Origin: a virus
IMG/VR virus record: IMGVR_UViG_3300037264_008423
Coordinates: 1-64,000 of that record
Direction: 5' to 3' (one strand)
DNA: 64,000 nt
Part shown: one piece after another, positions 1 to 64,000 of the stretch
How positions within the stretch are numbered: position 1 is the first letter of the stretch
How the letters are laid out: every line of letters begins with the position of its first letter
The notes under the pieces: generated by a model
What the model was told of the DNA's origin: nothing
Database searches by the model: none
What the model saw: the letters and a program-made list of their open reading frames with translations, nothing else
Position numbers and translations under genes: made by a program

Positions 1-25
1 CAGCCCCCGGCTGTTGGTTGTTGAG

Positions 26-805
26 TTAGGCGGTTACTGTCGCTTGAACGTCGATGGCCGTCGCGCGGCCCAGGATTCCCACCTGGGTGTCCATGAGCGC
101 GTGGAGCGCCTGCGACCGCTTGGGCAGCGCCCAAATGTTTCCCTTCAGGGCCTCGGTGAAGGCGTTGAACAAGCGCCAGGCGTTCTTGTGCTCGGCAAAT
201 TCCGGGTGGCGCGGGGTCCGCCATTCCTTGATCACTTCCGGCAAAACCGTGATGGGGGCAACACCGCCCTCGTAGGCGCGGACAATCAGGTCATTGGCCT
301 GGCTGTCGGTTAGCTCGTGGTTCTTGTAGGCGCTGATGCGCTCGCCCTGGCTGTTCCAGCTTTCCGCCAACTGGCCGGTCGCGCGACTGACCAGGTTCGG
401 CAGGTCCAGGATGACCCGGCTGGTGTGCTTGCGGAGAACCTGGATTTCCGTGCTGAAAGCCAGGTTGTCGCACACGAACGCCGTCGATCCCACGCCCAGC
501 AGGATGCGCCATTCCTTGTCATGGGCGTTGCGCAAGCTGACCACATAGCCGTAGTCTTCCTCTACCCGGTCCTGGAGGGCCACTTGCATCAGTCCGAAGA
601 ATCGGACACCTGACTTGGCGAGCGCAAACGCGGATGTGACCACCCGCATCTTGTAGTTGGTCAGCGCCGATTCAACCTGGTCGATCAGGGCGATGTGGGG
701 CACCGGCTGCCAGGTATCGGTCGCGTCGGGAGTGACCACGGCGGCGACTTGTTCACGGGTTGCGAGTTGACCACCGCAGTGGAGCACTAATTTGGCTTCG
801 TTCAT
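26..805 (-). CDS. DUF932-like phage protein
   Basis: 259-residue protein resembling the DUF932 / phage-plasmid-like family, whose biochemical role is not established. What I see: an N-terminal segment on responding to input (VPHIALIDQVESAL), a central glycine-containing region (LLGVGSTAFVCDNLAFS) and a C-terminal helical part with LPKRSQALHALMD, all in the order usual for that family. Length is close to typical family members. It is the last gene of a minus-strand unit; an AT-rich gap of about 135 bp with a TTGTTTAC-like motif lies upstream. In other phages and plasmids such proteins sit among accessory DNA-metabolism genes. Family assignment is from recognition of sequence, function is unknown. 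Confidence 0.7.
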   Translation of the reverse strand: MNEAKLVLHCGGQLATREQVAAVVTPDATDTWQPVPHIALIDQVESALTNYKMRVVTSAFALAKSGVRFFGLMQVALQDRVEEDYGYVVSLRNAHDKEWRILLGVGSTAFVCDNLAFSTEIQVLRKHTSRVILDLPNLVSRATGQLAESWNSQGERISAYKNHELTDSQANDLIVRAYEGGVAPITVLPEVIKEWRTPRHPEFAEHKNAWRLFNAFTEALKGNIWALPKRSQALHALMDTQVGILGRATAIDVQATVTA

Positions 806-876
806 AATTTTTAGTGTTTATGTTTTGTCTTTCATTTTTGGTTGATTCTTCGCTCAACCACCGTTACGCGAAAAAT

Positions 877-884
877 GTAAACGA
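877..884 (-). promoter_or_regulatory. TTGTTTAC-type promoter motif (one mismatch)
   Basis: Reads TCGTTTAC on the minus strand followed by ATTTTT, 72 bp upstream of the ATG of the DUF932-like gene. It matches, with one mismatch, an 8-mer recurring upstream of several other transcription units in this window. Role inferred from recurrence and position only. Confidence 0.35.
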
Positions 885-942
885 TTTCTATCTACGTGTC
901 AATAGGGTAAGTGTCATTTTAATCGAAATAAATTTAATGTGA

Positions 943-2088
943 TTACGGTGCCTGTGGCACAGGTTGTGCTGAGGCCGGGTCTCCGAAAATGATGCCCTCA
1001 ATCCATTGCCGCTCATGCACCGCGCGAAATTTATCACCGAGCGGCTCACCCGCTGCGGTGAAATCAATGGTGCCGTCCGCCAGGTGAGGCATCTGCTCCA
1101 CGGAGATGAACTCCACGTCTTTAAATCGCTTGGCCTGCCAGGTATAGTGTCCGCGCCGGTAAGTAAAGCGCGGTTTAGCGCGCTCCCCGCTGATTCCATT
1201 TCCTTCTGCCGCCGCCGCCGCCGCAGGCTGGCGCGGAATGCGGTAGGTGCGGCCAATGACGTTAGGAGACCACATTTCCTTATGCTGGATCTTTTCTCTG
1301 TTCATTTTGGCCGGGCGCGTGCGGTGACCGGTTTCCACCAGCCCTGGTCGGCACGCCACGGCCAAGACAAGTTTAATCGCCAGCATGAGGGCTTTGTTAA
1401 AGAATATTTTCTCGTTATCCGGTGTCATTTCCTGGGTGACGACGCCGCTGTGCATGTCGGGGTGCTTCTGTCGCTCGTAGGCGGTCGTGTCCACCAGGGG
1501 GCACTTGGCAAAGACTTCAATGCCCCTGGAGAGCGGGTAGTTGCCGTTGTAGCTGACCGGCAAGCTGTTCGGGTAAAAGACCGGAAAATCCACCAAAATG
1601 CGGTCCACTTCGTTGTAGCACTCCAGGTAGGGAATTTCGAGCGCGGGGAGGCCCGGCAGGATGTCGGGATACTGGCCTTCGCGGCACCGGGACATGGAGA
1701 TAAAGGGCGCATGGCAGCCGTAGTAGGCGTAAGTGAACCGATCTGGCAGCACAAACAGCAGCGCCTCCAGGGGCCACTTGATCTCCGCGAATTTAAAGTC
1801 CCCTGGAAGATCCGTGTTGGATACGGCTTCAACGAACTCCTGCGCGATAAAATAGGTCGGCACTTTATTGGCGATCAAGCCCAGGGTGTTGCTGTATTCG
1901 GTGACGTGGGGCAGTTGGCGCATGTTTTTGTCCTGGACCACCATGAGGTTGCCCACGAGTGTGCTGGCGTAGTGCCGGGGATTAAAATACCCGTTAGGGG
2001 GCGTGATATTGCGCGGGTGAGCGGCGCGGAAAGCCAGGGGGAGCTTCTCTTCCAAGGTGTCCGCTAAGCGGCGAAGGTCAGTGGTCAT
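943..2088 (-). CDS. hypothetical phage protein with C-terminal RRGH motif
   Basis: 381 residues, no confident family. The N-terminal 250 residues look globular, with YYGCHAP, a Cys/His-containing stretch and GHRTRPAKMN near residue 260. After an Ala-rich linker (about residues 290-300) comes RRGHYTWQAKRFKD. That tail resembles a short C-terminal motif (RRGHxRxQ) that I know from many phage and plasmid proteins, among them the Cas12a inhibitor AcrVA2. Similarity is confined to this motif, so no function should be inferred. It is followed on the same strand by the DUF932-like gene. Start chosen at the ATG nearest the upstream gap. Confidence 0.55.
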   Translation of the reverse strand: MTTDLRRLADTLEEKLPLAFRAAHPRNITPPNGYFNPRHYASTLVGNLMVVQDKNMRQLPHVTEYSNTLGLIANKVPTYFIAQEFVEAVSNTDLPGDFKFAEIKWPLEALLFVLPDRFTYAYYGCHAPFISMSRCREGQYPDILPGLPALEIPYLECYNEVDRILVDFPVFYPNSLPVSYNGNYPLSRGIEVFAKCPLVDTTAYERQKHPDMHSGVVTQEMTPDNEKIFFNKALMLAIKLVLAVACRPGLVETGHRTRPAKMNREKIQHKEMWSPNVIGRTYRIPRQPAAAAAAEGNGISGERAKPRFTYRRGHYTWQAKRFKDVEFISVEQMPHLADGTIDFTAAGEPLGDKFRAVHERQWIEGIIFGDPASAQPVPQAP

Positions 2089-2112
2089 ACTGGTTAAGCA
2101 AAGTCTTCAGGT

Positions 2113-2592
2113 TTAAAATCCGCCGCGCACAGCCTGGTGCGGATGCACCGGGGGAGTTTTTGAACGGCTAGGGTCCGCCATCCATTCTTTAAAGCACCCG
2201 CCCACGAATAACGCGATAATACCCAGCCCGAACAGCCCGGCTTTTCTCTGTCCGGGATCACTGTCTAAAGTCATACCAATAATCGTTGCTACCAGGAGAA
2301 AAACCGCTAGAACAATACCAGCAATGATAAACCAACCCGCGGCAGTGCTAGCGGAATCTGAATCTTCAGACCGTAGGCCGTGTCGCGCGTGGCTGACGCC
2401 GATGGTGGCCTTCTGAGTGCGCTCGGCGGCCCTGACGGCGGCAGCGACACGCCTGGCTTCTTTTTCTACGGGCGTTTCATCCGCCCTTTCAGCCGCCTTC
2501 TCCATATTGGAGTTCAGCCGTTGCAGTAGGCGCTCGATATTCTCCAGTTTGGACAGCTTGGCACCGTTAACATCATCTGTATTATAATGCAT
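2113..2592 (-). CDS. small membrane protein with coiled-coil N-terminus
   Basis: 159 residues. Residues about 12-60 are charged and heptad-like (KLENIERLLQRLNSNMEKA), consistent with a coiled coil. Two hydrophobic stretches follow (WFIIAGIVLAVFLLVATII and AGLFGLGIIALFVGG), consistent with two membrane helices, then a short charged tail. No family recognised. A holin-like role is conceivable from topology but nothing else supports it, and the long charged N-terminus is unusual for a holin. It lies upstream of the minus-strand gene at 943-2088 and diverges from the tape-measure gene. Confidence 0.6.
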   Translation of the reverse strand: MHYNTDDVNGAKLSKLENIERLLQRLNSNMEKAAERADETPVEKEARRVAAAVRAAERTQKATIGVSHARHGLRSEDSDSASTAAGWFIIAGIVLAVFLLVATIIGMTLDSDPGQRKAGLFGLGIIALFVGGCFKEWMADPSRSKTPPVHPHQAVRGGF

Positions 2593-2634
2593 AGGAGCTA
2601 AAGTAAAGCACCCCGGTTAAGTCGTCAATATATT

Positions 2635-2642
2635 TTGTTTAC
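2635..2642 (+). promoter_or_regulatory. TTGTTTAC promoter motif upstream of tape measure gene
   Basis: Exact TTGTTTAC followed after four bases by TATACT, 41 bp before the ATG of the tape measure gene and in the correct orientation. The combination TTGTTTAC-N4-TATAnT is seen again at 52457. Promoter role is inferred. Confidence 0.5.
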
Positions 2643-2683
2643 TTTTTATACTTAAGTTGGAAGCGTAGGTAAAGCAGTTAAAT

Positions 2684-5026
2684 ATGGCTGTAACTATAGA
2701 CCAAGTTGGACACACTTTCGATAACGTGGCTGAGGACATCAAGAAGATGGAGCGGTCCTCAAACGCGGTAGCCAAGACCTTTGATGATCTCATTAACAAA
2801 ATCATCATCCAGCGCCCCCGCCTGGAGTCAATATTCGGAGCCTTTAAACTGGAAAAGCTGCCCCTTGGCCTGGGTAAAATAGCCCAGCACATCGCCACAC
2901 CCCTCGGTAAGCTGGAGGAAAACTTCCACCGGAGCCGGATCAAGGCAAGCATGGTGCAGACCAAGATGCTGGATCTGGAAAATCGGATAAACTACGCCTA
3001 TTTTACCGGCAATACCTTGATGGTAAAGCACTTGGAGCTTAAAAAGTCGTATCTCCGCGAGTTTCAAGCCAAACTCAACCTCACCGAGAAGGATATCGAT
3101 CTGCGGCGGCAGGCGGTCAAATTTACGGGTGAGCAGTTTAGTTACGAGCTGCTATTCCTGAGAAACCTGGGCAAATCCCTGAAATTGAGCGGCGACCTGA
3201 ACCGGTCCCTGGTCGATGCTAATTCAAACCTGGGCGCGCGCTACCAGCTCAATCAGCGGGTTTTGGAAGTGGGAATCAAAACCGGCCACGCTTTCCAGGG
3301 AATGCTGGACGCCTCACGGTCACTGACCGAGGCGGGTTTTGACCTGCGAGGCAACTTCGCGGACGTGTTGGACGTGGTGGTCAAGATGAAGGACGGGCTG
3401 GGGGTATCCTACGAAAATAGCGCGCAACTGGCGCGCATCTTTGAGATTAACCTCAAGTCACCCGTTCAGGAAGTGGCCGACCGGATCACCGCTATCAAGC
3501 AGCAGACCTCCCTGACCGCGGATGAGGCGACTCGATTCACCACTGAAATCGGTAAAGCTTTGCAGCTATTGGGTCCAGGCGCGATCCAAGGCTCGGCGGG
3601 GCGCGTGGCCACTTACGTGACTTTGATGGCGGGGAGCATGAAAGATGTGGGCGGCGACGCTCAGGAAGTCGTAAAAATTTTCTCGGAAATGACCAAGGGC
3701 ACCGCCCAGGGGTTTATGCTGCGGGGATTGTCCGGGGTCCAATCGCCGGGAGCCGTGGGCACCGAGGCAGGCGCTCAGGCGGCCATGCAGAATTTTGACC
3801 GGCTTATCCGCAATCTGGTATCCGCCGCTCCGGGCACAATGGCTTACGTGGCCCAACTGGAAGCCGCCGCGCAAATCATGGGCACCTCCGCCGAGACGGT
3901 CGTGCGCTGGCGGGACATGATGCAAAAGGCCAACGAGCCGCTGGACGAAAATCAAAAGCTACTAAAGGCGTGGCAGGAGCAGACGGCTGCCGCCAACATG
4001 GCGGTGGGCCGGTTAAGAGAATCCATCGGCATGCTGACCCAGCGCGCCTTCAGTCCGCTCCTGCGCTACCTTACTCCCGTCATCAACGCGCTGGCCACTT
4101 TCGTGGGCAAGATCGCGGCCAGCCCGGTGTCGCTGTGGTCCGCAGTCAGTCTGGTGGGCGTGGGCACGGGAGTGCTGATCGTCTCGTTGAGCAAGCTGAT
4201 CTACACCTTCTACCAGTCCGCCGTGGCCTCCGCCGCGCTGGCTAAAGCGGAATTGTTGAGGAATGCCCTGAAAGCGGGAGCGGGAGCTGGCGCGGGAGCG
4301 GGTTGGACCGGATGGCTGCTAAACTATGTGACACAGCATACGACCGCCTCCACCAAGGGTCTTACCGCCCTTAACACGCGGCTGTTGGCGGTGGTAACGC
4401 GTTTGGGCAGTATCGGACCTTTCCTGGCCATTGCGGTTGCGGGAGCCATTGGCTACGGTGTGGGAACTCTGATCCGAAAAGCGTGGGAAAGCTGGAATCC
4501 ATTTAAGAAGATGGAGGAAGCCGTCTATTCCGGCACGACCAAGGCAGCGGATAAAGCGGGAGTCCGCACTGCCGCCGTGGATCGAGAAGCTAACAAGTAT
4601 CGCTGGGACAGGGTTATGGGTAATATTCAGCAGATGATCTACGCAGGCAAATCTTCCGAAGTTGAACCCTATTTTCGCAGCGTTCTTCATCGTATTCCGG
4701 GCGCGGATACCGCGCAAGGCATACAGAATTTGTTAAATCGACTGATCGAAACCCAAGCGATAAGCCGCGAGCGTTTGGCGCTATTCTCTCCAGTCGAGGA
4801 ATGGGATAAAACCAAAGCTAAGGATGCCGAGCTTATTGCTATTTTTCAGGCGATGCTCTACCGTTTGGGCACTTCCGGCGATTTACTGAAAAAATCCAAT
4901 GAAGCTAAGCAACGTGAAATGGAACAGCAAAAATATGAAAAATTTATGGAGTTCATGCATAATTCCATCCAATTTAAATTAACACCCGATCCCGGATCAA
5001 TCAACCGGGTGGAGCGGTATCGTTGA
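2684..5026 (+). CDS. tail tape measure protein
   Basis: 780 residues. Predicted tape measure protein, the internal ruler that fixes tail length. Long helical N-terminal region (residues 1-250), then a region rich in small residues, then hydrophobic segments near residues 480-520 (VSLVGVGTGVLIVSL) and 580-605 (FLAIAVAGAIGYGVGTLI), separated by a Gly/Ala run (AGAGAGAGAG). This helical-plus-hydrophobic-patch layout is typical of tape measures and not of enzymes. The length would suit a tail of roughly 110-120 nm by the usual rule of thumb (inference). The next gene follows after 4 bp, and it is a probable tail or baseplate component. Confidence 0.75.
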   Translation: MAVTIDQVGHTFDNVAEDIKKMERSSNAVAKTFDDLINKIIIQRPRLESIFGAFKLEKLPLGLGKIAQHIATPLGKLEENFHRSRIKASMVQTKMLDLENRINYAYFTGNTLMVKHLELKKSYLREFQAKLNLTEKDIDLRRQAVKFTGEQFSYELLFLRNLGKSLKLSGDLNRSLVDANSNLGARYQLNQRVLEVGIKTGHAFQGMLDASRSLTEAGFDLRGNFADVLDVVVKMKDGLGVSYENSAQLARIFEINLKSPVQEVADRITAIKQQTSLTADEATRFTTEIGKALQLLGPGAIQGSAGRVATYVTLMAGSMKDVGGDAQEVVKIFSEMTKGTAQGFMLRGLSGVQSPGAVGTEAGAQAAMQNFDRLIRNLVSAAPGTMAYVAQLEAAAQIMGTSAETVVRWRDMMQKANEPLDENQKLLKAWQEQTAAANMAVGRLRESIGMLTQRAFSPLLRYLTPVINALATFVGKIAASPVSLWSAVSLVGVGTGVLIVSLSKLIYTFYQSAVASAALAKAELLRNALKAGAGAGAGAGWTGWLLNYVTQHTTASTKGLTALNTRLLAVVTRLGSIGPFLAIAVAGAIGYGVGTLIRKAWESWNPFKKMEEAVYSGTTKAADKAGVRTAAVDREANKYRWDRVMGNIQQMIYAGKSSEVEPYFRSVLHRIPGADTAQGIQNLLNRLIETQAISRERLALFSPVEEWDKTKAKDAELIAIFQAMLYRLGTSGDLLKKSNEAKQREMEQQKYEKFMEFMHNSIQFKLTPDPGSINRVERYR

Positions 5027-5030
5027 GTCT

Positions 5031-5909
5031 ATGCCTACCACGCAGCTTCAAAGAAACAGTTATCCTCACTGTGGCCGATTGTTGGTGTTGGAAACGGGTA
5101 GAACCACGGGTTTTGACGCGGTAACTCCGCCTATTAACGCCACTGTGCTCAATTTTCCGGCCATGCCCGACTCTATCGAACTGGCGCGCAGCGCGGATTA
5201 CACGGTGGTGAACAGCCAAGTCATGCCGGACGGCATCCACCAGTATAAGTGGACCAACCCGCTCAATATCCCTTTCTCTTTTAAACTCCATTCTTTCGAC
5301 CCGGAGTTTTGTCCGCGCGGCGCGCTGTCCTTGCTGGAAGTGGCCGCCTTGCTTCACTCTTTTTCCGTGCCCCTGTCTAAGACGGGTGTCGGGACTAAAG
5401 TTTTTGTTTCCGTCAAGGATAGTCGTCCCGACGCAGAGCGCGGAGGTTCTCAGGCCGCTTTGGAAAGTAGCGGACAGTCCACGGACAATCCCTACGTGGT
5501 TACCCCGGATACGCAGCATGACTTCAGCCCTCCGGTGACACTGCGCTTGGACATTATTTATGTGGACGAAAGTTCTCCCGGCATTTCGTGCATCGGCTAC
5601 GTCAAGGACGTGAAGGCCAAACTCAACGGGCCTTGGCTCAGAGGTCCCAACAATTCCTACAATTTACCCTCTTCCGGTGATTTTGAGTTTACCTTCGTGC
5701 ATGTGCCCGGTCACGGTAACGATTACAGCATTACCACCAATACCGTAGGCAGCAGCGCCTACATGGCCCAGGCTTACGGGGATGACGTTGAGGAGCGGCT
5801 CTACAACACACAAAAATTGGGTTTGGAATCAGGCCGAGGCTACACGGGGTTTAAGAATAACGTGCCCCCGCCGCGCCGCTCGCCTGGTCGCAGATCGGGC
5901 GGACGTTAG
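5031..5909 (+). CDS. probable tail/baseplate structural protein
   Basis: 292 residues, beta-rich with no signal peptide. It starts 5 bp after the tape measure stop and is probably co-transcribed with it. The N-terminal half (VLNFPAMPDSIELARSADYT, then NPLNIPFSFKLHSFDP) recalls the tube-associated adaptor proteins of contractile injection systems, which link tube and spike. The C-terminus is basic and Arg/Pro/Gly-rich (PPPRRSPGRRSGGR), suggesting a flexible or nucleic-acid-facing tail. Exact counterpart in T4 not assignable. Converges with the SbcC-like gene with only a few bases between them. Confidence 0.55.
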   Translation: MPTTQLQRNSYPHCGRLLVLETGRTTGFDAVTPPINATVLNFPAMPDSIELARSADYTVVNSQVMPDGIHQYKWTNPLNIPFSFKLHSFDPEFCPRGALSLLEVAALLHSFSVPLSKTGVGTKVFVSVKDSRPDAERGGSQAALESSGQSTDNPYVVTPDTQHDFSPPVTLRLDIIYVDESSPGISCIGYVKDVKAKLNGPWLRGPNNSYNLPSSGDFEFTFVHVPGHGNDYSITTNTVGSSAYMAQAYGDDVEERLYNTQKLGLESGRGYTGFKNNVPPPRRSPGRRSGGR

Positions 5910-5915
5910 TGGCGG

Positions 5916-7862
5916 TCATTGCCAGCGATAGACTGTTCCCTCGGTCCGGGTTTTCTCGGCCAGCAGCACGTAATCGGCGTAGCTGGCCGCCTCGATGTGG
6001 TGATCGACCACGAAAATCAGGATACCCAGGCGGTGAGCCAGCTCCTTCAGGTAAGCGAAGATACTGCGGCGCACCTGGGTGTCCTGCCCGGTCGTAATCT
6101 CGTCATACCATCGGAAGCCAATCCGCTGGGACACCTGGCCGATCTCCGACAAATTCTCAGCGATGATTAAGTTGGTGAGACCGGCTTCGCCATTGGAGCT
6201 GCCTTCAGGCCGTTTGCTGCCAATGAGGTTGTCCACTCGGATGACCAGTTGGGCCTTGGTGTCTCCGCTGGCCAGCTCGCGCCGGGTCTCGTAGCTGACT
6301 TTGAGCGTGCCTCCGGTCATCAGGTTAGAGATGCGCTGGGCGATGCGGTTAAGCGGGGCGATGGCCTCGCTTAAGATCATGTTGGGAATACCAGCCGGTC
6401 CAAAGGCTTTCTGCCAGTAAGTCAGGACTTTAAGCATCTCTTCCTCACCGGCAAGATCTTCGGCGGCCCCCGCGACTCGTGTTTTCTCCCCTTGGGTGGC
6501 CCGTTCCCGCTCTTCGACGATGGCTAACCGCTTGTTTACCTCCTGCGCGTCAGGCCCCCGCTCGTAATGGGCAATGTGCAGATCTCGCTGGTGGATTTCG
6601 GCGTTCAGCCGGTGGATCATCCGGTCATTTTTGGTAACCTGCTCGTTCAACGTGCCAATCTCGTCCCGGTGGGCCTTGATTTTGAGCTGGTTGGTCAGCT
6701 TGGCAATTTGATCGGTCAGGGCTTCTTTCTGCTTGCGGATCTTTTCGCACCGTTGCTCGGCGACCTGGAGCGCCTGGGATTCGCTCTTGACTTTAGCCTC
6801 GGCCTTGGACAGCTCTGACGCGCTGTGCTGGGCATCCCATGTCTTGCCGCAGGTGGGGCAATTCTTGGGCACGGACTGCATTTCCGTCAGCGTTTCCTGG
6901 GCCTGCTCCTGGCGAGTCTGACAGGCGGAATGGTCGGCCACAGCCTCGTTATATTCCACCTCCTTGAGGGCCAGAGAATCCCGCAGTGTTTGGCGCTTAA
7001 CCTCGATTTCATGGCTGAGCTGCGCGATGGTGTTTTCCAGGTGCTTCATGCACTGCTTGGCCTTTTTAATGGCCTCCTCTCCCGCCTGCGCCGCGTTACG
7101 GTCATTATGGTTTTGAATGCGCAGTTGCTTCAGGCGCTCTTTGAACTGCGCCGCTTGTGTGCTATGCTCTTCCACGGCCTCCTGGTGGTCTTCTTGGGCT
7201 TCCCGCAGGTCGGCGTTCAGGTTAGCCAGGCGCATTTTGGACGCTTCCAAAGCCTGCCGGGCGACTTCAACCTGCCGCCAACCGGCCAAGGCCAGCTTGT
7301 TGGCGCGCTCGCTGTAGTCGGTCCAGGGCGGCTGGGCCAGGGCCGCCAGTAGCATGTTTACCGCTTCCTGCTGGGGTAGCTTGGAAAAGTTCAGGCGCTT
7401 GCCCTCCAAAAACACCGTCCAGGCAGCTAATTCCGGGCTGATCCGCAGTGCGCGCGACAACTCCAGCCGGGTCTGGTCCACGTGCCCCCGGCAAATGCGC
7501 TGTCCCTGGTAGGTGAAAGCCAGGCCCGAATCGGTCGCCGCCAATTCCGCGCATTTGTAGCCCATTTCCACGACGAGGGGCTTGCCGAGCAATTCGGCTC
7601 CAACTTGCACGTAGGTGTCCTTGGGATTGAAGTCGGGCGCGTAGTGGCCTAGGTCGGTAAAGCGCCCTCTGACTCCAGTAAGGGTGCGGCTCAGGGCTTC
7701 GCCCAAGCTGGTCTTACCGGAACCAACGCTCTGTAATTTGCCCCCGGAGGCGAGGTTGCTGCCGATCACCAGGATCAGCCCTTGCGCGGGAAACTCCAGG
7801 TGGGCGCTCTTAACCCTTTCCCAGTTCCTTATAGTGATGTGTTTTAGCTGTAAATCCGGCAT
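5916..7862 (-). CDS. SbcC/Rad50-like recombination endonuclease ATPase (gp46-like)
   Basis: 648 residues. ATPase subunit of a Mre11-Rad50-type nuclease, equivalent to T4 gp46, acting in DNA end processing and recombination-dependent replication. P-loop GSGKTS at residues 47-52; a long coiled coil from about 190 to 500 is broken by a zinc hook CPTC at residues 335-338; the C-terminal lobe has a signature-like SNGEAG and a Walker B region WYDEITTGQD near 585, then VVDHH. Oddity: the P-loop is preceded by a longer loop than usual (G34 to G47, with SGGKLQSVG). The likely nuclease partner lies 32 kb away at 39979-41007 on the same strand. Confidence 0.9.
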   Translation of the reverse strand: MPDLQLKHITIRNWERVKSAHLEFPAQGLILVIGSNLASGGKLQSVGSGKTSLGEALSRTLTGVRGRFTDLGHYAPDFNPKDTYVQVGAELLGKPLVVEMGYKCAELAATDSGLAFTYQGQRICRGHVDQTRLELSRALRISPELAAWTVFLEGKRLNFSKLPQQEAVNMLLAALAQPPWTDYSERANKLALAGWRQVEVARQALEASKMRLANLNADLREAQEDHQEAVEEHSTQAAQFKERLKQLRIQNHNDRNAAQAGEEAIKKAKQCMKHLENTIAQLSHEIEVKRQTLRDSLALKEVEYNEAVADHSACQTRQEQAQETLTEMQSVPKNCPTCGKTWDAQHSASELSKAEAKVKSESQALQVAEQRCEKIRKQKEALTDQIAKLTNQLKIKAHRDEIGTLNEQVTKNDRMIHRLNAEIHQRDLHIAHYERGPDAQEVNKRLAIVEERERATQGEKTRVAGAAEDLAGEEEMLKVLTYWQKAFGPAGIPNMILSEAIAPLNRIAQRISNLMTGGTLKVSYETRRELASGDTKAQLVIRVDNLIGSKRPEGSSNGEAGLTNLIIAENLSEIGQVSQRIGFRWYDEITTGQDTQVRRSIFAYLKELAHRLGILIFVVDHHIEAASYADYVLLAEKTRTEGTVYRWQ

Positions 7863-7890
7863 ATAAAATTTAAGTCTTTATGTCATATTT

Positions 7891-8426
7891 ATGATCATGC
7901 TGAAATCATGTTCCATATGCATAGAACAGAAAACTTTAGACTGTTTTGAAGGCAAAAAATCTTGTTTGGAATGCCGTAAGAAGCACAGGGCGGCTTTGGA
8001 GCGGCATCGATTAAAAATAAAGCAAAGATCGCCAAGCAACACCGCCTCTACTACGCACGGCTTAAAAAAGCCGGTAAAACCCATTATCAACTGCACAAAG
8101 AAGCGTGGAAAGCTAAAAACCACCAAAGATGGCTTGAAAGAAAGCTCAGATTTGAAAGTTTTAAGAAAACGCAGCATTGCTGCAAATGTCCTGAGAATCA
8201 TCCGGCATGCCTAGAGTTTCATCACCGGGACCCTACTCAAAAACTGGTAAATATAACGCAAGCTTGGCGCTATTGGCCTTGGGATCGGGTCTGGGAGGAA
8301 CTGGATAAATGTGACTGCTTGTGCGCCAATTGTCATAGAAAGCTTCACCATGACCTGGGCTACACCGGCGCAAAGATTGAGCGAGATTTTAATAGCCCTC
8401 CCAGCCACAGAGTTCCACGTATTTAA
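7891..8426 (+). pseudogene. HNH endonuclease gene split by a frameshift
   Basis: Two overlapping frames together make one HNH homing endonuclease. The first frame (from ATG 7891) supplies a zinc ribbon (CSIC...CLECRKKH). A change by one base around the A-run at 8013-8021 moves into the frame ending with TAA at 8424-8426, which supplies a basic helical linker and the HNH core: CCKCPENH, LEFHHRDP, then CDCLCANCHRKLHHD. Read unshifted, the first frame instead gives a meaningless C-terminus ending at 8214. Either a real frameshift mutation, a homopolymer sequencing error, or slippage. The family normally acts as a free-standing homing nuclease spreading its own gene. Confidence 0.75.
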
Positions 8427-8463
8427 AGGGATGACGGAAATGCGATACCGGCGTTAAAGCGAC

Positions 8464-9879
8464 ATGCGCTCACTGACTTTCCAGCAACTTATGGAGATTG
8501 TCGAGCCTCTGGAGCCGCTCCAGGAGGTTTTGACATTTGATCAGCTTTTCAAAATGTCCGAGCCGAAGCGCGGAATCCGAGCTGACCACGTGCATATGCC
8601 GCCTTTGGAGATGGAGCAGTATCAGACGCCAAACCACTGGGTATTCGCTTACTTCTTCAACGCCAAATCTGACCCCGGCTGGTCCACCACCGGTCTGCGC
8701 CATCGCGGTTTTATCCGGTTTCGCAAACCGAAACGCGGCCACAAAGGCGAAAACACGCCGCTGGCGCTGCTGCCCGTGGAAGTGGACTGCATGTGCCCGG
8801 ACTACCGTTACCGCTGGGCCTGGGCTAACCATCAAAAGAGAGCGGGTCCCATCGGACCCAGTTCCTTAAACCAGTGCATTGCGCGCGCCCCACGCAAAAC
8901 CAATCCCCTGGGCAAGCCTGGACTTTGTAAACATATTTTAGCCACGCGCGAGTATATCTACGGCCTGCTTACTGGATTCCCGGAAAACGTGGGTCCTGCG
9001 GACCGCCTGGATAAGCTTACGCGCCGGGCCACGCGACGCTGGCTCAATTTGGATGCGGAGATCGCGGCGGCACGAGAGCGGGATGCGCAGATCGCGGCGG
9101 CTAAAGCGCGCCGAAACATCGGTGTGCCGCCCCCGCACCAGGGGCATTTAATCAACCACCTGGAAGTGGAGGAACCGCCTCCCCTGCCTGAACTGCCTGA
9201 TGTCGCGGACCAGGTTCAAGCACCGCAGCCGCCCCAACCGCCGCAGCCGCCCCAGGCTCCGGTTCCGCCCACCGTGGCCGCCGCGCACGCGCCGGAGCGC
9301 CGCGCTCGAACGCCTCTCAAGTCAAAACCAAAATCAAAACTAAAACCAAAACCTAAGACTAAAACCAAAGCGCAGCCCCCAGCCGCCCCGCCTCGCCGCA
9401 CCTTTTTGAAGCAAGGCCGATTTTCTAGCGGAGGTTCGCGCGAGCTGGAAGGAGTAGATAGTATGAAGAACATGAAAACTCTGTCGCTACAGGAAAATAA
9501 AAGAACGATCCAGGAAGCTCGAAGGCTGATCAACGAAATCGCTGGCGCTGGTCTGCCCGACGACGACGAGGGTCTGCCCGATGATACGGGGGCCATGCCG
9601 CCGCCCTCCGGCGAAGACATGCCTATGGAACCGCCCATCTCCGACAGCGCGATTGGCGCTTCCACCCAGGACAACGTGGCTTTGGGCCTGCTGGGGGAGA
9701 TTCGCGATCTGCTGGCCGAGTTAGTGGGCCAGGAGGGCGCGGAAGCGGACGTTCCGCCGATGCCGGATGAGGACCTGGACGCGGAGGGCTTGGGAGACGA
9801 GGAGGGGCCGGACCGGGAAGACGACGAGGATTTTCAGCCCGGAAAACGACCGATGCCTGTTCCCAGTGGCGTGGAATAA
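8464..9879 (+). CDS. SWIM-type zinc-finger protein with Pro/Lys linker and acidic tail
   Basis: 471 residues. A CxC...CxH pattern (CMCPDYRYRW near residue 105 and LCKHILATREY near 158) fits a SWIM zinc finger, a DNA- or protein-binding fold. After it come a helical Ala/Arg-rich region, a proline repeat (QPPQPPQPPQ, about 255-267), a lysine repeat (KPKSKLKPKPKTKTK, about 285-300), then a strongly acidic C-terminal third. Similar SWIM proteins occur in other large phages, often near structural genes. The charge layout (basic then acidic) is unlike an enzyme and suggests a scaffold- or DNA-associated virion component, which is inference. Confidence 0.6.
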   Translation: MRSLTFQQLMEIVEPLEPLQEVLTFDQLFKMSEPKRGIRADHVHMPPLEMEQYQTPNHWVFAYFFNAKSDPGWSTTGLRHRGFIRFRKPKRGHKGENTPLALLPVEVDCMCPDYRYRWAWANHQKRAGPIGPSSLNQCIARAPRKTNPLGKPGLCKHILATREYIYGLLTGFPENVGPADRLDKLTRRATRRWLNLDAEIAAARERDAQIAAAKARRNIGVPPPHQGHLINHLEVEEPPPLPELPDVADQVQAPQPPQPPQPPQAPVPPTVAAAHAPERRARTPLKSKPKSKLKPKPKTKTKAQPPAAPPRRTFLKQGRFSSGGSRELEGVDSMKNMKTLSLQENKRTIQEARRLINEIAGAGLPDDDEGLPDDTGAMPPPSGEDMPMEPPISDSAIGASTQDNVALGLLGEIRDLLAELVGQEGAEADVPPMPDEDLDAEGLGDEEGPDREDDEDFQPGKRPMPVPSGVE

Positions 9880-9917
9880 ACGCGCACGACGACGACCAAT
9901 CTTAACCGAATTGAGAT

Positions 9918-10403
9918 ATGACACCAGGCGCATACGTTGAACCGCTGATCAGAACAACATGGGTCCAAGTCCCGATGGTGTCGGGCTACGTGGCCAGCCG
10001 ATTGCGCATCGCTGACTACTCATTCGGCACCAACTACACCGGTTTAAATCTGGAAGATAACCAGGTGCATTTCACCGTGGAGAACGCGAGCACGGGCACC
10101 ACGGTTTTCTTGCAGGTCCAATCCACCTACGATCCGAGCGCAACGGCCACGCGCACGGCCCTTACCGCTGAGTATGGCGTAACTCCACAGGGAAAACGGG
10201 TGTTTGACTTTTGTGTTAACGCGCCCATTATCGAAATCAGATGCACGGGCGGCGGCGGCAGCATCCGGGCGCAGATCAGCTCTCGCTTGAAATGGGAGCA
10301 TATGGCAATGGATCGCCGCGACACGATGGCCGCGCCCACGCTGTATAATACCAAGTATGCCGGTCCCGGTGTGGTTGCACCGGCTCCTTTCCCCACGCCT
10401 TAG
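9918..10403 (+). CDS. hypothetical virion-like protein
   Basis: 161 residues, beta-rich with many small and polar residues (NASTGTTVFLQVQSTYD; TGGGGSIRAQISSRLKW), the composition of phage structural proteins. No family recognised. It converges with, and overlaps by 4 bp, the hub-like gene on the other strand. Sits between the SWIM-finger protein and the tail genes. Confidence 0.5.
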   Translation: MTPGAYVEPLIRTTWVQVPMVSGYVASRLRIADYSFGTNYTGLNLEDNQVHFTVENASTGTTVFLQVQSTYDPSATATRTALTAEYGVTPQGKRVFDFCVNAPIIEIRCTGGGGSIRAQISSRLKWEHMAMDRRDTMAAPTLYNTKYAGPGVVAPAPFPTP

Positions 10404-11743
10404 AATTTGGGGTTAGGGTTGGGGGCGCTGGAAGGGCTGCGACTGTCCACGAACACCGAAGTAAAGGTGGCTTGGCCCGATCCCCGCGTAATCCGGGAGC
10501 TTTGCACCGCTTTCAAATTGAGCGGCTGTCCGGGAGCGTCTTCCTCGTTCAGAATCACGTTGTCGCCGTAAATTTGAATGGAGGTATGGCGCGTGGAGCT
10601 AGTCTGAAATTCACCCCGTTTTACGATAAAAGAGGCGGTCACCGCGCCGCTCTCAATAACCGTGCAGGAATCGGTTACCAGGTAGGTTCCCGACCAGACT
10701 GTGTTTTTGCCGCTGACGGGGCTGATGGCGATGCGCAGAATGTCCCCGACTCTCAAGAATAGCGAACGGCTGATGTCCAACTTAAGTCCCAGCGCTTGGG
10801 AACGGGCGTTTTCGTAGATGCTCTGCGCCAAATGTTCCGCTTCCATTGGAGAATTAGTGGACAAATGATAAGGCATGGTGAACTCGGAACCCCGCACATT
10901 GGACAGTTTGTGCATGGTGTTGCCCAGGCGCAGCGCCTTGGCGGGATCGGACAGGACCTCTTTGCTTTGAGCGGTATAGGGATCGTAAACGACCAGCACC
11001 GCCCCGCTGGCCCCGTGCTCCAGTTGAGCCTGGCTCTCGTCCATCTGTGTCAGGCCCACAGTGTTGGCCTGGTAGTAGATCAGCTCCTTTAGCTCCGCGT
11101 GGTAATCGGGTGAATGGAAATGCAGGGTATTGTCCCGGATGTAGAGGCTGTAGTTTCCGCGCCCCTTGCCATTTACGGCACGGGGGAGAAGGCGGTGCCG
11201 GATAAAGTCAAAGTCGCTTTCAAAGCTCTGTATCCACATCCCCTCGCCCTCCGTGTCCTCGATGATAAGGCTGTTCAGGCCGTTTTCTCTGGCCAGTTGC
11301 TCCACGATGCGCGAGATCCGGCCACGGCGGGAAGTCACTCTGGCTTTACGGGCAATCGTCACGAGATGGTCTCCCAGGCTCATCCGGCAGTAGTGCCCGG
11401 CAGTGGTGCCCACGCCCTCCAGGATCGCGGTAAAATCTGAAATGATCTGGTCTTGCCAGGGCAAAAAGACCATGTTCCCCGGCAGTCCTATGCCCACGCG
11501 GTAGCGCAGCTTGGGCGTGCCCAGGGATTGAGCATGCCGGATGATATTGTCCACGTAGTCCGTGGAGGGCGCGCGGAACACCAGCTCATGCTCGCTGGGC
11601 TTTTTGATGGATTCGGTGATGGTGGAGCGGACATGAACAAGGTTCGCCCGGTTAAATGGAACGATCTTGCTATTGGGCAGCCGCAGTTCGGCCTCCACGA
11701 TAGCGCGTCCCTCGACGGTAGAATTGGCGGCAAGGTTGGGCAC
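10400..11743 (-). CDS. baseplate hub-like protein (gp27 / late control D type)
   Basis: 447 residues. Organisation resembles baseplate hub proteins that hold the central spike under the tail tube. It has an N-terminal tube-like beta domain (RAIVEAELRLPNSKIVPFNRANLVHV), a middle part with a helical insert (IVEQLARENGLNSLIIED), an aromatic segment typical of gpD-like hubs (FDFIRHRLLPRAV...LYIRDNTLHFH) and a C-terminal beta barrel (LFLRVGDILRIAISPVSG). Assignment rests on these patterns; a search against T4 gp27 and P2 gpD profiles would settle it. A 99-residue gene lies 4 bp upstream and is probably co-transcribed. The spike it would bind is encoded at 22916-23953. Confidence 0.6.
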   Translation of the reverse strand: MPNLAANSTVEGRAIVEAELRLPNSKIVPFNRANLVHVRSTITESIKKPSEHELVFRAPSTDYVDNIIRHAQSLGTPKLRYRVGIGLPGNMVFLPWQDQIISDFTAILEGVGTTAGHYCRMSLGDHLVTIARKARVTSRRGRISRIVEQLARENGLNSLIIEDTEGEGMWIQSFESDFDFIRHRLLPRAVNGKGRGNYSLYIRDNTLHFHSPDYHAELKELIYYQANTVGLTQMDESQAQLEHGASGAVLVVYDPYTAQSKEVLSDPAKALRLGNTMHKLSNVRGSEFTMPYHLSTNSPMEAEHLAQSIYENARSQALGLKLDISRSLFLRVGDILRIAISPVSGKNTVWSGTYLVTDSCTVIESGAVTASFIVKRGEFQTSSTRHTSIQIYGDNVILNEEDAPGQPLNLKAVQSSRITRGSGQATFTSVFVDSRSPSSAPNPNPKF

Positions 11744-11746
11744 AAA

Positions 11747-12046
11747 TTAAAGCTCGTCCACCGTCGAGCAGTATCGCTCCAGGTAGGACATTACGGAAGC
11801 GTCCACCGTGAAGCCATGCAGCTCAATAAAGCAGTCTTCCGGGTAGTCCAGGGCCTCGAATAGCCTCTCCACGGTGTCGCTGCTGGCCAGAACCAGACGG
11901 GCGCTTTCCGCGTCCAGCTCCACACGTTTGTCAGGTGGCTCCAGCACGATCACCATAAAGGTGCCGTCAGGCGCGATAATGTCGCTGGGCGGATCTTCCG
12001 CCCTTAAATCTTCCAAGAGTTGTTTTAGCTCTGCCGGGTGTGTCAT
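11747..12046 (-). CDS. hypothetical small acidic protein
   Basis: 99 residues, acidic, no family recognised. Contains FMVIVLEPPDKRVELDAESARLVL and ends YLERYCSTVDEL. Immediately upstream of the hub-like gene (3 bp gap), so probably a small tail-assembly protein or chaperone by context only. Its start faces the plus-strand gene starting at 12068. Confidence 0.5.
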   Translation of the reverse strand: MTHPAELKQLLEDLRAEDPPSDIIAPDGTFMVIVLEPPDKRVELDAESARLVLASSDTVERLFEALDYPEDCFIELHGFTVDASVMSYLERYCSTVDEL

Positions 12047-12067
12047 AGCATCTATGCTAGTTACATT

Positions 12068-12709
12068 ATGCGCTATTTAGATCGCAAAGAGTTTCTGTTC
12101 GACGCTGAGATTTTTCGTCGTAGTGACACCATCACAGCACTCAAGATCCACGCGGAATACGTGTCCAAAAGCTCGCCTAATCCCAAGCCCAAGTTTTTTG
12201 AAGTGGACCGGGGTGAGATGCTTATCGATCCCCTGTGGCACATGCCGGTCACGGAGCGAACCGTATTTTCCCGGACCTTGGACCTACCCGCCATTGTTCA
12301 GTTTGAAAAGCCGCGCTGGCGTCTTACGCGCCAGGGCTACGTGCCGCAGCAGAACTTTAAATTCTGGCTGGCCAACCTGCACCTTAATCTGGTCGGCACC
12401 CTGCCCGACGAGCGCGAACGAGAACCCATCCGTTTGGACTATTTTCCCATGCGCGGCGACCTGATCTACCACATCGGCTACCGGCTCATGATCACCGAAG
12501 TGGTGCTGGACCCTAACGCTTACTGGCAGCAGACCAACGTGTGGCTGGGCTTGGTCTGCGAAGCGGTCATCGCGCCGGAAGGCGATGCCCGTCCGGTGAT
12601 CGATCTCGCCCAACCCACGCCTGCCGAGCGCCCCGGCCTGCCTGCCATGCCAGACTGGCCCGGCGTGCCGCCCACAGGACCGGCCAATATTCCGCATAAC
12701 TGGCCATGA
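12068..12709 (+). CDS. probable neck / connector virion protein
   Basis: 213 residues from the ATG at 12068; a GTG at 12038 in the same frame would overlap the divergent gene and is less likely. Features: RRSDTITALKIHAEY near the N-terminus, an aromatic core YFPMRGDLIYHIGYRLMIT followed by NAYWQQTNVWLGLVCEAVI, and a proline-rich C-terminal tail. The middle resembles neck or head-completion proteins of T4-like phages in style, and the following genes are tail genes. No definite family. Overlaps the next gene by 4 bp. Confidence 0.5.
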   Translation: MRYLDRKEFLFDAEIFRRSDTITALKIHAEYVSKSSPNPKPKFFEVDRGEMLIDPLWHMPVTERTVFSRTLDLPAIVQFEKPRWRLTRQGYVPQQNFKFWLANLHLNLVGTLPDEREREPIRLDYFPMRGDLIYHIGYRLMITEVVLDPNAYWQQTNVWLGLVCEAVIAPEGDARPVIDLAQPTPAERPGLPAMPDWPGVPPTGPANIPHNWP

Positions 12710-13068
12710 AAAGCACGGGTAGCGGTTTCATGATGGAGGCGCTCCTGGGGTTTTTAGATAAAGAATTGTTTACATTAACAATCGAAACGCGCGCCGCCGT
12801 GGCCGCCGAGTTTAAAGACTGGCTGAATCAGAAAGCGCGGCTGAAAGCGGTGCCGGACCTGGCAGAGCGCCTCGCGCGCCTGGAGTTGCGCCTGGATAAA
12901 TTAAGCAAGAGTTTGGAAGTGAGTGTCCAGCGGGGCAAGCTCGTAGTTAAGGCGGACGCGGAGTCTGAGGCGCTGTTGGCTCTCTTGCGGCGCGGATCGG
13001 ATTGGTTTGAGCCGCATCCCAGTGTGAACGGAGCGATATTGAAGGCGCTGGTTGAAGGCGCTAAATAA
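12706..13068 (+). CDS. hypothetical small helical protein
   Basis: 120 residues, with ATG overlapping the previous stop (ATGA). Mostly helical, with a leucine/arginine heptad-like stretch (LAERLARLELRLDKLSKSLE, residues about 55-74) suggesting a coiled coil. No family recognised. Part of a short run of small genes between the neck-like protein and the next virion protein. Confidence 0.5.
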   Translation: MKSTGSGFMMEALLGFLDKELFTLTIETRAAVAAEFKDWLNQKARLKAVPDLAERLARLELRLDKLSKSLEVSVQRGKLVVKADAESEALLALLRRGSDWFEPHPSVNGAILKALVEGAK

Positions 13069-13087
13069 TACGTTGGTAAGGTAAGAC

Positions 13088-13366
13088 ATGAAGAATATTG
13101 AAACAACGATCCGAGAAGCGGTGGAACAGGTGGACTTGAGAAAGCCCGGCACGATCCAAGCGGCTGCTAATCGCATCTTGTCCGAGGACCTGGACGTGAG
13201 CGCCGGTCAGACCGTGGTGGTCATTGATGATCCCACGTATCCTTTTCCTGGCCAAAAAGGGCGCAGTTTGGGTGTCTCGTCCAAGGGCAGCGGCTTTGTC
13301 GATGTGGAGTTCGAGAACGGCGTGAAAGTGCCGGTTCAGTCCAGCCTGCTGCTTAACGCCAAATAA
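13088..13366 (+). CDS. hypothetical small protein with SH3-like end
   Basis: 92 residues, preceded by a good ribosome-binding site (GGTAAGG) 6 bp before ATG. The N-terminal half is helical (IETTIREAVEQVDL). The C-terminal half (GQTVVVIDDPTYPFPGQKGRSLGVS...GFVDVEFENGVKVPVQ) looks like a small KOW/SH3-like beta barrel. Similar barrels occur in the protein at 56634-59006. Function unknown. Confidence 0.5.
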   Translation: MKNIETTIREAVEQVDLRKPGTIQAAANRILSEDLDVSAGQTVVVIDDPTYPFPGQKGRSLGVSSKGSGFVDVEFENGVKVPVQSSLLLNAK

Positions 13367-13417
13367 GTTCTGCTCCGCCAGCTTGTTCAGCTTGCTTGGG
13401 GTGTCGCTATTTAGTTT

Positions 13418-14470
13418 ATGGCAGACGAAACCCTAAGCGTGAGACCAGGCACCGTAGGCGCGACTGGAATGCGCTACCACGAGCTGGCGTTTCAGCGATG
13501 GCTCAACAGCACTTTCTACGTGCGGGAGGGCTATCCGATCCCCGTGGTATTTTCCAGCCCGATGGATGCCTTTGGTAATTTCGACCGGCTGTGGCAGAGC
13601 GACAAAAACCCCTTCAAGTATCTGCTCGATCTTAAAGACGAAAAGGGCACTCCGCTTTACGAACCGTATCCTTCCAATGTGCGCTACCCCCTGCTTTCCG
13701 TGTATCGACAGGGATGGCGCTACCGGCCCGATCAAAATTTCTCCATCCACGAGTGGCGGCACCTGAACTGGCCCACCGTGTCCGCCGACGCTTCTCGCTG
13801 CGACCTGGGTAACGTTTCCGTAAGCTACCGGCCTATGGCCTGGGATTATCGTTTTCAACTCGACCATTACGCCATGCGCCCGGACACTCAGGCTTATTTT
13901 GTCGAAAAATTGATGCGCTCCTTTTGGATCACTGGAGGGGTGCCCCAGTGTTGGATTACCATCCACTACCCGGCTTTCGGGTATCACCGCATCCGCCTGT
14001 ATATCGACGGCGATATTGAAAACAGCACCCCGGAGGAAACGGAGGACCAAAAGCACACGGAATTTCACACCACGGTTAGGCTGGTCCTGGAAGGCTACTC
14101 GGTGGACCAGAATATCCGGGTGGTTCCCGCGCTCTGGACCCTGTTGGTCCGAGGCTACGAGGAGGCGGTCAACCCCGACGAACTCGCGAGTGCTTTTGGC
14201 GACCAGCAGGCCGAGGATCTGCGCGTGCGCGAAAATAACGTGACACTCCAGGCGCGCAGCAACGTGCCAGCAAGTGGAGATTGTCAACAAAATATAGCCA
14301 ATTTCGGCACCTACCTTGGACACCACCTTTATCAGAGTGGCAGCCAGCAGCCCAACGCTCTTCTGCTCTACGGGTTCCAAAGCACCAACAGCAGCAGTCC
14401 TTACTTCCTGGGCGGCGTCGCGCAAACCTCCGGTTACGGCGTGGCCAGCTTGAGCGGCACAGAACCGTAG
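13418..14470 (+). CDS. virion structural protein, possible tail terminator/connector
   Basis: 350 residues, beta-rich and aromatic-rich. Blocks: WLNSTFYVREGYPIPVVF and FNRLW-like FDRLWQSDKNPFKY near the start, VPQCWITIHYPAFGYHRI in the centre, then HTTVRLVLEGYSVDQNIR and PALWTLLVRGYEE, ending in a Gln/Ser/Asn-rich tail. Lies just upstream of the sheath and tube genes, where T4-like phages encode tail completion and terminator proteins (gp3, gp15). That is positional inference only. A hairpin and a TTGTTTAC motif separate it from the sheath gene, suggesting separate transcription. Confidence 0.5.
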   Translation: MADETLSVRPGTVGATGMRYHELAFQRWLNSTFYVREGYPIPVVFSSPMDAFGNFDRLWQSDKNPFKYLLDLKDEKGTPLYEPYPSNVRYPLLSVYRQGWRYRPDQNFSIHEWRHLNWPTVSADASRCDLGNVSVSYRPMAWDYRFQLDHYAMRPDTQAYFVEKLMRSFWITGGVPQCWITIHYPAFGYHRIRLYIDGDIENSTPEETEDQKHTEFHTTVRLVLEGYSVDQNIRVVPALWTLLVRGYEEAVNPDELASAFGDQQAEDLRVRENNVTLQARSNVPASGDCQQNIANFGTYLGHHLYQSGSQQPNALLLYGFQSTNSSSPYFLGGVAQTSGYGVASLSGTEP

Positions 14471-14531
14471 TTAAGGCAATGAGCGGGTCAACGCATTTGG
14501 ATGGGAAGCGAGTCAGCGGGGAAGGTTGCCG

Positions 14532-14547
14532 GTGCCGTGCGCGGCAC
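14532..14547 (+). terminator. GC-rich hairpin before the sheath gene
   Basis: Perfect stem GTGCCG / CGGCAC with a four-base loop, in the 157-bp gap between a virion gene and the sheath gene. There is no clean T-run, so termination is a possibility rather than a firm call. Confidence 0.35.
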
Positions 14548-14560
14548 GGGTTCCGTGCGT

Positions 14561-14568
14561 TTGTTTAC
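14561..14568 (+). promoter_or_regulatory. TTGTTTAC promoter motif upstream of sheath gene
   Basis: Exact TTGTTTAC, 59 bp before the sheath ATG and just downstream of a hairpin, in the right orientation to drive the sheath-tube operon. Promoter role inferred from recurrence of the motif in other gaps. Confidence 0.5.
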
Positions 14569-14627
14569 AAGTTTGATTCACGCGCCGCGCCAGAACACCG
14601 AGTAGATACAGAGAAAGATTAACGTGT

Positions 14628-16829
14628 ATGCCAACGATTAAGCGAAGAAATTTTCCGGGCGTTTACACTCAAATAATCGACCAGTCGTTCAGTTCCACGA
14701 ACACGGCTCGATTTCGCCCAGGTTTGATTGGTGTGGCCAGCAAGGGGCCCTTTGACACGCCCACTGTTATCCGCACCACGCAGGACTTTATTCGCATTTT
14801 TGGCGATCCCGTCGAGGGGGACAACTTCCTGGCGACCGCCGTGGGAATCGTCACTCCCTATACGGACGGCACTTACGTGGTGCGCATCGGCCACAAGTAT
14901 AAGGCGCTCCCCGGCTCAGCGGTGTATTCGGTGACGGGCACGTCGGGAGCCACGAGCTTCACCACGAATGCCGCGCCCATGCTGGCTACGTCCCAGTCTC
15001 CCACAGGCGAGATGTATGTGAGTATCACCCAGTTTGGCAAACGCACGCTTTACAATGGGAAGGTCGCGGGTATCACGGGCATCAGCGTGGTCAACCTGGA
15101 CCTGGACGCTTCCGGCAATCAAATTGTCCTGCTGGACACTTATACGGACGCGCGGGTGCAGATCTCCTACAACGAGGGCGCGGCCAGCTCCGCTGAGTCC
15201 GTGTTGGAGGGCTATAACTATACGCCTGTGGCAACCTTGGGGTCGGTAGTCGGCGAGAGAGGAGACTACTTCTTTACGGTTACCTCCAATCCCACCGATT
15301 TAGTCGAGGGAGACCTGTTACGCATTACTCAAACAGGCAGATACACCACCCATGAGGTTCGTGTAAAAAGGACTAATGCCTTGGTGGGAGGCGTCGCGGT
15401 GATCGAACTGCAAACCACGAACGACACCGAGCGTGGTTACCAGGCGCTCCCGCTCCAAGACAGCTATACCGCCGCGATAGTTAGTCGAGCTACGAGCAAA
15501 ACCAACATCGCTTTGGTTTACGGGGTAACCGAGGGCACCTGGGCCAACACGGCGCTCAGCGCCGCCAACACGATCACCGGTCTGCAAGTCCAGGTATCCC
15601 CCGGCACCAAAGCTGGCAGCAAGAAACTGGCTATTTACTGGAACTCGGCGCTCGTGGAAGTCTATGACAATTTAGGCACGGAAACCGATCACCTGGCTTA
15701 CGAGGCGACGGTCAACACGGATACGCCCTCCAATTATGTTACGATCAAGATGCTGGGCACTTGGATTCCAGCCAATACCGTGGACCCGTGGAATGCCACC
15801 CCAACCGCTCCGGTGCCGTTTCAGCCGACCAACACTGCCTCACCCGGTGCGTCGGGAGCCTTTAGCGGCGGCAATAACGGTGCCAGCCCGGACGCGGATG
15901 ACTACGTGGGACAGCTCAATCCCGCTACGGACACGTTGACCGGCATTAAATCTTTCGAGGACACGGATAACATTTTGGTCACGCACCTGTGCGCGCCGGG
16001 GGTAACGTCGTCCAATACCACGATGGTGCCTGTCCATGCCCAGTTGCGCGAGACGGCTTTTGCCACGAAGTCTATTGGCCTGATCGACGTGCCCAAGGAT
16101 TACAATGGCGTGGCCATTAACGTGTGGGACGCGATTGACTGGCACAACGGCCAGGGGCGATTCCGCACCAGGGGTCGGTTTAACACCGCGTATCTGGCCT
16201 GTTTCTGGAATTGGTTTACGATGAACGATCCCATCACGCAGACCTCGCGAGTGGTGCCGCCTACGATTGGCGCGCTGCGCGCAATGGCCTACACCTGGCT
16301 GCATGATCAGCCCTGGTATGCGGCGGCGGGAGAAGTGCGTGGTGTGCTGTCCGAAGCCACGGACGTGACGTTTGCCCGGTTGTCCGACGCGGCCAAAGAG
16401 GCCATGTATGGTTCCGGCAACTGCATCAATCCGATCATTAAGCGCAATGGCGTGATCATGCTCTACGGCGAGCGGACCATGCAGCGCACCGAGAGCAAGC
16501 TGACCGCGATCCACAACCTGGTCCTCGTGGAATACGTGGTCCAGGGCTTGGCCGCCATTGGCCGCCGCTACGTGTTTGACCCCAACGACCAAACACTTTT
16601 AACGTCGCTCAACCTGGCCATGACGCAGTTTTTGGACGGCGTGAAGGCGCTGCGTGGAATTGAAGCTTACAACCTCGTTTGTGACGATTCCAACAACGAT
16701 GCCGCTTCCCGCAACCGGCGCGAAGTGATTGTCGATCTTTACATCATCCCCACGGATGTTGTGGAGCGTATCTACATTAACGCGGTCGTGCGAGAGTCCG
16801 GCGCAGATCTGACTAACGTAACCGGCTAA
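14628..16829 (+). CDS. contractile tail sheath protein (gp18-like)
   Basis: 733 residues. Tail sheath subunit that contracts to drive the tube through the host envelope. The N-terminus is diagnostic (RRNFPGVYTQIIDQS...RFRPGLIGVASKGPFDTP...IRIFGDP), matching the sheath opening PGVY...GxxxxGP. The C-terminal sheath core includes GVAINVWDAIDW, VPPTIGALRAMAYT, INPIIKRNGVIMLYGERT and a closing helix-strand RREVIVDLYIIPTDVVERIYI. The middle 300 residues form the surface-exposed insertions usual in T4-type sheaths; length is in the T4 range (659). The tube gene follows after 7 bp. Confidence 0.95.
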   Translation: MPTIKRRNFPGVYTQIIDQSFSSTNTARFRPGLIGVASKGPFDTPTVIRTTQDFIRIFGDPVEGDNFLATAVGIVTPYTDGTYVVRIGHKYKALPGSAVYSVTGTSGATSFTTNAAPMLATSQSPTGEMYVSITQFGKRTLYNGKVAGITGISVVNLDLDASGNQIVLLDTYTDARVQISYNEGAASSAESVLEGYNYTPVATLGSVVGERGDYFFTVTSNPTDLVEGDLLRITQTGRYTTHEVRVKRTNALVGGVAVIELQTTNDTERGYQALPLQDSYTAAIVSRATSKTNIALVYGVTEGTWANTALSAANTITGLQVQVSPGTKAGSKKLAIYWNSALVEVYDNLGTETDHLAYEATVNTDTPSNYVTIKMLGTWIPANTVDPWNATPTAPVPFQPTNTASPGASGAFSGGNNGASPDADDYVGQLNPATDTLTGIKSFEDTDNILVTHLCAPGVTSSNTTMVPVHAQLRETAFATKSIGLIDVPKDYNGVAINVWDAIDWHNGQGRFRTRGRFNTAYLACFWNWFTMNDPITQTSRVVPPTIGALRAMAYTWLHDQPWYAAAGEVRGVLSEATDVTFARLSDAAKEAMYGSGNCINPIIKRNGVIMLYGERTMQRTESKLTAIHNLVLVEYVVQGLAAIGRRYVFDPNDQTLLTSLNLAMTQFLDGVKALRGIEAYNLVCDDSNNDAASRNRREVIVDLYIIPTDVVERIYINAVVRESGADLTNVTG

Positions 16830-16836
16830 AGAGCTT

Positions 16837-17445
16837 ATGGCTAGAATGCTATTTAAAAACACGTTTGGCGCGCAAAGTTCGCGGATGGACTTGCAGCGCC
16901 AAGACCTGTTCAAATTCACCATCAACCTACCCGTCGCGCTGCGCCTGGACTGGACGGAGAATGTCGAGTTCGCGGTCGAGAAGTTCCCATTCCCGGAGCG
17001 CAGCATCGAGGTCATCGGGGTGAAGTATATGCAGCAGACCAACTTTTTGATCGGCGGCGATACCCCCACTCCGGCCATTGATGTAACCACGCGCTACGCT
17101 TTTGCCCAAAATACCGCCCAGGCCCTTGAGAAATGGCTTTGGCTTACGCGCAATCCGCTCACCGGGGGCGTGGGCTTGACGAGTATGGTCAAGACGGATG
17201 GCTTGTTCCAATGGGTGGTGCCGCGCCAAACCGCCCAGGACGCGGATATACGGGGCACGCCTGAATCCAGCCAGAACACGATGAAGCCGGGCTTGGTCTA
17301 TTACTTGGAGGGCGTGCTGCTCAAAGGGTTCAGATTCTCCGATGCCGACATGACCACCAGCGGCAAAGCCGATTGTTTGATTTCGATTCAAATTGATCGG
17401 TATTACCCTAAAAATATCGATTCCATGATCGTTCCGATTCCTTAA
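16837..17445 (+). CDS. tail tube protein (gp19-like)
   Basis: 202 residues. Inner tube subunit. Beta-sandwich features include FKFTINLPVALRLDWTENVEFAVEKFPFPERSIEVI and a C-terminal GVLLKGFRFSDADMTTSGKADCLISIQIDRYYP, the strand that in gp19-type tubes closes the hexamer. Length is slightly above T4 gp19 (163). Directly downstream of the sheath gene, as in most contractile phages. Confidence 0.9.
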   Translation: MARMLFKNTFGAQSSRMDLQRQDLFKFTINLPVALRLDWTENVEFAVEKFPFPERSIEVIGVKYMQQTNFLIGGDTPTPAIDVTTRYAFAQNTAQALEKWLWLTRNPLTGGVGLTSMVKTDGLFQWVVPRQTAQDADIRGTPESSQNTMKPGLVYYLEGVLLKGFRFSDADMTTSGKADCLISIQIDRYYPKNIDSMIVPIP

Positions 17446-17456
17446 CTTAACCCAGC

Positions 17457-18203
17457 ATGAAAGCGCACGAATATATTTCACGGCTCGACGACCTCCGCCA
17501 CGCGCGACGGATGACCGAGGATACCAATGATGTCGCGCCTGCCCCCTTGCACGCCCCGACCAGTGGCAAGGACCATACCACAACCGGCCAGGGTAAAAGC
17601 GATGACGAGGGTGAGCCGGTGAGGAAAGCTTACAAGCAACCCAGCGGGAACATTCCCGCGCCTGTGGCTCCCGCTCCCTCGCACGCCCCGACCAGTGGCA
17701 AAGATTACACCACGACCGGCCAGGGCAAAAGCGAGGACGAGGGTGAAAAAATCAGCAAAGAGGCCATGAAGGAGGCGGTGCGCCAGCTCATCGATGGCGA
17801 TGCCAATGTTCAGGACTTGCTGAGCGAGGGCGGCCACAAGCCGGGATGCCAGTGCGGCTTCTGCAAGAACAAAGGCTCTTTCGGCAAAAAGAAAAAGGAG
17901 GGGGACAGCGACCAGGATGGAGTGGGCAAGCCTAAAGAGGGCAGCCAACCCGACAAGGCGATGCAGGAGGCCGGTATCTCCGGTCGGCTGGGAGCGCCCG
18001 TGCGTCCTTTGGGCCGTCGCGGTTTAAGCGACCGCTTTAACTTTCGTCAACCCGTGCGTCCTCCGGCCAAAGGCTGCGTGCCGCCCAAAGCGGCCATTAA
18101 TCCCTATCAACCCGCGATGGAACGGATGGACTCGGCTCCCAGTGTGAACCGGGCCATACGGGAGATGGCGGACCGCCTGATTGATGATCCTTACGAATCC
18201 TGA
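17457..18203 (+). CDS. low-complexity hydrophilic protein with internal duplication
   Basis: 248 residues, rich in Gly, Lys, Asp, Pro and Gln, probably disordered. A block containing HAPTSGKDHTTTGQGKS is repeated (second copy HAPTSGKDYTTTGQGKS) about 44 residues later, the result of a DNA duplication. A short helical region follows (KEAMKEAVRQLIDGD), then a small Cys cluster (GCQCGFC) and a basic Arg/Pro-rich C-terminus. No family recognised. Lies directly behind the tube gene and is followed after 3 bp by the HNH chimera. Confidence 0.5.
   Translation: MKAHEYISRLDDLRHARRMTEDTNDVAPAPLHAPTSGKDHTTTGQGKSDDEGEPVRKAYKQPSGNIPAPVAPAPSHAPTSGKDYTTTGQGKSEDEGEKISKEAMKEAVRQLIDGDANVQDLLSEGGHKPGCQCGFCKNKGSFGKKKKEGDSDQDGVGKPKEGSQPDKAMQEAGISGRLGAPVRPLGRRGLSDRFNFRQPVRPPAKGCVPPKAAINPYQPAMERMDSAPSVNRAIREMADRLIDDPYES
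17549..17747 (+). repeat. 67-bp imperfect direct duplication (17549-17615 and 17681-17747)
   Basis: Two 67-bp copies starting GCACGCCCCGACCAGTGGCA, in the same reading frame inside the hydrophilic protein gene. The copies differ at a handful of positions, mostly silent or conservative, so the duplication is not recent. Confidence 0.8.
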
Positions 18204-18206
18204 TGC

Positions 18207-19259
18207 ATGCCGGACAATCTTGCCATAAACAAGTCCTACGGAGACCTCACTGTTGTGGAGGACTTAGGACTGCGCCAGGTAGGCAAATTTAAAAGGCACT
18301 ACTTAAGAACAAAGTGTTCTTGTGGCTGTGAAAAAGAAGTAGAGCGTTCTCACCTTCTTTCCGGTCATGTTAAAAGTTGTGGCTGTAGAAGGGCCACGAG
18401 CTGCCGAAAGTTGGGGCGCGCGCAGGCTAAACTACCTAATCAGAGAAAATTTGCAAACTTGCTCCGCAGCTATGCCCAAGGTGCGAAAGTGCGCGGTTTC
18501 ATTTTTTGCCTTAATTTTGACGAATTTAAAGAGTTAGTGACCACGCCCTGCCACTACTGTGGGAATTTACCGGAAGGTGATCGGTTTAATGGCATTGACC
18601 GGATTGATTCCAGCCTGGGCTATGTGCCTGAAAATTCAGTGCCCTGTTGCCGGATATGCAATCGAGCTAAGTCAAATTCACCTGTAGGGGAGTTCGAGTC
18701 CTGGTTGCACCGAGTCGGATGTGACTATCGGCCACAGGGCTGGCTGTCTCTGTCTAGCGTAGTTGACGCGTCAGGCGCGGATGTGCCGGTTATGGAAGCT
18801 TTAAGACGGGGTTGGCTTAAAACTGATTACGTGAATCCCGTTTTTAAAAGTTATGACGATTTGAAAGACCAGCGGAATTTATTTTTAGACCAAGGCCGTC
18901 AGCTCGTAGCTTACTGCGTGGGGTTCAGGGCACCCATTGAAAATTATACATTACAAAAATTTTCGGTTGGCACGGGCGTCACCCCGGCACGAGTAACCGA
19001 CGTAGCCCTGGAGGCTCCTATCGCTCTGGCCTCTGCTTTTGGAGCTACGGCTGCGCCTATAACAAGTGTTGACTTTCTTACGGCATTTGTAATGAGAATT
19101 GGTTTTACGGTTTCCGTAAGCGACGCTAATGGCTATCTGATTACTGAATTTGGGCTGCTTAGTGGCAATAACACGCTACTGGCGCGCAAGGTGCGGGGGG
19201 TCGGCATTAACAAAACTTCGGATTTTGCACCCACGCTAACGTGGAGGATACGCTTTTAA
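18207..19259 (+). CDS. chimera: HNH homing endonuclease fused to a virion protein
   Basis: 350 residues. Residues about 1-165 are an HNH homing endonuclease: an N-terminal zinc ribbon (CSCGCEKEV...KSCGC), then CHYCGNLP, NGIDRIDSSLGY and CCRICNRAKS. From about residue 175 the sequence switches to a tail/virion type (VDASGADVPVMEALRRGW...FAPTLTWRIRF) with no nuclease character, in the style of the small virion proteins that follow. The two parts are in one open frame. Most likely the endonuclease gene landed at the 5' end of a structural gene, replacing its start. An internal ATG at 18792 could give an unfused structural product. Next gene after 12 bp. Confidence 0.75.
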   Translation: MPDNLAINKSYGDLTVVEDLGLRQVGKFKRHYLRTKCSCGCEKEVERSHLLSGHVKSCGCRRATSCRKLGRAQAKLPNQRKFANLLRSYAQGAKVRGFIFCLNFDEFKELVTTPCHYCGNLPEGDRFNGIDRIDSSLGYVPENSVPCCRICNRAKSNSPVGEFESWLHRVGCDYRPQGWLSLSSVVDASGADVPVMEALRRGWLKTDYVNPVFKSYDDLKDQRNLFLDQGRQLVAYCVGFRAPIENYTLQKFSVGTGVTPARVTDVALEAPIALASAFGATAAPITSVDFLTAFVMRIGFTVSVSDANGYLITEFGLLSGNNTLLARKVRGVGINKTSDFAPTLTWRIRF

Positions 19260-19271
19260 CCCTATTTTATT

Positions 19272-19625
19272 ATGGTTGTAGATGTTGCTGACAGTCAGGT
19301 CGTAGGCGAGACGCTATCGACGTTATTCACCGTCATCCAGGCCGCGCCTGTGGATGCCGCCATTGTGCTGAAAAATTCGGGTGTCAACACCATGAATTAT
19401 CGGTTCCAGGAGTGGAATGGATCGGCGTGGGTGGACCTGGGAGCCAGCGGAACAGACCTCTACAACACCCTCCAAGCCAACGAAACCAAATTGATCGAAG
19501 TGGAGTCCTCCAACCCGAAAGTGCAGATGGTGGGCAACGCTTCGGGCGGCGCTTTCTTGGAATTTTCCATTAAACGCTACTTTAACCGGGAATCGGGCGG
19601 TGCAGTGCCTATCCTGAGCCTATAA
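19272..19625 (+). CDS. small virion protein
   Basis: 117 residues, beta-sandwich style (VLKNSGVNTMNYRFQEWNGSAWVDLGASGTD), typical of phage decoration or fibre-associated proteins. No Cys, no signal peptide. Between the chimeric structural protein and another small virion protein, so probably part of the same particle sub-assembly. Function not determined. Confidence 0.5.
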   Translation: MVVDVADSQVVGETLSTLFTVIQAAPVDAAIVLKNSGVNTMNYRFQEWNGSAWVDLGASGTDLYNTLQANETKLIEVESSNPKVQMVGNASGGAFLEFSIKRYFNRESGGAVPILSL

Positions 19626-19647
19626 ACCTTTATCTACCAGGAATAAC

Positions 19648-20031
19648 ATGTCTTTTCAAATCACAGCGAACACAGCGATCACGGTAACCGCAAGTCCTGG
19701 CATTGGTTTTGGGGAGAGCTACGCGGTTGAAGCAGTGGACAGGGTTAGTTTCGTTATGGCTCCAGGATCAAGGCAGATCGCTATTCAGCCGGGAAATCAG
19801 CCTGGAGATGTCAAATTTTTGGCGGTCCTGTCCACGCGCTACGATACCCGTCTCAGCTATGTTGTGGACGGGGGAACTAACGCTGTTTTGGATGGACCAC
19901 ACATGTTTTGCGGCAACGGCGCAGTGGCGCTCATCGGCGAAACTCCCAATACTTTTGAGTTTACAAATGCGATTGTTCCTAGCGCCTCGCCTACGATTAC
20001 CATGCTGATTGGAAGAAATGCCGGTCCATAG
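19648..20031 (+). CDS. small virion protein
   Basis: 127 residues, all-beta composition (ITANTAITVTASPGIGF...YVVDGGTNAVLDGPHMFC). It has a good ribosome-binding site (AGGAATAAC before ATG). No family recognised. Its 3' end reads up to the start of the following gene; TTG and ATG starts of the next gene overlap it. Confidence 0.5.
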   Translation: MSFQITANTAITVTASPGIGFGESYAVEAVDRVSFVMAPGSRQIAIQPGNQPGDVKFLAVLSTRYDTRLSYVVDGGTNAVLDGPHMFCGNGAVALIGETPNTFEFTNAIVPSASPTITMLIGRNAGP

Positions 20032-20047
20032 AGTCTGCAAAGGGGTC

Positions 20048-21109
20048 ATGGGATACGTCCAAGACATCCTAAATCGACTTCTGGAAGGCGGCGATGATGC
20101 CGGTCTTCTGCTCCTGGAAAACCGAGTCGAACAGGCAAGAGCTATTTTGGCGGAGCAACCCACGATACTTTCCCGGCTACTAGAGAACCCCTACGCCAAC
20201 CACAAATATCTGGTCTGGATGGCCGGTCAGATTGCTCAGCTAAACTTCTCCCTCTCGCAGGCCGAGCAACTGCTCAACGCGGTTCAGATCTTTGACCGCT
20301 ATAAGGTAATATTTCAGCGGTTCATGGGCGAGATATGGGCACACCACCAGCTTAATGACCTTCAGCAGTGGAAAGCCAGAGACCTGATCGCTATTGCCAG
20401 CCAGGTGGAACGTTACGTCCATTTGAACCGGGCGCGCCCCACTGACAGCGATCTGGAAACCCTCCTGGATAATGGCCGTTACTGGGTTGTCCGGGCCAAG
20501 ACCCACCCGGCAGCGGTCTGGTTTGCCCATCGTTTTCAGCGCGAGGCTCAGGACGCGCGCTGGTGTATCGCGGCTTACGACTCGGATGGTCACTACCGGA
20601 AACACAATACCGGCACAAGTATGGTCTTGGTGTGGGATAAAGCACGGCGCATCAAATCAGCCATCGCCCCCGGCATAGGCTACTGGGACGCCGAAAACAA
20701 AATCCACTATGACATCGACGAGGTTCTTGATCCAAAGACTCAGGACCAGCTTCATTTGGCTCCGGCTGTTGAGCGCAAGCGCCATGAACGCGGGGTCCGC
20801 CTGGCGCGCGAGCAGTGGTATGGCAGCGATACGGCAGGGGAGAAAAATATGGACTGGGACTGGCTGGTTCAATTTGCCCGGAAGGCGGGGATCAACCTCG
20901 ATGAGCCGAATGATCTTAAAAGGCTGCAAACCTGGTTGAGTATTCAGGTAGGAATACCAATACGGATGCGCGTGCAGGCTATGCTAATGGCCCTGGCGCA
21001 CCAGAAGGGGGCTAGCCCGGAAGATGGCTTGGAAAGATTTTTGGACGACGAGGACGAGCGGCTCCGCGAATACACCGCCAATTTTGTGACTTCCAACCTA
21101 AACCCTTAA
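20048..21109 (+). CDS. hypothetical protein with WCIA motif
   Basis: 353 residues from ATG 20048, chosen because AAAGGGG lies just upstream; a TTG at 20009 in frame would overlap the preceding gene. Mostly helical N-terminal half, then a central block GRYWVVRAKTHPAAVWFAH, ARWCIAAYDSDGHYRKHN and STSMVLVWD-like TSMVLVWDK. I have seen this W..A.....WCIA arrangement in uncharacterised proteins of other large phages; no activity is known to me. The acidic C-terminus overlaps the exonuclease gene of the opposite strand by 4 bp. Confidence 0.5.
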   Translation: MGYVQDILNRLLEGGDDAGLLLLENRVEQARAILAEQPTILSRLLENPYANHKYLVWMAGQIAQLNFSLSQAEQLLNAVQIFDRYKVIFQRFMGEIWAHHQLNDLQQWKARDLIAIASQVERYVHLNRARPTDSDLETLLDNGRYWVVRAKTHPAAVWFAHRFQREAQDARWCIAAYDSDGHYRKHNTGTSMVLVWDKARRIKSAIAPGIGYWDAENKIHYDIDEVLDPKTQDQLHLAPAVERKRHERGVRLAREQWYGSDTAGEKNMDWDWLVQFARKAGINLDEPNDLKRLQTWLSIQVGIPIRMRVQAMLMALAHQKGASPEDGLERFLDDEDERLREYTANFVTSNLNP

Positions 21110-21930
21110 TCGGCGTAGTCCTCTCCGTAGCGAGCCGCCACGCGCTCGTAGGTTTTGTCAATGCCCATGATATCAAGCTTTTCCAGCTCGTGATACGTGC
21201 AGAAGGCCAGCGGAGCGGGAGGGGGCACCCCTGGCACATTATTGTGCAACAGGGTCTTGTCCAATGACTCCAGAAAGCAGGCTTGAAGCTCGGCGGGGAT
21301 CTGGCTTTGAATCACTTCCAAAGCCTGGCTGTAGTTCATTTCCTCCGTGACGCTTTCAAAGAGCTTGCGCACCTTTTTGGGACCCCACTTTGGAATGCCG
21401 GGAATCCCGTCCCCGCTGTCACCCATGATCGCGAGGGCGATGGACGCCTGCGCGGGGCGCTTTACTCCAAAGCGGCTACAGATCGAGAGGCTGGACAAGA
21501 CGTGTTTGGCGTTCAGGCAGTAGTAGGCGACACTGCTCTCATGGAGTTGCATCAGGTCCTTGTCCCCGCTGACCACGTAAATCTGCCGCGCGTTGGAGTT
21601 AAACACCGCCGTGGCCACGATATCGTCCGCCTCGTAGTCCGGGTGAAAAGCATGATCGGTGCCGAACAGCGTCAAGAGCGCCTCTTGCAGCTCACGGCGA
21701 GTATCCACGTATTCCTGAGACTTAGCCTTATGGTTCTTCTGTGTCTTTGATTTTCCGTCCCAGGCGAATAAAGTCCGAGAGATGGGCACGCCGATGCGGC
21801 CCGAATGCTCCGGGTCCATCAGTTGCAGCACGGACAGCACCACCGCGCGCAGACAGGCATCGGGGTCTTCCCGGACCGCGAACCAGCAGCGCGCGAATAA
21901 GGAATTGGCGTCAAAAATCAGGTCGGTCAT
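21106..21930 (-). CDS. 5'-3' exonuclease / RNase H (flap endonuclease family)
   Basis: 274 residues. FEN-type nuclease comparable to T4 RNase H and T5 exonuclease, which remove RNA primers and 5' flaps. Metal-binding acids are all visible: D7 (IFDAN), E100/D102/D103 (YEADDIV), D123 and D125 (SGDKD), D171 and D174 (GDSGDGIPG), followed by the helix-hairpin-helix DNA-binding element (IPKWGPKKVRKLF, about 179-191). Length is typical. Its ATG overlaps the stop of the upstream minus-strand gene (ATGA), implying translational coupling to the gp26-like baseplate gene. Confidence 0.92.
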   Translation of the reverse strand: MTDLIFDANSLFARCWFAVREDPDACLRAVVLSVLQLMDPEHSGRIGVPISRTLFAWDGKSKTQKNHKAKSQEYVDTRRELQEALLTLFGTDHAFHPDYEADDIVATAVFNSNARQIYVVSGDKDLMQLHESSVAYYCLNAKHVLSSLSICSRFGVKRPAQASIALAIMGDSGDGIPGIPKWGPKKVRKLFESVTEEMNYSQALEVIQSQIPAELQACFLESLDKTLLHNNVPGVPPPAPLAFCTYHELEKLDIMGIDKTYERVAARYGEDYAD

Positions 21931-22878
21931 CGGAGTGACTCCAGATTAGGTATGTTTGCCTGCTCGTGTTCAATCCGCTCGTTGGCCCACTGGACCATGA
22001 GTTCCAAGATCGGGTCCGGCACTTCCTTCAGGTTGATCATTAGCCCCTTTCCGTTCCAAGCTAGGTCGAACATCTGATGCCAGCGATGCTCGACGGCCTG
22101 ACTTGAGGCTCGGACGAAAAAAGTCGATGGAAGTTACGTCCAACTCATGCTTGAACCGGGCGTGGCAGCGGTCGCACACACTGGGCAGCCCGGTATCCAG
22201 GTGGGGGTATAGCTCGTTTTCCTGGTCCTCCAGGTATTGAGCGTCGCGGGGAGACAGCGCGTCATACCAGCGCAGCGCGTCTTCCCAGGCGTCCGGCCTG
22301 CCCTCGTTGATGGAGACAACCGCCATGAGCACGTGCATGATCCGTTCGGTCATTAGCTTGGCGACTAACTCGTCCCGGTTCAAAATGGCTTTTTCGTCTT
22401 TGACCTGCAAAGGCCGAATCCTCACCTGGTCCTGGCAGTCTGGCAGAGTGATCGCGTCATATCCGGGATAGCTGGGGGGCTTTTCGCCTACCCGGCCCAG
22501 CTCATCGGGCACGGTAACCTGGCTGGTCATCTCGAAGCGGCAACTGGGGCAGGCATAGCCGTATTCGATCACGCTGTTGTAGCGGATGGCGCGCGCCACG
22601 AGCAGCACGGTGTTCACGTCTCCCGCGACGAACAAGTCCAGGGGGCAGCCGTTGAGATCGCACAGCTTGGCGCACAGATCGAACAGCAGAGTGCTGCTCT
22701 CTCCGCTGCGCGCCCGTTCAGCCAGCCAGTCGTCGATGTGCGTGTCCCAGGGATAAACGGTGATCTCTCCGTTGGGAAACGCGTCTGGTTTGGCGTAGCC
22801 GCCCGAAAGAAGCTTGATCCGCTTCTGGTATTGCAGTCGGCGCGGCTGCATCGTCTTTAAATTGGATGTAAAAGCCAT
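21927..22878 (-). CDS. gp26-like baseplate/tail assembly protein, read across a frameshift
   Basis: One continuous frame from ATG 22878 stops at 21970 (302 residues), but its last 45 residues look non-coding in composition. If the frame changes at the T6 run (plus-strand A6, 22117-22122), the sequence runs on as DFFVRASSQAVEHRWHQMF, then WNGKGLMINLKEVPDP, and stops at 21927, overlapping the exonuclease start as ATGA, giving about 316 residues. Two Cys pairs (CPSC near 110 and CDRC near 237) suggest a zinc ribbon. Overall style recalls T4 gp26 baseplate hub-assembly proteins (moderate guess). Alternative: two genes, the second starting at ATG 22073. A GGAGG site precedes ATG 22878. Confidence 0.6.
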
Positions 22879-22904
22879 ATGTCCCTCCAGAACGGAAAAT
22901 AAAT

Positions 22905-22912
22905 GTAAACAA
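22905..22912 (-). promoter_or_regulatory. TTGTTTAC promoter motif upstream of gp26-like gene
   Basis: Exact TTGTTTAC on the minus strand, 26 bp before ATG 22878, in the 37-bp gap after the spike gene. Such short spacing leaves room only for a very short leader if this is a -35-like box; it may instead be a different class of promoter element. Confidence 0.45.
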
Positions 22913-22915
22913 AAT

Positions 22916-23953
22916 TTAGCTACCTTTGATGACCTGGCTGAGCAACGCGGCAGAGGGAGCGGGGGGCGGGGGCAGCATGGGAGCGGTCGTTCCGCCGCCT
23001 GACATAACGCCTGCGTGCGTGTGCGCGGCCAGCGCGGCGTAAAGCGTGTTCAGATAGGCGAGAATCTGGTTGCCCAGCACGAATGGCTCGCTGGCACCGG
23101 CACCCAGGAAGAGCTGGCCGAAGCGCAAGCTCACGTCGCCCGTGCCGCTCAACGTTATTTTGGTGCCGTTTAGAGTCACGTCCCCGGCAGCCGTGGCGGT
23201 CCAATCCCCTTGAATATCGAAGGTCGCGTCGCCCAAAACGTCCAGCAGCCAGTCCTGACCCACGGAAATCTCCAGGTTATCCTCGGAATCCAGGGTGATT
23301 TTATCCCCGGAGATCAGTTCGATTTCCTGCGTCAAGGCTTGAAGACTAATCGCGTCGCACAGGGCGAGCATCTGATCTCCGACGTTAATCTGGAGATCCT
23401 CATTGACGTTGAGGGTGACCGTGTTGGATGAATCGTCCAAGTCGAGAAATTGACCCGCTTGGGTGGATAAATTCAGGGTGCCGTCCCGCCCCGCCGACGA
23501 GGCGTCCGTCAGCAAAAGCCGGTAGCCCTTGCTCGTGGTCAGTATCAAGCCAGCCTCGTTCCATTCCACCGTGTGCCCGTAACGGACCCAGGCTCCGCGT
23601 TTGGGCTTGCCCAGCCGGTTTCCGGTCGGTTCCGCGTAGTGATGCAGCTTAAAAGCCTCCGCGCCCTTTTGGGTCTGCATGAACCACTCCCAAACCGGTT
23701 TTTCCGGCTCGGCGTCGAGAAAGCGGACAAGCACCTGGTCTCCAATCTCCGGCAGCCAATCGCATCCGCCGCTCTGCTGGGACAAGCCGTTAGGCAGGCC
23801 GCTGGGCAGCGCCCAGGGGATGTTTTCCGTGGGCACCGCTCCGAAGATACCCCCTACCGAGCCATAGACGTGGGGCACCCGGACCTTGAGACGACCCAGT
23901 TTTTCGGGATCGCGGTTGTCTTCCACAATTCCGGCGTAGGTTCCGCTTATCAT
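22916..23953 (-). CDS. baseplate central spike protein (gp5/gpV-type, no lysozyme)
   Basis: 345 residues. Central puncturing spike at the tip of the tail tube. An N-terminal OB-fold resembles phage spike/VgrG proteins (GTYAGIVEDNRDPEKLGRLKVRVPHVYG, then WLPEIGDQVLVRFLDAEPEKPVW). From about residue 165 comes a repetitive strand-turn region (LNLSTQAGQFLDLDDSSNTVTLNVNEDLQINV..., WTATAAGDVTLNGTKITLSG) that fits the intertwined beta-helix. The C-terminus has a Gly-rich AHTHAGVMSGGGTTAPMLPPPP segment, perhaps binding a PAAR-like tip. There is no lysozyme domain, unlike T4 gp5. Confidence 0.88.
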   Translation of the reverse strand: MISGTYAGIVEDNRDPEKLGRLKVRVPHVYGSVGGIFGAVPTENIPWALPSGLPNGLSQQSGGCDWLPEIGDQVLVRFLDAEPEKPVWEWFMQTQKGAEAFKLHHYAEPTGNRLGKPKRGAWVRYGHTVEWNEAGLILTTSKGYRLLLTDASSAGRDGTLNLSTQAGQFLDLDDSSNTVTLNVNEDLQINVGDQMLALCDAISLQALTQEIELISGDKITLDSEDNLEISVGQDWLLDVLGDATFDIQGDWTATAAGDVTLNGTKITLSGTGDVSLRFGQLFLGAGASEPFVLGNQILAYLNTLYAALAAHTHAGVMSGGGTTAPMLPPPPAPSAALLSQVIKGS

Positions 23954-23987
23954 GACACGCTAAATACTCCTCCGTAGTTACAATAAT

Positions 23988-24734
23988 ATGGCGCGGGTTA
24001 TCGATCACCAACTGAATTTATGGGGCAGAGCAACCGGCATCGAGCCCCAACGATCTGATCTTTGGGTCGTTGACTTTCGCGAGGCGCTCGGCGGCCTGCG
24101 CCGGGTTTTACTCCAGCAGCCCAGTGTGTCGTCGGAAATCAGCATGCCTTACGTTCCACCGGTCTTAGCCAGCTATTTCGTCCAGTCAGTCAGCCTGCCG
24201 GAAATGAAAGTGCGCGCAGATCCCGTGCGGCGTGATTCGCGCGCTTACCAAACGCCCTCCTGGGACGAACCACTGGAAGTGGTCACCATGAGCTTTGCCC
24301 TGGACAGCTACCGGGTGGGCGGCGCTAACGCCAGTCCCTATAAGTCGGATATCTACCAAATGCTTGAGGTATGGCGCGCGGTGGTCCGAGCGGGACGGGG
24401 ATCGGTTTCTAATGAATACGCCCTCCGCCTGGACGGAAATTATCGTTTTGACTACGCTTTTAACGTGAGCCTGACCTTGATGCGCGGGGGTGTCCCCAAA
24501 GTCATCTTGCCTTCGGAACCAGGCGGCATTTACCTGGCGGCGATGGCAGCGATTCCAGGCGCGCTGACCGTAATCAATGACCTGGAAAAAGCGATGCAGT
24601 TCCAGTTGATTCGATGCTGGCTGGGCGGTTTTAAGATGAACGATTTAAACTATGATACGGCGAAGGTTTTGCTCTTGACCGCTACCTTCTATGCCGATGA
24701 CATCCGGCAAGATCCGGCCAAAAAAAGCCTCTAG
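23988..24734 (+). CDS. tube-like baseplate protein (gp48/gp54-type)
   Basis: 248 residues with a tube-fold flavour: an N-terminal strand pair (DLWVVDFREAL), a central DPVRRDSRAYQTPSWDEPLEVVTMSFALDSY and a C-terminal KVLLLTATFYADDI strand. Such tube-like adaptors start tube polymerisation on the baseplate in T4 (gp48, gp54). It sits between the spike and an M23-like protein, which fits. Divergent from the spike gene, 35 bp apart. Confidence 0.6.
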   Translation: MARVIDHQLNLWGRATGIEPQRSDLWVVDFREALGGLRRVLLQQPSVSSEISMPYVPPVLASYFVQSVSLPEMKVRADPVRRDSRAYQTPSWDEPLEVVTMSFALDSYRVGGANASPYKSDIYQMLEVWRAVVRAGRGSVSNEYALRLDGNYRFDYAFNVSLTLMRGGVPKVILPSEPGGIYLAAMAAIPGALTVINDLEKAMQFQLIRCWLGGFKMNDLNYDTAKVLLLTATFYADDIRQDPAKKSL

Positions 24735-24736
24735 CC

Positions 24737-25924
24737 ATGACGCCCAACCCTTCTCCGCTAAACTTGGCCGCGCGCTGGACTTTGCAAAGACTACGCCCTC
24801 CCAGCCGGAAAAAGCTTTACGTGCTGGACAGCTACGTGGCCCAGGGTAATGCCGACGATCCCGTCCTGGGCAACGCTTACCGGCTGGAGCCAAACGAGTT
24901 GGTGCTGGCCGCAGGCGAGGGAAGAGTCACCGTCATACAGCAGGCTTTTCCGATTTGGAGATACAGCGGCACGGCCCTGGGTTCCCGCCTCACCTACGTG
25001 GTTACCGTGGATCATGGCAACGACATTTTGACCACCGTGCATGGGCTGGCCAGTTGCGCCGTAAAAATGTCTCAATCCGTGCGGCGGGGCGATGCGCTTG
25101 GCGCTCCCCTGACCGATGAAATTTTCTTCCAGGTGAAGCGCGGCGGCACCCCGTTTAATCCCAACAGCATCAGCCGCCATTTTCGAGTTCAGGACGGCGC
25201 GCACGCGCTAGGCCGGACGGGTTACCTGCGGGAGGCCCCGGACCGGCAGAGGCCAACGTTTGCGGCCCAAGTGCGCCAGATCATCGTGCGGGGTATCCGC
25301 TATTTTGTCAGCCTTTTCCCCAAACCTCCAATTTTGGTGAATATCGACTTTAACGGCAGCGCCTACACGGGACCCGCCGCCGTAGGCGCGTCCGGCGACT
25401 ACTGGAACCCCTATGAGTCGGTGGACTATCAGGCCGTGGTCGGAGGTTGCTACTGTGGCTACGCCTACGGCACGCCGGAAGCGTGCTTCACTTACTCGGC
25501 CATTCCTTACCTTTACCTGCTGGATCACGCCCAGGTGGATCGGCGCATCTGGCTGGAGCGAGTCTCTCCCATCGCCGATTCCAGCGGCACCACGCCGACT
25601 TGGGACACCATGCTGGGCACCTGGATTGGCGGCTACGACAGCGGCGTGCCCTACAGCACGGTGTTTCGGATTCACGGACTGCCTCCCGGAAACTACAGCC
25701 TGTATCTCTACAGTGACCAGACCTACCTGGGCAGCGGCACGGATTACTACGTCCAAGTGGACAGCGGCCCCGTCCAACACGCGGCGCTTACGCCGACCGG
25801 CGCGCTGGCCTGGACCCAAAACGACAACTACGTCCTCTTCAGCGGCCTGAGCTTGGTTTCAGGTTCTACGCTAAGAATCGAAGTTTTAGGTTTTGTGGCC
25901 GGGTTGCAGTTGCATCGGATATGA
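24737..25924 (+). CDS. M23-like (degenerate) domain plus jelly-roll virion protein
   Basis: 395 residues. Residues about 55-160 follow the pattern of LytM/M23 peptidoglycan peptidases (ELVLAAGEGRVTVI, TVDHGNDILTTVHGL, SVRRGDALG, IFFQVKRGGTPFNP), but the zinc-binding HxH near IFFQV is missing, so catalysis is doubtful; a binding or structural role is likelier. From about 185 on comes a beta domain (VNIDFNGSAYTGPAAVGASG...YWNPY, LPPGNYSLYLYSD) of a type I associate with Verrucomicrobiota surface proteins. Probably a baseplate or tail-tip component contacting the cell wall. It overlaps the next gene by 4 bp. Confidence 0.6.
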   Translation: MTPNPSPLNLAARWTLQRLRPPSRKKLYVLDSYVAQGNADDPVLGNAYRLEPNELVLAAGEGRVTVIQQAFPIWRYSGTALGSRLTYVVTVDHGNDILTTVHGLASCAVKMSQSVRRGDALGAPLTDEIFFQVKRGGTPFNPNSISRHFRVQDGAHALGRTGYLREAPDRQRPTFAAQVRQIIVRGIRYFVSLFPKPPILVNIDFNGSAYTGPAAVGASGDYWNPYESVDYQAVVGGCYCGYAYGTPEACFTYSAIPYLYLLDHAQVDRRIWLERVSPIADSSGTTPTWDTMLGTWIGGYDSGVPYSTVFRIHGLPPGNYSLYLYSDQTYLGSGTDYYVQVDSGPVQHAALTPTGALAWTQNDNYVLFSGLSLVSGSTLRIEVLGFVAGLQLHRI

Positions 25925-28212
25925 CAGACAAGTCAGTTTTAGTTTCAACCATCGCCCTTGTGGATGATACCAACGTGGACGCGCTCCGCACCGTTCGCGA
26001 AAGCTTCCGTCGCCAGACCTGGCCCCACAAAGAGCTGATTTTAGTCAATCAGAGGGAGCGCGCCCTGGGGGAACCGGGAGAGATCCGGCCCCTAAACGGA
26101 GAGTCACCCCTGGCAGCCGGAGTAAAAGCCGCGCGCGGCCACATTTGCGTGGTTTGGACCCCCGGCTGGTGGTATCACCAGAATGTGCTGGGCATCCACG
26201 CCAAGCTCGTGGACCCCTGGCTCCGAGTCGAGCTGTGCCATGCCCTGGATGAGCCGTCGCATAGCTATTCTTTTTTCCGGCGCGCTTACGCCGTGCTGGA
26301 TTCACCCAAAATGAAGCTCAGGCAGGTAGGCGCGGTCGGGCTGGTGGAGAAGATTGCCGCCAACCACGATCTGCGGGGCTGGAGCCTGTATCACTCCGGG
26401 AACCTGGGTGACATCATCTATTCGCTTCCCGCCATGAAAGTGCTGGGATTTGGCGTCTATTACCTGGGGGTGGACACTAGCATGAACCCCAAGCCAGACC
26501 TGCGCGAGGTCATGTCGCCCAAGCTGGTGCAAACTATCGCGCCCCTGATGCTGGCCCAGCCTTACGTGCGCGCCGTTTACTTCACTCAGCACATGCCGAT
26601 TGTCAGCTACGATTTGAATCTTTTTCGCAATTTTGCCGCGCCGGAGAAAAACCTCGTGGCGCAGTCTTTGGACGCCTGCTGTCTCAGCGCGGAAAACTTT
26701 TTCAACGACCAAACCCCGTGGCTGGATGTGGACCCGGTGCCCCTGCGGCGCGGCGTCGTGGTCCACCGCAGCCATCGCTGGCGCAATCCCAGCTTCCCCT
26801 GGGCGGAGGTCTATGACCGTTTTCGCGCCGAAATGGTTTTTGTTGGCACGTCCGAGGAGCACGCCTCTTTTGTGTCCGACTTCGGTTTGATTCCCTACGT
26901 GCCCACGCCCAATCTTCTGGAATTAGCCCGAATCATTGCCGGGTGCCACTTGTTTATCGGGAACCAGAGCTGCCCCTATGCCATCGCCGAGGGACTTAAG
27001 GTCAATACGCTGCAAGAGACCTTTCCGCAGATCGCCAACTGCCTGTTTCAGCGCCCCAATGCCGTCTATGGCCGGGATAAATTTGTTTACATTCCCGGCC
27101 TAAAGCAATGGCCGCCCAATCCCCGCCGTCAACGGCGCTGGTTTCACCGGTCCCGCTTGCACCGAGTGTCCACCGAAGTGGACGTGATTGAACGGCCCAA
27201 GGACTACAAAACCTTCTATATTCACCAGGGCGAGTCGGCGGTGGTGGGCGGCCTGCACCGCAGCGTGAGCATGGAAACGACCCACCTGTTCGACCACGCC
27301 CGGATGCTCCAGGCCATTCCCATGCCGCCGCCCATGCAGCGGAACGTGATTCAGTGGACTTTGGGCCGAAAAGGCCGGGTAGAAGCCTGGTTCAACCCCA
27401 GCCTGGTCCTGCGCAACGGTCGGCGCTGGCTGGCCTACCGCTGTGAATGCATTCCGTGGTTCCGCCTGTCAATGGTCGCGTTGAGCGAGCTGGATGCGAA
27501 CTGGAATCCCATCCTGGAGGGCACCACCGTGATGAACCTCCACTCCAAGTTTGGCAATTACTGCGTGGAAGACCCGCGATTTTTTGTTTACAAAGATAAT
27601 CTGTGGCTTTCCTACACAGACGCCCATGAAACCGCCTTGGCCCGGCTCAACGAGGATATGACCACGGCGGATAGCTTCTATTTGGAGCGCCCCTGGTTTC
27701 ATACCCGGCCTGAGAAAAACTGGACCTTTTTCGAGACCGAGGGTCGGCTATACGCGGTTTACGCCCTTTCCCCGCACAAGATCATCGAGGTCAACACCCA
27801 GGATCGCACCACCCGGTTTGCCCATGAAGTTCGTTACACCTTTAAATGGAACTGGGGAGAGTTGCGCGGCGGGTCCTCGCCGGTAATGCACGAGGGCCTG
27901 TATTGGTCTTTCTTCCACAGCAGCATCAATATCCGGGACGAGTCTTACGGCCCCATTCGCCAATACCTGATTGGAGTTTATGCTTTTGAACCCCGACCGC
28001 CGTTTACACCCGTGTGGATGTCCCAGCAGCCGCTCTTAGCGGGGGAGGAAGAGCAGCTTCAGCACGACCGGCCATCGCAGCACTCGGTGGTCTTTCCTTG
28101 CGGCTCGCTTCGGCTCGACCACGGCTGGCTGGTATCTTTTGGTGAAAATGACTGCCGCTGCCGGATGGCGTTCTTTGACGATGAGATTGTCCATAAACTG
28201 CAAAAGCTATGA
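25921..28212 (+). CDS. multidomain glycan enzyme: GT2-like, GT9-like and GH130-like parts
   Basis: 763 residues in three parts. Residues 1-100 resemble a reduced GT2 nucleotide-sugar-binding half (VSTIALVDD, ESFRRQTWPHKELILVNQ). Residues about 155-390 resemble GT9 (heptosyltransferase-like) proteins: YHSGNLGDIIYSLPAMKVL near the start and CHLFIGNQSCPYAIAEGL near the end. Residues about 455-760 look like a five-bladed beta-propeller of the GH130/GH43 kind, with FNPSLVLRNGRRWLAYR, EDPRFFVYKDNLWLSYTD and GGSSPVMHEGLYW. First gene of a glycan cassette, overlapping neighbours by 4 bp on both sides. Substrate unknown; probably a surface glycan of host or virion. Confidence 0.7.
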   Translation: MTDKSVLVSTIALVDDTNVDALRTVRESFRRQTWPHKELILVNQRERALGEPGEIRPLNGESPLAAGVKAARGHICVVWTPGWWYHQNVLGIHAKLVDPWLRVELCHALDEPSHSYSFFRRAYAVLDSPKMKLRQVGAVGLVEKIAANHDLRGWSLYHSGNLGDIIYSLPAMKVLGFGVYYLGVDTSMNPKPDLREVMSPKLVQTIAPLMLAQPYVRAVYFTQHMPIVSYDLNLFRNFAAPEKNLVAQSLDACCLSAENFFNDQTPWLDVDPVPLRRGVVVHRSHRWRNPSFPWAEVYDRFRAEMVFVGTSEEHASFVSDFGLIPYVPTPNLLELARIIAGCHLFIGNQSCPYAIAEGLKVNTLQETFPQIANCLFQRPNAVYGRDKFVYIPGLKQWPPNPRRQRRWFHRSRLHRVSTEVDVIERPKDYKTFYIHQGESAVVGGLHRSVSMETTHLFDHARMLQAIPMPPPMQRNVIQWTLGRKGRVEAWFNPSLVLRNGRRWLAYRCECIPWFRLSMVALSELDANWNPILEGTTVMNLHSKFGNYCVEDPRFFVYKDNLWLSYTDAHETALARLNEDMTTADSFYLERPWFHTRPEKNWTFFETEGRLYAVYALSPHKIIEVNTQDRTTRFAHEVRYTFKWNWGELRGGSSPVMHEGLYWSFFHSSINIRDESYGPIRQYLIGVYAFEPRPPFTPVWMSQQPLLAGEEEQLQHDRPSQHSVVFPCGSLRLDHGWLVSFGENDCRCRMAFFDDEIVHKLQKL

Positions 28213-28976
28213 TTGAGCTGCCTGACCTAATTGACTGGACCGTAACCGAGGACCAGGAGAAATACGTGCAAAATCACCGTATCCGGCTGCTGCGCACACT
28301 GGAGCAGTTGCCGGACGGCGGCGGGGAAAAGTCGTTGCTGGACATGGGCAGCTTTTTGCAGATGGCTCCCGTCTGCAAATACCAGCTCAATTACGCGCAC
28401 GTGGCGGCCTGCTACCTGGGCAATAAGAGCACCCGCAACGCGAGCGTGTTTTCGCGCAGCGGCAAAGAATTTGTCTGCCCCATGTCTTATTTTGACGGCG
28501 AAAGGGACAACTTCCCCTATAAAGACGCCTCCTTCGACACCGTGCTGTGCTGCGAAGTGCTGCCGCACGCCCAAAAAGATCCCATGTGGATGATGTTCGA
28601 GATCAATCGCATCACCAAGCTGGGCGGTGTGCTGGCCCTGACCGTGCCCAACGCCAATTCGATCAAGGCCGCGTGGAAAGTGCTTAACGGCTTTCATCCC
28701 GGTTTTTTCAGCAGCTATATCATCACAGGGGAGCCGCGCCTGGCGCGCGAATACTCTCCCGGAGAGCTAAATGACCTGATGCCGGTATCCGGCTTTCACC
28801 CGGTCAGCCTCACCGGCTGCAATTACGCCGTGGATTTCACTTCCACCGATTTGGAGCTGATGGAGCATTTAAAGGTAAACAATTTTCCCGATGTAATCCG
28901 GGACGAGTGTCTGATTATGGTCGCGCGCAAAATTGGCGAGCCGCAGGCGCGCTATCCTAAGTGGTTATACTACTAG
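28209..28976 (+). CDS. SAM-dependent methyltransferase (class I)
   Basis: 255 residues. Class I methyltransferase fold: motif I region LLDMGSFLQMAP (degenerate), then the characteristic FPYKDASFDTVLCCEVLPHAQKDP followed by EINRITKLGGVLALTVPN. Target unknown; the position inside a glycosyltransferase cluster suggests sugar or glycan methylation rather than DNA. The ATG overlaps the previous stop. Confidence 0.8.
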   Translation: MIELPDLIDWTVTEDQEKYVQNHRIRLLRTLEQLPDGGGEKSLLDMGSFLQMAPVCKYQLNYAHVAACYLGNKSTRNASVFSRSGKEFVCPMSYFDGERDNFPYKDASFDTVLCCEVLPHAQKDPMWMMFEINRITKLGGVLALTVPNANSIKAAWKVLNGFHPGFFSSYIITGEPRLAREYSPGELNDLMPVSGFHPVSLTGCNYAVDFTSTDLELMEHLKVNNFPDVIRDECLIMVARKIGEPQARYPKWLYY

Positions 28977-28978
28977 CC

Positions 28979-29626
28979 ATGAAAATCACGGTGGTCATGC
29001 TCTACGATGAGGGGCGCGCGATCCTGGGCGACGTAACCGCCCCGCTGTTTAAAGCCTATGCTCAAAAGCACGGCTACCAATTTGTTTGTTACCGCCAGCT
29101 TTTTGACTACCGGCTCAATCCCTCCTGGAATAAGCTGATTGCCGTGCGCACCCAACTGCGGGAAAGCGACTGGGTGCTGTGGGTGGACGCGGACGTGCTC
29201 TTGCTGCGCGACGACATCCGTATTGAGTCGGTGATCCAAACCCACGCCTGGAACAAGCCCCTGGTGATCTCCTTGGATAAGTGGGGCGTCTGCTTTGGCA
29301 TCTTTCTGGTCAAAAACTGTTTCTGGTCCGAGACCATGCTTGACGCGCTGCCGCTCCTGGGGCAGATCCAACCCGCCGATCTTTTCGACAACCACGACAC
29401 CTGGGAACAAAATACAATCAAGTGCCTTATGCACTATTTTTCCGACTTTAGGAGCAAGATTGCCACGATCCCGGAGTGGCTGCTGGCAAACCAGAACTCC
29501 GATTTCTGGCCGCGCGCCTGGATGTGCCACTACTGGGCTTCGGGCAAACCCAGCCTCCCCGCCGTGCGTGACGCGATGCTGGGCGCGATCAAAGAGGGCT
29601 GGTCCACCCGCTTCCATAAGGTATGA
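28979..29626 (+). CDS. glycosyltransferase with DxD motif (GT34-like)
   Basis: 215 residues from ATG 28979, 2 bp after the methyltransferase stop; a GTG at 28961 would overlap. GT-A type transferase: MKITVVMLYDEG start, HGYQFVCYRQ, PSWNKLIAVRTQL and a DxD metal/nucleotide-sugar site in WVLWVDADVLLL. The C-terminal HYWASG region is typical of GT34-like galactosyl-/xylosyltransferase relatives. Together with its neighbours it probably builds or edits a surface glycan. Sugar donor not predictable. Confidence 0.75.
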   Translation: MKITVVMLYDEGRAILGDVTAPLFKAYAQKHGYQFVCYRQLFDYRLNPSWNKLIAVRTQLRESDWVLWVDADVLLLRDDIRIESVIQTHAWNKPLVISLDKWGVCFGIFLVKNCFWSETMLDALPLLGQIQPADLFDNHDTWEQNTIKCLMHYFSDFRSKIATIPEWLLANQNSDFWPRAWMCHYWASGKPSLPAVRDAMLGAIKEGWSTRFHKV

Positions 29627-30342
29627 GAAACTGCTTTATTCTCGGCTCAGGCCGCTGCGGCACGTCCGCGCTCGCGGGAGCGTTAGCGCACTCCGGCGCA
29701 TTCACCGGCTATCACACCCTGGGGCCAACCCCCACCATGCCGAAAGGCTATTTTGAGGATCGGTGGTTTAACGACTGGAACAACGACCTGCTGTCCCAGG
29801 TCTGCCCCTATGAGGGACTGTTTCGCGCGCCTATTCCGCTCACGATTGACTGCGGCCAGATGCGATTGCACGATCCGCGCGCCCAGCGCAGTTTTTGGTT
29901 TGCCCCCTACGCGCTTAAGGACCCCCGGTTTGCCTTCACTTATCCCGTGTGGCGGGACCGTTATATCCAGCGGCCCCACGTCAATCTGGTGCTCTACCGG
30001 AATCCCTCGGATTTTGTGGCGAGCGCCCTCCGGCTGCGCCAGGACTACCCCGTGATTGCCAGTGACCCTGCCGCTTTGGAAGCCATGTGGGCTAACTCGT
30101 ATGAGCACGTGCTCAGAAACCACGACGACAGCTTTTATTACATCGACTACGCCGAAGTGGTGGATGGCAGCATCTTGCGCTGGCTGGAAGGACTACTGGG
30201 CTATCCGATTCAGCGGGATTTTATCCGGCCCAACATGGCCCGTAGCTCCGGCGCGCTCTGCCCGGAGAAGTTGCGACCCCTCTACGAGGAACTCCAGGCG
30301 CGCTCTATGCGTAGGGACATTCCTTTGGAATCCACGGCTTAG
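29623..30342 (+). CDS. sulfotransferase (PAPS-dependent)
   Basis: 239 residues. Shows the two PAPS-binding signatures of sulfotransferases: the 5'-phosphosulfate loop LGSGRCGTSAL at residues 7-17 and the 3'-phosphate region VLYRNPSDFVASAL near 123-136, with KDPRFAFTYPVWRD between them. Likely transfers sulfate to a sugar, given neighbouring glycosyltransferases. Sulfotransferases are uncommon in phage genomes. The gene overlaps the previous stop by 4 bp and its 3' end overlaps the convergent glycosyltransferase gene by 38 bp. Confidence 0.82.
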   Translation: MRNCFILGSGRCGTSALAGALAHSGAFTGYHTLGPTPTMPKGYFEDRWFNDWNNDLLSQVCPYEGLFRAPIPLTIDCGQMRLHDPRAQRSFWFAPYALKDPRFAFTYPVWRDRYIQRPHVNLVLYRNPSDFVASALRLRQDYPVIASDPAALEAMWANSYEHVLRNHDDSFYYIDYAEVVDGSILRWLEGLLGYPIQRDFIRPNMARSSGALCPEKLRPLYEELQARSMRRDIPLESTA

Positions 30343-31180
30343 GCCGCCACGCGAACGGGGAGGCGCAGATCGTTTCCGCCCGGCCCTGATAGAGCTGGAG
30401 CGCCGCCCGTGCCTTGGGCGTGGTGTCCAGTCCCACGATGTTCACGATGACCTGATCGGAAGTCAGCGCGGGATCGCTGCCATCGGTGGTGGGAATAAAG
30501 GGAACCCGGCCCGGCGACTCGTTGAACAAAGCGGTGGACACCGACAGAATCAGCTCGTCACTGACCATTCGGCCACGGTAGCGCGATCCGCCGAAGTCCA
30601 TGCAGGACTGGCAATACTCATAAAGATCACTGGCTGAACGGAAAAAGGAAACGGCACGCGCACTGCCGGAAGAATAGAGCCACTGGGTGTGGCATTCGTG
30701 CATCCGGCGCTGGGCTGGGATGGCGAAGAGCTGGAACAGCCGGTCGGCGGTGCCGTGGTCGATCAGCCAGTCCTGGGCATTCTCGTCAAGGGTCAAGCTC
30801 CGTCCCTTGTAGAGGCACGCCCAATCGATCTCGCGCATTTCCTGGTCAAAATAGGAAGAAACAGGCCGGGGGCTGGTCCACAGGCTGTCCGCGTCAATAT
30901 AGATCGTTTTTTGGAACGGGGTAAACAAGAAGAGCCGCAACTTGAAGCCGATGGGATTGATCTGGCCCAGGTGCCAGCAGCGATGCTCCGGCGTTAAGGG
31001 GATGAGATGATCAAAAACCTGGCAGTCCGTGTCGCTCAAGTAGCGCAGCGTTTTTGGCTCATGGAACAGGGCGATACGGACGGCAGGATCGGCAAACTTA
31101 AGGCTGACCGCGAAATTGTAGGCGTAGATCCCAAAGCAGGGCTTGCCCACGGCAATTAAGCAAACACCCTGAGACTCCAT
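30305..31180 (-). CDS. glycosyltransferase, GT8-like
   Basis: 291 residues. GT-A fold with N-terminal GVCLIAVGKPCFGIYAYNFAVSLKF, helix with KLRLFLFTPF, and DxD in TIYIDADSLW (about residues 94-103), the arrangement of GT8-like transferases. The C-terminal part contains RGRMVSDELILSVST. On the opposite strand to the rest of the glycan cassette but tail-to-tail with it, so probably part of the same function under different control. A 63-residue gene lies immediately upstream. Confidence 0.75.
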   Translation of the reverse strand: MESQGVCLIAVGKPCFGIYAYNFAVSLKFADPAVRIALFHEPKTLRYLSDTDCQVFDHLIPLTPEHRCWHLGQINPIGFKLRLFLFTPFQKTIYIDADSLWTSPRPVSSYFDQEMREIDWACLYKGRSLTLDENAQDWLIDHGTADRLFQLFAIPAQRRMHECHTQWLYSSGSARAVSFFRSASDLYEYCQSCMDFGGSRYRGRMVSDELILSVSTALFNESPGRVPFIPTTDGSDPALTSDQVIVNIVGLDTTPKARAALQLYQGRAETICASPFAWRPKPWIPKECPYA

Positions 31181-31181
31181 A

Positions 31182-31373
31182 CTAATTTGGGATGGCCAAA
31201 GCGCCCAGGCTGGGAATACGGACCGGCTCCTCTTCAGGCGGCGGCCCCTGGGGCATCCGTTTTAACATCTCCAGCGCAAAGCGTGTTTTGGCCTCGCCAT
31301 CCTGTTGCAAGCTAGCCTGTTGCCGGGTCGGGCTGAACCGGCTGGCCACGTCGATAAATTGATTCAAGTTCAC
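31182..31373 (-). CDS. hypothetical small protein
   Basis: 63 residues, N-terminal helix (MNLNQFIDVASRFSPTRQQ), second helix (KTRFALEMLKRM) and a proline-rich end. It ends 1 bp before the GT8-like gene and may be translated with it. No family recognised. Confidence 0.45.
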   Translation of the reverse strand: MNLNQFIDVASRFSPTRQQASLQQDGEAKTRFALEMLKRMPQGPPPEEEPVRIPSLGALAIPN

Positions 31374-31406
31374 GTTCTAACTACCCGCCTGGAAAGCAAC
31401 TAGCGC

Positions 31407-32489
31407 ATGTCGCCGGATCGAATAAAGCGAGAAATTGCCGCCGTGTTTGAGGTTATCCGCAACCGCACCACGGACGATGAAGTCTATATCCTCTGTCCGG
31501 TTCCGGGCTGCGGGGACAAAACGGGCAATCGCAGCATTAACGTCAAGACTCTGCGCACTCACTGCTGGCGCTGTTCCGACCCCCAGCCGCACCATCTCAA
31601 AACCCTCTTCCGGCTCCTGGGCCATGAGATGGAGGACTACCACACGATGGAGCTGTCCGAACTGGAGGCGCTGCTGCGGGGTGAGGTTAGTAAGCCGGTG
31701 ACGCCGGTCCAGGATATTCCGTTGCCGGAGGGTTTTAAACCTCTCAGCCAAAACCGCAAAAGCTGTTACTGGCGATTTTGTCGGGACATGGCCGAACGAA
31801 AGCACCTGACGATTGAGGATCTGGAAGAGGCCCAGGCCGGGTTTACCCGCAGCGGGGATTGGGAGCCTTACTGCATTTTTCCCGTCCGCGAGGGTCCGCG
31901 CACGGTTTATTACCAAGGCCGCACTTACACCGACGACGGCTTTGAAACGACCAAAAAGTTTCCCAGCAAGAAGGAAGTCCCTTACGGACCCGCCTACTGG
32001 GTCTATAACTTGGACGCGGTAGCCGACCTGAAAGTTCAGTTGGTTATCGTGGTGGAGTCTATTCTGAACATGCTCACGCTGCACCGAAAACTGCGCGAGC
32101 TGGACCTGCACCAGGAGATTATTTCCGTGTGCGTTTTCACCCACCGGCTCAGCCGGGCGCAGGTAACCAAGTTTCAACGTTATCCCCACGTAAAAGAGTT
32201 CTGCCTGCTTTTTGACAGTGACTCTACGGCGCTGGCCAACAAGACCGCGCTGGCCTTGGGTTCCACCCTGCCCTTGACCGTGGCGGCCATGCCCCACGGG
32301 GTAAACCCGGATGGAACCGTGCGCGTGACGAACGACGCCAACGACGACGTGGAGGCGGCGCTCGGCGCGGTCGCCGACCGGCAGCCCCCCAGTAGCGTCA
32401 CGGCGCTTCAAGCTAAGCTAAATGAGCCAAGTCCCATGAAGGGTCCTCTTTACTGGGAAAGCATCGCCCCGCCGCCAAGTCAGCCTTAA
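31407..32489 (+). CDS. Toprim-type DNA primase-like protein
   Basis: 360 residues. N-terminal zinc ribbon (CPVPGC near 30-35 and CWRC near 53-56) as in DnaG/gp4-type primases. A central segment YCIFPVREGPRTVYYQGRTY...FPSKKEVPYG resembles the DnaG N-terminal catalytic subdomain. A Toprim core follows: VIVVESILNMLTL (conserved Glu) and CLLFDSDSTAL (DxD). No helicase domain, so a primase that would need a separate helicase; it is unlike T4 gp61 in lacking nothing obvious of Toprim. Divergent from the small minus-strand gene upstream. Confidence 0.75.
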   Translation: MSPDRIKREIAAVFEVIRNRTTDDEVYILCPVPGCGDKTGNRSINVKTLRTHCWRCSDPQPHHLKTLFRLLGHEMEDYHTMELSELEALLRGEVSKPVTPVQDIPLPEGFKPLSQNRKSCYWRFCRDMAERKHLTIEDLEEAQAGFTRSGDWEPYCIFPVREGPRTVYYQGRTYTDDGFETTKKFPSKKEVPYGPAYWVYNLDAVADLKVQLVIVVESILNMLTLHRKLRELDLHQEIISVCVFTHRLSRAQVTKFQRYPHVKEFCLLFDSDSTALANKTALALGSTLPLTVAAMPHGVNPDGTVRVTNDANDDVEAALGAVADRQPPSSVTALQAKLNEPSPMKGPLYWESIAPPPSQP

Positions 32490-32537
32490 GGCCGCTGATA
32501 AATAAAGTAAACAATAGAGACGGGGTTCTAGCTTCGC

Positions 32538-33122
32538 ATGAATCTTAAAGTTGCTAGAGGACGCATCGTCGTCAAAAAACGCGAAGTTAAACTCAAAGGA
32601 CTCATCGAGCTGCCGCAGACTCGCGCTAGGCTCTATGAGATTGGCGAAGTCGTAACCGTGGGAGACTGCACCCAGTATGGTTACCAGAACAGGTCCCATA
32701 CGGAGGAGGTCTATCAGCCCGGTGAATTAGTGCTCTTTCAACTGCCTCAGCACTTGGCTGCCAGTGTCAGTTACAACATCAAAGGAACACTCCACGCGTT
32801 CCTCAGCGTGGAGGATCTCATTGCCCGTCTCTTCTCGGACATCATCTCCCTCAAAGACTTCAAGGTGGTGGGCCGGTTTGTGCTCCTGCGGCCCAGCGTC
32901 CGCAGCGCCAGCCCGATTGTGCTGCCGGACAGCGCCACGGAGGCCAAGCAGGAAAATCTGCATTTCAGCGTGGAACAGACCGGTTTGGACGTTGAAACGG
33001 ACTATTTTCACGGCCAGGAAGTGTTCCCGGACAAGGGCCGGGTCAATCCGATGGTGATCGATGGCGAGGAACTGGCGTTCGTGGACCAGCAGTTTTTATA
33101 CGGGGCGCTGGGCGGTAGTTAG
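32538..33122 (+). CDS. GroES-like co-chaperonin with two Cpn10-type halves
   Basis: 194 residues. First half (1-95) follows the Cpn10 pattern: LKVARGRIVVKKREV, GLIELPQT, YEIGEVVTVGD, YQPGELVLFQ and LHAFLSVEDLIARL. The second half (about 105-190) begins again with VVGRFVLLRPSVRSASPIVLPDS and has VETDYFHGQEVFP. It reads as a tandem, diverged duplication. T4 gp31 is the functional precedent: it replaces GroES so that GroEL can fold the capsid protein. The gene is in a plus-strand pair with a giant virion protein (3 bp apart), suggesting a role in virion protein folding. Confidence 0.72.
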   Translation: MNLKVARGRIVVKKREVKLKGLIELPQTRARLYEIGEVVTVGDCTQYGYQNRSHTEEVYQPGELVLFQLPQHLAASVSYNIKGTLHAFLSVEDLIARLFSDIISLKDFKVVGRFVLLRPSVRSASPIVLPDSATEAKQENLHFSVEQTGLDVETDYFHGQEVFPDKGRVNPMVIDGEELAFVDQQFLYGALGGS

Positions 33123-33125
33123 CGT

Positions 33126-36100
33126 GTGATAACGCTGACCTTAAATGGCGCGCCGCTGCCAGCGATTTTAACCGCTAATTTGTTCATTGAGTTAGCCGTC
33201 CGTGTGGATGGCGAACATCCGCTCTACACGGAGTGGTCGGTCTGGACCTCGACTTTGGTCGCAATGGGAACGGGCAGCCCCCTGGCTTTTCGTCCGACTC
33301 AGACTGCCGTCCACTACCTCAGCGTGTATGCTGTGGACGGGGCAGGGCGAGCCAGCACGCAAAGCTTTAGCGTCCAAGTGCTGGAGCGGCAGGCCAGCCC
33401 GGTGGTCCTGGCTGTTGACTGGACCAAAAACCGATACCTGAAGACAGAAACCCTGCGCGCGCAAATTCGTTTCGTGGACCCGCAGGGATTGGCTTACCAG
33501 TCGCTTCATTGGAACCTCTACCGAAACAGCACTTGGAGGTCGTCCGGCGTGGGCACCCTCGCGGTCCATCCTGAAGCGGACCACGGAGTTTATCGCATCG
33601 TGGCCACGGCAGTGGACTACTACGGGAACACCATTACCGGTGAAAGTTCCGTGGTGGTGGGCGGCAGCTTCGAGGTCCAGGCGACACTGAGACCCGTGAA
33701 CGCCGGTCGCACGATGCAATTCCTGGGCAGCGCCTATACCGGCGAACAGCGCGGGGACGCTGCCTTGTCCACGGCCATCGGCATGGCGTGGTCGGCAATG
33801 GCCGAGGAGATCTACCTGCTGCCGGGCACCACGCACTTTCAGGTGGAACTCGATCCTTCCGAGCTGGCCGCGCCAGGCCAGGTGGTCGTGCGCACCCCCA
33901 CAGGCAATTGGAGTGTCAAGGGCCAGCCGCCCCGGATGATCGACCTGCCCTATGAGTTCCTGGATAACACGCACTTTATTCCCGCGCCTGCGGACCTGCG
34001 CCTGCGCCTTTTTGTGGAAAGCTATGCGACCAGCATAGGCGTTCAGGCGGGGTTTCACTTTCGCGTCAAAATCAACTGCTTCTACGATGGGAGGCAGGTT
34101 TACCAGTTTCGGGCTTGCGCGCGCACGCAAGCGACAGGCGGCAGCGGTCCGCGCGCCCGAAGATTTGCCGTTATTTTCAGTCAGGTGGATCTGCTCACCG
34201 ACACGGATACCACCGCAAACCGGATGGGGATTCCCTCCGGCCAGGCGCAACGCTACCTCACCGAGCTGCCGGAGCTGTTATCCATTCCCTTGAGCGTGGA
34301 CGGAACGCCGGACCAGTCTGATCCGGCGCGGCGCGCCAGCTACACGGACCAAAATTGGACCGTGGCTTACGATCCTGTCGCGGCGGGGGCCAAGGGTGTG
34401 GACGCGCACTCCACCTACGCCATCGAGCAGTGCCGCCCTTTTGTAACTTCCTTCATGATGCCGGGCTACCCCACCATCATCCAACGGCCCCGCAGGCTTT
34501 CCGGGACGGTGGGAGTCTATCTGGCCAACGGCCACTTAAACGCGGGTGCGGAGATTAACCTCAGCCTGCTGTCCGCTGGCGGCTTTAGCGCGCGCACGGT
34601 CGCCGTGCCGGTGGACGAGGATGCCTATAGCCCGGACCAGACCCGCTACGTCAAGGTGGGGGAAGCGGAATTGGATCTCAGCGACAGCGAATTTATCGAC
34701 AACGGCCTCGTGGGCTTTGTCAATGTGGATGAAAGCGGGGCCAGTGCCGAGTCCTGGCCGGTGGGCGAGATCCAGCCTGATCCCGTAATTCTGGAAGGCA
34801 CCATTTATTCAACCTCGTCGGCGGCCTTTGCGCGCTTGGATGGCGCTTGCTACTACAACGAAGGGGCGGTCGCGGTGATGACCGGCACCCATGCGCTGGA
34901 CGCTACCGGCACCGCGTATCCGCTAGTGCCGGACATTGTGGCCTGCTTCGACCCTCTCTGCGGACCGGTGGGGCTTTACTGCTACGGTGAAAACAACGGC
35001 ACCACCACTCTGCACGTGCCGCAGCCCCTCTATTATCCCGCGCCCTACGTGGCCCCCGCCGATCAAGTAACCCGGTGCTACTGTAATCCCTGTTTGCTGG
35101 AGACCTGGATCGGCACCAACGGCACACTGCCTGCTTACCCGGCCTTCGTAGCCTATCAGGACGGAAGCTACTGCGGCGTCCCCTGGTCTTACCATGCCTG
35201 CAACGGGACGAGCGCCTCCCTGGTCATCCCCTATCCCACCGCGACGGTCCCACCGGGCTACGTGGCTTACGCGGGAACCTGCTACAACAACCAGGGCCAA
35301 CTCACCTACACAACAGGATACACACTGGTGGGGAGGAACGCAGTCAGCCCGGTGTTTGACTGCCAGGATGCCGTTTGCACGGGGTCGATTGCAAATGGCA
35401 ATGTCGTGCGCTACCGCGACCATGAAACGCAGCGCGATGTGGATGTCTATTTTGAACACTTGGACGCGGGTGTGCCACAGTATGGGGTCATCCGCGCTAC
35501 CATTGACGATGGTCTGCGGGGCTTAAGCGCCGGATGCGGCATCGTGTCGATCACCCGGCAGGAGTCGCAGCAGTGGATTACCACCGTAGTCGGCACCGGC
35601 GTCCTGGAGGTCATTGTGACGCCCGTAGGCGGCGACCGGCAGATCTTGCGCTATCGCGATGGAACCGCGACTGTTTACGATTTAAACTCAGGGGTCAGCG
35701 GTCGCAAAATTCCAGTGGTGCCGGGCGACCGGCTCGTGCTTCGCGCCTACGCCCCCAAGCGAAAGCAGTTCACGGTAAACTGGCGGCCCTTCGTGCCCCG
35801 GCCCCGGCTCTATGCCTCCGGCACTGTTGCCGGTTCCTTCAACTCGCGCATCCGGGCCGTGGGATTCAGCGGCTTGACGGATCGCAGCGAGTATCAATTT
35901 TACGGCACACTGCCTGCGGATTTGGCAGTCAGTGAAGTCAACCCGGATACCATTCTCACGGTGGTTTCGCAGGGCCAGGAATACGCGCTGCTACGGGTCC
36001 GGGGTGTGCATGACCCGGCGTGCGCGCTACCCACGCTTTATTGGTATGGCAGCACCCAAACGCTTCCCGGACCGCTGGAATTTAGGCTTTACGCCGGGCG

Positions 36101-36434
36101 GGAAACCACCGGCCAAAATGGCGACCTGGACGTGTGGCTGGATTTCGACGGCACGTTTCCAGCAGCGTTTTCCGTCAGTCTTTATCAGGGTTTGATCCGA
36201 CCGGGCAACCCGCCCCGGACCAATCGAACACCGGACGCGGAGCGCAACAGCTTGCGGGTGATTTCGACCAGTCAGCTTCCGCAGCACCGCTGGCCCTCGG
36301 CCTATATCGCCTCAGACGGGGATCGCATCGTAGTCGCCACGGCCACACGCCCGGCTACGGCCAGCTTCTTCGGCACGACCTACGGCTGGGCTGGCACTTG
36401 TCCGGGACTCGCTTTCCACATCCTGGAGGGATAG
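33126..36434 (+). CDS. giant Cys-rich virion protein (fibre or adsorption protein)
   Basis: 1102 residues, GTG start just after the co-chaperonin stop. N-terminal Ig-like region (residues 1-180: LFIELAVRVDGEHPLYTEWSVW, SVYAVDGAGRASTQSFSVQV). A long beta-rich middle follows, then a Cys-rich part at about 555-760 with repeated C-Y-Y/N and paired Cys (GACYYNEGAV, ACFDPLC, RCYCNPC, GTCYNNQGQL, FDCQDAVC). The C-terminal region is again beta-rich. No enzyme motif seen. Probably a fibre or surface protein exposed outside the cell where disulfides can form. The 3' end overlaps the opposite-strand gene by 123 bp. Confidence 0.6.
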   Translation: MITLTLNGAPLPAILTANLFIELAVRVDGEHPLYTEWSVWTSTLVAMGTGSPLAFRPTQTAVHYLSVYAVDGAGRASTQSFSVQVLERQASPVVLAVDWTKNRYLKTETLRAQIRFVDPQGLAYQSLHWNLYRNSTWRSSGVGTLAVHPEADHGVYRIVATAVDYYGNTITGESSVVVGGSFEVQATLRPVNAGRTMQFLGSAYTGEQRGDAALSTAIGMAWSAMAEEIYLLPGTTHFQVELDPSELAAPGQVVVRTPTGNWSVKGQPPRMIDLPYEFLDNTHFIPAPADLRLRLFVESYATSIGVQAGFHFRVKINCFYDGRQVYQFRACARTQATGGSGPRARRFAVIFSQVDLLTDTDTTANRMGIPSGQAQRYLTELPELLSIPLSVDGTPDQSDPARRASYTDQNWTVAYDPVAAGAKGVDAHSTYAIEQCRPFVTSFMMPGYPTIIQRPRRLSGTVGVYLANGHLNAGAEINLSLLSAGGFSARTVAVPVDEDAYSPDQTRYVKVGEAELDLSDSEFIDNGLVGFVNVDESGASAESWPVGEIQPDPVILEGTIYSTSSAAFARLDGACYYNEGAVAVMTGTHALDATGTAYPLVPDIVACFDPLCGPVGLYCYGENNGTTTLHVPQPLYYPAPYVAPADQVTRCYCNPCLLETWIGTNGTLPAYPAFVAYQDGSYCGVPWSYHACNGTSASLVIPYPTATVPPGYVAYAGTCYNNQGQLTYTTGYTLVGRNAVSPVFDCQDAVCTGSIANGNVVRYRDHETQRDVDVYFEHLDAGVPQYGVIRATIDDGLRGLSAGCGIVSITRQESQQWITTVVGTGVLEVIVTPVGGDRQILRYRDGTATVYDLNSGVSGRKIPVVPGDRLVLRAYAPKRKQFTVNWRPFVPRPRLYASGTVAGSFNSRIRAVGFSGLTDRSEYQFYGTLPADLAVSEVNPDTILTVVSQGQEYALLRVRGVHDPACALPTLYWYGSTQTLPGPLEFRLYAGRETTGQNGDLDVWLDFDGTFPAAFSVSLYQGLIRPGNPPRTNRTPDAERNSLRVISTSQLPQHRWPSAYIASDGDRIVVATATRPATASFFGTTYGWAGTCPGLAFHILEG

Positions 36435-36992
36435 TTGCTCGAACTCCTCATCCAGGCGGCGCTCCCGCAGCTTGTTTTTGATTTTGTCCGCGAGTGCCCA
36501 GTTCTTGCTGATCAACAGGTGGGCGGTGCTTAGAATGGACATGAACGTCTCTTTGAGCACGTCTTTGGCATCAGGTCGCACGGTGATAAAAACCGGGGGC
36601 AGTGTGCCCGTGCTAGGCTGGGAGGCAATCGCCTGGATCACGTATTCGCCTGGCGGTGCCGGGCAGGCCATTGTTACTTTAGCGGTGATTTTGTCGGGAT
36701 CATAAACATAACCTGGGTAGCTGGTCACGTGCGCCATTTGCGGCGCTTCTTTGACCATCATTTCCAGCATGAATCCGTCCTGTTCGAGGCTGAATCCCCT
36801 GTGGCCGCAGTCCACGACCGCGTGAAAGCCGACGCTTTGGAGGAGCTTATTGGCCAGGCGCAACGCTTTGAAGTAGATCGTGGCGCGCTGGTGCCGCGTC
36901 AACGGACCGCCCCGCTGGCCCGTCTGAACCGCCTGGGGTTCATACTCCACCACCGCGCCTTCGGAGCTGACGCTAAAATCGGCCTCTCTCAT
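36312..36992 (-). CDS. hypothetical protein, antisense overlap with giant virion gene
   Basis: 226 residues. Core from about residue 30 to 175 looks genuine (ATIYFKALRLANKLLQSVGFHAVVDCGH, PGEYVIQAIASQP, TFMSILSTAHLLISKNWAL). The last 40 residues (SRTSASPAVGRAEEAGRSRACG) lie antiparallel over the 3' end of the giant virion gene and look like shadow sequence, so the natural end may be earlier in another frame. No family recognised. It lies downstream of a strong minus-strand terminator. Confidence 0.5.
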   Translation of the reverse strand: MREADFSVSSEGAVVEYEPQAVQTGQRGGPLTRHQRATIYFKALRLANKLLQSVGFHAVVDCGHRGFSLEQDGFMLEMMVKEAPQMAHVTSYPGYVYDPDKITAKVTMACPAPPGEYVIQAIASQPSTGTLPPVFITVRPDAKDVLKETFMSILSTAHLLISKNWALADKIKNKLRERRLDEEFEQLSLQDVESESRTSASPAVGRAEEAGRSRACGRGDYDAIPV

Positions 36993-37004
36993 ACCGCATA
37001 GAAC

Positions 37005-37034
37005 AAAAAGCCGGGCGCGTAGGCACCCGGCTTT
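37005..37034 (-). terminator. rho-independent terminator
   Basis: On the minus strand, stem AAAGCCGGG / CCCGGCTTT with a 10-base loop followed by a T-run (TTTTTG). It lies 28 bp after the stop of the virion-like gene at 37062-37604 and would end that transcript. Confidence 0.85.
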
Positions 37035-37061
37035 CCGATGAAATTAAGTAGCGCGGTCGCG

Positions 37062-37604
37062 TTAGGACGCGGCAGGCTCGTTATAGTTCGCGTGCGCGGC
37101 ATCGAGGTCACCCGTGGTGCCGTCCAGGATGCCCCACTTCTTCGTGAGATTCGGCGTGTTGAAGGCCATGTCATAGCCCCAACCTTGGCGTCCCACCTGG
37201 GCGATGTCAATCTGAGCACCCCGCAGGTCGGCCTTGTTGCGCAACACTGCCGAGATGTTGACCGTGGTGGACCGGACCACCACACCGTTGATGGTTGCGG
37301 CAACACCGGAGCCAAAGAAGCCGATGACCTTGCTGAGCAGGTTGTAGCTGCGGGTGACAACACCCCCTGCCGCCACGGTGATTTCCGGGCCGACATAGGT
37401 GCCGATACCCAAAGGCGTCACGTCCGAATAACCGGAGGGTGTCGTGGTTCGGGCGACGAATTGTTTGACCCGGATATAGGCGTTGACCCGGCCCGTGTTC
37501 TCGAACACGAAGTCAATCGCGCCCAGGCGTTCGTTGGCGCTCTGCGCGTAACCGGCCAGTCGGCTTGCATCGGTCCCGAAGGGGATTAAACTTGCTTGGT
37601 TCAA
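37062..37604 (-). CDS. virion-like protein, TTG start
   Basis: 180 residues, starting at TTG with AAAGGA about 6 bp upstream. All-beta composition (AIDFVFENTGRVNAYIRVKQFV, GVVTRSYNLLSKVIGFFGSGVAATINGVVV) typical of a structural protein. It ends at a strong terminator. Immediately upstream on the same strand is the HNH chimera, inserted 21 bp before this start. Function not identified. Confidence 0.55.
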   Translation of the reverse strand: MNQASLIPFGTDASRLAGYAQSANERLGAIDFVFENTGRVNAYIRVKQFVARTTTPSGYSDVTPLGIGTYVGPEITVAAGGVVTRSYNLLSKVIGFFGSGVAATINGVVVRSTTVNISAVLRNKADLRGAQIDIAQVGRQGWGYDMAFNTPNLTKKWGILDGTTGDLDAAHANYNEPAAS

Positions 37605-37625
37605 ATTATTCCTTTGCTTTTATAG

Positions 37626-38369
37626 TTATTGTTTATTAACCGGCAAGTTAATGCCGCTACCAGAAACGAAATGTTTCTGAAGATGACCAGCCAGACGCAC
37701 AGCCCAGGCTGAAAATTCTTGAAAGCTCATTTCTCGTTTAGCGTAGTTGCACCTTGGGCAGCAGGGAACTACGTTATCCGTGGTATAGCCTCGATCATTG
37801 TCCAAGCGGTCTATCCCATTACATTTAAGGCTGTCCACAGTGCGTTTATTGGTAATGTTCCATATTCGATAAGGTTCAATCCCGCAGTAAAAACAGGGCG
37901 ATAAAATGAGCTGGCGCACGGCGTGCTTATCAATTTCCCACGCAATCCCTAGTTTCTTTGCTCTGGATTTATAGGTGGTAGCGACCGAGGCTACGACGGC
38001 TTGTCCGCTACCGCATATTTTAGAGTGTCTAAGACAACCGCAACTTTTGGACTCTCCCGCAGCCAGACTGGTAATAGTCGGACAAGCCTGCCCCCCGCAG
38101 TCGCAATGGCAAAGAGCCGTAGTTTGGCCCCACTTATTTTTTCCAAAACTTACGACAGTCAACTGACTAAACTTTTTTCCTACTTTAACGATGTCTAAAG
38201 CGGTTTGAATGACAGGCGTGCCGAAGCGCACATCGACGCTGTTTACAAAAGAGTCATAAGCTATTTGGTCCAGTGTTCCGCGTAAGTGGCGGTGCTGAGC
38301 CGAGTCAATTAGCCTATGACGCTCTTTTATCTGGTCTGCGGTTAACGCGTCCAATTTTCTCATTCGCAC
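37626..38369 (-). CDS. chimera: 60-residue phage leader fused to HNH homing endonuclease
   Basis: 247 residues. From about residue 62 it is an HNH homing endonuclease with the same N-terminal zinc-ribbon module as the two other HNH genes here (VGKKFSQLTVVSF, LCHCDCGG, SCGCLRH), then CFYCGIEP, NGIDRLDNDRGY and CCPRCNYAKRE. Residues 1-60 (LTADQIKERHRLIDSAQHRHLRG...DVRFGTPVIQTALDI) belong to no endonuclease I know and look like the N-terminus of another phage protein. The insertion probably truncated that gene. Catalytic residues appear intact. Confidence 0.75.
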   Translation of the reverse strand: MRMRKLDALTADQIKERHRLIDSAQHRHLRGTLDQIAYDSFVNSVDVRFGTPVIQTALDIVKVGKKFSQLTVVSFGKNKWGQTTALCHCDCGGQACPTITSLAAGESKSCGCLRHSKICGSGQAVVASVATTYKSRAKKLGIAWEIDKHAVRQLILSPCFYCGIEPYRIWNITNKRTVDSLKCNGIDRLDNDRGYTTDNVVPCCPRCNYAKREMSFQEFSAWAVRLAGHLQKHFVSGSGINLPVNKQ

Positions 38370-38440
38370 TAACCACTAAATCGCTATCGTGCTTTTTTAA
38401 CCCAATTAAGTATTAATGAGCTTAGTCGGGTTTAAATTGT

Positions 38441-38608
38441 TTACGTGGAGGGTGCGCCCGATTGAAAAACCATGATCAAGAAGTGGGTCCAGGTAAACAG
38501 GCCCACCAAGTGAAAGTTCTGCCGGGCCAAGTTATCGCAGGTGCGCGTGATTTCCAAGGCGATGTCCTGCACCGCCGCCAGGTTAAGCTTGAATACTTGA
38601 GTTGTCAT
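38441..38608 (-). CDS. small hydrophobic protein
   Basis: 55 residues, start overlapping the stop of the lipoprotein gene (ATGA). N-terminal amphipathic part (FKLNLAAVQDIALEITRTC), then a hydrophobic stretch (FHLVGLFTWTHFLIMVF) that could be a membrane helix. Too short for family assignment. With two lipoprotein genes just upstream it could belong to a lysis or envelope module; this is context inference. Confidence 0.45.
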   Translation of the reverse strand: MTTQVFKLNLAAVQDIALEITRTCDNLARQNFHLVGLFTWTHFLIMVFQSGAPST

Positions 38609-39015
38609 TGCAGGTGGGGAGGGTTAGGAATGGCTTCGATTTTACGGGTGACCGCTTGGATCGCGTTTGAGTTAAGGCTGCCGTTCGCGTCTTTGGCAAA
38701 CATCAGCGCGGCCCCCGGCTGGGAGACTGCGTTGCTGCCTACCGCCAAACGCTGATAGACCAGGCCGCCACGCAAGATGTTCTCCATGCGCAGTTCCAGC
38801 ATCACATCAGGGACACTTCCGGGATGGTTGGTGTCGCCTGGAACATAGGCGAACTCTGTCCTTCCGTATCCGACTCTAGCTTCGTAAAGCTGCGTGGCCG
38901 GATTTTCCGAAACGGTGATTCCAAGATAAGTTCCTGTGGTTACAAAAACGCTATGTTTGACTTGAGCGCATGCCGCCAGACAGAGCACAGCAGCCGTTAG
39001 GAGGATTTTTAGCAT
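38605..39015 (-). CDS. lipoprotein of unknown function
   Basis: 136 residues with a lipoprotein signal peptide (MLKILLTAAVLCLAAC, lipobox LAAC with Cys16). The mature part is beta-rich (VFVTTGTYLGITVSENPATQLYEARVGYGRTEFAYVPG). Similar short lipoproteins are found in host-like genes as well as phages. Start overlaps the end of the GIY-YIG gene by 65 bp, which suggests that the endonuclease was inserted upstream and its stop lies inside this gene. Possible outer-spanin-like or superinfection-exclusion role; unproven. Confidence 0.65.
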   Translation of the reverse strand: MLKILLTAAVLCLAACAQVKHSVFVTTGTYLGITVSENPATQLYEARVGYGRTEFAYVPGDTNHPGSVPDVMLELRMENILRGGLVYQRLAVGSNAVSQPGAALMFAKDANGSLNSNAIQAVTRKIEAIPNPPHLQ

Positions 39016-39691
39016 AATAATTTTTCAGGGTATTGCTTATTTTTACACGTTGTTCGAGCGATTTTGCTGTTCCAGGCTTGTTAACCGAACTGGCTGCGAT
39101 AGCTGCAACCGGCTTACGGCCTTTTAAAGCGGCGCTGAGTTTTAGTTTATGCGCGGTAGATAGTGGTTTGCCCAGCTTATTTAATCTCATTTTTAAGCGC
39201 GTCTGCTGACTGATAATCCGCCGAGAGTTGCTTTCCGCTATTTCTATTAAAGTCTCTTTGGTGTGTTTTCTACCGAGTGAAAGCGTATTACCGATCATAC
39301 TTTGGCGCTGACGATCCCGGTGCTCTTTTGACCATTTCGTGCCTTGCAGGGAATGCGCGCTCGGTAACAAGTTGTAACCGCAGCGATATGGTTTCCAGAG
39401 ATCCAGGTAAAACTGCTCTTTATTTTTAAGATCAAGTCTAGGACAAAGCTCCACCACACTTAAAAGAAAGCTGCCTTCGCCATGCGCGTTAAACGCCTGC
39501 TGTAGCTTTGGACTACTGTGCCTATTTCTGCGAAGCGCATTTAGGTGCTCTTTCCATCTGGCCCTGATATTTCGAGTCCCGCCCAAGTAAAATTTATCCT
39601 CAATAATGCAAGTAATTTTGTAAACGCCAGATCCCAAGCCTGTTGGCACAAGAACTAGATCCGAAAACCTTGCTGATATCGGGACGACCAT
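38951..39691 (-). CDS. GIY-YIG homing endonuclease with NUMOD3 repeats
   Basis: 246 residues. N-terminal GIY-YIG nuclease (GSGVYKITCIIEDKFYLGG, with RARWKEHLNALRR and the downstream Glu in KNKEQFYLDLW). Then follow repeated NUMOD3-type DNA-binding segments (GTKWSKEHRDRQRQSM, GRKHTKETLIEIAES, GKPLSTAHKLKLSAALKGRK), as in segE-like phage homing nucleases. The last 20 residues are read out of the 5' end of the lipoprotein gene. Inserted between two lipoprotein genes. Confidence 0.85.
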   Translation of the reverse strand: MVVPISARFSDLVLVPTGLGSGVYKITCIIEDKFYLGGTRNIRARWKEHLNALRRNRHSSPKLQQAFNAHGEGSFLLSVVELCPRLDLKNKEQFYLDLWKPYRCGYNLLPSAHSLQGTKWSKEHRDRQRQSMIGNTLSLGRKHTKETLIEIAESNSRRIISQQTRLKMRLNKLGKPLSTAHKLKLSAALKGRKPVAAIAASSVNKPGTAKSLEQRVKISNTLKNYYAKNPPNGCCALSGGMRSSQT

Positions 39692-39700
39692 ACAGTTTAG

Positions 39701-39988
39701 CTACTGTTTTCGAGGACCGGGGATCAGATGACCTGAATGCCCGTTCAATTCCAGAACGGTCTGGCTGTTAGTGGGGACGCGCGCGGTCAGCGTGCTGGAT
39801 ATCCCCAGTTGAAAATTCCCCGGACCGGCGTTCAAGCCCAGGGCGCTGGACCGAACCACTTGCACCTGGTTGGTGCGCTCCACGCGCACCACGCCGACCC
39901 CCACAATCAGGAGGGTGCCCCGGCCTAAAGGCACACAGCTCGTCAGCAGGGCGCAGGCCAGGCCGGTAAACAGAGCTTTCAAGCGCAT
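39701..39988 (-). CDS. small lipoprotein
   Basis: 95 residues with lipobox LTSC (signal MRLKALFTGLACALLTSC). Short mature part (VPLGRGTLLIVGVGVVRVER) ending in a Gly/Pro/Lys tail. Size resembles phage outer-spanin lipoproteins but it lacks the proline-rich linker. The start overlaps the SbcD-like gene's 3' end by 10 bp. Confidence 0.6.
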   Translation of the reverse strand: MRLKALFTGLACALLTSCVPLGRGTLLIVGVGVVRVERTNQVQVVRSSALGLNAGPGNFQLGISSTLTARVPTNSQTVLELNGHSGHLIPGPRKQ

Positions 39989-41007
39989 GAGATCTGGTCT
40001 CCCAGTTCCAGCAGTTCTTCCCCGCCGATGACAAGTCCCTGGCTGGCCGGAGGCACCCGCTTCACGTAGCGCCGCATGACATCGAGCTTGGAGTTGGCCG
40101 TGACGGGACCGGCATCCTCGGCGGAAACGGGAGCGGGGTCGTAGTCATAGGTAGCCTCGTCGGCGTGATGCGCCAAAGGGTGAGCGTAAAAAGCCTCGGT
40201 TTCCTGGACATCCCGGAGCACCACTTTAAACCGATCCTCGGAGTCGGCTTTGACCTGGCGGACAAACTCCGGGTAGGACACGGTGAGGTAGCGGGGAAAG
40301 CCCTGGAGCGGCACGAACTCGAATCCCACCCGACCCTCTTTAATGTCCACGATCACGACCCGCTTGGTTTCGCCGCTCTCCCCCCAGTTCTGCTGGAAGG
40401 GGGAACCCACGTAATGAAACTGGCCCAGGCTTTGCGGCTTATGGACGTGGCCCAAGAAAGCAATGTTTACAAATTCCATCTCCTGGCGCTGGAGACCGGA
40501 AGCCGACTGACCGGAGTTAAGCTGGCAGCCGAAGAGCTGAAAATGACCCAGGAGCAAGTTAGGCCGCTGGTTGCGGTGCCGGTTCAAAAATTCTGTGAGC
40601 GCCCCTGGCTGATCTTGATAGCTGGCGCATAGAATGTTTACATTTTCACACTTGACCGACGCGCAAGCATCGACCACGCGAAAAAACTGACGGAACATCT
40701 TTCCCGCGTGGATCGCCGTGTCACGCAGATATTGTTCATGGTTCCCGATCAATTTTAAGTTCCATTCCCCGGTATAGTCCTTAAAACGGTCGCAGAGCAG
40801 GTCAATGACGGGCACGGGAATAGCGTTGCGGTCGTCCGTGGTGTCCCCCAGGTCCCATAGCGCATCGCACTTCCAGTCCTGGTAAATGCGGCTAATCTGG
40901 TCGAAAAACTGCTCCAGACGGTGGAGTTGCAGTGATTTGACCGGATTGGCAAAACACCGCTCGTGGCCGTCGGTCGCTTGAAGATCGGCGAAAACAAGTG
41001 CTCTCAT
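39979..41007 (-). CDS. SbcD/Mre11-like recombination nuclease (gp47-like)
   Basis: 342 residues. Calcineurin-like nuclease subunit that pairs with the SbcC-like ATPase, equivalent to T4 gp47. Metal-site motifs in order: FADLQA (D8), LWDLGDTTDD, LIGNHEQY, LLLGHFQL, and FLGHVHKPQ. The usual DxH at the first motif is DLQ here, as seen in some phage relatives. The C-terminal capping domain contains FEFVPLQGFPRYLTV. It is unusual that the partner gene lies 32 kb away rather than adjacent. Confidence 0.9.
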   Translation of the reverse strand: MRALVFADLQATDGHERCFANPVKSLQLHRLEQFFDQISRIYQDWKCDALWDLGDTTDDRNAIPVPVIDLLCDRFKDYTGEWNLKLIGNHEQYLRDTAIHAGKMFRQFFRVVDACASVKCENVNILCASYQDQPGALTEFLNRHRNQRPNLLLGHFQLFGCQLNSGQSASGLQRQEMEFVNIAFLGHVHKPQSLGQFHYVGSPFQQNWGESGETKRVVIVDIKEGRVGFEFVPLQGFPRYLTVSYPEFVRQVKADSEDRFKVVLRDVQETEAFYAHPLAHHADEATYDYDPAPVSAEDAGPVTANSKLDVMRRYVKRVPPASQGLVIGGEELLELGDQISCA

Positions 41008-41120
41008 GCTTTGGACAGAACCGAAAGATCAAGCTATGTTAGTAGTGTCCAATTAAAATCCAATGCGCTTATGTGCAACTGGGTGCTCTTTTCCGTTAGG
41101 TTCTAATCAGAGCGAAAGCT

Positions 41121-41291
41121 ATGTCTGTGACGCTCTATCAACTCAAGATTAGTGGGCAGTTGATCTGCGAGGTTACCTTGGAAGTTCCTTTCTGGCTGCC
41201 CATACGGCCCCGGTTAAATCGAGCCTGGCTGCGCGCGACCATCGCGCAGGCGGCGCGGTACTATTTTAGCGCCCATAAAAGCATCAATTAG
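41121..41291 (+). CDS. small hypothetical protein
   Basis: 56 residues (MSVTLYQLKISGQLIC...). Beta strand start, then a Trp/Pro/Arg-rich helix (LNRAWLRATIAQAARYYF). Codon use looks coding. No clear ribosome-binding site. Followed by the opposite-strand HNH/AP2 gene. Unknown function. Confidence 0.4.
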   Translation: MSVTLYQLKISGQLICEVTLEVPFWLPIRPRLNRAWLRATIAQAARYYFSAHKSIN

Positions 41292-41301
41292 CGCGTGGCA
41301 A

Positions 41302-41751
41302 CTAACTGAAATTAACTTTAGCGTAGTCACCCCAGCGCGAACGAGCTGCACTGTCATAGGCAGCGGCGGCCTCAGCCTCGTCGATGAAGCGAACTAATTT
41401 TGTTCTTTTTGGCCCGATTTGGGCACGCCATAGGTTGAACTTTTTATCCCAGTAAACACCTTTAAATCTGGATATTCCGGGTTGCTTACACGAATTTCCA
41501 GCATTCTGGCTGGCTGTGGCTGGACGAAGATTTTGTTTTCTATTATCGAGCTTATTGCCGTTGTGATCAGTTTTATCACAACGGCCTAAAATGAAATGGT
41601 GCAGGTAGAGTGAGCAGACTTTTCGATTATGCCTGAAACTGTGCTTTGCATAGCCTTCTGAACCAACGTGCCATTTCAGCCTGATGACACGCTCCAAATC
41701 CTCCGCGTCAAGGATCACGGTTTGGCCTGTCTTTAATCGAAACGTTGCCAT
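41302..41751 (-). CDS. HNH homing endonuclease with AP2 domain
   Basis: 149 residues from ATG 41751 (upstream ATG would add 9 residues). HNH core: LYLHHFILG, CDKTDHNGNKLDNRKQNLR, TASQNAG; then an AP2 DNA-binding domain (FKGVYWDKKFNLWRAQIG, EAEAAAAYDSAARSRWGDYAKVNF). Free-standing homing nuclease inserted antisense between two plus-strand genes. Its sister lies at 50630-51124. Confidence 0.88.
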   Translation of the reverse strand: MATFRLKTGQTVILDAEDLERVIRLKWHVGSEGYAKHSFRHNRKVCSLYLHHFILGRCDKTDHNGNKLDNRKQNLRPATASQNAGNSCKQPGISRFKGVYWDKKFNLWRAQIGPKRTKLVRFIDEAEAAAAYDSAARSRWGDYAKVNFS

Positions 41752-41767
41752 TGTATTTAAGAACGGA

Positions 41768-42199
41768 ATGACCGACAAAGAATTGGCTCAGGTATTGATC
41801 GAGGAGTTGGCGGATGACGGCATCGATAAAAAGATCTCCGCCTACGCCAACCGGCTTATGCTGCGTCTGCACTCCCAACCCGCGCTGATGGCCAATCTGG
41901 CGGACGTGACGGTGTTTAAGCCCGGCGCGGAAGAGGACACGCCCGACCAGGTGGAGGATGGCGAGTTTCAGGAAGCCCCCGACCGCCAGAACGCTGTGGA
42001 TCGCCATAGCCCGGTGCTGATCCAGCTCTCGTTTCGGCGGCTGCCCCAGGAAGTGATTTCCCCGCTCATCCGCCTTATGGGCGCGCCCCGCGAACCTAAA
42101 GTGTATCGCTTTGTGAAAGACGGCCAGGCGCGCATGGGTGTGGAGCTGGAACTGCGGCCCCAGGATTTCCCTGGCGATGACTATGAGTATGCCTTCTAA
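41768..42199 (+). CDS. hypothetical protein
   Basis: 143 residues from ATG 41768; the frame is open further upstream but that part is shadow of the HNH gene. N-terminal helices (KELAQVLIEELADDGIDKKISAYANRL), then strands (PVLIQLSFRRLPQEVISPLIRLMGAPRE). Acidic overall, no family recognised. Overlaps the next gene's start region. Confidence 0.5.
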   Translation: MTDKELAQVLIEELADDGIDKKISAYANRLMLRLHSQPALMANLADVTVFKPGAEEDTPDQVEDGEFQEAPDRQNAVDRHSPVLIQLSFRRLPQEVISPLIRLMGAPREPKVYRFVKDGQARMGVELELRPQDFPGDDYEYAF

Positions 42200-42518
42200 G
42201 CCACGGCCCTCGGCGCTCGTCCAAAAGATCGCAGGCACCTATGTGGCTGACGCGGCCCCGCCCTCCGATTTGCTATGGCAGTGGATACAGGCGGAGTGCC
42301 GCAGCGGGTGCTTTCGCGCGGTGCTGGAGGAGGCGGCCCAGCGAGAGCCGGAGCCGGTTCAAGTTGATTTAGTGCTGGTTGAAAGAGTTGACCCGGACAA
42401 GATCCGAGTCAAGATCCCTTGCCGAGTCGCGGACCACGAGAGTCGCTCCACGTTTGCCGCTGAAGTCAATTTTGAAATAAACCCGGTGACACTGACGGTG
42501 ACACGGGTCTTAACCTAG
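42177..42518 (+). CDS. hypothetical protein
   Basis: 113 residues from ATG 42177; ATGs at 42183 and 42189 are alternatives, all overlapping the upstream gene. Helical N-terminus (LLWQWIQAECRSGCFRAVLEEAA) then beta (VDLVLVERVDPDKIRVKI...EVNFEINPVTLTVTRVLT). Not recognised. Converges with and overlaps the RHH-like gene by 9 bp. Confidence 0.45.
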   Translation: MTMSMPSKPRPSALVQKIAGTYVADAAPPSDLLWQWIQAECRSGCFRAVLEEAAQREPEPVQVDLVLVERVDPDKIRVKIPCRVADHESRSTFAAEVNFEINPVTLTVTRVLT

Positions 42519-42722
42519 CAGCGTGGTATCCGAGTAGTAGTCCTCCGGGTTCTTGTAGGCCAGCCTCCCCGCGATAAAATCCAGGCCCAGCTTGCGGAAA
42601 AACTGGTTGGGAGAGCGAACGCCCAGGATCGGCTGCTCCCGCAACATTTTTATCACCAACTCGGCCTGATCGTCTGGTATCCTAAAGGAAATGATATGCT
42701 CTTTCAACGTTTTATCTGCCAT
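42510..42722 (-). CDS. small ribbon-helix-helix-like regulator
   Basis: 70 residues. A short strand (EHIISFRIPDD), then two helices (QAELVIKMLREQ; SPNQFFRKLGLDFI) is the layout of ribbon-helix-helix DNA-binding proteins, which act as dimers on inverted repeats. Directly upstream of its start is a near-perfect inverted repeat (42728-42760), a natural candidate for autoregulation. Assignment moderate. Confidence 0.45.
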   Translation of the reverse strand: MADKTLKEHIISFRIPDDQAELVIKMLREQPILGVRSPNQFFRKLGLDFIAGRLAYKNPEDYYSDTTLLG

Positions 42723-42727
42723 ATGGC

Positions 42728-42760
42728 CATTAGAACGGGATTTGTTTTCCGGTTCTAATG
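42728..42760. promoter_or_regulatory. inverted repeat, possible operator
   Basis: Arms CATTAGAAC / GTTCTAATG (9 bp, perfect), with an inner GGA/TCC stem, 6 bp upstream of the RHH-like gene. The half-site GGTTCTAAT recurs at 41099-41107, 14 bp before the small plus-strand gene at 41121. Operator role inferred. Confidence 0.4.
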
Positions 42761-42784
42761 TGGAGGACCGAGAACCATATGTTT

Positions 42785-42805
42785 TACCCGTCCTGGAGAC
42801 GGGTA
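42785..42805 (+). terminator. hairpin between RHH-like gene and portal gene
   Basis: Perfect stem TACCCGTC / GACGGGTA with a 5-base loop followed by TTT, 43 bp before the portal ATG. Could terminate plus-strand transcripts or be a leader structure of the portal operon. Confidence 0.45.
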
Positions 42806-42847
42806 TTTAGATTGTGATAAGTCACTTTAAAATTTTAAACTAAAGCA

Positions 42848-44797
42848 ATGGCCAACACGACAGCCACTTCCCTGCTCAAGTATCTTGGCTTGATCGGCAC
42901 TTCGGGCCATCCCACGGGCAGCATTGTGCCGCGCGCGGGAACACCCTCGGCGGATCAAGAACTTTTTCGGGAGTTCCGCGAGGCCGGTCGCGTCGCCAAT
43001 CCCGATGTCTGGTCCCGTTTTAACTCCTACATGCGGCGGCCCGTCACGTTTGACGCCATGCTCCAACTGTGGGATGAGATGGCGGGGTGGGACCTCATGG
43101 CCGCCGCGCTGGTCGAAATTGTTGACGAAGCTACGCAGACCGACCAGAACTCCCCCGCGACTTTGTGGTATCAGTGTAATGACCGCGAGTTTGAGGACGA
43201 ACTCAATGGCATGCTGGTGAACTGCGGCGTGGAGGACCTGATCCCGTCACAGGTGTATTATGTCGCCTCCCTGGGAAACCACTTTGAAAAGCTCGAATAC
43301 GCGCCTGGCGAAGGTGTTATGGGCCTGTCCTTCATCCATCCGATGGACATTCGCCGCTACTGGCTGGAGCGCAACCGGCGCGTGGTGGGCTTCCGATGGA
43401 CGGGTCATAAGCCCAGCAAGGAAGCGGCGTTTGTTCATCCCGACAATCGCACACCCATCGAACGCGTAGCCCTGAGCGATGGCTCGGACACGGAGGAACT
43501 CTGGTATCCGTGGGACATGCTGCATTTTCGCCGGATGTATCGGCTGCGGATCAGCGAGCACGGGGAACCGATCTTCGATGAAGCCCAGGGAATCTACAAA
43601 AAGATGCGCCTGGCGATTGACCAGATGGTGGTTCACCGCGCCCAGGTTCAGCCGGACCGCTACGTCATCAATATTGACACCAAGGACCAGCCGCCGATGG
43701 AACAGATGCGCACCGTGCAGCGGTGGAAACAGACGCTCCGCAGCAAAATTTCCTTTGGCCTGGCGAATCAAGGCAGCACCGGCCAGACCCAAGATCTGAC
43801 CGACCCGATGGGATTCCAGGCATTTTACAACGCCTGGTCGCTGGACACGATCCTGTGGGTCGCCAAACCTTCAGGTTTCGAGCATACCATTGAAAAGCTT
43901 CAGGGCACCCAAAATATTCCCGATGTCTATGACATCGAGCTGTTGACCGACTTATTCTTCAGCATCATCGGCATGCCCCGGAGCTGGCTGGGAGGCAAGG
44001 GCGGCGCGGGTGGGGGAGACCAGCCGATGAGCGGCAAGGCGCTCCTGGCCCAGGATATGCGGTTTCTGCGCAAAATCAAAGGTATCCGCCGTCCGATCAT
44101 CAGCGGCTACACGTGGCTGGGCTACTTTCACGCCGTGCTGCGCGGCAAGGATATCCGCGAGCTGGACATCAAGGCCATGATGCCGCCCATCGGCAGCCTG
44201 GAAGACCAGATGAAACTGGAGATGCTGCGTCAACAGGCCGAAGTGCTGGACTTGCTGGCCGATGTCATGGCCAAATACGCGCTCCCGCGCGAAGCGTGGG
44301 TGGAGACCGTGTTCAAGCGTTACCTGCGCCTGCCCGACGACGTGGTGAACCTGTTCATCACCGCGCTGCCCTCGGAGATTGAGGAACCGGCAATGGAGAG
44401 CCAGAAAAAACCGGCTCCCTACACGCATCGAATTTTGCGCGAGCTGGAGGACAAAGTGCGCCAGAACCCCGACCTGGCCACGCTGGTCGAGGAACTGCGC
44501 CAGGGAGTGGGCGGGGAATCCGCTCCGGCGCGCAGCCGGGGCACGCGCAAGCTCTACGAAAACATGTTCAGCCTTAAGGGCATGAACGTTAAAAAACAGA
44601 TCAGCGATTGGGACTTCGTAGTGTCCTCTTACGGCAAGCACCCCGACGAGTTAAAGCGCGCCATGGAAACCAAGACCGATGCCACGCCCAGGCCGCCCAA
44701 ACCCTCGGCGCTGAACGAGTCCGCCAGCGGCAATGGCAGCGGAACAGGCACCTTGGATCGCTACCGTCAATTTTACCCGGAAAGGATGGGGTCCTGA
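42848..44797 (+). CDS. portal protein (gp20-like)
   Basis: 649 residues. Portal vertex protein forming the ring for DNA packaging and head-tail joining. Typical T4-like portal stretches: FNSYMRRPVTFDAMLQLWDEMAGWDLMAAALVEI, DELNGMLVNCGVEDL...YYVASLGNHFEKLEY, HFRRMYRLRISEHGEPIFDEA, MVVHRAQVQPDRYVINID, DIELLTDLFFSIIGMPRSWLGG and a C-terminal helical stem followed by a low-complexity tail. Longer than T4 gp20 (524). The next gene overlaps its stop (TGATG). Confidence 0.92.
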   Translation: MANTTATSLLKYLGLIGTSGHPTGSIVPRAGTPSADQELFREFREAGRVANPDVWSRFNSYMRRPVTFDAMLQLWDEMAGWDLMAAALVEIVDEATQTDQNSPATLWYQCNDREFEDELNGMLVNCGVEDLIPSQVYYVASLGNHFEKLEYAPGEGVMGLSFIHPMDIRRYWLERNRRVVGFRWTGHKPSKEAAFVHPDNRTPIERVALSDGSDTEELWYPWDMLHFRRMYRLRISEHGEPIFDEAQGIYKKMRLAIDQMVVHRAQVQPDRYVINIDTKDQPPMEQMRTVQRWKQTLRSKISFGLANQGSTGQTQDLTDPMGFQAFYNAWSLDTILWVAKPSGFEHTIEKLQGTQNIPDVYDIELLTDLFFSIIGMPRSWLGGKGGAGGGDQPMSGKALLAQDMRFLRKIKGIRRPIISGYTWLGYFHAVLRGKDIRELDIKAMMPPIGSLEDQMKLEMLRQQAEVLDLLADVMAKYALPREAWVETVFKRYLRLPDDVVNLFITALPSEIEEPAMESQKKPAPYTHRILRELEDKVRQNPDLATLVEELRQGVGGESAPARSRGTRKLYENMFSLKGMNVKKQISDWDFVVSSYGKHPDELKRAMETKTDATPRPPKPSALNESASGNGSGTGTLDRYRQFYPERMGS

Positions 44798-45504
44798 TGC
44801 TTAGCATTGCTCCCACCGGGCCGCGCGTCAACTACACGGTCCTGCCGGGTAAAAACTACTACCCGCTGCGGATCAGCGCCGTGGTCAGCGAAACCAACGC
44901 GGCTTACACCCAATTGGCGGCGACCCTGGACTGGAATGATGGCAACCCGCCTGTAGCCCTGGGTCCCGCTCTCAAACCGCTGTCCGTGGATCTGACGCGG
45001 CAGTTGACGGTGGGGGCCTACTTTGTCACTCTGCACGCCTGGAACTATCGCCAGCCCGTGCCCGATCAGGCGTATGCCTACTTCAGTGTGGAGATCCAGC
45101 CGGAGCAGGTCGTGACCCAGCCCGATGCCTACCTGTATGGTCCCATCCTGCCCAGGGACAACGGCGCTCCCAACGCCAGCGAATGGAGCTTTAACCTGGC
45201 CAGCAACCTTCAAGTTCTGGCTTCTTCCGTCAAGATGCTGCTGATTACGGCCAAAGGCGAGCGCCTCATGCTGCCCACCTATGGAACCTCTTTGCGGAGG
45301 ATGGTCTTTGAGAGCGACGCCAGCGCCGTGGCGGGAATTGCGCAGCAGGAAATTTCGGATGCCCTGGCTCAGTTTGAGCCGCGCGTCTCTTTGGAAACTC
45401 TGAACGTGCAGCGCCTTTCTGACCGGGAAATTCTACTCCGGGCCAGTTTCCTTTCCAAGTCCACGCAAAGCACCTTTGCCATCGCTCTTCCCTTCACCGC
45501 ATGA
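44797..45504 (+). CDS. gp25-like baseplate wedge protein with N-terminal PKD-like domain
   Basis: 235 residues from ATG 44797, overlapping the portal stop. Residues about 120-235 match the gp25 wedge family (SVKMLLITAKGERLMLPTYGTSL, IAQQEISDALAQFEPRV), which connects sheath and baseplate. Residues 1-105 form an extra PKD/Ig-like beta domain (LDWNDGNPPVALGP, GAYFVTLHAWN), absent from T4 gp25 (132 residues). The N-terminal addition is probably exposed on the particle. Confidence 0.75.
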   Translation: MLSIAPTGPRVNYTVLPGKNYYPLRISAVVSETNAAYTQLAATLDWNDGNPPVALGPALKPLSVDLTRQLTVGAYFVTLHAWNYRQPVPDQAYAYFSVEIQPEQVVTQPDAYLYGPILPRDNGAPNASEWSFNLASNLQVLASSVKMLLITAKGERLMLPTYGTSLRRMVFESDASAVAGIAQQEISDALAQFEPRVSLETLNVQRLSDREILLRASFLSKSTQSTFAIALPFTA

Positions 45505-45854
45505 GCCTTCGGATTAAAGAGTCGAAAACCATCAAACGACGCGACTTCATCCGCCGCTATATGCAGGAGTGCGGGGTGACTTATGATACCGCCTGTCAGA
45601 TCTACCGCACGATGATCTCCACTTTCGAGGACGGTATCGCCGATGGGGCCAAGGTGACTATAGGCCGCCTGGGCGCGCTGGTTCCCCAGTGGCAGGAACC
45701 ACGCCAAGTAGTCATGGGGTTTAGGCGCACTCCCAACAAGGGCGTGGTCAAGCAAAAGCAGACGTTCAACCTGGATTCTCGGATTCGTTATCGGTTTAAG
45801 ATTTACCGGGAGTGGATGAACACCCGTCCCCTTCACTGGTATGACGGTAATTAA
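45501..45854 (+). CDS. HU/IHF-like DNA-binding-fold protein
   Basis: 117 residues. The pattern KRRDFIRRYMQECGVTYDTACQIYRTMISTFEDGIADGAKVTIGRLGALVP resembles the HU/IHF fold (helices then strand and DNA-arm). The arm region here carries QVVMGFRR and KQKQTFNLDSRIRYRFKIYREW. It is encoded within a structural operon, with 4 bp overlap to the gp25-like gene, so it may be a structural use of the fold or a packaged DNA-binding protein. Confidence 0.55.
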   Translation: MSLRIKESKTIKRRDFIRRYMQECGVTYDTACQIYRTMISTFEDGIADGAKVTIGRLGALVPQWQEPRQVVMGFRRTPNKGVVKQKQTFNLDSRIRYRFKIYREWMNTRPLHWYDGN

Positions 45855-45860
45855 AGCGTT

Positions 45861-47714
45861 ATGGCTATTGAACCCATCAGCATGCCCAATTCGGCGGCGA
45901 TCAACTTCGGGGAAAATGATGTCCGGCACTTGACCGAGGGTGACGCGCTGGATGTCGCGGGAGTCTCCCGCCCCACCCGTCATCTGGCTCAGCGTGATGT
46001 GGCGCTGGCCGACAAGCTCAACGAGGTCGTCGAAGCGGTCAACAATAAAGACCAGTTTGTCCCGCTACCCGTGCTGCGCACCGTGCTCCCTCCCAACTCG
46101 GAGGAAATTATCCAAAATTTCCGCATTCCACCGGGTTTCGAGTGCCGAGTGCTGAATGCCATCGTTACTTCGCTTCCCGCTTCTTCCAGCGCCGAATTGG
46201 ACATTTATTACACCGCTTATAGTTTTGGGAACTCCACGGGCGCGCAGGTGGTCACCACGTCCACCGAGTATAGCGGCGGCACGCTTTTCTATGCCAACGG
46301 CGAGTTTGTCATTACCCTGAAAAATCGCGGGGGAGCCACGTTGGAGCTAATCGCCTCCATCCTGCTCACCATGCGCCCCGTAGGTTCCACTTCGAGCTAC
46401 TTGCTGGCATCCGCCTTGGTGGGTGAGCCGGGAAGGCCGGGACAGCCTGGGCGCAAGGGAGACACCGGGGGCTCTGGCGGCGCGGGACCCGCAGGGACTC
46501 CTGGATTAGTGTGGATGGGCGATTACAGCGCCTCGACCACCTATAACGACAAGGCCGTCGTCGCCTACGCCAACTCGTCCTGGAAGTCCAAGCATACGTC
46601 CAATACGGGCAACACCCCCGCTATCGGTTCGATTCACTGGGACCTGGTTGCTAAGGAAGGTGATCCTGGCTTTGATTGGAAAGGCGCTTGGAGCAACGTG
46701 ACCAACTACGTGGAAAATGACGGGGTATCCTACTTGGGCAGCAGCTATGTTTGTGTCGTAGCCTCTTCCCTGAACCGCAATCCCGTGGCTTATCCCAGCG
46801 ATTGGAATCTCGTGGCCCAAGCTGGAGTCAACGGCTTCCGCTATCGAGGCACCTGGGGCAATCCGCCCCTGGACAACCCTGCTGTGCCTTACGTCTTGAA
46901 TGACGCGGTGACCAGGGCCGTAGGCAGCGAAACTCCCTCTGGCGTCGCCACAATGACGATTGTAACCGGCACCGTCACCCTCTCCACGACTGGATTTTTG
47001 ACCGGCACCGTGAGCGATGTGGGGCGCTATCTGCGCGCGACCAGCACGAACAACTCCTATCAGATTATCGCCGCCATCAGCACGACTCAATGCACCGTAT
47101 CGCCTGCGGCCAGCGTGTCGGCAACCACGTTCGTGCTACTGATCGGGGCAGTCGCGGAGACTTATGTGGCCGTGGTTGCCGCTCCGGTCGCGGTCCAGCC
47201 GCCGCCCAGCACGGACTGGGAAAAACTCTTCAGTTCCTCGGCCAACGCGTTTTCCATCAGCACGATACCGGGAAAAATTTACGTGGAAGCCAACTATCAA
47301 GCGGCGGAAGACGATGGTCCCTACACCAAGATCGACCTGGCTTACCCTGGCACGGCTACGGTGAATTTCACCGAGTTCAAAGTTAACGACTCGGCCAGCG
47401 GCCACGGCATGGTCTTTTTGAAGTATTCCCGCCTGGCGCGCTGGACCGGAGCCTTAACCGTGGTTTTGCCGCAGATCACAGACGGGGCCACCGTGAACTG
47501 GGCCATGACGGATGTGGTCTTAGGGGTCACTAACGCGGGGCCGCACACCACTTACGGGACCGTTTCCAGTGGCCTGTCGGAGATCGGACACGCCGTTACG
47601 GGCACTTTTATCAATACCTGGATCAACCCGTTTGGCAACAAAGTAACCCTGTCCAACCAGGTGCCCGGAGCGTGCAGCGTATCCTCGTCCGTGCTGGGCC
47701 TGCAAACCTACTAA
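45861..47714 (+). CDS. tail fibre with collagen-like segment
   Basis: 617 residues. N-terminal 180 residues are beta-rich virion-attachment type. A collagen-like Gly-X-Y run (GEPGRPGQPGRKGDTGG, about 187-215) provides a trimeric stalk. Two similar modules follow (MGDYSASTTYNDKAVVAYANSSWKS and KGAWSNVTNYVENDGVSYLGSSYVC), of the carbohydrate-binding type 5/12 style. Residues about 365-425 (GTVTLSTTGFLTGTVSDVGRY, AAISTTQCTV) are closely repeated in the Ig protein at 49236-50039. C-terminal beta domain is presumably the receptor-binding tip. Confidence 0.75.
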   Translation: MAIEPISMPNSAAINFGENDVRHLTEGDALDVAGVSRPTRHLAQRDVALADKLNEVVEAVNNKDQFVPLPVLRTVLPPNSEEIIQNFRIPPGFECRVLNAIVTSLPASSSAELDIYYTAYSFGNSTGAQVVTTSTEYSGGTLFYANGEFVITLKNRGGATLELIASILLTMRPVGSTSSYLLASALVGEPGRPGQPGRKGDTGGSGGAGPAGTPGLVWMGDYSASTTYNDKAVVAYANSSWKSKHTSNTGNTPAIGSIHWDLVAKEGDPGFDWKGAWSNVTNYVENDGVSYLGSSYVCVVASSLNRNPVAYPSDWNLVAQAGVNGFRYRGTWGNPPLDNPAVPYVLNDAVTRAVGSETPSGVATMTIVTGTVTLSTTGFLTGTVSDVGRYLRATSTNNSYQIIAAISTTQCTVSPAASVSATTFVLLIGAVAETYVAVVAAPVAVQPPPSTDWEKLFSSSANAFSISTIPGKIYVEANYQAAEDDGPYTKIDLAYPGTATVNFTEFKVNDSASGHGMVFLKYSRLARWTGALTVVLPQITDGATVNWAMTDVVLGVTNAGPHTTYGTVSSGLSEIGHAVTGTFINTWINPFGNKVTLSNQVPGACSVSSSVLGLQTY

Positions 47715-48139
47715 CCGGAGGGCTGGGGTCCATCCGAGCAGTCCGGCCAGGCGTGAAGGACATCCCGACCCTCCTGAAGCCGTCGCTTCATTTCATGGTG
47801 GTGTTTCACGCTGGCTTGCCAGAAAGGACATTGGCAGCCCGGCCAATACCGGTTCATGACCTCTAGCAAGATCTGACCGTAGTCCGCTGCGGCCTGGGGA
47901 ATCTGCTCGTTCCGCACCTGGTCTAAAATCTGATGAAAGCGCGTGCTTAAGCCGTTCCAGTCCGCGTCCATCCGGTTCATTTTCTGCACGATCAAGGGGC
48001 CGTTTTTCAAGTAGAAATTGGCTCCCGGCGCGGTAAACGGATTCCGCAGGCTCCAGGCCAGCAGGCGGCGCATCTGCTGATGGTCCTCGTGGTTAATCAA
48101 CTGCTGGGCTAGTAATTGTTTACAAAATGAATCGGTCAT
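47711..48139 (-). CDS. hypothetical helical protein
   Basis: 142 residues, helical (FCKQLLAQQLINHEDHQQMRRLLAWSLRN), with a Cys/His cluster near the end (YWPGCQCPFWQASVKHHHEMKRRL). Overlaps both neighbours by a few bases. Downstream member of the minus-strand virion operon. No family recognised; a fibre-assembly chaperone is possible by position. Confidence 0.5.
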   Translation of the reverse strand: MTDSFCKQLLAQQLINHEDHQQMRRLLAWSLRNPFTAPGANFYLKNGPLIVQKMNRMDADWNGLSTRFHQILDQVRNEQIPQAAADYGQILLEVMNRYWPGCQCPFWQASVKHHHEMKRRLQEGRDVLHAWPDCSDGPQPSG

Positions 48140-49233
48140 CAGCAGCCCCCTGTTTCATCTTTCATGGCTAGGATCAGCGGCTCGCTATGAACCACCGCGC
48201 CGCCGATGGCGCTATTATCCACGGTCAGGCGCAGCGCATAGGCGGGATCGCGGGTCTGGTCACTGGACCCCCCGTCGGCAGCCGCTACGCGCAGGACGGT
48301 GGTCGAGGTTGCCTCTGCCGTGATGGTCCCGGAGGGCGACAAGGTAATCCAGTTAGCTCCAGCGATATGGGAGCTGGGAAGCACTGAAAAGCTAAAACCG
48401 CCGTTGACTTGGTAGAATCCGCCTGTAATCACCGGATACCAATCCGTGAGATTGGCGGAATATTCCCACTGGTAAAGCAGGGGCGGCGTGCCCTGAACCA
48501 CCAACTCCGCCACATAGGTTGCTTGTCCGGCCCCGGAAGGTGCGTAATCAAACCAGCGACCGGCGCTCACCGACGTAAACGAACCGCCGCTGGTGTAGTA
48601 GTCAATGATCTGAGGAATGGGGTTGGCAAAGCGCGCCGCCTGGGGAGGACCGCGCCGATCCCGGTCGCACACAATGCGCCATCTCCGGCCATTAACGATC
48701 AGATTAACCCCGTAGCGCCCGACCACGTGACCTGCGCTGTCAATCTGGATGTGCGGTTCGGCGGATAGTCCGCCGTGCGCGGTTTCCGGGGGGCTGCCAG
48801 CATGCGTCAACAGGGCGGTGTCGGCGGAACCCGCGACCACGTTGAGCTGCGAGGCAAAGCTGGTAACCAGGCAGGAGGCGACCGGGCTGCCCACTGTCAA
48901 ATCCAGCGCCGGGTCCGCCTGCTGCGGGGAGATCACCCCTGTATCCGATGTCAGCACCACATCCGGCTCGCCGTCGATTCCGGCTGAAAGCTGAGCGGGA
49001 GCGTAGTAAATCTGTTCGCCCACCACCACCCGCACAATCCGCTGCTGGGCAGGCGCGCTCGCCGGGCCTGAATGAATGCAACCCGCCGAGTTCTGGTAGA
49101 GCTGCTTCATGCCGGTCCAGCCGTGGGATTTGGACAGGCTGGAATTAGTGTGCTCGTTGAGATTATCCGCCAAGGCTCCCAGGCCGATCACCGTGTTTCG
49201 GAGTTCCCCCTGCGTGACAAGATGTTTATTCAT
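48139..49233 (-). CDS. virion protein with Ig-like C-terminal domain
   Basis: 364 residues from ATG 49233; the frame remains open upstream but that is shadow of the next gene. N-terminal HLVTQGELRNTVIGLGALADNLNEHTNSSL (helical), then a beta-rich body; residues about 255-360 look Ig/Fn-like (PPLLYQWEYSANLTDWYPVITGG...). Probably a tail fibre or decoration component of the same operon as the Ig protein upstream. Confidence 0.55.
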   Translation of the reverse strand: MNKHLVTQGELRNTVIGLGALADNLNEHTNSSLSKSHGWTGMKQLYQNSAGCIHSGPASAPAQQRIVRVVVGEQIYYAPAQLSAGIDGEPDVVLTSDTGVISPQQADPALDLTVGSPVASCLVTSFASQLNVVAGSADTALLTHAGSPPETAHGGLSAEPHIQIDSAGHVVGRYGVNLIVNGRRWRIVCDRDRRGPPQAARFANPIPQIIDYYTSGGSFTSVSAGRWFDYAPSGAGQATYVAELVVQGTPPLLYQWEYSANLTDWYPVITGGFYQVNGGFSFSVLPSSHIAGANWITLSPSGTITAEATSTTVLRVAAADGGSSDQTRDPAYALRLTVDNSAIGGAVVHSEPLILAMKDETGGC

Positions 49234-49235
49234 GG

Positions 49236-50039
49236 TCAGAAGCCAAAAAAGTCGCCCACGTCGTCCCAAAAGCTCTCGTCTTTGTAAGCGATAAAGTTGT
49301 AGCGGACCGTCAAGGTAGCGGCGGCGCTCATCGCCTGGCCGTAAGCGTTGGAAACCAGACAGGTGTAATTGCCGCTCTGACCGACTGTGGCATTGGTAAT
49401 GGCCAACTGGGGTGACGTGGCCCCGGTGAGGCCAGTGCCGTCTCTGAACCATTGATAAGTAAGCATGGCCGAACCCGCCGCCGCGACAAAAAACTGCGCG
49501 CTTTCTCCCGCGCCGCAACTGGTTGCCTGCGGCTGGCCGGTGATGCTGGGGGGAATCCCTGCGGCGGTCGCGGTCACGAACGGCACCACCGGGATGACCA
49601 CGTAGTAGCTGTAATAAATGGTAAACACGTCCGCCGCCACGCTGTCAGCGGGAGTGACCGTGCATTGGGTCGTGCTGATGGCGGCGGTAATCCGGTAAGT
49701 CTGGCCTGACGTTTTAAGCTTGATGAAGCGCCCCACATCCGTGGCGGTGCCGCTCAGGTAGTTGGTGGTGGAAAGCGTGACCGTGCCAGAGGCCAGAACG
49801 GCGGTATCCACGCCCGAATCCTGCTCGTCGTCGGGAAAGGTGACCGGAATGCGCAAACGGCTGGAGCCAACCACGGTGTCCCCGCAGGTATCCACCCAGT
49901 TTTTATCCACAATCCTCAACTGGTAGTGCCTGGCCCAGTCGGAATTGATGTGAATGGCCACGCCCTCGGCATAGTTCTCCACATTCTGCTGGGCGGACAG
50001 CCGGGACGCGTCGGTCAATAGCGGGGCATTGGCGCTCAT
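49236..50039 (-). CDS. virion protein with Ig-like domain
   Basis: 267 residues. Residues about 75-140 share the module GTVTLSTTNYLSGTATDVGRF...AAISTTQCTV with the fibre at 45861-47714. Residues about 165-250 form an immunoglobulin-like domain (LTYQWFRDGTGLTGATSPQLAI, QSGNYTCLVSNAYG) in the style common in Verrucomicrobiota surface proteins. C-terminal aromatic tail (YKDESFWDDVGDFFGF). Probable surface-exposed particle component. Confidence 0.65.
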   Translation of the reverse strand: MSANAPLLTDASRLSAQQNVENYAEGVAIHINSDWARHYQLRIVDKNWVDTCGDTVVGSSRLRIPVTFPDDEQDSGVDTAVLASGTVTLSTTNYLSGTATDVGRFIKLKTSGQTYRITAAISTTQCTVTPADSVAADVFTIYYSYYVVIPVVPFVTATAAGIPPSITGQPQATSCGAGESAQFFVAAAGSAMLTYQWFRDGTGLTGATSPQLAITNATVGQSGNYTCLVSNAYGQAMSAAATLTVRYNFIAYKDESFWDDVGDFFGF

Positions 50040-50042
50040 GTC

Positions 50043-50528
50043 TTAGGCCATAGAACCCATCCGGGCCGTCGCTCCGGCACGGGAGGGTTTGCGCGCTTGC
50101 GGGGGACGATCCAAAAATTGATCGGCTTCACTCGGCGCTTCCGGGGAGCGCGCCTCTCCACCCCCCAGCTCTTCCTCGCCGCCCTCCGGCTCGCCACCGA
50201 CCGGAGACTCGGCTCCTTCCAGCTCACCGCCCTCGTCGTCAATTTCCTGGCCAATCAAGTCGGGATTGCGACCCCCCTCGTCTGGCATTCCCGGCTGCGC
50301 GCCTCCGGTGATGGCCTCGCGCTCGGCATCTTTAGCCTCCTTGTAGGCTTCCTCGTCCTCACCCGGTCCGGGCACATTCTCCAAATACCAACCTAATTCA
50401 GCAAAGAGTTCGTCCGCCAGCGGATCGGCATGGTCTTTCTCCAAGGCGCGATAAATGGCGTTGAGTTGGCCCCAACTCATTTCAACCGAGTAGTCGTTAA
50501 AAGTTTCTTTTTTCTTTTTGATTACCAT
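50043..50528 (-). CDS. acidic hypothetical protein
   Basis: 161 residues from ATG 50528. N-terminal third ordered (KKKKETFNDYSVEMSWGQLNAIYRALEKDHADPLADELFAELGWYL), then a very acidic Glu/Gly/Pro-rich tail (about 100 residues) ending in a basic Arg-rich segment. Such acidic proteins in T4-like phages include prohead core components (gp67/68), but nothing specific supports that here. First gene of the minus-strand virion operon; a TTGTTTAC motif lies 69 bp upstream. Confidence 0.5.
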   Translation of the reverse strand: MVIKKKKETFNDYSVEMSWGQLNAIYRALEKDHADPLADELFAELGWYLENVPGPGEDEEAYKEAKDAEREAITGGAQPGMPDEGGRNPDLIGQEIDDEGGELEGAESPVGGEPEGGEEELGGGEARSPEAPSEADQFLDRPPQARKPSRAGATARMGSMA

Positions 50529-50597
50529 AGCCAAATTGTGAGGGGGCGCACGGCACCCCTCAAATATATCTACCACACCTAATTGGCACTAAAATAT

Positions 50598-50605
50598 GTA
50601 AACAA
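50598..50605 (-). promoter_or_regulatory. TTGTTTAC promoter motif upstream of minus-strand virion operon
   Basis: Exact TTGTTTAC on the minus strand followed by ATATTTTAG, 69 bp upstream of ATG 50528. Correct orientation for the operon running down to 47711. Promoter role inferred. Confidence 0.5.
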
Positions 50606-50629
50606 TTACAACAAAGTTCTGAAAATCTA

Positions 50630-51124
50630 ATGGCTGAGATTCGACTATTACGTGGACAAACTGCTCTTATTGACGATGAAGATCTGCCGAGAGTGGCTGG
50701 CTTTCGTTGGCGTTTGAGCAGCGAAGGCTATGTCGTAGCCAGTCAGGGGTCCCGTCAAAGAGGAACCTTTAAAACAGTCCTGCTGCACCGAGTTATCAGG
50801 CAGACACCGCCCGGTCTGGAGACAGACCACGTAAACACTTTAAGTAGGCTCGATAATAGAAAGTCCAATCTGCGCACAGCCACGAAAAGCCAGAATCAAG
50901 GTAATCGCAAGCCTAACTCTAATGGTATTACTTCACGTTTTAAGGGTGTTTACTGGTATAGCCGAGATGGTTGCTGGAAGGCATCTGGTCCTAAGATGAA
51001 TCGAGCCGGTAAAGTCACTCAGGGGCACCTTGGATTTTTTGAGGCCGAGGAAGACGCTGCTCGCGCCTACAACAAAGCGGCTCTCGCACATTGGGGAGAG
51101 TTTGCGTGTCTTAATAGCGTTTAA
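50630..51124 (+). CDS. HNH homing endonuclease with AP2 domain
   Basis: 164 residues. N-terminal strand module (IRLLRGQTALIDDEDLPRVAGFRWR), HNH core (LLHRVIRQ, LETDHVNTLSRLDNRKSNLR, TKSQNQGN) and AP2 domain (FKGVYWYSRDGCWKASG, EAEEDAARAYNKAALAHWGEFACLN). Close in layout to the protein at 41302-41751. The coding frame of the downstream GT9 gene appears to begin directly after this gene without a normal start codon, suggesting the endonuclease displaced that start. Confidence 0.88.
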   Translation: MAEIRLLRGQTALIDDEDLPRVAGFRWRLSSEGYVVASQGSRQRGTFKTVLLHRVIRQTPPGLETDHVNTLSRLDNRKSNLRTATKSQNQGNRKPNSNGITSRFKGVYWYSRDGCWKASGPKMNRAGKVTQGHLGFFEAEEDAARAYNKAALAHWGEFACLNSV

Positions 51125-51237
51125 CCACTAACCCTTTAAAACATATCAATCTCATAACATTTGCGGAACCAGTCGCCATCAACTTTAAAAAAAGCGCCGG
51201 GGTTGCCACACTCACTTTCGAGGCGGGTCGGGATTAC

Positions 51238-52452
51238 GTGCTCGCCCACCAGCAGTTTACCCGCATTATGCAGGAGCAGGCCATCCAGCAACGCTGTTTT
51301 AAGGTAAGCCGGATCGAGAACCGTATCCCTAACTTTAACGCGCTTCACCATAAGCCTGGCAGCCAGCGCCTTCTGCTCTACAACGGCAGCGGCGGCTACG
51401 GCGACCAGATTATGACTTGGCCCTTTGCGCGCATCCTCGCCAGCTACGGCTTTGAGATTCACATCTTGAACGATCCCGGCAACCAGACGTGCTGGTGGAA
51501 TTTCCCCTGGATCAAATCCATTCAGGCTATTCCCATGCAGTATGAGCAGTTCAAGATGTTCGACTACTGGTGTCTCATGGAGGCGGTGGTCAACTGCGAT
51601 GAACACCAGGACCAGCAACACCCGCTGGATGTCATGCTGGCCAAGGTGGGTATCGATCCCAACAGTATTGAACCCAAACTCAAAGTGGTGCGCCCTAACT
51701 TCACCTGGCTGGAAATGCAGTCGGTAAATCAGTTCCAGGGCAAGATCTTCGGCATGTATCAATTGGCCGCCGCCAATCCGATCCGGTGCCTGCCGCCCAG
51801 CGACAGTGTGTTTTTGCTGAGCAAGCTGGCGGATGCGTTCCCGGAAATTCATTGGCTGGCGCTTTACGACGAATTTATCCCGGAACCCTACAGGCAGTCC
51901 GTGGCCTGTCCCAAATGCCAGGGCGGCGGCAAAGTGGAAAAGATGCCGGAGGCCATTCCCGCGTCCTTTACAGGCACCAGCACCGGCTCTATCGAGGGTG
52001 ACCTGGCGCTGGCCACGGCGACGGTTCTGGAAGCCCAAAAGCCGGTGCAGGAAATCTGCGCCAAATGCAAGGGTTCAGGCACCATCCGGCCTAATATCCA
52101 ACTCTTTACCGCACTGGCCCTGCGGGACCTGTGGGCCTTGGCGACCAAGGCGGCGGTGGTCGTGGCCCCGGACTCGATGATGGTCCACGTGGCGGGATCG
52201 ATGGACGTGCCCTGCGTGGGGCTGTGGGGACCCTGCAATCCCGCTAACCGGGCCAAATACTACAAAAACCATTTTGCCGTCTGGAAGCGCGAAGCCTGTC
52301 CTTTTGCTCCTTGTTTCGCCTACGGCGGCGCGTTTCCGCGCTACTGTCCGCCGCGCACCAATCGCACGGTATGCGAGTGTTTGGGCGCGGTCGCCCCCCA
52401 GGAAGTCATCGACGCGGTGAAGCCTTTCGTCACGCCGCAAAAACCGACCTAA
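51238..52452 (+). CDS. GT9-family glycosyltransferase-like protein with two CxxCxGxG zinc knuckles
   Basis: 404 residues from GTG 51238, but the same frame is open back to 51118 and reads like coding sequence (FAEPVAINFKKSAG, TLTFEAGRDYVLAHQQF), so the real N-terminus may be longer and its start lost. Body: LLLYNGSGGYGDQIMTWPFARIL (GT9 opening), then VVVAPDSMMVHVAGSMDVPCVGLWGP (GT9 donor-site region). Between them two DnaJ-like zinc knuckles (CPKCQGGG near 222, CAKCKGSG near 276) are inserted. Cys-rich end (CPFAPCF, CPPR, CEC). Probably modifies a surface glycan; role of the zinc insert unknown. Confidence 0.65.
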   Translation: MLAHQQFTRIMQEQAIQQRCFKVSRIENRIPNFNALHHKPGSQRLLLYNGSGGYGDQIMTWPFARILASYGFEIHILNDPGNQTCWWNFPWIKSIQAIPMQYEQFKMFDYWCLMEAVVNCDEHQDQQHPLDVMLAKVGIDPNSIEPKLKVVRPNFTWLEMQSVNQFQGKIFGMYQLAAANPIRCLPPSDSVFLLSKLADAFPEIHWLALYDEFIPEPYRQSVACPKCQGGGKVEKMPEAIPASFTGTSTGSIEGDLALATATVLEAQKPVQEICAKCKGSGTIRPNIQLFTALALRDLWALATKAAVVVAPDSMMVHVAGSMDVPCVGLWGPCNPANRAKYYKNHFAVWKREACPFAPCFAYGGAFPRYCPPRTNRTVCECLGAVAPQEVIDAVKPFVTPQKPT

Positions 52453-52456
52453 TTTT

Positions 52457-52464
52457 TGTTTACA
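52457..52464 (+). promoter_or_regulatory. TTGTTTAC promoter motif upstream of helicase gene
   Basis: Exact TTGTTTAC, then after four bases TATAGT, 30 bp before the helicase ATG. This is the best match to the layout at 2635. Promoter role inferred. Confidence 0.55.
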
Positions 52465-52494
52465 TTTTATAGTTTTATGTAAAAGTTTTAGGAA

Positions 52495-54300
52495 ATGATC
52501 CGCATTAGCGAGGGACCCACGAAAATCAAACTGATCGGACCGGACGCGGAAATTCGCGCCCTGGCCGACCAGATGCGCGTTCGGCCCAAGGGATTCGAGC
52601 ACGCCCCCACCTACAAAGCTTGGGTCTTGACGGACGGTAAAGAAGGCTGGGATGGTTACGTCAACGCCCTTCGTTTACTGGACGAGGGGCAGGCGGACTG
52701 TCTGCGCGGCCACAAAGACACCCTGATTGCCATCGCGCACCGGAAGAACATCCTGCTGGACCTGAGCCGGTGTCTGAAGTCCCCTTTTGCCGCGCTCGTG
52801 TCCGATGACGTGCCCCCGGACATTATCGTGGCCAATTTCAAGCTCGACCAGTATCAGCGGGAATCCGTGGCCTACTGGCTAAGTCACGGGATGGGGGTGA
52901 ATAAAATCGCCGTTAACGGCGGTAAGACCGCCATGTTCGCCGCCGCCGCCGCCATGATCCTGCGGCGCTACCCGGAGGCGCGCGTGCTCTACGTGACCCA
53001 AAGCGAGCGCCTGGTCCGGCAGGCTTACCGGGATATCAAGGGCTTTTTACCGGGCTTGGAGGTTACCCAGTTTGGCGGCAGCAAAAAGGACCGTTCCGGC
53101 AAGGACATCGTGATCGCGACCGTGGCCATGCTCACGCGCCATCGCCTGGAATTGGTCAACGAGGAGTGGTTTCGCGGCTTTATGGCGGTGCTCTACGACG
53201 AATCCCACCACGCCGCCGCCGCGACCAGCACGCAGCTCCTTATGAGTCTGCCCTGCTTTTTCCGGCTGGGGGCCTCCGACACGCGCCACGACAACGACCC
53301 CGCCAAGGCCGCCAAGGTTCAGGGGTTGCTGGGTCCCATCCGCTACGTGGTTCCCGTGGGAACTTATATCGACCTGGGCCGCTCGGCCCGGCCCACCATC
53401 TACCTGGTGGAAAATAGCCGCTGGCATAACCGGCACAAAAACTTGCCGTATCAAGCGGAGCCTTACACCCCCGCTTGGGCGCTGGTGGGAAGCGAGTGGA
53501 AGCACGGCACTTACCTGGGACCCGTGTATCAACTTGATGATCAAGGCCAAGTGGTGATGCGCCGGGTGCGCGAGCTAAAAGGCGCGGAGGAGCAGGAGGT
53601 TTATGATGGCGAGGGCACCCCGGACACCGTAAAAGTAGCGGAATGGGAGTGGGTGGAAAAGCCCGTAACCGTGGACGGCTATCACACGCTGCAATTTGAC
53701 GATGACGAGGCTGAATATACCGTGGACTCGCGCTATTGCCTCTTAAGGCGCGTGTATGACAAGGCCATTACCTCGTTTAAAGAGCGCAACGCGCTGATTA
53801 CCGCCTGGACGCGCTACTACGCCCAGGAAAAACACTTTCCCACGCTCGTGGTCTGCACCCGGACCATGCACGTCCTGATTCTGGAGGCGCTGATCCAGGA
53901 CGCGCTAGGCCAGGATCGGGTCAAAGTCCTGTTCAGCGACCATACCTCGGCCCAGCGCGATGAAGTGTTTGCCTGGTTTCGCGGGGGTCAAGGCCGGGTG
54001 CTGGTTAGCCCCCTGGTGAAAGAGGGCGTGTCCATCAACGAGATCTGCGGAGGCGTCATCGCTGACTACGTGGGCGACTGGGAAGTCATGAACCAGATCA
54101 TAGGCCGGTTTATCCGCAAAAAAGCCGGGGACAACCAGGCGTTTATCACCGCCTTTATCGACGTTCAGCACCCCTCCTTGCGCCGGGGTTGCCGCCGCGT
54201 CTATAACAAGCTCCACGATGTGCGGGGTTACCAGTTCTATCACCCCTGTATTGGACCCGAAACGATTCCGCTGGCTAAAGAGTTCAAGTGCCTGGCTTAA
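52495..54300 (+). CDS. superfamily 2 DNA helicase (UvsW-like)
   Basis: 601 residues. Helicase comparable to T4 UvsW, which remodels recombination and replication-fork intermediates. Motifs: KLDQYQ (about 116-121), P-loop NGGKT at 141-145, LYVTQSERLVRQA (Ia), DESH at 235-238 (II), LGASDTRHD (III), RVLVSPLVKEGVSI (V) and NQIIGRFIRKK (VI). The first 100 residues form a small N-terminal domain. A roughly 90-residue insert between domains (YDGEGTPDTVKVAEWEWVEKP region) is notable. The P-loop lacks the usual second glycine. Confidence 0.9.
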   Translation: MIRISEGPTKIKLIGPDAEIRALADQMRVRPKGFEHAPTYKAWVLTDGKEGWDGYVNALRLLDEGQADCLRGHKDTLIAIAHRKNILLDLSRCLKSPFAALVSDDVPPDIIVANFKLDQYQRESVAYWLSHGMGVNKIAVNGGKTAMFAAAAAMILRRYPEARVLYVTQSERLVRQAYRDIKGFLPGLEVTQFGGSKKDRSGKDIVIATVAMLTRHRLELVNEEWFRGFMAVLYDESHHAAAATSTQLLMSLPCFFRLGASDTRHDNDPAKAAKVQGLLGPIRYVVPVGTYIDLGRSARPTIYLVENSRWHNRHKNLPYQAEPYTPAWALVGSEWKHGTYLGPVYQLDDQGQVVMRRVRELKGAEEQEVYDGEGTPDTVKVAEWEWVEKPVTVDGYHTLQFDDDEAEYTVDSRYCLLRRVYDKAITSFKERNALITAWTRYYAQEKHFPTLVVCTRTMHVLILEALIQDALGQDRVKVLFSDHTSAQRDEVFAWFRGGQGRVLVSPLVKEGVSINEICGGVIADYVGDWEVMNQIIGRFIRKKAGDNQAFITAFIDVQHPSLRRGCRRVYNKLHDVRGYQFYHPCIGPETIPLAKEFKCLA

Positions 54301-54318
54301 CTGGTTCTGGCTCTCCGT

Positions 54319-55074
54319 ATGACTGGAACCAGAATAATTTTAGAAAGTTTACCGGTAAGAGCGCGCGATGTGCCCCAAGACACTGTGCTGCGCGTCGAGA
54401 CACTCCCGGAAGACAAGCTGCATCTGTTTAGCACGGAAGTGGCTGAAACGCACGGTATTGCTGCTGCTGTCGTGTATCAATACTTTACCTGGCACTGCCG
54501 CAAGTTCGGTCAATGGACCGGCACGATGGACCAGTTGCTCAAAGTGTTTCCCTACCTCTCGCGTAAAGAGCTGCGCCTGGTCCTGCACAAGCTCTTGGGA
54601 GAGCGCGCTGGTTACGCCACGCTCCTCCACCGCCACGCCGTGGCCAGCCAGTTCAGCTACACACTGACGGTCCGGGTCCGGGGTCAAAAGCTGCACGCGC
54701 TTGACCCCAAAATGGCCCAGGCCCACGGACTGCTGGCCGCTGTGGTCTATGATAACGTGGTCTTTTGGATCGCGCGCTCGGAAGCCGAGGGCGAGTCCGA
54801 GCCAGTCCACTACGCGTCCCCTCGCGCCTGGCGCGAAAACCACCCCTACGCCGCCCTGCGTTCGGTGGCTCGTGCTTTTCAAAGCCTGCAACAGGCGGGA
54901 GAACTGGTCATCGCGGCGCGCCGGGAAAACCGGATGCCGGTTTGGACTTTGCCTCTAGGGCTGGGCAAACTGGATCGCTGGCACCGGCTTCACCGCCAGG
55001 TGAAGCGGGAAAGCGTAAGCGCCGATCCCAAGGTAAAATATGTTTACGTTCCTGTGCTGGATGACCCTGACTGA
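54319..55074 (+). CDS. tandem winged-helix protein, candidate replication initiator
   Basis: 251 residues. Two similar domains: residues about 34-95 (LHLFSTEVAETHGIAAAVVYQYFTWH, QLLKVFPYLSRKELRLVLHKLL) and about 125-195 (LHALDPKMAQAHGLLAAVVYDNVVFWI, AALRSVARAFQSLQQAGEL). Both follow the helix-turn-helix plus wing pattern of replication-initiator and DnaD-like proteins. Directly downstream, after 19 bp, are four 21-bp direct repeats and three hairpins, the arrangement of an iteron-regulated origin. Function is inferred from the fold resemblance and the adjoining repeats. Confidence 0.55.
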   Translation: MTGTRIILESLPVRARDVPQDTVLRVETLPEDKLHLFSTEVAETHGIAAAVVYQYFTWHCRKFGQWTGTMDQLLKVFPYLSRKELRLVLHKLLGERAGYATLLHRHAVASQFSYTLTVRVRGQKLHALDPKMAQAHGLLAAVVYDNVVFWIARSEAEGESEPVHYASPRAWRENHPYAALRSVARAFQSLQQAGELVIAARRENRMPVWTLPLGLGKLDRWHRLHRQVKRESVSADPKVKYVYVPVLDDPD

Positions 55075-55093
55075 TCACAGTTTCAGTTAAATT

Positions 55094-55177
55094 CTCGATG
55101 CCAAAAGGTAACCCCTCGATGCCAAAAGGTAACCCCTCGATGCCAAAAGGTAACCCCTCGATGCCAAAAGGTAACCC
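55094..55177 (+). repeat. four tandem 21-bp repeats (iteron-like)
   Basis: Four perfect head-to-tail copies of a 21-bp unit whose first 20 bases, in one phasing, are TCGATGCCAAAAGGTAACCC. The 21-bp period equals two helix turns, so a bound protein would sit on one face of the DNA. No gene covers them. Placement beside the tandem winged-helix gene suggests iterons of an origin. Confidence 0.85.
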
Positions 55178-55247
55178 CAAACTGCCATTTCGACCAATGC
55201 CAGAGGGCCTGAAGTCGCTCCGTTTAACGTATTGTTGTAAGTAGGTT

Positions 55248-55329
55248 AATTTCCTGCGGAAATTTTCAAAACCCATTGAAAGTATTTCGACAGGACCAAA
55301 AAGGTCCTGTGCGAGGCTCCGCCCGGAGC
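55248..55329. other. cluster of three hairpins in the non-coding gap
   Basis: The 292-bp gap 55075-55366 holds, after the iterons: the palindrome AATTTCC-TGC-GGAAATT (55248-55264); the inverted repeat ACAGGACC / GGTCCTGT with an A5 loop (55290-55310); and GCTCC-GCCC-GGAGC (55316-55329). Three strong structures next to tandem repeats are typical of replication origins or packaging/regulatory sites. No obvious promoter motif seen. Confidence 0.6.
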
Positions 55330-55366
55330 GATTAAATTTAAGTTTCATTCGACCGGTATTTAGAGC

Positions 55367-56245
55367 GTGGCAAAAGAGATCATCCAACATCTGCTGGAAG
55401 ACGACGATGAAAGCTGGAAGGACCTGGTGTCCTCGGCGGACAACGCCGCTTATCCGGCTGACTACGGAGAAGCCCTCTACCTTTACGATGAATCAGGTCG
55501 GGTCATTGCCTCTTCCCGGAATCTGGCAGGCATTCGGCGCTACGTTTCCCGGCAGCCCGTTCAGTCGGTTCACATCCATGACCTGGGTAAAGGCGAGGGT
55601 GGGATCAAGGTGGTCTTTCTCAACAACTGGTTTTGGCTGGGACGCTTCGCTTCCTTTGGGGTATTAACATGGTCCCTGCGAAACTGGAGGAACCTTTACG
55701 GAGCCACGCTCTTTGTGAACGGACAGCCAGGAGGCCGGATCAGCTACCGGAACGCGGCGCTCCAGGAAGGCGAGGGGGATGATTTCGAGGTTAAAGATCT
55801 GGTGGGCGGGAATAGCGAGGAAGAGGTTACCCTGGATCAGATGAAGGCGGCGGAGCCAAACTTTTTCAGCCGGGAGACGAACCGGTTTTTCGGCACCAAA
55901 AAACTCTATCAGTATGGCAGCTACCTGGTGGTTAAAAATAAGCGAAGGATGCCCGGTTACTTCGGAGGCACGGTGGATTCCACAAAATTTATCATCTACC
56001 GGTTTATGCGGACGGAAAACAGTCCCCAGGGCGTGATCATGTATCAGCAGGAAGCCCCTGACTTACAGACGGCCAAGGCCATGATCAAGGCTCAGGACTT
56101 TCGACCCTGGCGGGAGCAGTTCCGGGCGCGCCTCGGACTGCCGGAGTCCGAGGCGTTACGCTTACGCGCCGGAGGGACTGTGGCGCTGGTATCAGGAACA
56201 CAAAGGAAGGATTCAGCATGGCAGTTAGACAGCCCGTCTATTTAG
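55367..56245 (+). CDS. hypothetical protein with DDFEVKDL motif
   Basis: 292 residues, GTG start following the hairpin cluster. N-terminal domain (LYLYDESGRVIASSRNL, QSVHIHDLG), then a beta-rich region with a Trp-rich segment (FLNNWFWLGRFAS). The motif DDFEVKDL occurs near residue 138 between the two halves. The C-terminal half has FFSRETNRFFGTKKLYQYGSYLVVKNKRRMPGYF and IIYRFMRTENSPQGVIMYQQE. The same motif occurs repeatedly in the large protein downstream. The 3' end overlaps the next gene by 28 bp. No family recognised. Confidence 0.5.
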   Translation: MAKEIIQHLLEDDDESWKDLVSSADNAAYPADYGEALYLYDESGRVIASSRNLAGIRRYVSRQPVQSVHIHDLGKGEGGIKVVFLNNWFWLGRFASFGVLTWSLRNWRNLYGATLFVNGQPGGRISYRNAALQEGEGDDFEVKDLVGGNSEEEVTLDQMKAAEPNFFSRETNRFFGTKKLYQYGSYLVVKNKRRMPGYFGGTVDSTKFIIYRFMRTENSPQGVIMYQQEAPDLQTAKAMIKAQDFRPWREQFRARLGLPESEALRLRAGGTVALVSGTQRKDSAWQLDSPSI

Positions 56246-56643
56246 CAGTTCATCAGATCAATAATCTGCACCGGCCCGTGCTGTCCTACGAGCAGATCGT
56301 CTTTCTGGCGACCAAAGGGAACTGGCTGATCAACGCCGAGCTAAAACAGGCTCCCATTGACCGGGAATTGGGCCAGGGAGACTGTCATGTGTGCGCCGGT
56401 CAGGGGGTGGCTGATCTGGACCGGGTGGAGCGCCTGATGAACGCCTATCCCTGGGGCCGATTCTCGGTGGACGTGGGCGGACCGGACAGCTATTCTCAGT
56501 TCATTTACATTGGCACGAACGACATCGGCACTTGGCGCGCCAAATATATCGAAACCTGGGGCACCGTCAACCGGCCTCCTTATTGGCAAAATGACGTGGA
56601 AACTATCGTCGTAGGAGGCACACAAGGAACACAATGGCCTTAG
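56218..56643 (+). CDS. hypothetical protein
   Basis: 141 residues. N-terminal helical strand mix (YLAVHQINNLHRPVLSYEQIVFLATKGNWLI), a CxxC (CHVCAG) with acidic context near 58-63, then FIYIGTNDIGTWRAKYIETWGTV. Overlaps both neighbours by short stretches, implying coupled translation of a three-gene unit. Not recognised. Confidence 0.5.
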   Translation: MAVRQPVYLAVHQINNLHRPVLSYEQIVFLATKGNWLINAELKQAPIDRELGQGDCHVCAGQGVADLDRVERLMNAYPWGRFSVDVGGPDSYSQFIYIGTNDIGTWRAKYIETWGTVNRPPYWQNDVETIVVGGTQGTQWP

Positions 56644-59006
56644 GAGATTTTGAGACCAAGGACCTGATGGACGACTTTAGCTGGCTGAGACCCGGCACGG
56701 TGGTGATCGCCAACCTTCCCCCCGACCAGGGCGGCACGCAACTGGCCAGGGTGGAGTGGGTGGGCCGGGAAAAGGGTAAAGCCTACCTCAGAGCGTCCGG
56801 TAGCGTGCTGACCGTGCCTTTGACCGGCAATATCGTCCAGCCGCTTCCTGGGATTCAAGAGAGCCAGGACGAGGATGATTGCGAGGCCAAGGACTTGGAC
56901 AACGACTATGCCTGGATAAAGGTGGGGGCTAGAATCATCGCTCCGTCTGTTCAATATGCTGACTTCATTCCGGGGAAGGTTACAAAAGTTTACCGGGAAC
57001 AGTATGGGCGCAGCTATGCGTTTGTTCAGTTTGAGGGCAAAACCGGGTATGGCAGCGGCGCGGTGGTGGAATTAGAGCGTCTCAGGCCGATGGTTCAAGA
57101 GGGCTTGGAGGACGATGACTTTGACCTAAAAAGCCTGGATGCGGAAAAACCGGTCGAATCACGCCAGGAATGGGCCAAGCAAAATCTCTACTGGGACCAG
57201 GAGCGGGGTATGTGGGAGATCCCCGACACCGGCTACAGTTCCGCCGAGCCAGGCACCGTGAGTCATGCCAACCATCTCTTTCTGCACCGGCTGATGCCGT
57301 GGCTGGAGCAAGAGGGAAACGAACTGAATCTGCGCCTGTTTATGAAGCCGGAGCACTTGGACTGGATGCCCTTGTGGAATCCTTTTAAGGATTACGTGAA
57401 GAGCATGGCCAGCTTCAATGTCCTGGACCAGGATACGATGGATGAAATCGTTGAAAAATCCTTTCGGTATTACTGGGGCCAGCACTACGCGCTGGCCTTC
57501 GCGGACGCGCTCCTGGACCGGTTTGGCGATCAAGTCCGAAGCGCCGACCCGCAGAAAGACTTCCAGTTGTTTGCCATCAGCAACAAGGGCTACGAATTTT
57601 TCAGCCAGGCGGCTTCCGCCGCTGACGAGTATTGGGACACGGATGGCCGGACCCCCACGATTGGCGTGGAACGGGTGGTGAACACGCTGACCTGGCCCCA
57701 GGTCCAGGCGGCGGTGTATCCACAGCGCGACCAGCTTGGCCTGGATTTAGGCGACCAGCGCCCTCCGTCCAGCCAGTTGGACATGTTCGAGGCGGCGGAA
57801 GGGGAGCCGGACGAGGACTCGAACATGCTCAAGGACATGTCGGATACCACTCCAGTCCAGGTGAAGGAGTGGCTGGAGGAAAACCTGGTATGGGAGCCTT
57901 ACCTGGAACTGTGGGAGTTGGCTGGTTATTCGGACTATAGCGGTTCGCTCGTGGACCGGGCCAATGGCGAGTATTGGCAGAAGCACTACTCCTTTGTGAG
58001 TAAGGGTTATGGCGCGCACGGGGCTGAATGGTTGGGCATCAAGGAGGAGGATATCGCTCACATTGAGCCGGAGGAGTTCGAGCGTTTGAAAAAGGATTGG
58101 GAGGGTCTTTCCAACTATCCACTGCTCGACGAAGAAATACACAGCGCACTGGAGTCGGAATGGCGGCGCAAGGCATGGGAATACTGGTTGAGCCGGGAAG
58201 TCCGGGACCTGCTGGTAACCGAATTTCCTGGCTACGAGGAAGCGCTGCTTGACTTTGTGGGCACGGATCGCGCTTTTGCCATGTTCGAGGAAGCGCGCGA
58301 CCTTGCCGGGGAAGAGTGGTCCGAGGAATCGGGCGGCGACCAGACCGTCAACTATGAGAGCGTGGTGGAGCACATTGGCGAGGATATGCTGCGGCGCTGG
58401 ATGTTCCCGGAAGAGGCGGAAGCTCAGCCCGAACTGCCCTTGGAGGAAGCCTACCAATACTCCTGTGTGATGGCTCCCGCGCCCGAAGACTTGGCCAGCG
58501 CCGTCCGGAGCTGGAGCCACATGCACGTTACAGATGATGAGTTATACCTGGGAGAAAAGGGTGACAAAGGCCGCGAAGATGAACCACATGTGACCGTGCT
58601 CTTTGGACTGCACTCGGCTAGCCCCGACCCGGAAGTGCTGCGCCTGGTGGAGGAGACTCAGCCCCTTGAGATCCAGGTGGGCACGGCTTCCCTGTTTGAG
58701 GATTCGGCTGACTACGACGTGCTTAAGTTTGATGTGGAGAGCGAGGGTTTGACCGCGTTGAATGCTAAGTTCCGGGAGATGCCCCACACCAATACGCGTG
58801 CGGGATATCACCCCCACTTAACCGTGGCCTACGTCCAAAAGGGGACGTGCCGGGAGCTGGTGGGCAAGCCGCTGATCGAGGCGGCGGAGCCAAGTCAATT
58901 GCGCTTTTTGGTTAAGTCTTTGATATTCAGCGGTAAAGGCGAGGCGAAGCGGAAATGGCGACTGACTCTGGGCCAGTCCAAGGCAGAGGATTTCCAGGAG
59001 GATTAA
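56634..59006 (+). CDS. multidomain protein: KDL-motif modules and C-terminal 2H phosphoesterase
   Basis: 790 residues. Two SH3/KOW-like modules each begin with the motif (GDFETKDLMDDFSWL at 4-18; DDCEAKDLDNDYAWI near 82-96). A third motif, DDDFDLKSL near 162, starts a helical module (EWAKQNLYWDQERGMWEI) echoed near 400 (MLKDMSDTTPVQVKEWL...). The C-terminal 160 residues form a 2H phosphoesterase, with H652-x-T654 (PHVTVLFGL) and H728-x-T730 (PHLTVAYV). 2H enzymes cleave 2',3'-cyclic or 2'-5' phosphodiester and cyclic-nucleotide bonds; the phage anti-CBASS enzyme Acb1 is one. The KDL motifs may be linkers or processing sites (inference). Possibly an injected virion protein. Confidence 0.7.
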   Translation: MALGDFETKDLMDDFSWLRPGTVVIANLPPDQGGTQLARVEWVGREKGKAYLRASGSVLTVPLTGNIVQPLPGIQESQDEDDCEAKDLDNDYAWIKVGARIIAPSVQYADFIPGKVTKVYREQYGRSYAFVQFEGKTGYGSGAVVELERLRPMVQEGLEDDDFDLKSLDAEKPVESRQEWAKQNLYWDQERGMWEIPDTGYSSAEPGTVSHANHLFLHRLMPWLEQEGNELNLRLFMKPEHLDWMPLWNPFKDYVKSMASFNVLDQDTMDEIVEKSFRYYWGQHYALAFADALLDRFGDQVRSADPQKDFQLFAISNKGYEFFSQAASAADEYWDTDGRTPTIGVERVVNTLTWPQVQAAVYPQRDQLGLDLGDQRPPSSQLDMFEAAEGEPDEDSNMLKDMSDTTPVQVKEWLEENLVWEPYLELWELAGYSDYSGSLVDRANGEYWQKHYSFVSKGYGAHGAEWLGIKEEDIAHIEPEEFERLKKDWEGLSNYPLLDEEIHSALESEWRRKAWEYWLSREVRDLLVTEFPGYEEALLDFVGTDRAFAMFEEARDLAGEEWSEESGGDQTVNYESVVEHIGEDMLRRWMFPEEAEAQPELPLEEAYQYSCVMAPAPEDLASAVRSWSHMHVTDDELYLGEKGDKGREDEPHVTVLFGLHSASPDPEVLRLVEETQPLEIQVGTASLFEDSADYDVLKFDVESEGLTALNAKFREMPHTNTRAGYHPHLTVAYVQKGTCRELVGKPLIEAAEPSQLRFLVKSLIFSGKGEAKRKWRLTLGQSKAEDFQED

Positions 59007-59007
59007 T

Positions 59008-59015
59008 TTGTTTAC
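59008..59015 (+). promoter_or_regulatory. TTGTTTAC promoter motif upstream of glycosyltransferase gene
   Basis: Exact TTGTTTAC just past the stop of the 2H protein gene, about 97 bp before ATG 59112. Orientation correct; spacing longer than at other sites. Confidence 0.4.
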
Positions 59016-59111
59016 GTTAATGATTCGTGGTCGGGGCACTGTTTCGCGTTCTTACAGATTTGGAATCCAAAGCGGGTCACGGGTAGCACCACTTAAAAAC
59101 TTGTGGAGACT

Positions 59112-59987
59112 ATGCGGGTTAGTAAACAAATTAAAAATGCGAACAGTATGAGTTATCAGCAAGCCCACGGAAATTACGACAACCGCCTGGAAGTGGTCAC
59201 GATCTGCCTGAACTACGGCGACTTCCTGGATCAAACGCTGCCTTTCAACCTGCCGCACGTTGACCGGATGGTGGTGGTCACCGGCCATAACGATCTGGTG
59301 ACCAGGGAAGTGTGCCGCAAGTGGTCGGTTGAATGCGTGGTGACCGACTGCTTTACCGAGCGGGGCGAGCAATTCAATAAAGGGGCCGCGATCAACGTGG
59401 GCCTGGGCGCGTTGCGCCAATTGGGCTGGATACTCCAGTTAGACGCGGATGTGGTCTTGCCCATCACCTTCCGCAACATGCTGGACAAATCCGCTTTGCA
59501 GCGAGATTGTCTCTACGGCGCGGAGCGGTGCTGTGTGAATGGCTGGGAGCAGTGGGCGCGCCTGAAGCGTGGTTGGCATGATAATCCACAGTTTGGATAC
59601 CGCTACCTGGTAAACACATCAGCGGAATATCCCCTGGGGGCTACGGTGGTTCATAAGCAGTTTGGCTATACTCCGGTTGGTTACCTGCAATTATTCCATA
59701 GCGCCTTTATTATGGAGCATGAGTTGCGCTATCCAGAGACGGAGGGAAGCGCCGAGAATATGGATGTTCAATGGGCGATTCGATGGCCCAGGAAAAATAG
59801 AATTTTGTTGCCTACGGTTCGAGTTTACCACTTGGACAGTGAAAATTCACCTATGGGCATCAATTGGCAAGGCAGGAAAACTAAACCGTTTACGCATGAT
59901 GGTGAAAAACTTAATGTTGGCGCGCCTTGCGGATACGGCTATGGATATGGATATGGATATGGATACGGCTACAGCCAAAATCGGTGA
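59112..59987 (+). CDS. GT-A glycosyltransferase with repeat-derived C-terminus
   Basis: 291 residues from ATG 59112 (GGAG just upstream; GTG 59103 and ATG 59148 are alternatives). GT2-like core: RLEVVTICLNYGDFLDQTL, GEQFNKGAAINVGL, DxD in LQLDADVVLP; later VYHLDSENSPMGINW. The last residues form GYGYGYGYGYGYGY, encoded by a hexanucleotide repeat, and look like an added tail where the HNH gene was inserted. The HNH gene begins in another frame inside this repeat. Confidence 0.75.
   Translation: MRVSKQIKNANSMSYQQAHGNYDNRLEVVTICLNYGDFLDQTLPFNLPHVDRMVVVTGHNDLVTREVCRKWSVECVVTDCFTERGEQFNKGAAINVGLGALRQLGWILQLDADVVLPITFRNMLDKSALQRDCLYGAERCCVNGWEQWARLKRGWHDNPQFGYRYLVNTSAEYPLGATVVHKQFGYTPVGYLQLFHSAFIMEHELRYPETEGSAENMDVQWAIRWPRKNRILLPTVRVYHLDSENSPMGINWQGRKTKPFTHDGEKLNVGAPCGYGYGYGYGYGYGYSQNR
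59931..59973 (+). repeat. GGATAT-type hexanucleotide repeat at a gene junction
   Basis: Seven hexamer units, about 43 bp, of GGATAC/GGCTAT/GGATAT form. Read in the glycosyltransferase frame it gives Gly-Tyr repeats; in the HNH frame it gives Met-Asp repeats and supplies four in-frame ATGs. Confidence 0.8.
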
Positions 59988-60654
59988 TCAGTTTAATTTG
60001 TGGACGATTATTCGCGCTGGTCCGGTGACTACGGGAAAATGGCCAGCCAAGACGTGGTTTTGTCGATGTAGATGTGGAAGCGAGTCTTTTGTTACTGACA
60101 AAAATATTCGTTATGGAAAATCCAAAGGCTGTGTAAAGTGTCGAAGTCGCAAGCACCATACCAACGCGAAGGAGTTGGTAGGATCTGTCTTTGGAAATTG
60201 GCAGGTATTAACGTGTGAAGGCGCGAATCAGCACCAGTGCCTCATTTTCAAGTGCCGTTGTGCCTGCGGCCATATAAAGTTAATTGAAGGTTCAAAATTA
60301 AGAAAAGACCGTTATCCCTTATGCGCAAAATGCCTGCCTGTGATTAGAGCGAGTTCTGCGGTGCGCTTGGTCTGGAAAAAGATAAACTGGTGCGCCAAAG
60401 CACGGGGTCTATGCATTGAAGTAGGTTGGGATTATCTTGAGGAACTTTTTAAACTGCCTAAAACTGTGAAGGAGGCGCAAAACGGGGCAACGACCGCTTC
60501 GCTTGATCGTATTGATTCCGCCAAGGGGTATTTAAACGGCAATGTCCAGTGGATACACAAAGATTTGAATCGAATGAAGCAGGAGTTTAGCGACGAAAAG
60601 TTTTTAGACTGGTGTCGTAGGGTAGTTCAACATGCCGTAGTTAAAGCGGCATGA
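59941..60654 (+). CDS. HNH-type homing endonuclease
   Basis: 237 residues from ATG 59941 (MDMDMDMD from the repeat); later ATGs at 59947, 59953 and 59959 are possible. Zinc-ribbon module as in the other HNH genes here (IGDQFNLWTIIRAG, FCRCRCGSE, CVKCRSRK), repeated once more (VFGNWQVLTCEG, CRCACGHIKLI, CAKC). The C-terminal nuclease part contains SLDRIDSAKGYLNGNVQWI and HKDLNRMK (the HNH-like end of such proteins) but lacks the two CxxC zinc pairs beside the HNH core. Its stop overlaps the next start (ATGA). Confidence 0.75.
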   Translation: MDMDMDMDTATAKIGDQFNLWTIIRAGPVTTGKWPAKTWFCRCRCGSESFVTDKNIRYGKSKGCVKCRSRKHHTNAKELVGSVFGNWQVLTCEGANQHQCLIFKCRCACGHIKLIEGSKLRKDRYPLCAKCLPVIRASSAVRLVWKKINWCAKARGLCIEVGWDYLEELFKLPKTVKEAQNGATTASLDRIDSAKGYLNGNVQWIHKDLNRMKQEFSDEKFLDWCRRVVQHAVVKAA

Positions 60655-63600
60655 GTTTACAGAACCTAAAAGAGGACCAGCTCTATTCGCTACTGCCAGA
60701 AGGTATCCTTAGCCTTGATGAGCAGAAGCTAATTCAGAGCGTCGTTGGCGGATTTCAAGACCGCGTGGACGATCTGCGAGCCTATACCTCAAAATTGGAG
60801 CTTTTGCTGATCGGCCAGGGCCTCCCTGAGACGGACAGCCTGGGGCAGGCGGTGCCCAACGCGGTGATCGCGGTCGTTCAATCGCCAAGCGGAAAAGTTT
60901 ACAATCGTTCGCTTGAAATCCACGATGATACTCCCGCTTCGGGCAGCGCCGATCTGTTGACCTGGGTCGAGGCTCAACTTCAGTTGGACGAGGAGCATGT
61001 CCTGATTAGCGCCGCTTACGGGGTGGACCGGTTGCGGTTGGTGGAGACGAGCGTGCTGCCCAGCCTGGCGGCAACCGTGGGAGCGGTTCTCTATCAGACA
61101 GCGGCCCAGGACCCCGCCAACGCGGACTCGGACGCGCGGAGGCTCCTGTCCACTTGGTTTCCGCGCCTGCAATTTAAGGGCACCGCCGAGAGTTTTGAGA
61201 CGCTGGGTCGCCTGCTGGGTTTTGACGACGCGCGCATGACTCCCCTGTGGTCCCGGCTGAGTCCGCGTGTTCCCAATGACGTGGGTTCACCGGAGAACAA
61301 TCCCGACTACGCCGTCTTGCCGGAGTTTTATCCCAAGCAGATACGCGACAACTTCTACGATCCGCTGGTGTTGACCGATGGTCCCTATTTTACCTGGACC
61401 GGCACGGCGACCACGCGCCTGGGCACAAACAGCACGGAATTTTACAGCCAGGTCTGCAACGGGTTTAATCCCTACTTCAAGGTGGTCCAGGTGGGCACGA
61501 ACCCGCGTGATCCGGTCTCGGCGGATTCACCCTACTTTTTCCAGGGCGGCGGGGCGGAGTTCAAGGCGGCGGTGAGTCCGGCAGGATCAGGGTTGCGCTT
61601 TGAGGCGGTTGCGAACGGGTCCAGCTTCAACGGCATGGCCCTGTTCTTTCAGGACTGGAATGAGGGCACCCACCGGTTGATCTCAGTGACCGAGCGCCTG
61701 TCGGCGATCAAGTATCGCAGCAGTCACTTCGACTTGGCCCTGACCGTGGACTTCGACCGTTCGGAGAACTTGTTCGGCACCCACGTGGTTGCGGCCAATG
61801 CCAACCTGGCGGCGGACCCTGACTCCGCCAATTTTGGCACCACCGCGCTCTCGCCGTATCGTCCCTGGACGGGAGGATCGGTCGCGCAAGACCTGGTGGT
61901 TCGGGACTGGGTGTCGGAAGTTATGGCCAACGGCAACCAGACGGTGGTCTCGGCGCGGGTCCAGGCCAGTCTCATGGACCGCCAACTCGATCACAACTCC
62001 CTGTCCGCAGCCGGGGTGCAAGTGGTGCAGGCAATGGAAGAAGTGCGCCCCGCGACCCGGCACCCGCGCACCGTGGGCGTGGGCTACCTGATGCGCGACC
62101 AGGTGGGCTACGCGGACTATGTGGCCTTTGGCACGCTGTTTACGGCGGCTCCCGGTGTGGGAACCTACTGGGGCACGCTCAACGGCTATCCCTACCCGCC
62201 CTACCAGGTGGAGTTCGAGCTGGAGCAGAGCTTCGGCGGCACCGTGGCAGTGTCCGAAATGCTGGCGGCGGAGGGGGATGTTCTGAATGCCGACCACCTG
62301 CGCGTGGCCAGCGCCGCGCTCGATTTCCGGGGCACTTACGATTATCACAACTCCACTTGGATGATGGTCTTTCCAGGGGGATACGACCCCGCCTCGACGC
62401 TGCGGGTTTACACCCACTACCAGCCGACTTCGACCGAGGTCGTGCGCGAGCAACCGCCGGTTTGGGCCGACCCGGTAACCATCGCGGTGAGCGGCGACGG
62501 CGGCCTGCACAACGCCGCGCAACTGGCGGTGAATAACATGGTGAGCGGGTGGAACCCGGATGCCTACTTCTATACCGGTGATAACAGCTATTACGTGGGG
62601 CTGCCCGGAGAGGTTTACACCAACTTTCTTTACGCGCGTCCTTTCATCGACGCCAAAAAGCTCTTTGTTTGCGCGGGAAACCACGACTTCTATAACCCGG
62701 ATTCGCCCGTGGGCTACGAGCCGGTTCAGTCGGGCGAGATTCGGGACTACGGCCAGAATTACCAGGTGAAGCCCACCACACCGGGCGCGCACTACGTGGT
62801 CTATAACGGCGGCACCTACCTCGGCAACCAGGAGTTTATCGGGGTGCGCGGGGTCACGGAATTTCTGGCCTATAACGGGGCTATCGTGCGCCGCCGCAGT
62901 CGCGAGAACAACGGCTGGGACCTGTCCATCGAGACCAACTACCTCGATTACCTGCCCGGCAATGGCCGCTACTACCATGTGCGCGTCGGGCACGTGGAAT
63001 TGTTTGTGGTTAATGATGGTGTCAACCTGGTGGAAGATCCGGGGTTCCGCGACCAGAATAAGCCAGCGGAACCGGACGGAAATTGGTGCGAAGCGCCTTA
63101 TGCGCCGGTGGGAGCCGGAGTAAAATCACCTGCGGCTGGCAACCCCATCCTCGTGAGTCCAGGGATGACCTACACCGTGCATGCCTCGGAATCCTACGGC
63201 GACCTGGGCGAGCGATGGCGGCCCAACTACGTTGTCTATCAGAGTGGAACTTACCGTGATAATCAGAGCTTTACCGCTGGTCTTGGCACCACCCATGCCT
63301 TGATCTACGGGGAGCCTCGCCTGGACCCGGCTCCCAAGTGGGTGGTATTGCGCCAGGCGCGCCGTTACCGGGTGATCGCGAATCCCGGCAGCCACTATGT
63401 GACTTATAGCGGCACCAACTACTACGGAGGATCGGTGATCCAGTCCAGTTTTGATTCAGACATGAATGTGGCCACGACAACCGGGACCGTCCGGCTGGAC
63501 CGCCTCAACAGCGCCCAGGCCGCGCAGGTCAAAGATTGGCTGGCGCGTTCCACGGCTCCGTGGAAAGTGGTGATGTATCACCACCCCAACGAGCACACGG

Positions 63601-64000
63601 ACCAGTTTAACTCCGGTCATAAGTCGGGTCTGTATCCGCGCACCGATTGGCCGTGGCAAGAGTGGGGTGCGGATATCTTGCTTCACGGCCATGTTCACTC
63701 TTACGCGCGGATGCTGCGCAACGGGGTGACGGAAATTATTATCGGCATCGGCGGCGCGGGTAATAAGACCTTTAATACCGGTCCCGGCGCGTATCAAAGC
63801 CCTTACGTTCAATTTCAATACAACTATAGCCCGGTCAGCGAAGCGGCAGCGCCCACGAATTGGGGGGCGATGCTGTGGACTGTGACGCCCACGCGGCTCT
63901 ACGCGGAAGCTCGGATTCTTGGCAACGGTTTGATCGAAGCTTGGGAGCTGGCCAAGCCGGAACCCGTGCGTGCTTACCAGGCGCGACCGGAGGACGAGCT
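60651..64000 (+). CDS. P2 gpI-like tail protein fused to a calcineurin-like phosphoesterase (runs off window)
   Basis: At least 1116 codons, open to the window end. Residues about 130-200 follow the P2 gpI tail-protein pattern (ADSDARRLLSTWFPRLQFKG, ETLGRLLGFDDARMTPLWSRL). Residues 200-600 are beta-rich virion sequence. From about 605 there is a purple-acid-phosphatase-like metallophosphoesterase: D616 (SGDGG), D644 (TGDNSYY), N677/H678 (GNHD), H977/H978 (MYHHP) and H1012/H1014/H1016 (HGHVH), so all metal ligands seem present. Three inserted repeats of the type YVxYxGxxY start near 714, 859 and 915. An enzyme built into the tail or baseplate, substrate unknown. Start overlaps the HNH stop. 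Confidence 0.75.
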   Translation, partial: MSLQNLKEDQLYSLLPEGILSLDEQKLIQSVVGGFQDRVDDLRAYTSKLELLLIGQGLPETDSLGQAVPNAVIAVVQSPSGKVYNRSLEIHDDTPASGSADLLTWVEAQLQLDEEHVLISAAYGVDRLRLVETSVLPSLAATVGAVLYQTAAQDPANADSDARRLLSTWFPRLQFKGTAESFETLGRLLGFDDARMTPLWSRLSPRVPNDVGSPENNPDYAVLPEFYPKQIRDNFYDPLVLTDGPYFTWTGTATTRLGTNSTEFYSQVCNGFNPYFKVVQVGTNPRDPVSADSPYFFQGGGAEFKAAVSPAGSGLRFEAVANGSSFNGMALFFQDWNEGTHRLISVTERLSAIKYRSSHFDLALTVDFDRSENLFGTHVVAANANLAADPDSANFGTTALSPYRPWTGGSVAQDLVVRDWVSEVMANGNQTVVSARVQASLMDRQLDHNSLSAAGVQVVQAMEEVRPATRHPRTVGVGYLMRDQVGYADYVAFGTLFTAAPGVGTYWGTLNGYPYPPYQVEFELEQSFGGTVAVSEMLAAEGDVLNADHLRVASAALDFRGTYDYHNSTWMMVFPGGYDPASTLRVYTHYQPTSTEVVREQPPVWADPVTIAVSGDGGLHNAAQLAVNNMVSGWNPDAYFYTGDNSYYVGLPGEVYTNFLYARPFIDAKKLFVCAGNHDFYNPDSPVGYEPVQSGEIRDYGQNYQVKPTTPGAHYVVYNGGTYLGNQEFIGVRGVTEFLAYNGAIVRRRSRENNGWDLSIETNYLDYLPGNGRYYHVRVGHVELFVVNDGVNLVEDPGFRDQNKPAEPDGNWCEAPYAPVGAGVKSPAAGNPILVSPGMTYTVHASESYGDLGERWRPNYVVYQSGTYRDNQSFTAGLGTTHALIYGEPRLDPAPKWVVLRQARRYRVIANPGSHYVTYSGTNYYGGSVIQSSFDSDMNVATTTGTVRLDRLNSAQAAQVKDWLARSTAPWKVVMYHHPNEHTDQFNSGHKSGLYPRTDWPWQEWGADILLHGHVHSYARMLRNGVTEIIIGIGGAGNKTFNTGPGAYQSPYVQFQYNYSPVSEAAAPTNWGAMLWTVTPTRLYAEARILGNGLIEAWELAKPEPVRAYQARPEDE

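Follow-up and report, generated by a model that had tools for sequence, protein, structure and literature searches.

Iterons of about two helical turns adjoin the genes of the Rep_3 initiators (RepE of F, RepA of P1 and Pi of R6K), and P1 is also a case of iterons in a large myophage. In bacteriophage lambda, ori is located within the O gene; its four iterons contain A-tracts and are accompanied by an AT-rich stretch and by sequences that may form hairpins (PMC7466680). Initiator and origin covary and swap in the PLE satellites (PMC8263062, PMC7145576). In T4, oriE carries 12-nt iterons that have no established role in initiation (PMC3016281), such that iterons in a large myophage are already on record; an initial annotation of the locus described here had called plasmid-type origins rare in large myoviruses, where iterons are, however, not unprecedented. 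Origin choice in large T4-type phages has been worked out largely for T4.

Our analysis concerns bases 1-64000 (the window, 64,000 bases) of a 238,436-bp virus record from a large, uncultured tailed phage. Its structural genes look T4-like (Portal_T4, 6.7e-15, with a tail sheath also present), and its replication genes include those for a DnaB-like helicase (172 kb) and a polymerase of PolA type (177 kb); a primase-like protein is encoded at 31.4 kb, and searches for PolB and for tRNAs found none. We consider it very probable that the locus listed in Table 1 is a replication origin of the initiator-iteron type, with a mode of action like that of lambda O/ori or of Rep/iteron plasmids, and infer both DNA binding and origin activity for this candidate. 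Four independent phages were compared, namely that of the window (G000) and three relatives, G005 (L016), G003 (L017) and G006 (L018, to which L015 is identical across 13.5 kb). These relatives, which are fragments, were reached through the tail sheath and an alignment of the helicase. Viral contigs scanned with the exact 21-mer repeat unit gave no match, and those scanned with the winged-helix protein alone or the helicase alone yielded no relatives; genome contigs scanned with two alignments likewise gave no match. Winged-helix initiator homologs were found in three phages only (G000, G005 and G003). A 32-bp blastn match to a T4-like endonuclease VII (E 0.02) was treated as spurious.

Table 1. 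Features of the candidate origin and its counterparts (positions in the window, unless a relative is named).
Feature	Coordinates	Strand	Remarks
SF2 helicase, UvsW/XPB-like	52495..54300	+	constant left border of cassette; phrog_16, 1.7e-38
Initiator candidate, 251 aa, ATG start	54319..55074	+	phrog_11233 and phrog_6493 matches; AF2 model
Winged-helix domain 1	residues ~34-118 of the 251-aa protein		
Winged-helix domain 2	residues ~124-212 of the 251-aa protein		short C-terminal tail after
Iteron array, 4 perfect 21-bp repeats CTCGATGCCAAAAGGTAACCC	55094..55177	+	100% identical copies
AT-rich stretch, candidate unwinding element	55223..55290		69% AT vs window mean of 43%; segment chosen post hoc
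Hairpin A, AATTTCC-TGC-GGAAATT	55248..55264	+	in L016 kept as CCCGC-TAT-GCGGG; 4/5 compared pairs double-changed
Hairpin C, ACAGGACC-AAAAA-GGTCCTGT	55290..55310	+	kept in L016; 3/8 compared pairs double-changed
Hairpin D, GCTCCG-CC-CGGAGC, inside conserved GCGAGGCTCC motif	55316..55329	+	in L016 one T-A to T-G, fits + strand pairing
Downstream gene, GTG start	55367..56245	+	constant right border of cassette; directly next in window, L016 (11536) and L018 (10722)
Array in L016 (G005)	11292-11375		four perfect copies of 21-bp unit TCACCGCCAAATTCACACCCC
Array in L017 (G003)	10576-10701		six units, 21-bp period

Elsewhere in the window, we note a 790-aa protein (56634-59006) with a 2'-5' RNA ligase/phosphodiesterase-like domain (PF13563, 1.7e-10) towards its C-terminal end, a similar protein being present in relatives, and a glycosyltransferase-9-like protein (51238-52452), also found in G003, into which a pair of zinc motifs of DnaJ type (CPKC...CAKC) is inserted. 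A run of GGATAT hexamers at 59930-59968 encodes the GYGYGY tail that ends a 294-aa ORF.

The two similar winged-helix domains originally attributed to the 251-aa protein are borne out by a profile comparison, in which its two halves are homologous (E 2.8e-6, 61 columns), and by an AF2 model based on an alignment of three homologs (three rows), which contains two such domains with pLDDT values of ~80-96 over most of both (mean 68.9); a single-sequence model (pLDDT 37) was discarded as too poor. Two PHROG families are matched by the C-terminal half, phrog_11233 ('replication initiation protein', 1.7e-12) and, less strongly, phrog_6493 ('DnaD-like helicase loader', 3.1e-5), and the N-terminal half alone gives a weak match (0.0031) to the same part of the phrog_11233 profile, which the C-terminal winged helix of the L016 and G003 homologs also matches (7.7e-8 and 2.1e-11, respectively). 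Only positions 3-77 of the 297 in this profile are matched, and its full-length architecture, one winged helix plus a C-terminal partner region, is not reproduced here. A similarity in structure to initiators, which the initial annotation had proposed as a check, exists: the best BFVD match to the model is the predicted structure of a viral 'Replication initiator protein' (TM 0.51 over 221 columns, E 1.9e-5), but all PDB matches have E > 1e-3, the weak ones including RepE54 (aligned over both domains, ~216-227 columns, E 0.02-0.09, TM 0.33-0.46), the DnaD N-domain, a Rep-DNA complex (5kbj, E 0.12) and MarR-type regulators.

The initiator families of Pfam and NCBIfam gave no match for the 251-aa protein, with no Pfam hit to RepA_N and none to Rep_3 (PF01051) at E 0.5, nor at E 1 for its homologs. 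By its sequence, the protein is related to the phage O/DnaD-like initiators, from which it differs by a domain duplication, and not to Rep_3 or RepA_N. For this reason, 'lambda-O-like' is at least as apt a label as the 'plasmid-like' of the initial annotation, of which the reading as an origin survives; a plasmid RepA, RepE or Pi, the proteins it had named for structure comparison, is not what the sequence indicates. PDB profile matches to Ika/Tako proteins, covering ~40 residues, were treated as spurious, and a plasmid hit (H21, Methylibium) considered as a Rep is instead a tRNA-ribosyltransferase-like protein. Because a diverged homolog lacks the first ~33 aa, the true start of the ORF may lie further in than the ATG at 54319. 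An inverted repeat, CTGGTTC...GAACCAG (54301-54331), spans the start of the initiator gene, and just within the gene lies a palindrome of 10 bp, TTACCGGTAA (54349-54358), which shares GGTAA with the iteron and could be an operator.

The repeat array is where it had been placed, with all coordinates confirmed: a 19-bp spacer (55075-55093) separates it from the initiator ORF, and the 292-bp non-coding gap (55075-55366, with the next ORF from 55367) holds both the array and three inverted repeats, hairpins A, C and D. The unit is two helical turns long and has an A4-centred TGCCAAAAGGTA half-symmetry. Since the record has no further copy of CTCGATGCCAAAAGGTAACCC, even when 3 mismatches are allowed, the array is far beyond chance. 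A survey of 324 kb from this phage, relatives and comparison phages gave just one other perfect array of at least three copies with a period of 12-44, that of L016, at the equivalent place. An array of 21-bp period lies directly 3' of the initiator gene in all three phages that have the gene, in agreement with the expectation that it would be kept in place in related phages (here, G005 and G003), and its unit sequence has diverged, as has the protein (59 and 32% identity to the window protein in G005 and G003, respectively). In the six-unit array of G003, 9 of the 13 core columns (YYGCAAASTCGGA) are invariant, compared to 1 of the 8 spacer columns. In an aligned frame, the units are CTCGATGCCAAAAGGTAACCC in the window, CTCACCGCCAAATTCACACCC in G005 and CTCACCTGCAAAGTCGGACCC for one G003 unit, such that the frame is kept and the middle differs, as would be expected if protein and site diverge together; this joint divergence is consistent with binding of the repeats by the initiator. 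We rejected a reading of the array as coding (MPKGNPS repeats in an ORF at 55098-55244, or a minus-strand ORF at 54908-55390), as a DNA site accounts better than a conserved peptide for the L016 repeats and for how core and spacer differ in L017.

Between the window and L016, the three hairpins differ by seven double changes and one T-G wobble, and yet stay paired, the wobble being compatible with pairing on the + strand (hairpin C was aligned manually across a bulge of one base in L016); this suggests selection on a single-stranded form, whether RNA or ssDNA. These hairpins may be terminator-like (hairpin D is also weakly so), origin RNA or priming structures. Singly, they are not rare, with 32 perfect 7-bp hairpins observed in the window vs ~27 expected. 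As a cluster, they give DNA folding z-scores against shuffles of -4.5 in the window, -3.3 in L016 and -1.4 in L017, and RNA folding z-scores of -3.8, -1.9 and -1.0, of which only that of the window is a clear improvement on shuffles. Only 0.4% of the 68-mers of the window are as AT-rich as the candidate unwinding element, and the DNA that follows the array in L016 is only 45% AT. No DnaA boxes were found near the locus.

The strongest functional argument is the replacement of this unit by another initiator type. In G006, a 290-aa HTH_36 protein (Pfam 2e-7), which is O-like and matches phrog_270 'replication initiation protein' (9.5e-9), sits between the same neighbours, the helicase on the left and the 292-aa-type gene on the right, and there is no winged-helix gene, no array and no hairpin cluster. 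The flanks of L016 and L018 share ~73-82% DNA identity on both sides, and this similarity ends and restarts at the cassette borders. In the records searched, of which the relatives are fragments, the initiator types are mutually exclusive, with the winged-helix type in G000, G005 and G003 only, and the HTH_36 type in G006 only. Dyad repeats such as ATGCCCGGTTTACCGGGCAT occur within the HTH_36 gene. Inside this gene, three 16-bp dyad repeats of the CCCGGTTTACCGGGCA type (L018:10142-10222) are a candidate for an O-like origin in the alternative cassette.

The helicase at the left border is 61% identical in G003, and among solved structures it resembles XPBII (1.4e-8) and T4 UvsW (5.5e-7). As UvsW shuts down the R-loop origins of T4 (PMC3016281), the position of a UvsW/XPB-like helicase adjoining the candidate origin is suggestive, but no more than that. 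Two nuclease-type genes were observed in this region, namely an HNH/AP2-type endonuclease gene (50630-51124) two genes upstream of the helicase and, in L016, an HNH-like gene with no Pfam hit (9736-10440, minus strand) that is inserted where the helicase and initiator genes would otherwise adjoin; such genes may reflect homing close to the origin, or nucleases directed at it.

Over 0-104 kb, the cumulative GC skew is lowest at 53,472. When skew was taken at four-fold degenerate sites with a strand term to remove gene-strand effects (covering 144 of 238 kb), the best change point of the window phage fell at 53.4-54.7 kb, between the helicase and the initiator gene, with a step of +0.117 and an F of 39 that none of 1000 permutations attained. 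The shift has a common direction in genes of either strand and in intergenic DNA, and the skew at 218-238 kb resembles that on the side left of the change point. The values have no symmetric sign reversal, and early and late transcription zones could contribute to them. A skew change at the locus, as considered in the initial annotation, is thus present in the window phage after strand correction. G003 likewise has its best change point at the array, with a step of equal sign that lacks significance (p 0.87), and G006 has no step at its cassette. Skew is good evidence in the window phage only.

We weighed these observations against other explanations. The winged-helix protein could be a transcription regulator and the array an operator, either for the downstream + strand genes or for its own expression, considering that MarR-type folds also match the model, that there is a weak match to the phrog_357 repressor (E 0.1-0.2), and that the array is located between two genes. 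However, the top family matches are initiators, the replacement protein in G006 is of initiator type and no regulator, the array lies 3' of its own gene and ~190 bp ahead of the next, no sigma-70-like promoter or promoter-like site was found near the locus, and the skew step is not predicted by regulation. We therefore consider a purely regulatory locus unlikely, and note that initiators often autoregulate, such that this role could be additional to that of an origin. Similarly, winged-helix adaptors such as TubR bind iteron arrays adjoining their genes, a precedent for reading the array as a partition site (a parC/tubC-like centromere) and the protein as its adaptor. No ParA-type ATPase was, however, found in the record or the relatives searched, the neighbours are a helicase and genes without assigned function, and the protein has initiator homology, all of which makes a centromere very unlikely indeed.

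The folding of the hairpin cluster as RNA in the window, together with the kept pairing on the + strand, would also be expected of a structured RNA (a leader, a terminator cluster or a copy-control RNA) unrelated to the protein. Such an element would account for the hairpins but not for the 21-bp arrays; it accompanies the initiator and is gone where the initiator is swapped, it has no match in Rfam, and its folding weakens in L016 and L017. We regard an independent RNA as very unlikely, while the hairpins may have an RNA role within the origin. Finally, the perfect copies suggest recent amplification or homogenisation, as would follow a chance tandem duplication beside a winged-helix gene, but the arrangement is common to three diverged phages, conservation is restricted to the core, and the one other perfect array is at the equivalent place. 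Because position and period are conserved, chance duplication is already refuted, and we give it practically no credence.

Under the preferred reading as an initiator-iteron origin, the cassette would begin with the gene for the initiator, after which come the iterons that this protein recognises, then AT-rich DNA and the group of hairpins. The protein, through its two winged helices, would bind each 21-bp iteron and, with copies two helical turns apart, the bound proteins would stack on one face of the DNA. The resulting nucleoprotein complex would open the adjoining AT-rich DNA, and the phage replisome would be recruited to and loaded at the opened origin. More tentatively, and at somewhat under even confidence, we propose that in a lineage of large T4-type myophages the main start of replication lies at one exchangeable cassette, in which initiator and iterons co-diverge, and which is replaced as a whole by another pair of initiator and origin; nucleases that target origins might exert the selective pressure (there are HNH-type genes in the vicinity). 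If true, phages known for starting replication from R-loops and by recombination would include a group with a dedicated initiator-iteron mode. The three naturally occurring specificities (CTCGATGCCAAAAGGTAACCC, CTCACCGCCAAATTCACACCC and the core YYGCAAASTCGGA) would provide a directly testable initiator-origin recognition system, and the swap would mean that origins are exchangeable as modules in large phages, as has been reported for PLE satellites (PMC8263062). What stands out here is the cassette exchange and the skew evidence. Plasmid-like initiation has hardly been documented for T4-type phages, and a limited search of the open-access literature found no initiator-iteron origin described for a jumbo phage, although such a search cannot prove that none exists.

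Comparing the locus with lambda O/ori, both combine a sequence-specific phage initiator (with presumed binding in our case), four A-tract iterons, an AT-rich neighbour (here a segment chosen post hoc) and sequences able to form hairpins in one cassette. Unlike lambda, where the iterons lie inside the O gene, they are here 3' of the initiator gene, and the protein differs from O in having two winged helices, no evident long C-terminal loader-binding domain and, at E 0.5, no match among the initiator families of Pfam; the background is that of a large phage with T4-type structural genes and its own PolA and DnaB-like genes. The phrog_11233/phrog_6493 initiators (compared through proteins of Vibrio phage 31Fb.4, Pseudomonas phage 8P and Vibrio phage 1.112.O) have a homologous winged helix, followed by short A-tract direct repeats inside the gene, and a full-length phrog_11233 member is a Vibrio phage replication initiation protein whose gene adjoins that of a DnaC-like loader, near DnaB. 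However, these proteins have one winged helix and then another C-terminal region, whereas here only that N-terminal domain is matched and is duplicated, and their repeats are 2-3 imperfect copies vs the four perfect ones found here.

With the Rep_3 systems, the locus shares iterons of about two turns adjoining the gene and, by the AF2 model, two tandem winged helices in the protein, over both of which Foldseek aligns RepE54, but it differs from them in the weakness of its PDB matches, in the lack of a PF01051 hit and in that no ParA was found. At T4 oriE (RepEA/RepEB), direct repeats at even spacing are likewise found in a large phage of T4 type, and several T4 origins lie near composition shifts, a likeness to the skew step seen here, but the oriE repeats, unlike these, have no established link to a dedicated initiator (PMC3016281). 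PLE, in turn, is a satellite of phage ICP1 and not a phage of this kind, with an initiator of the RepA_N fold family and three copies of ~30-bp iterons; what the PLE RepA_N/ori pair has in common with the present locus is that the DNA-binding part and the iterons diverge jointly, that the modules are exchanged, and that the iterons are centred on A-tracts.
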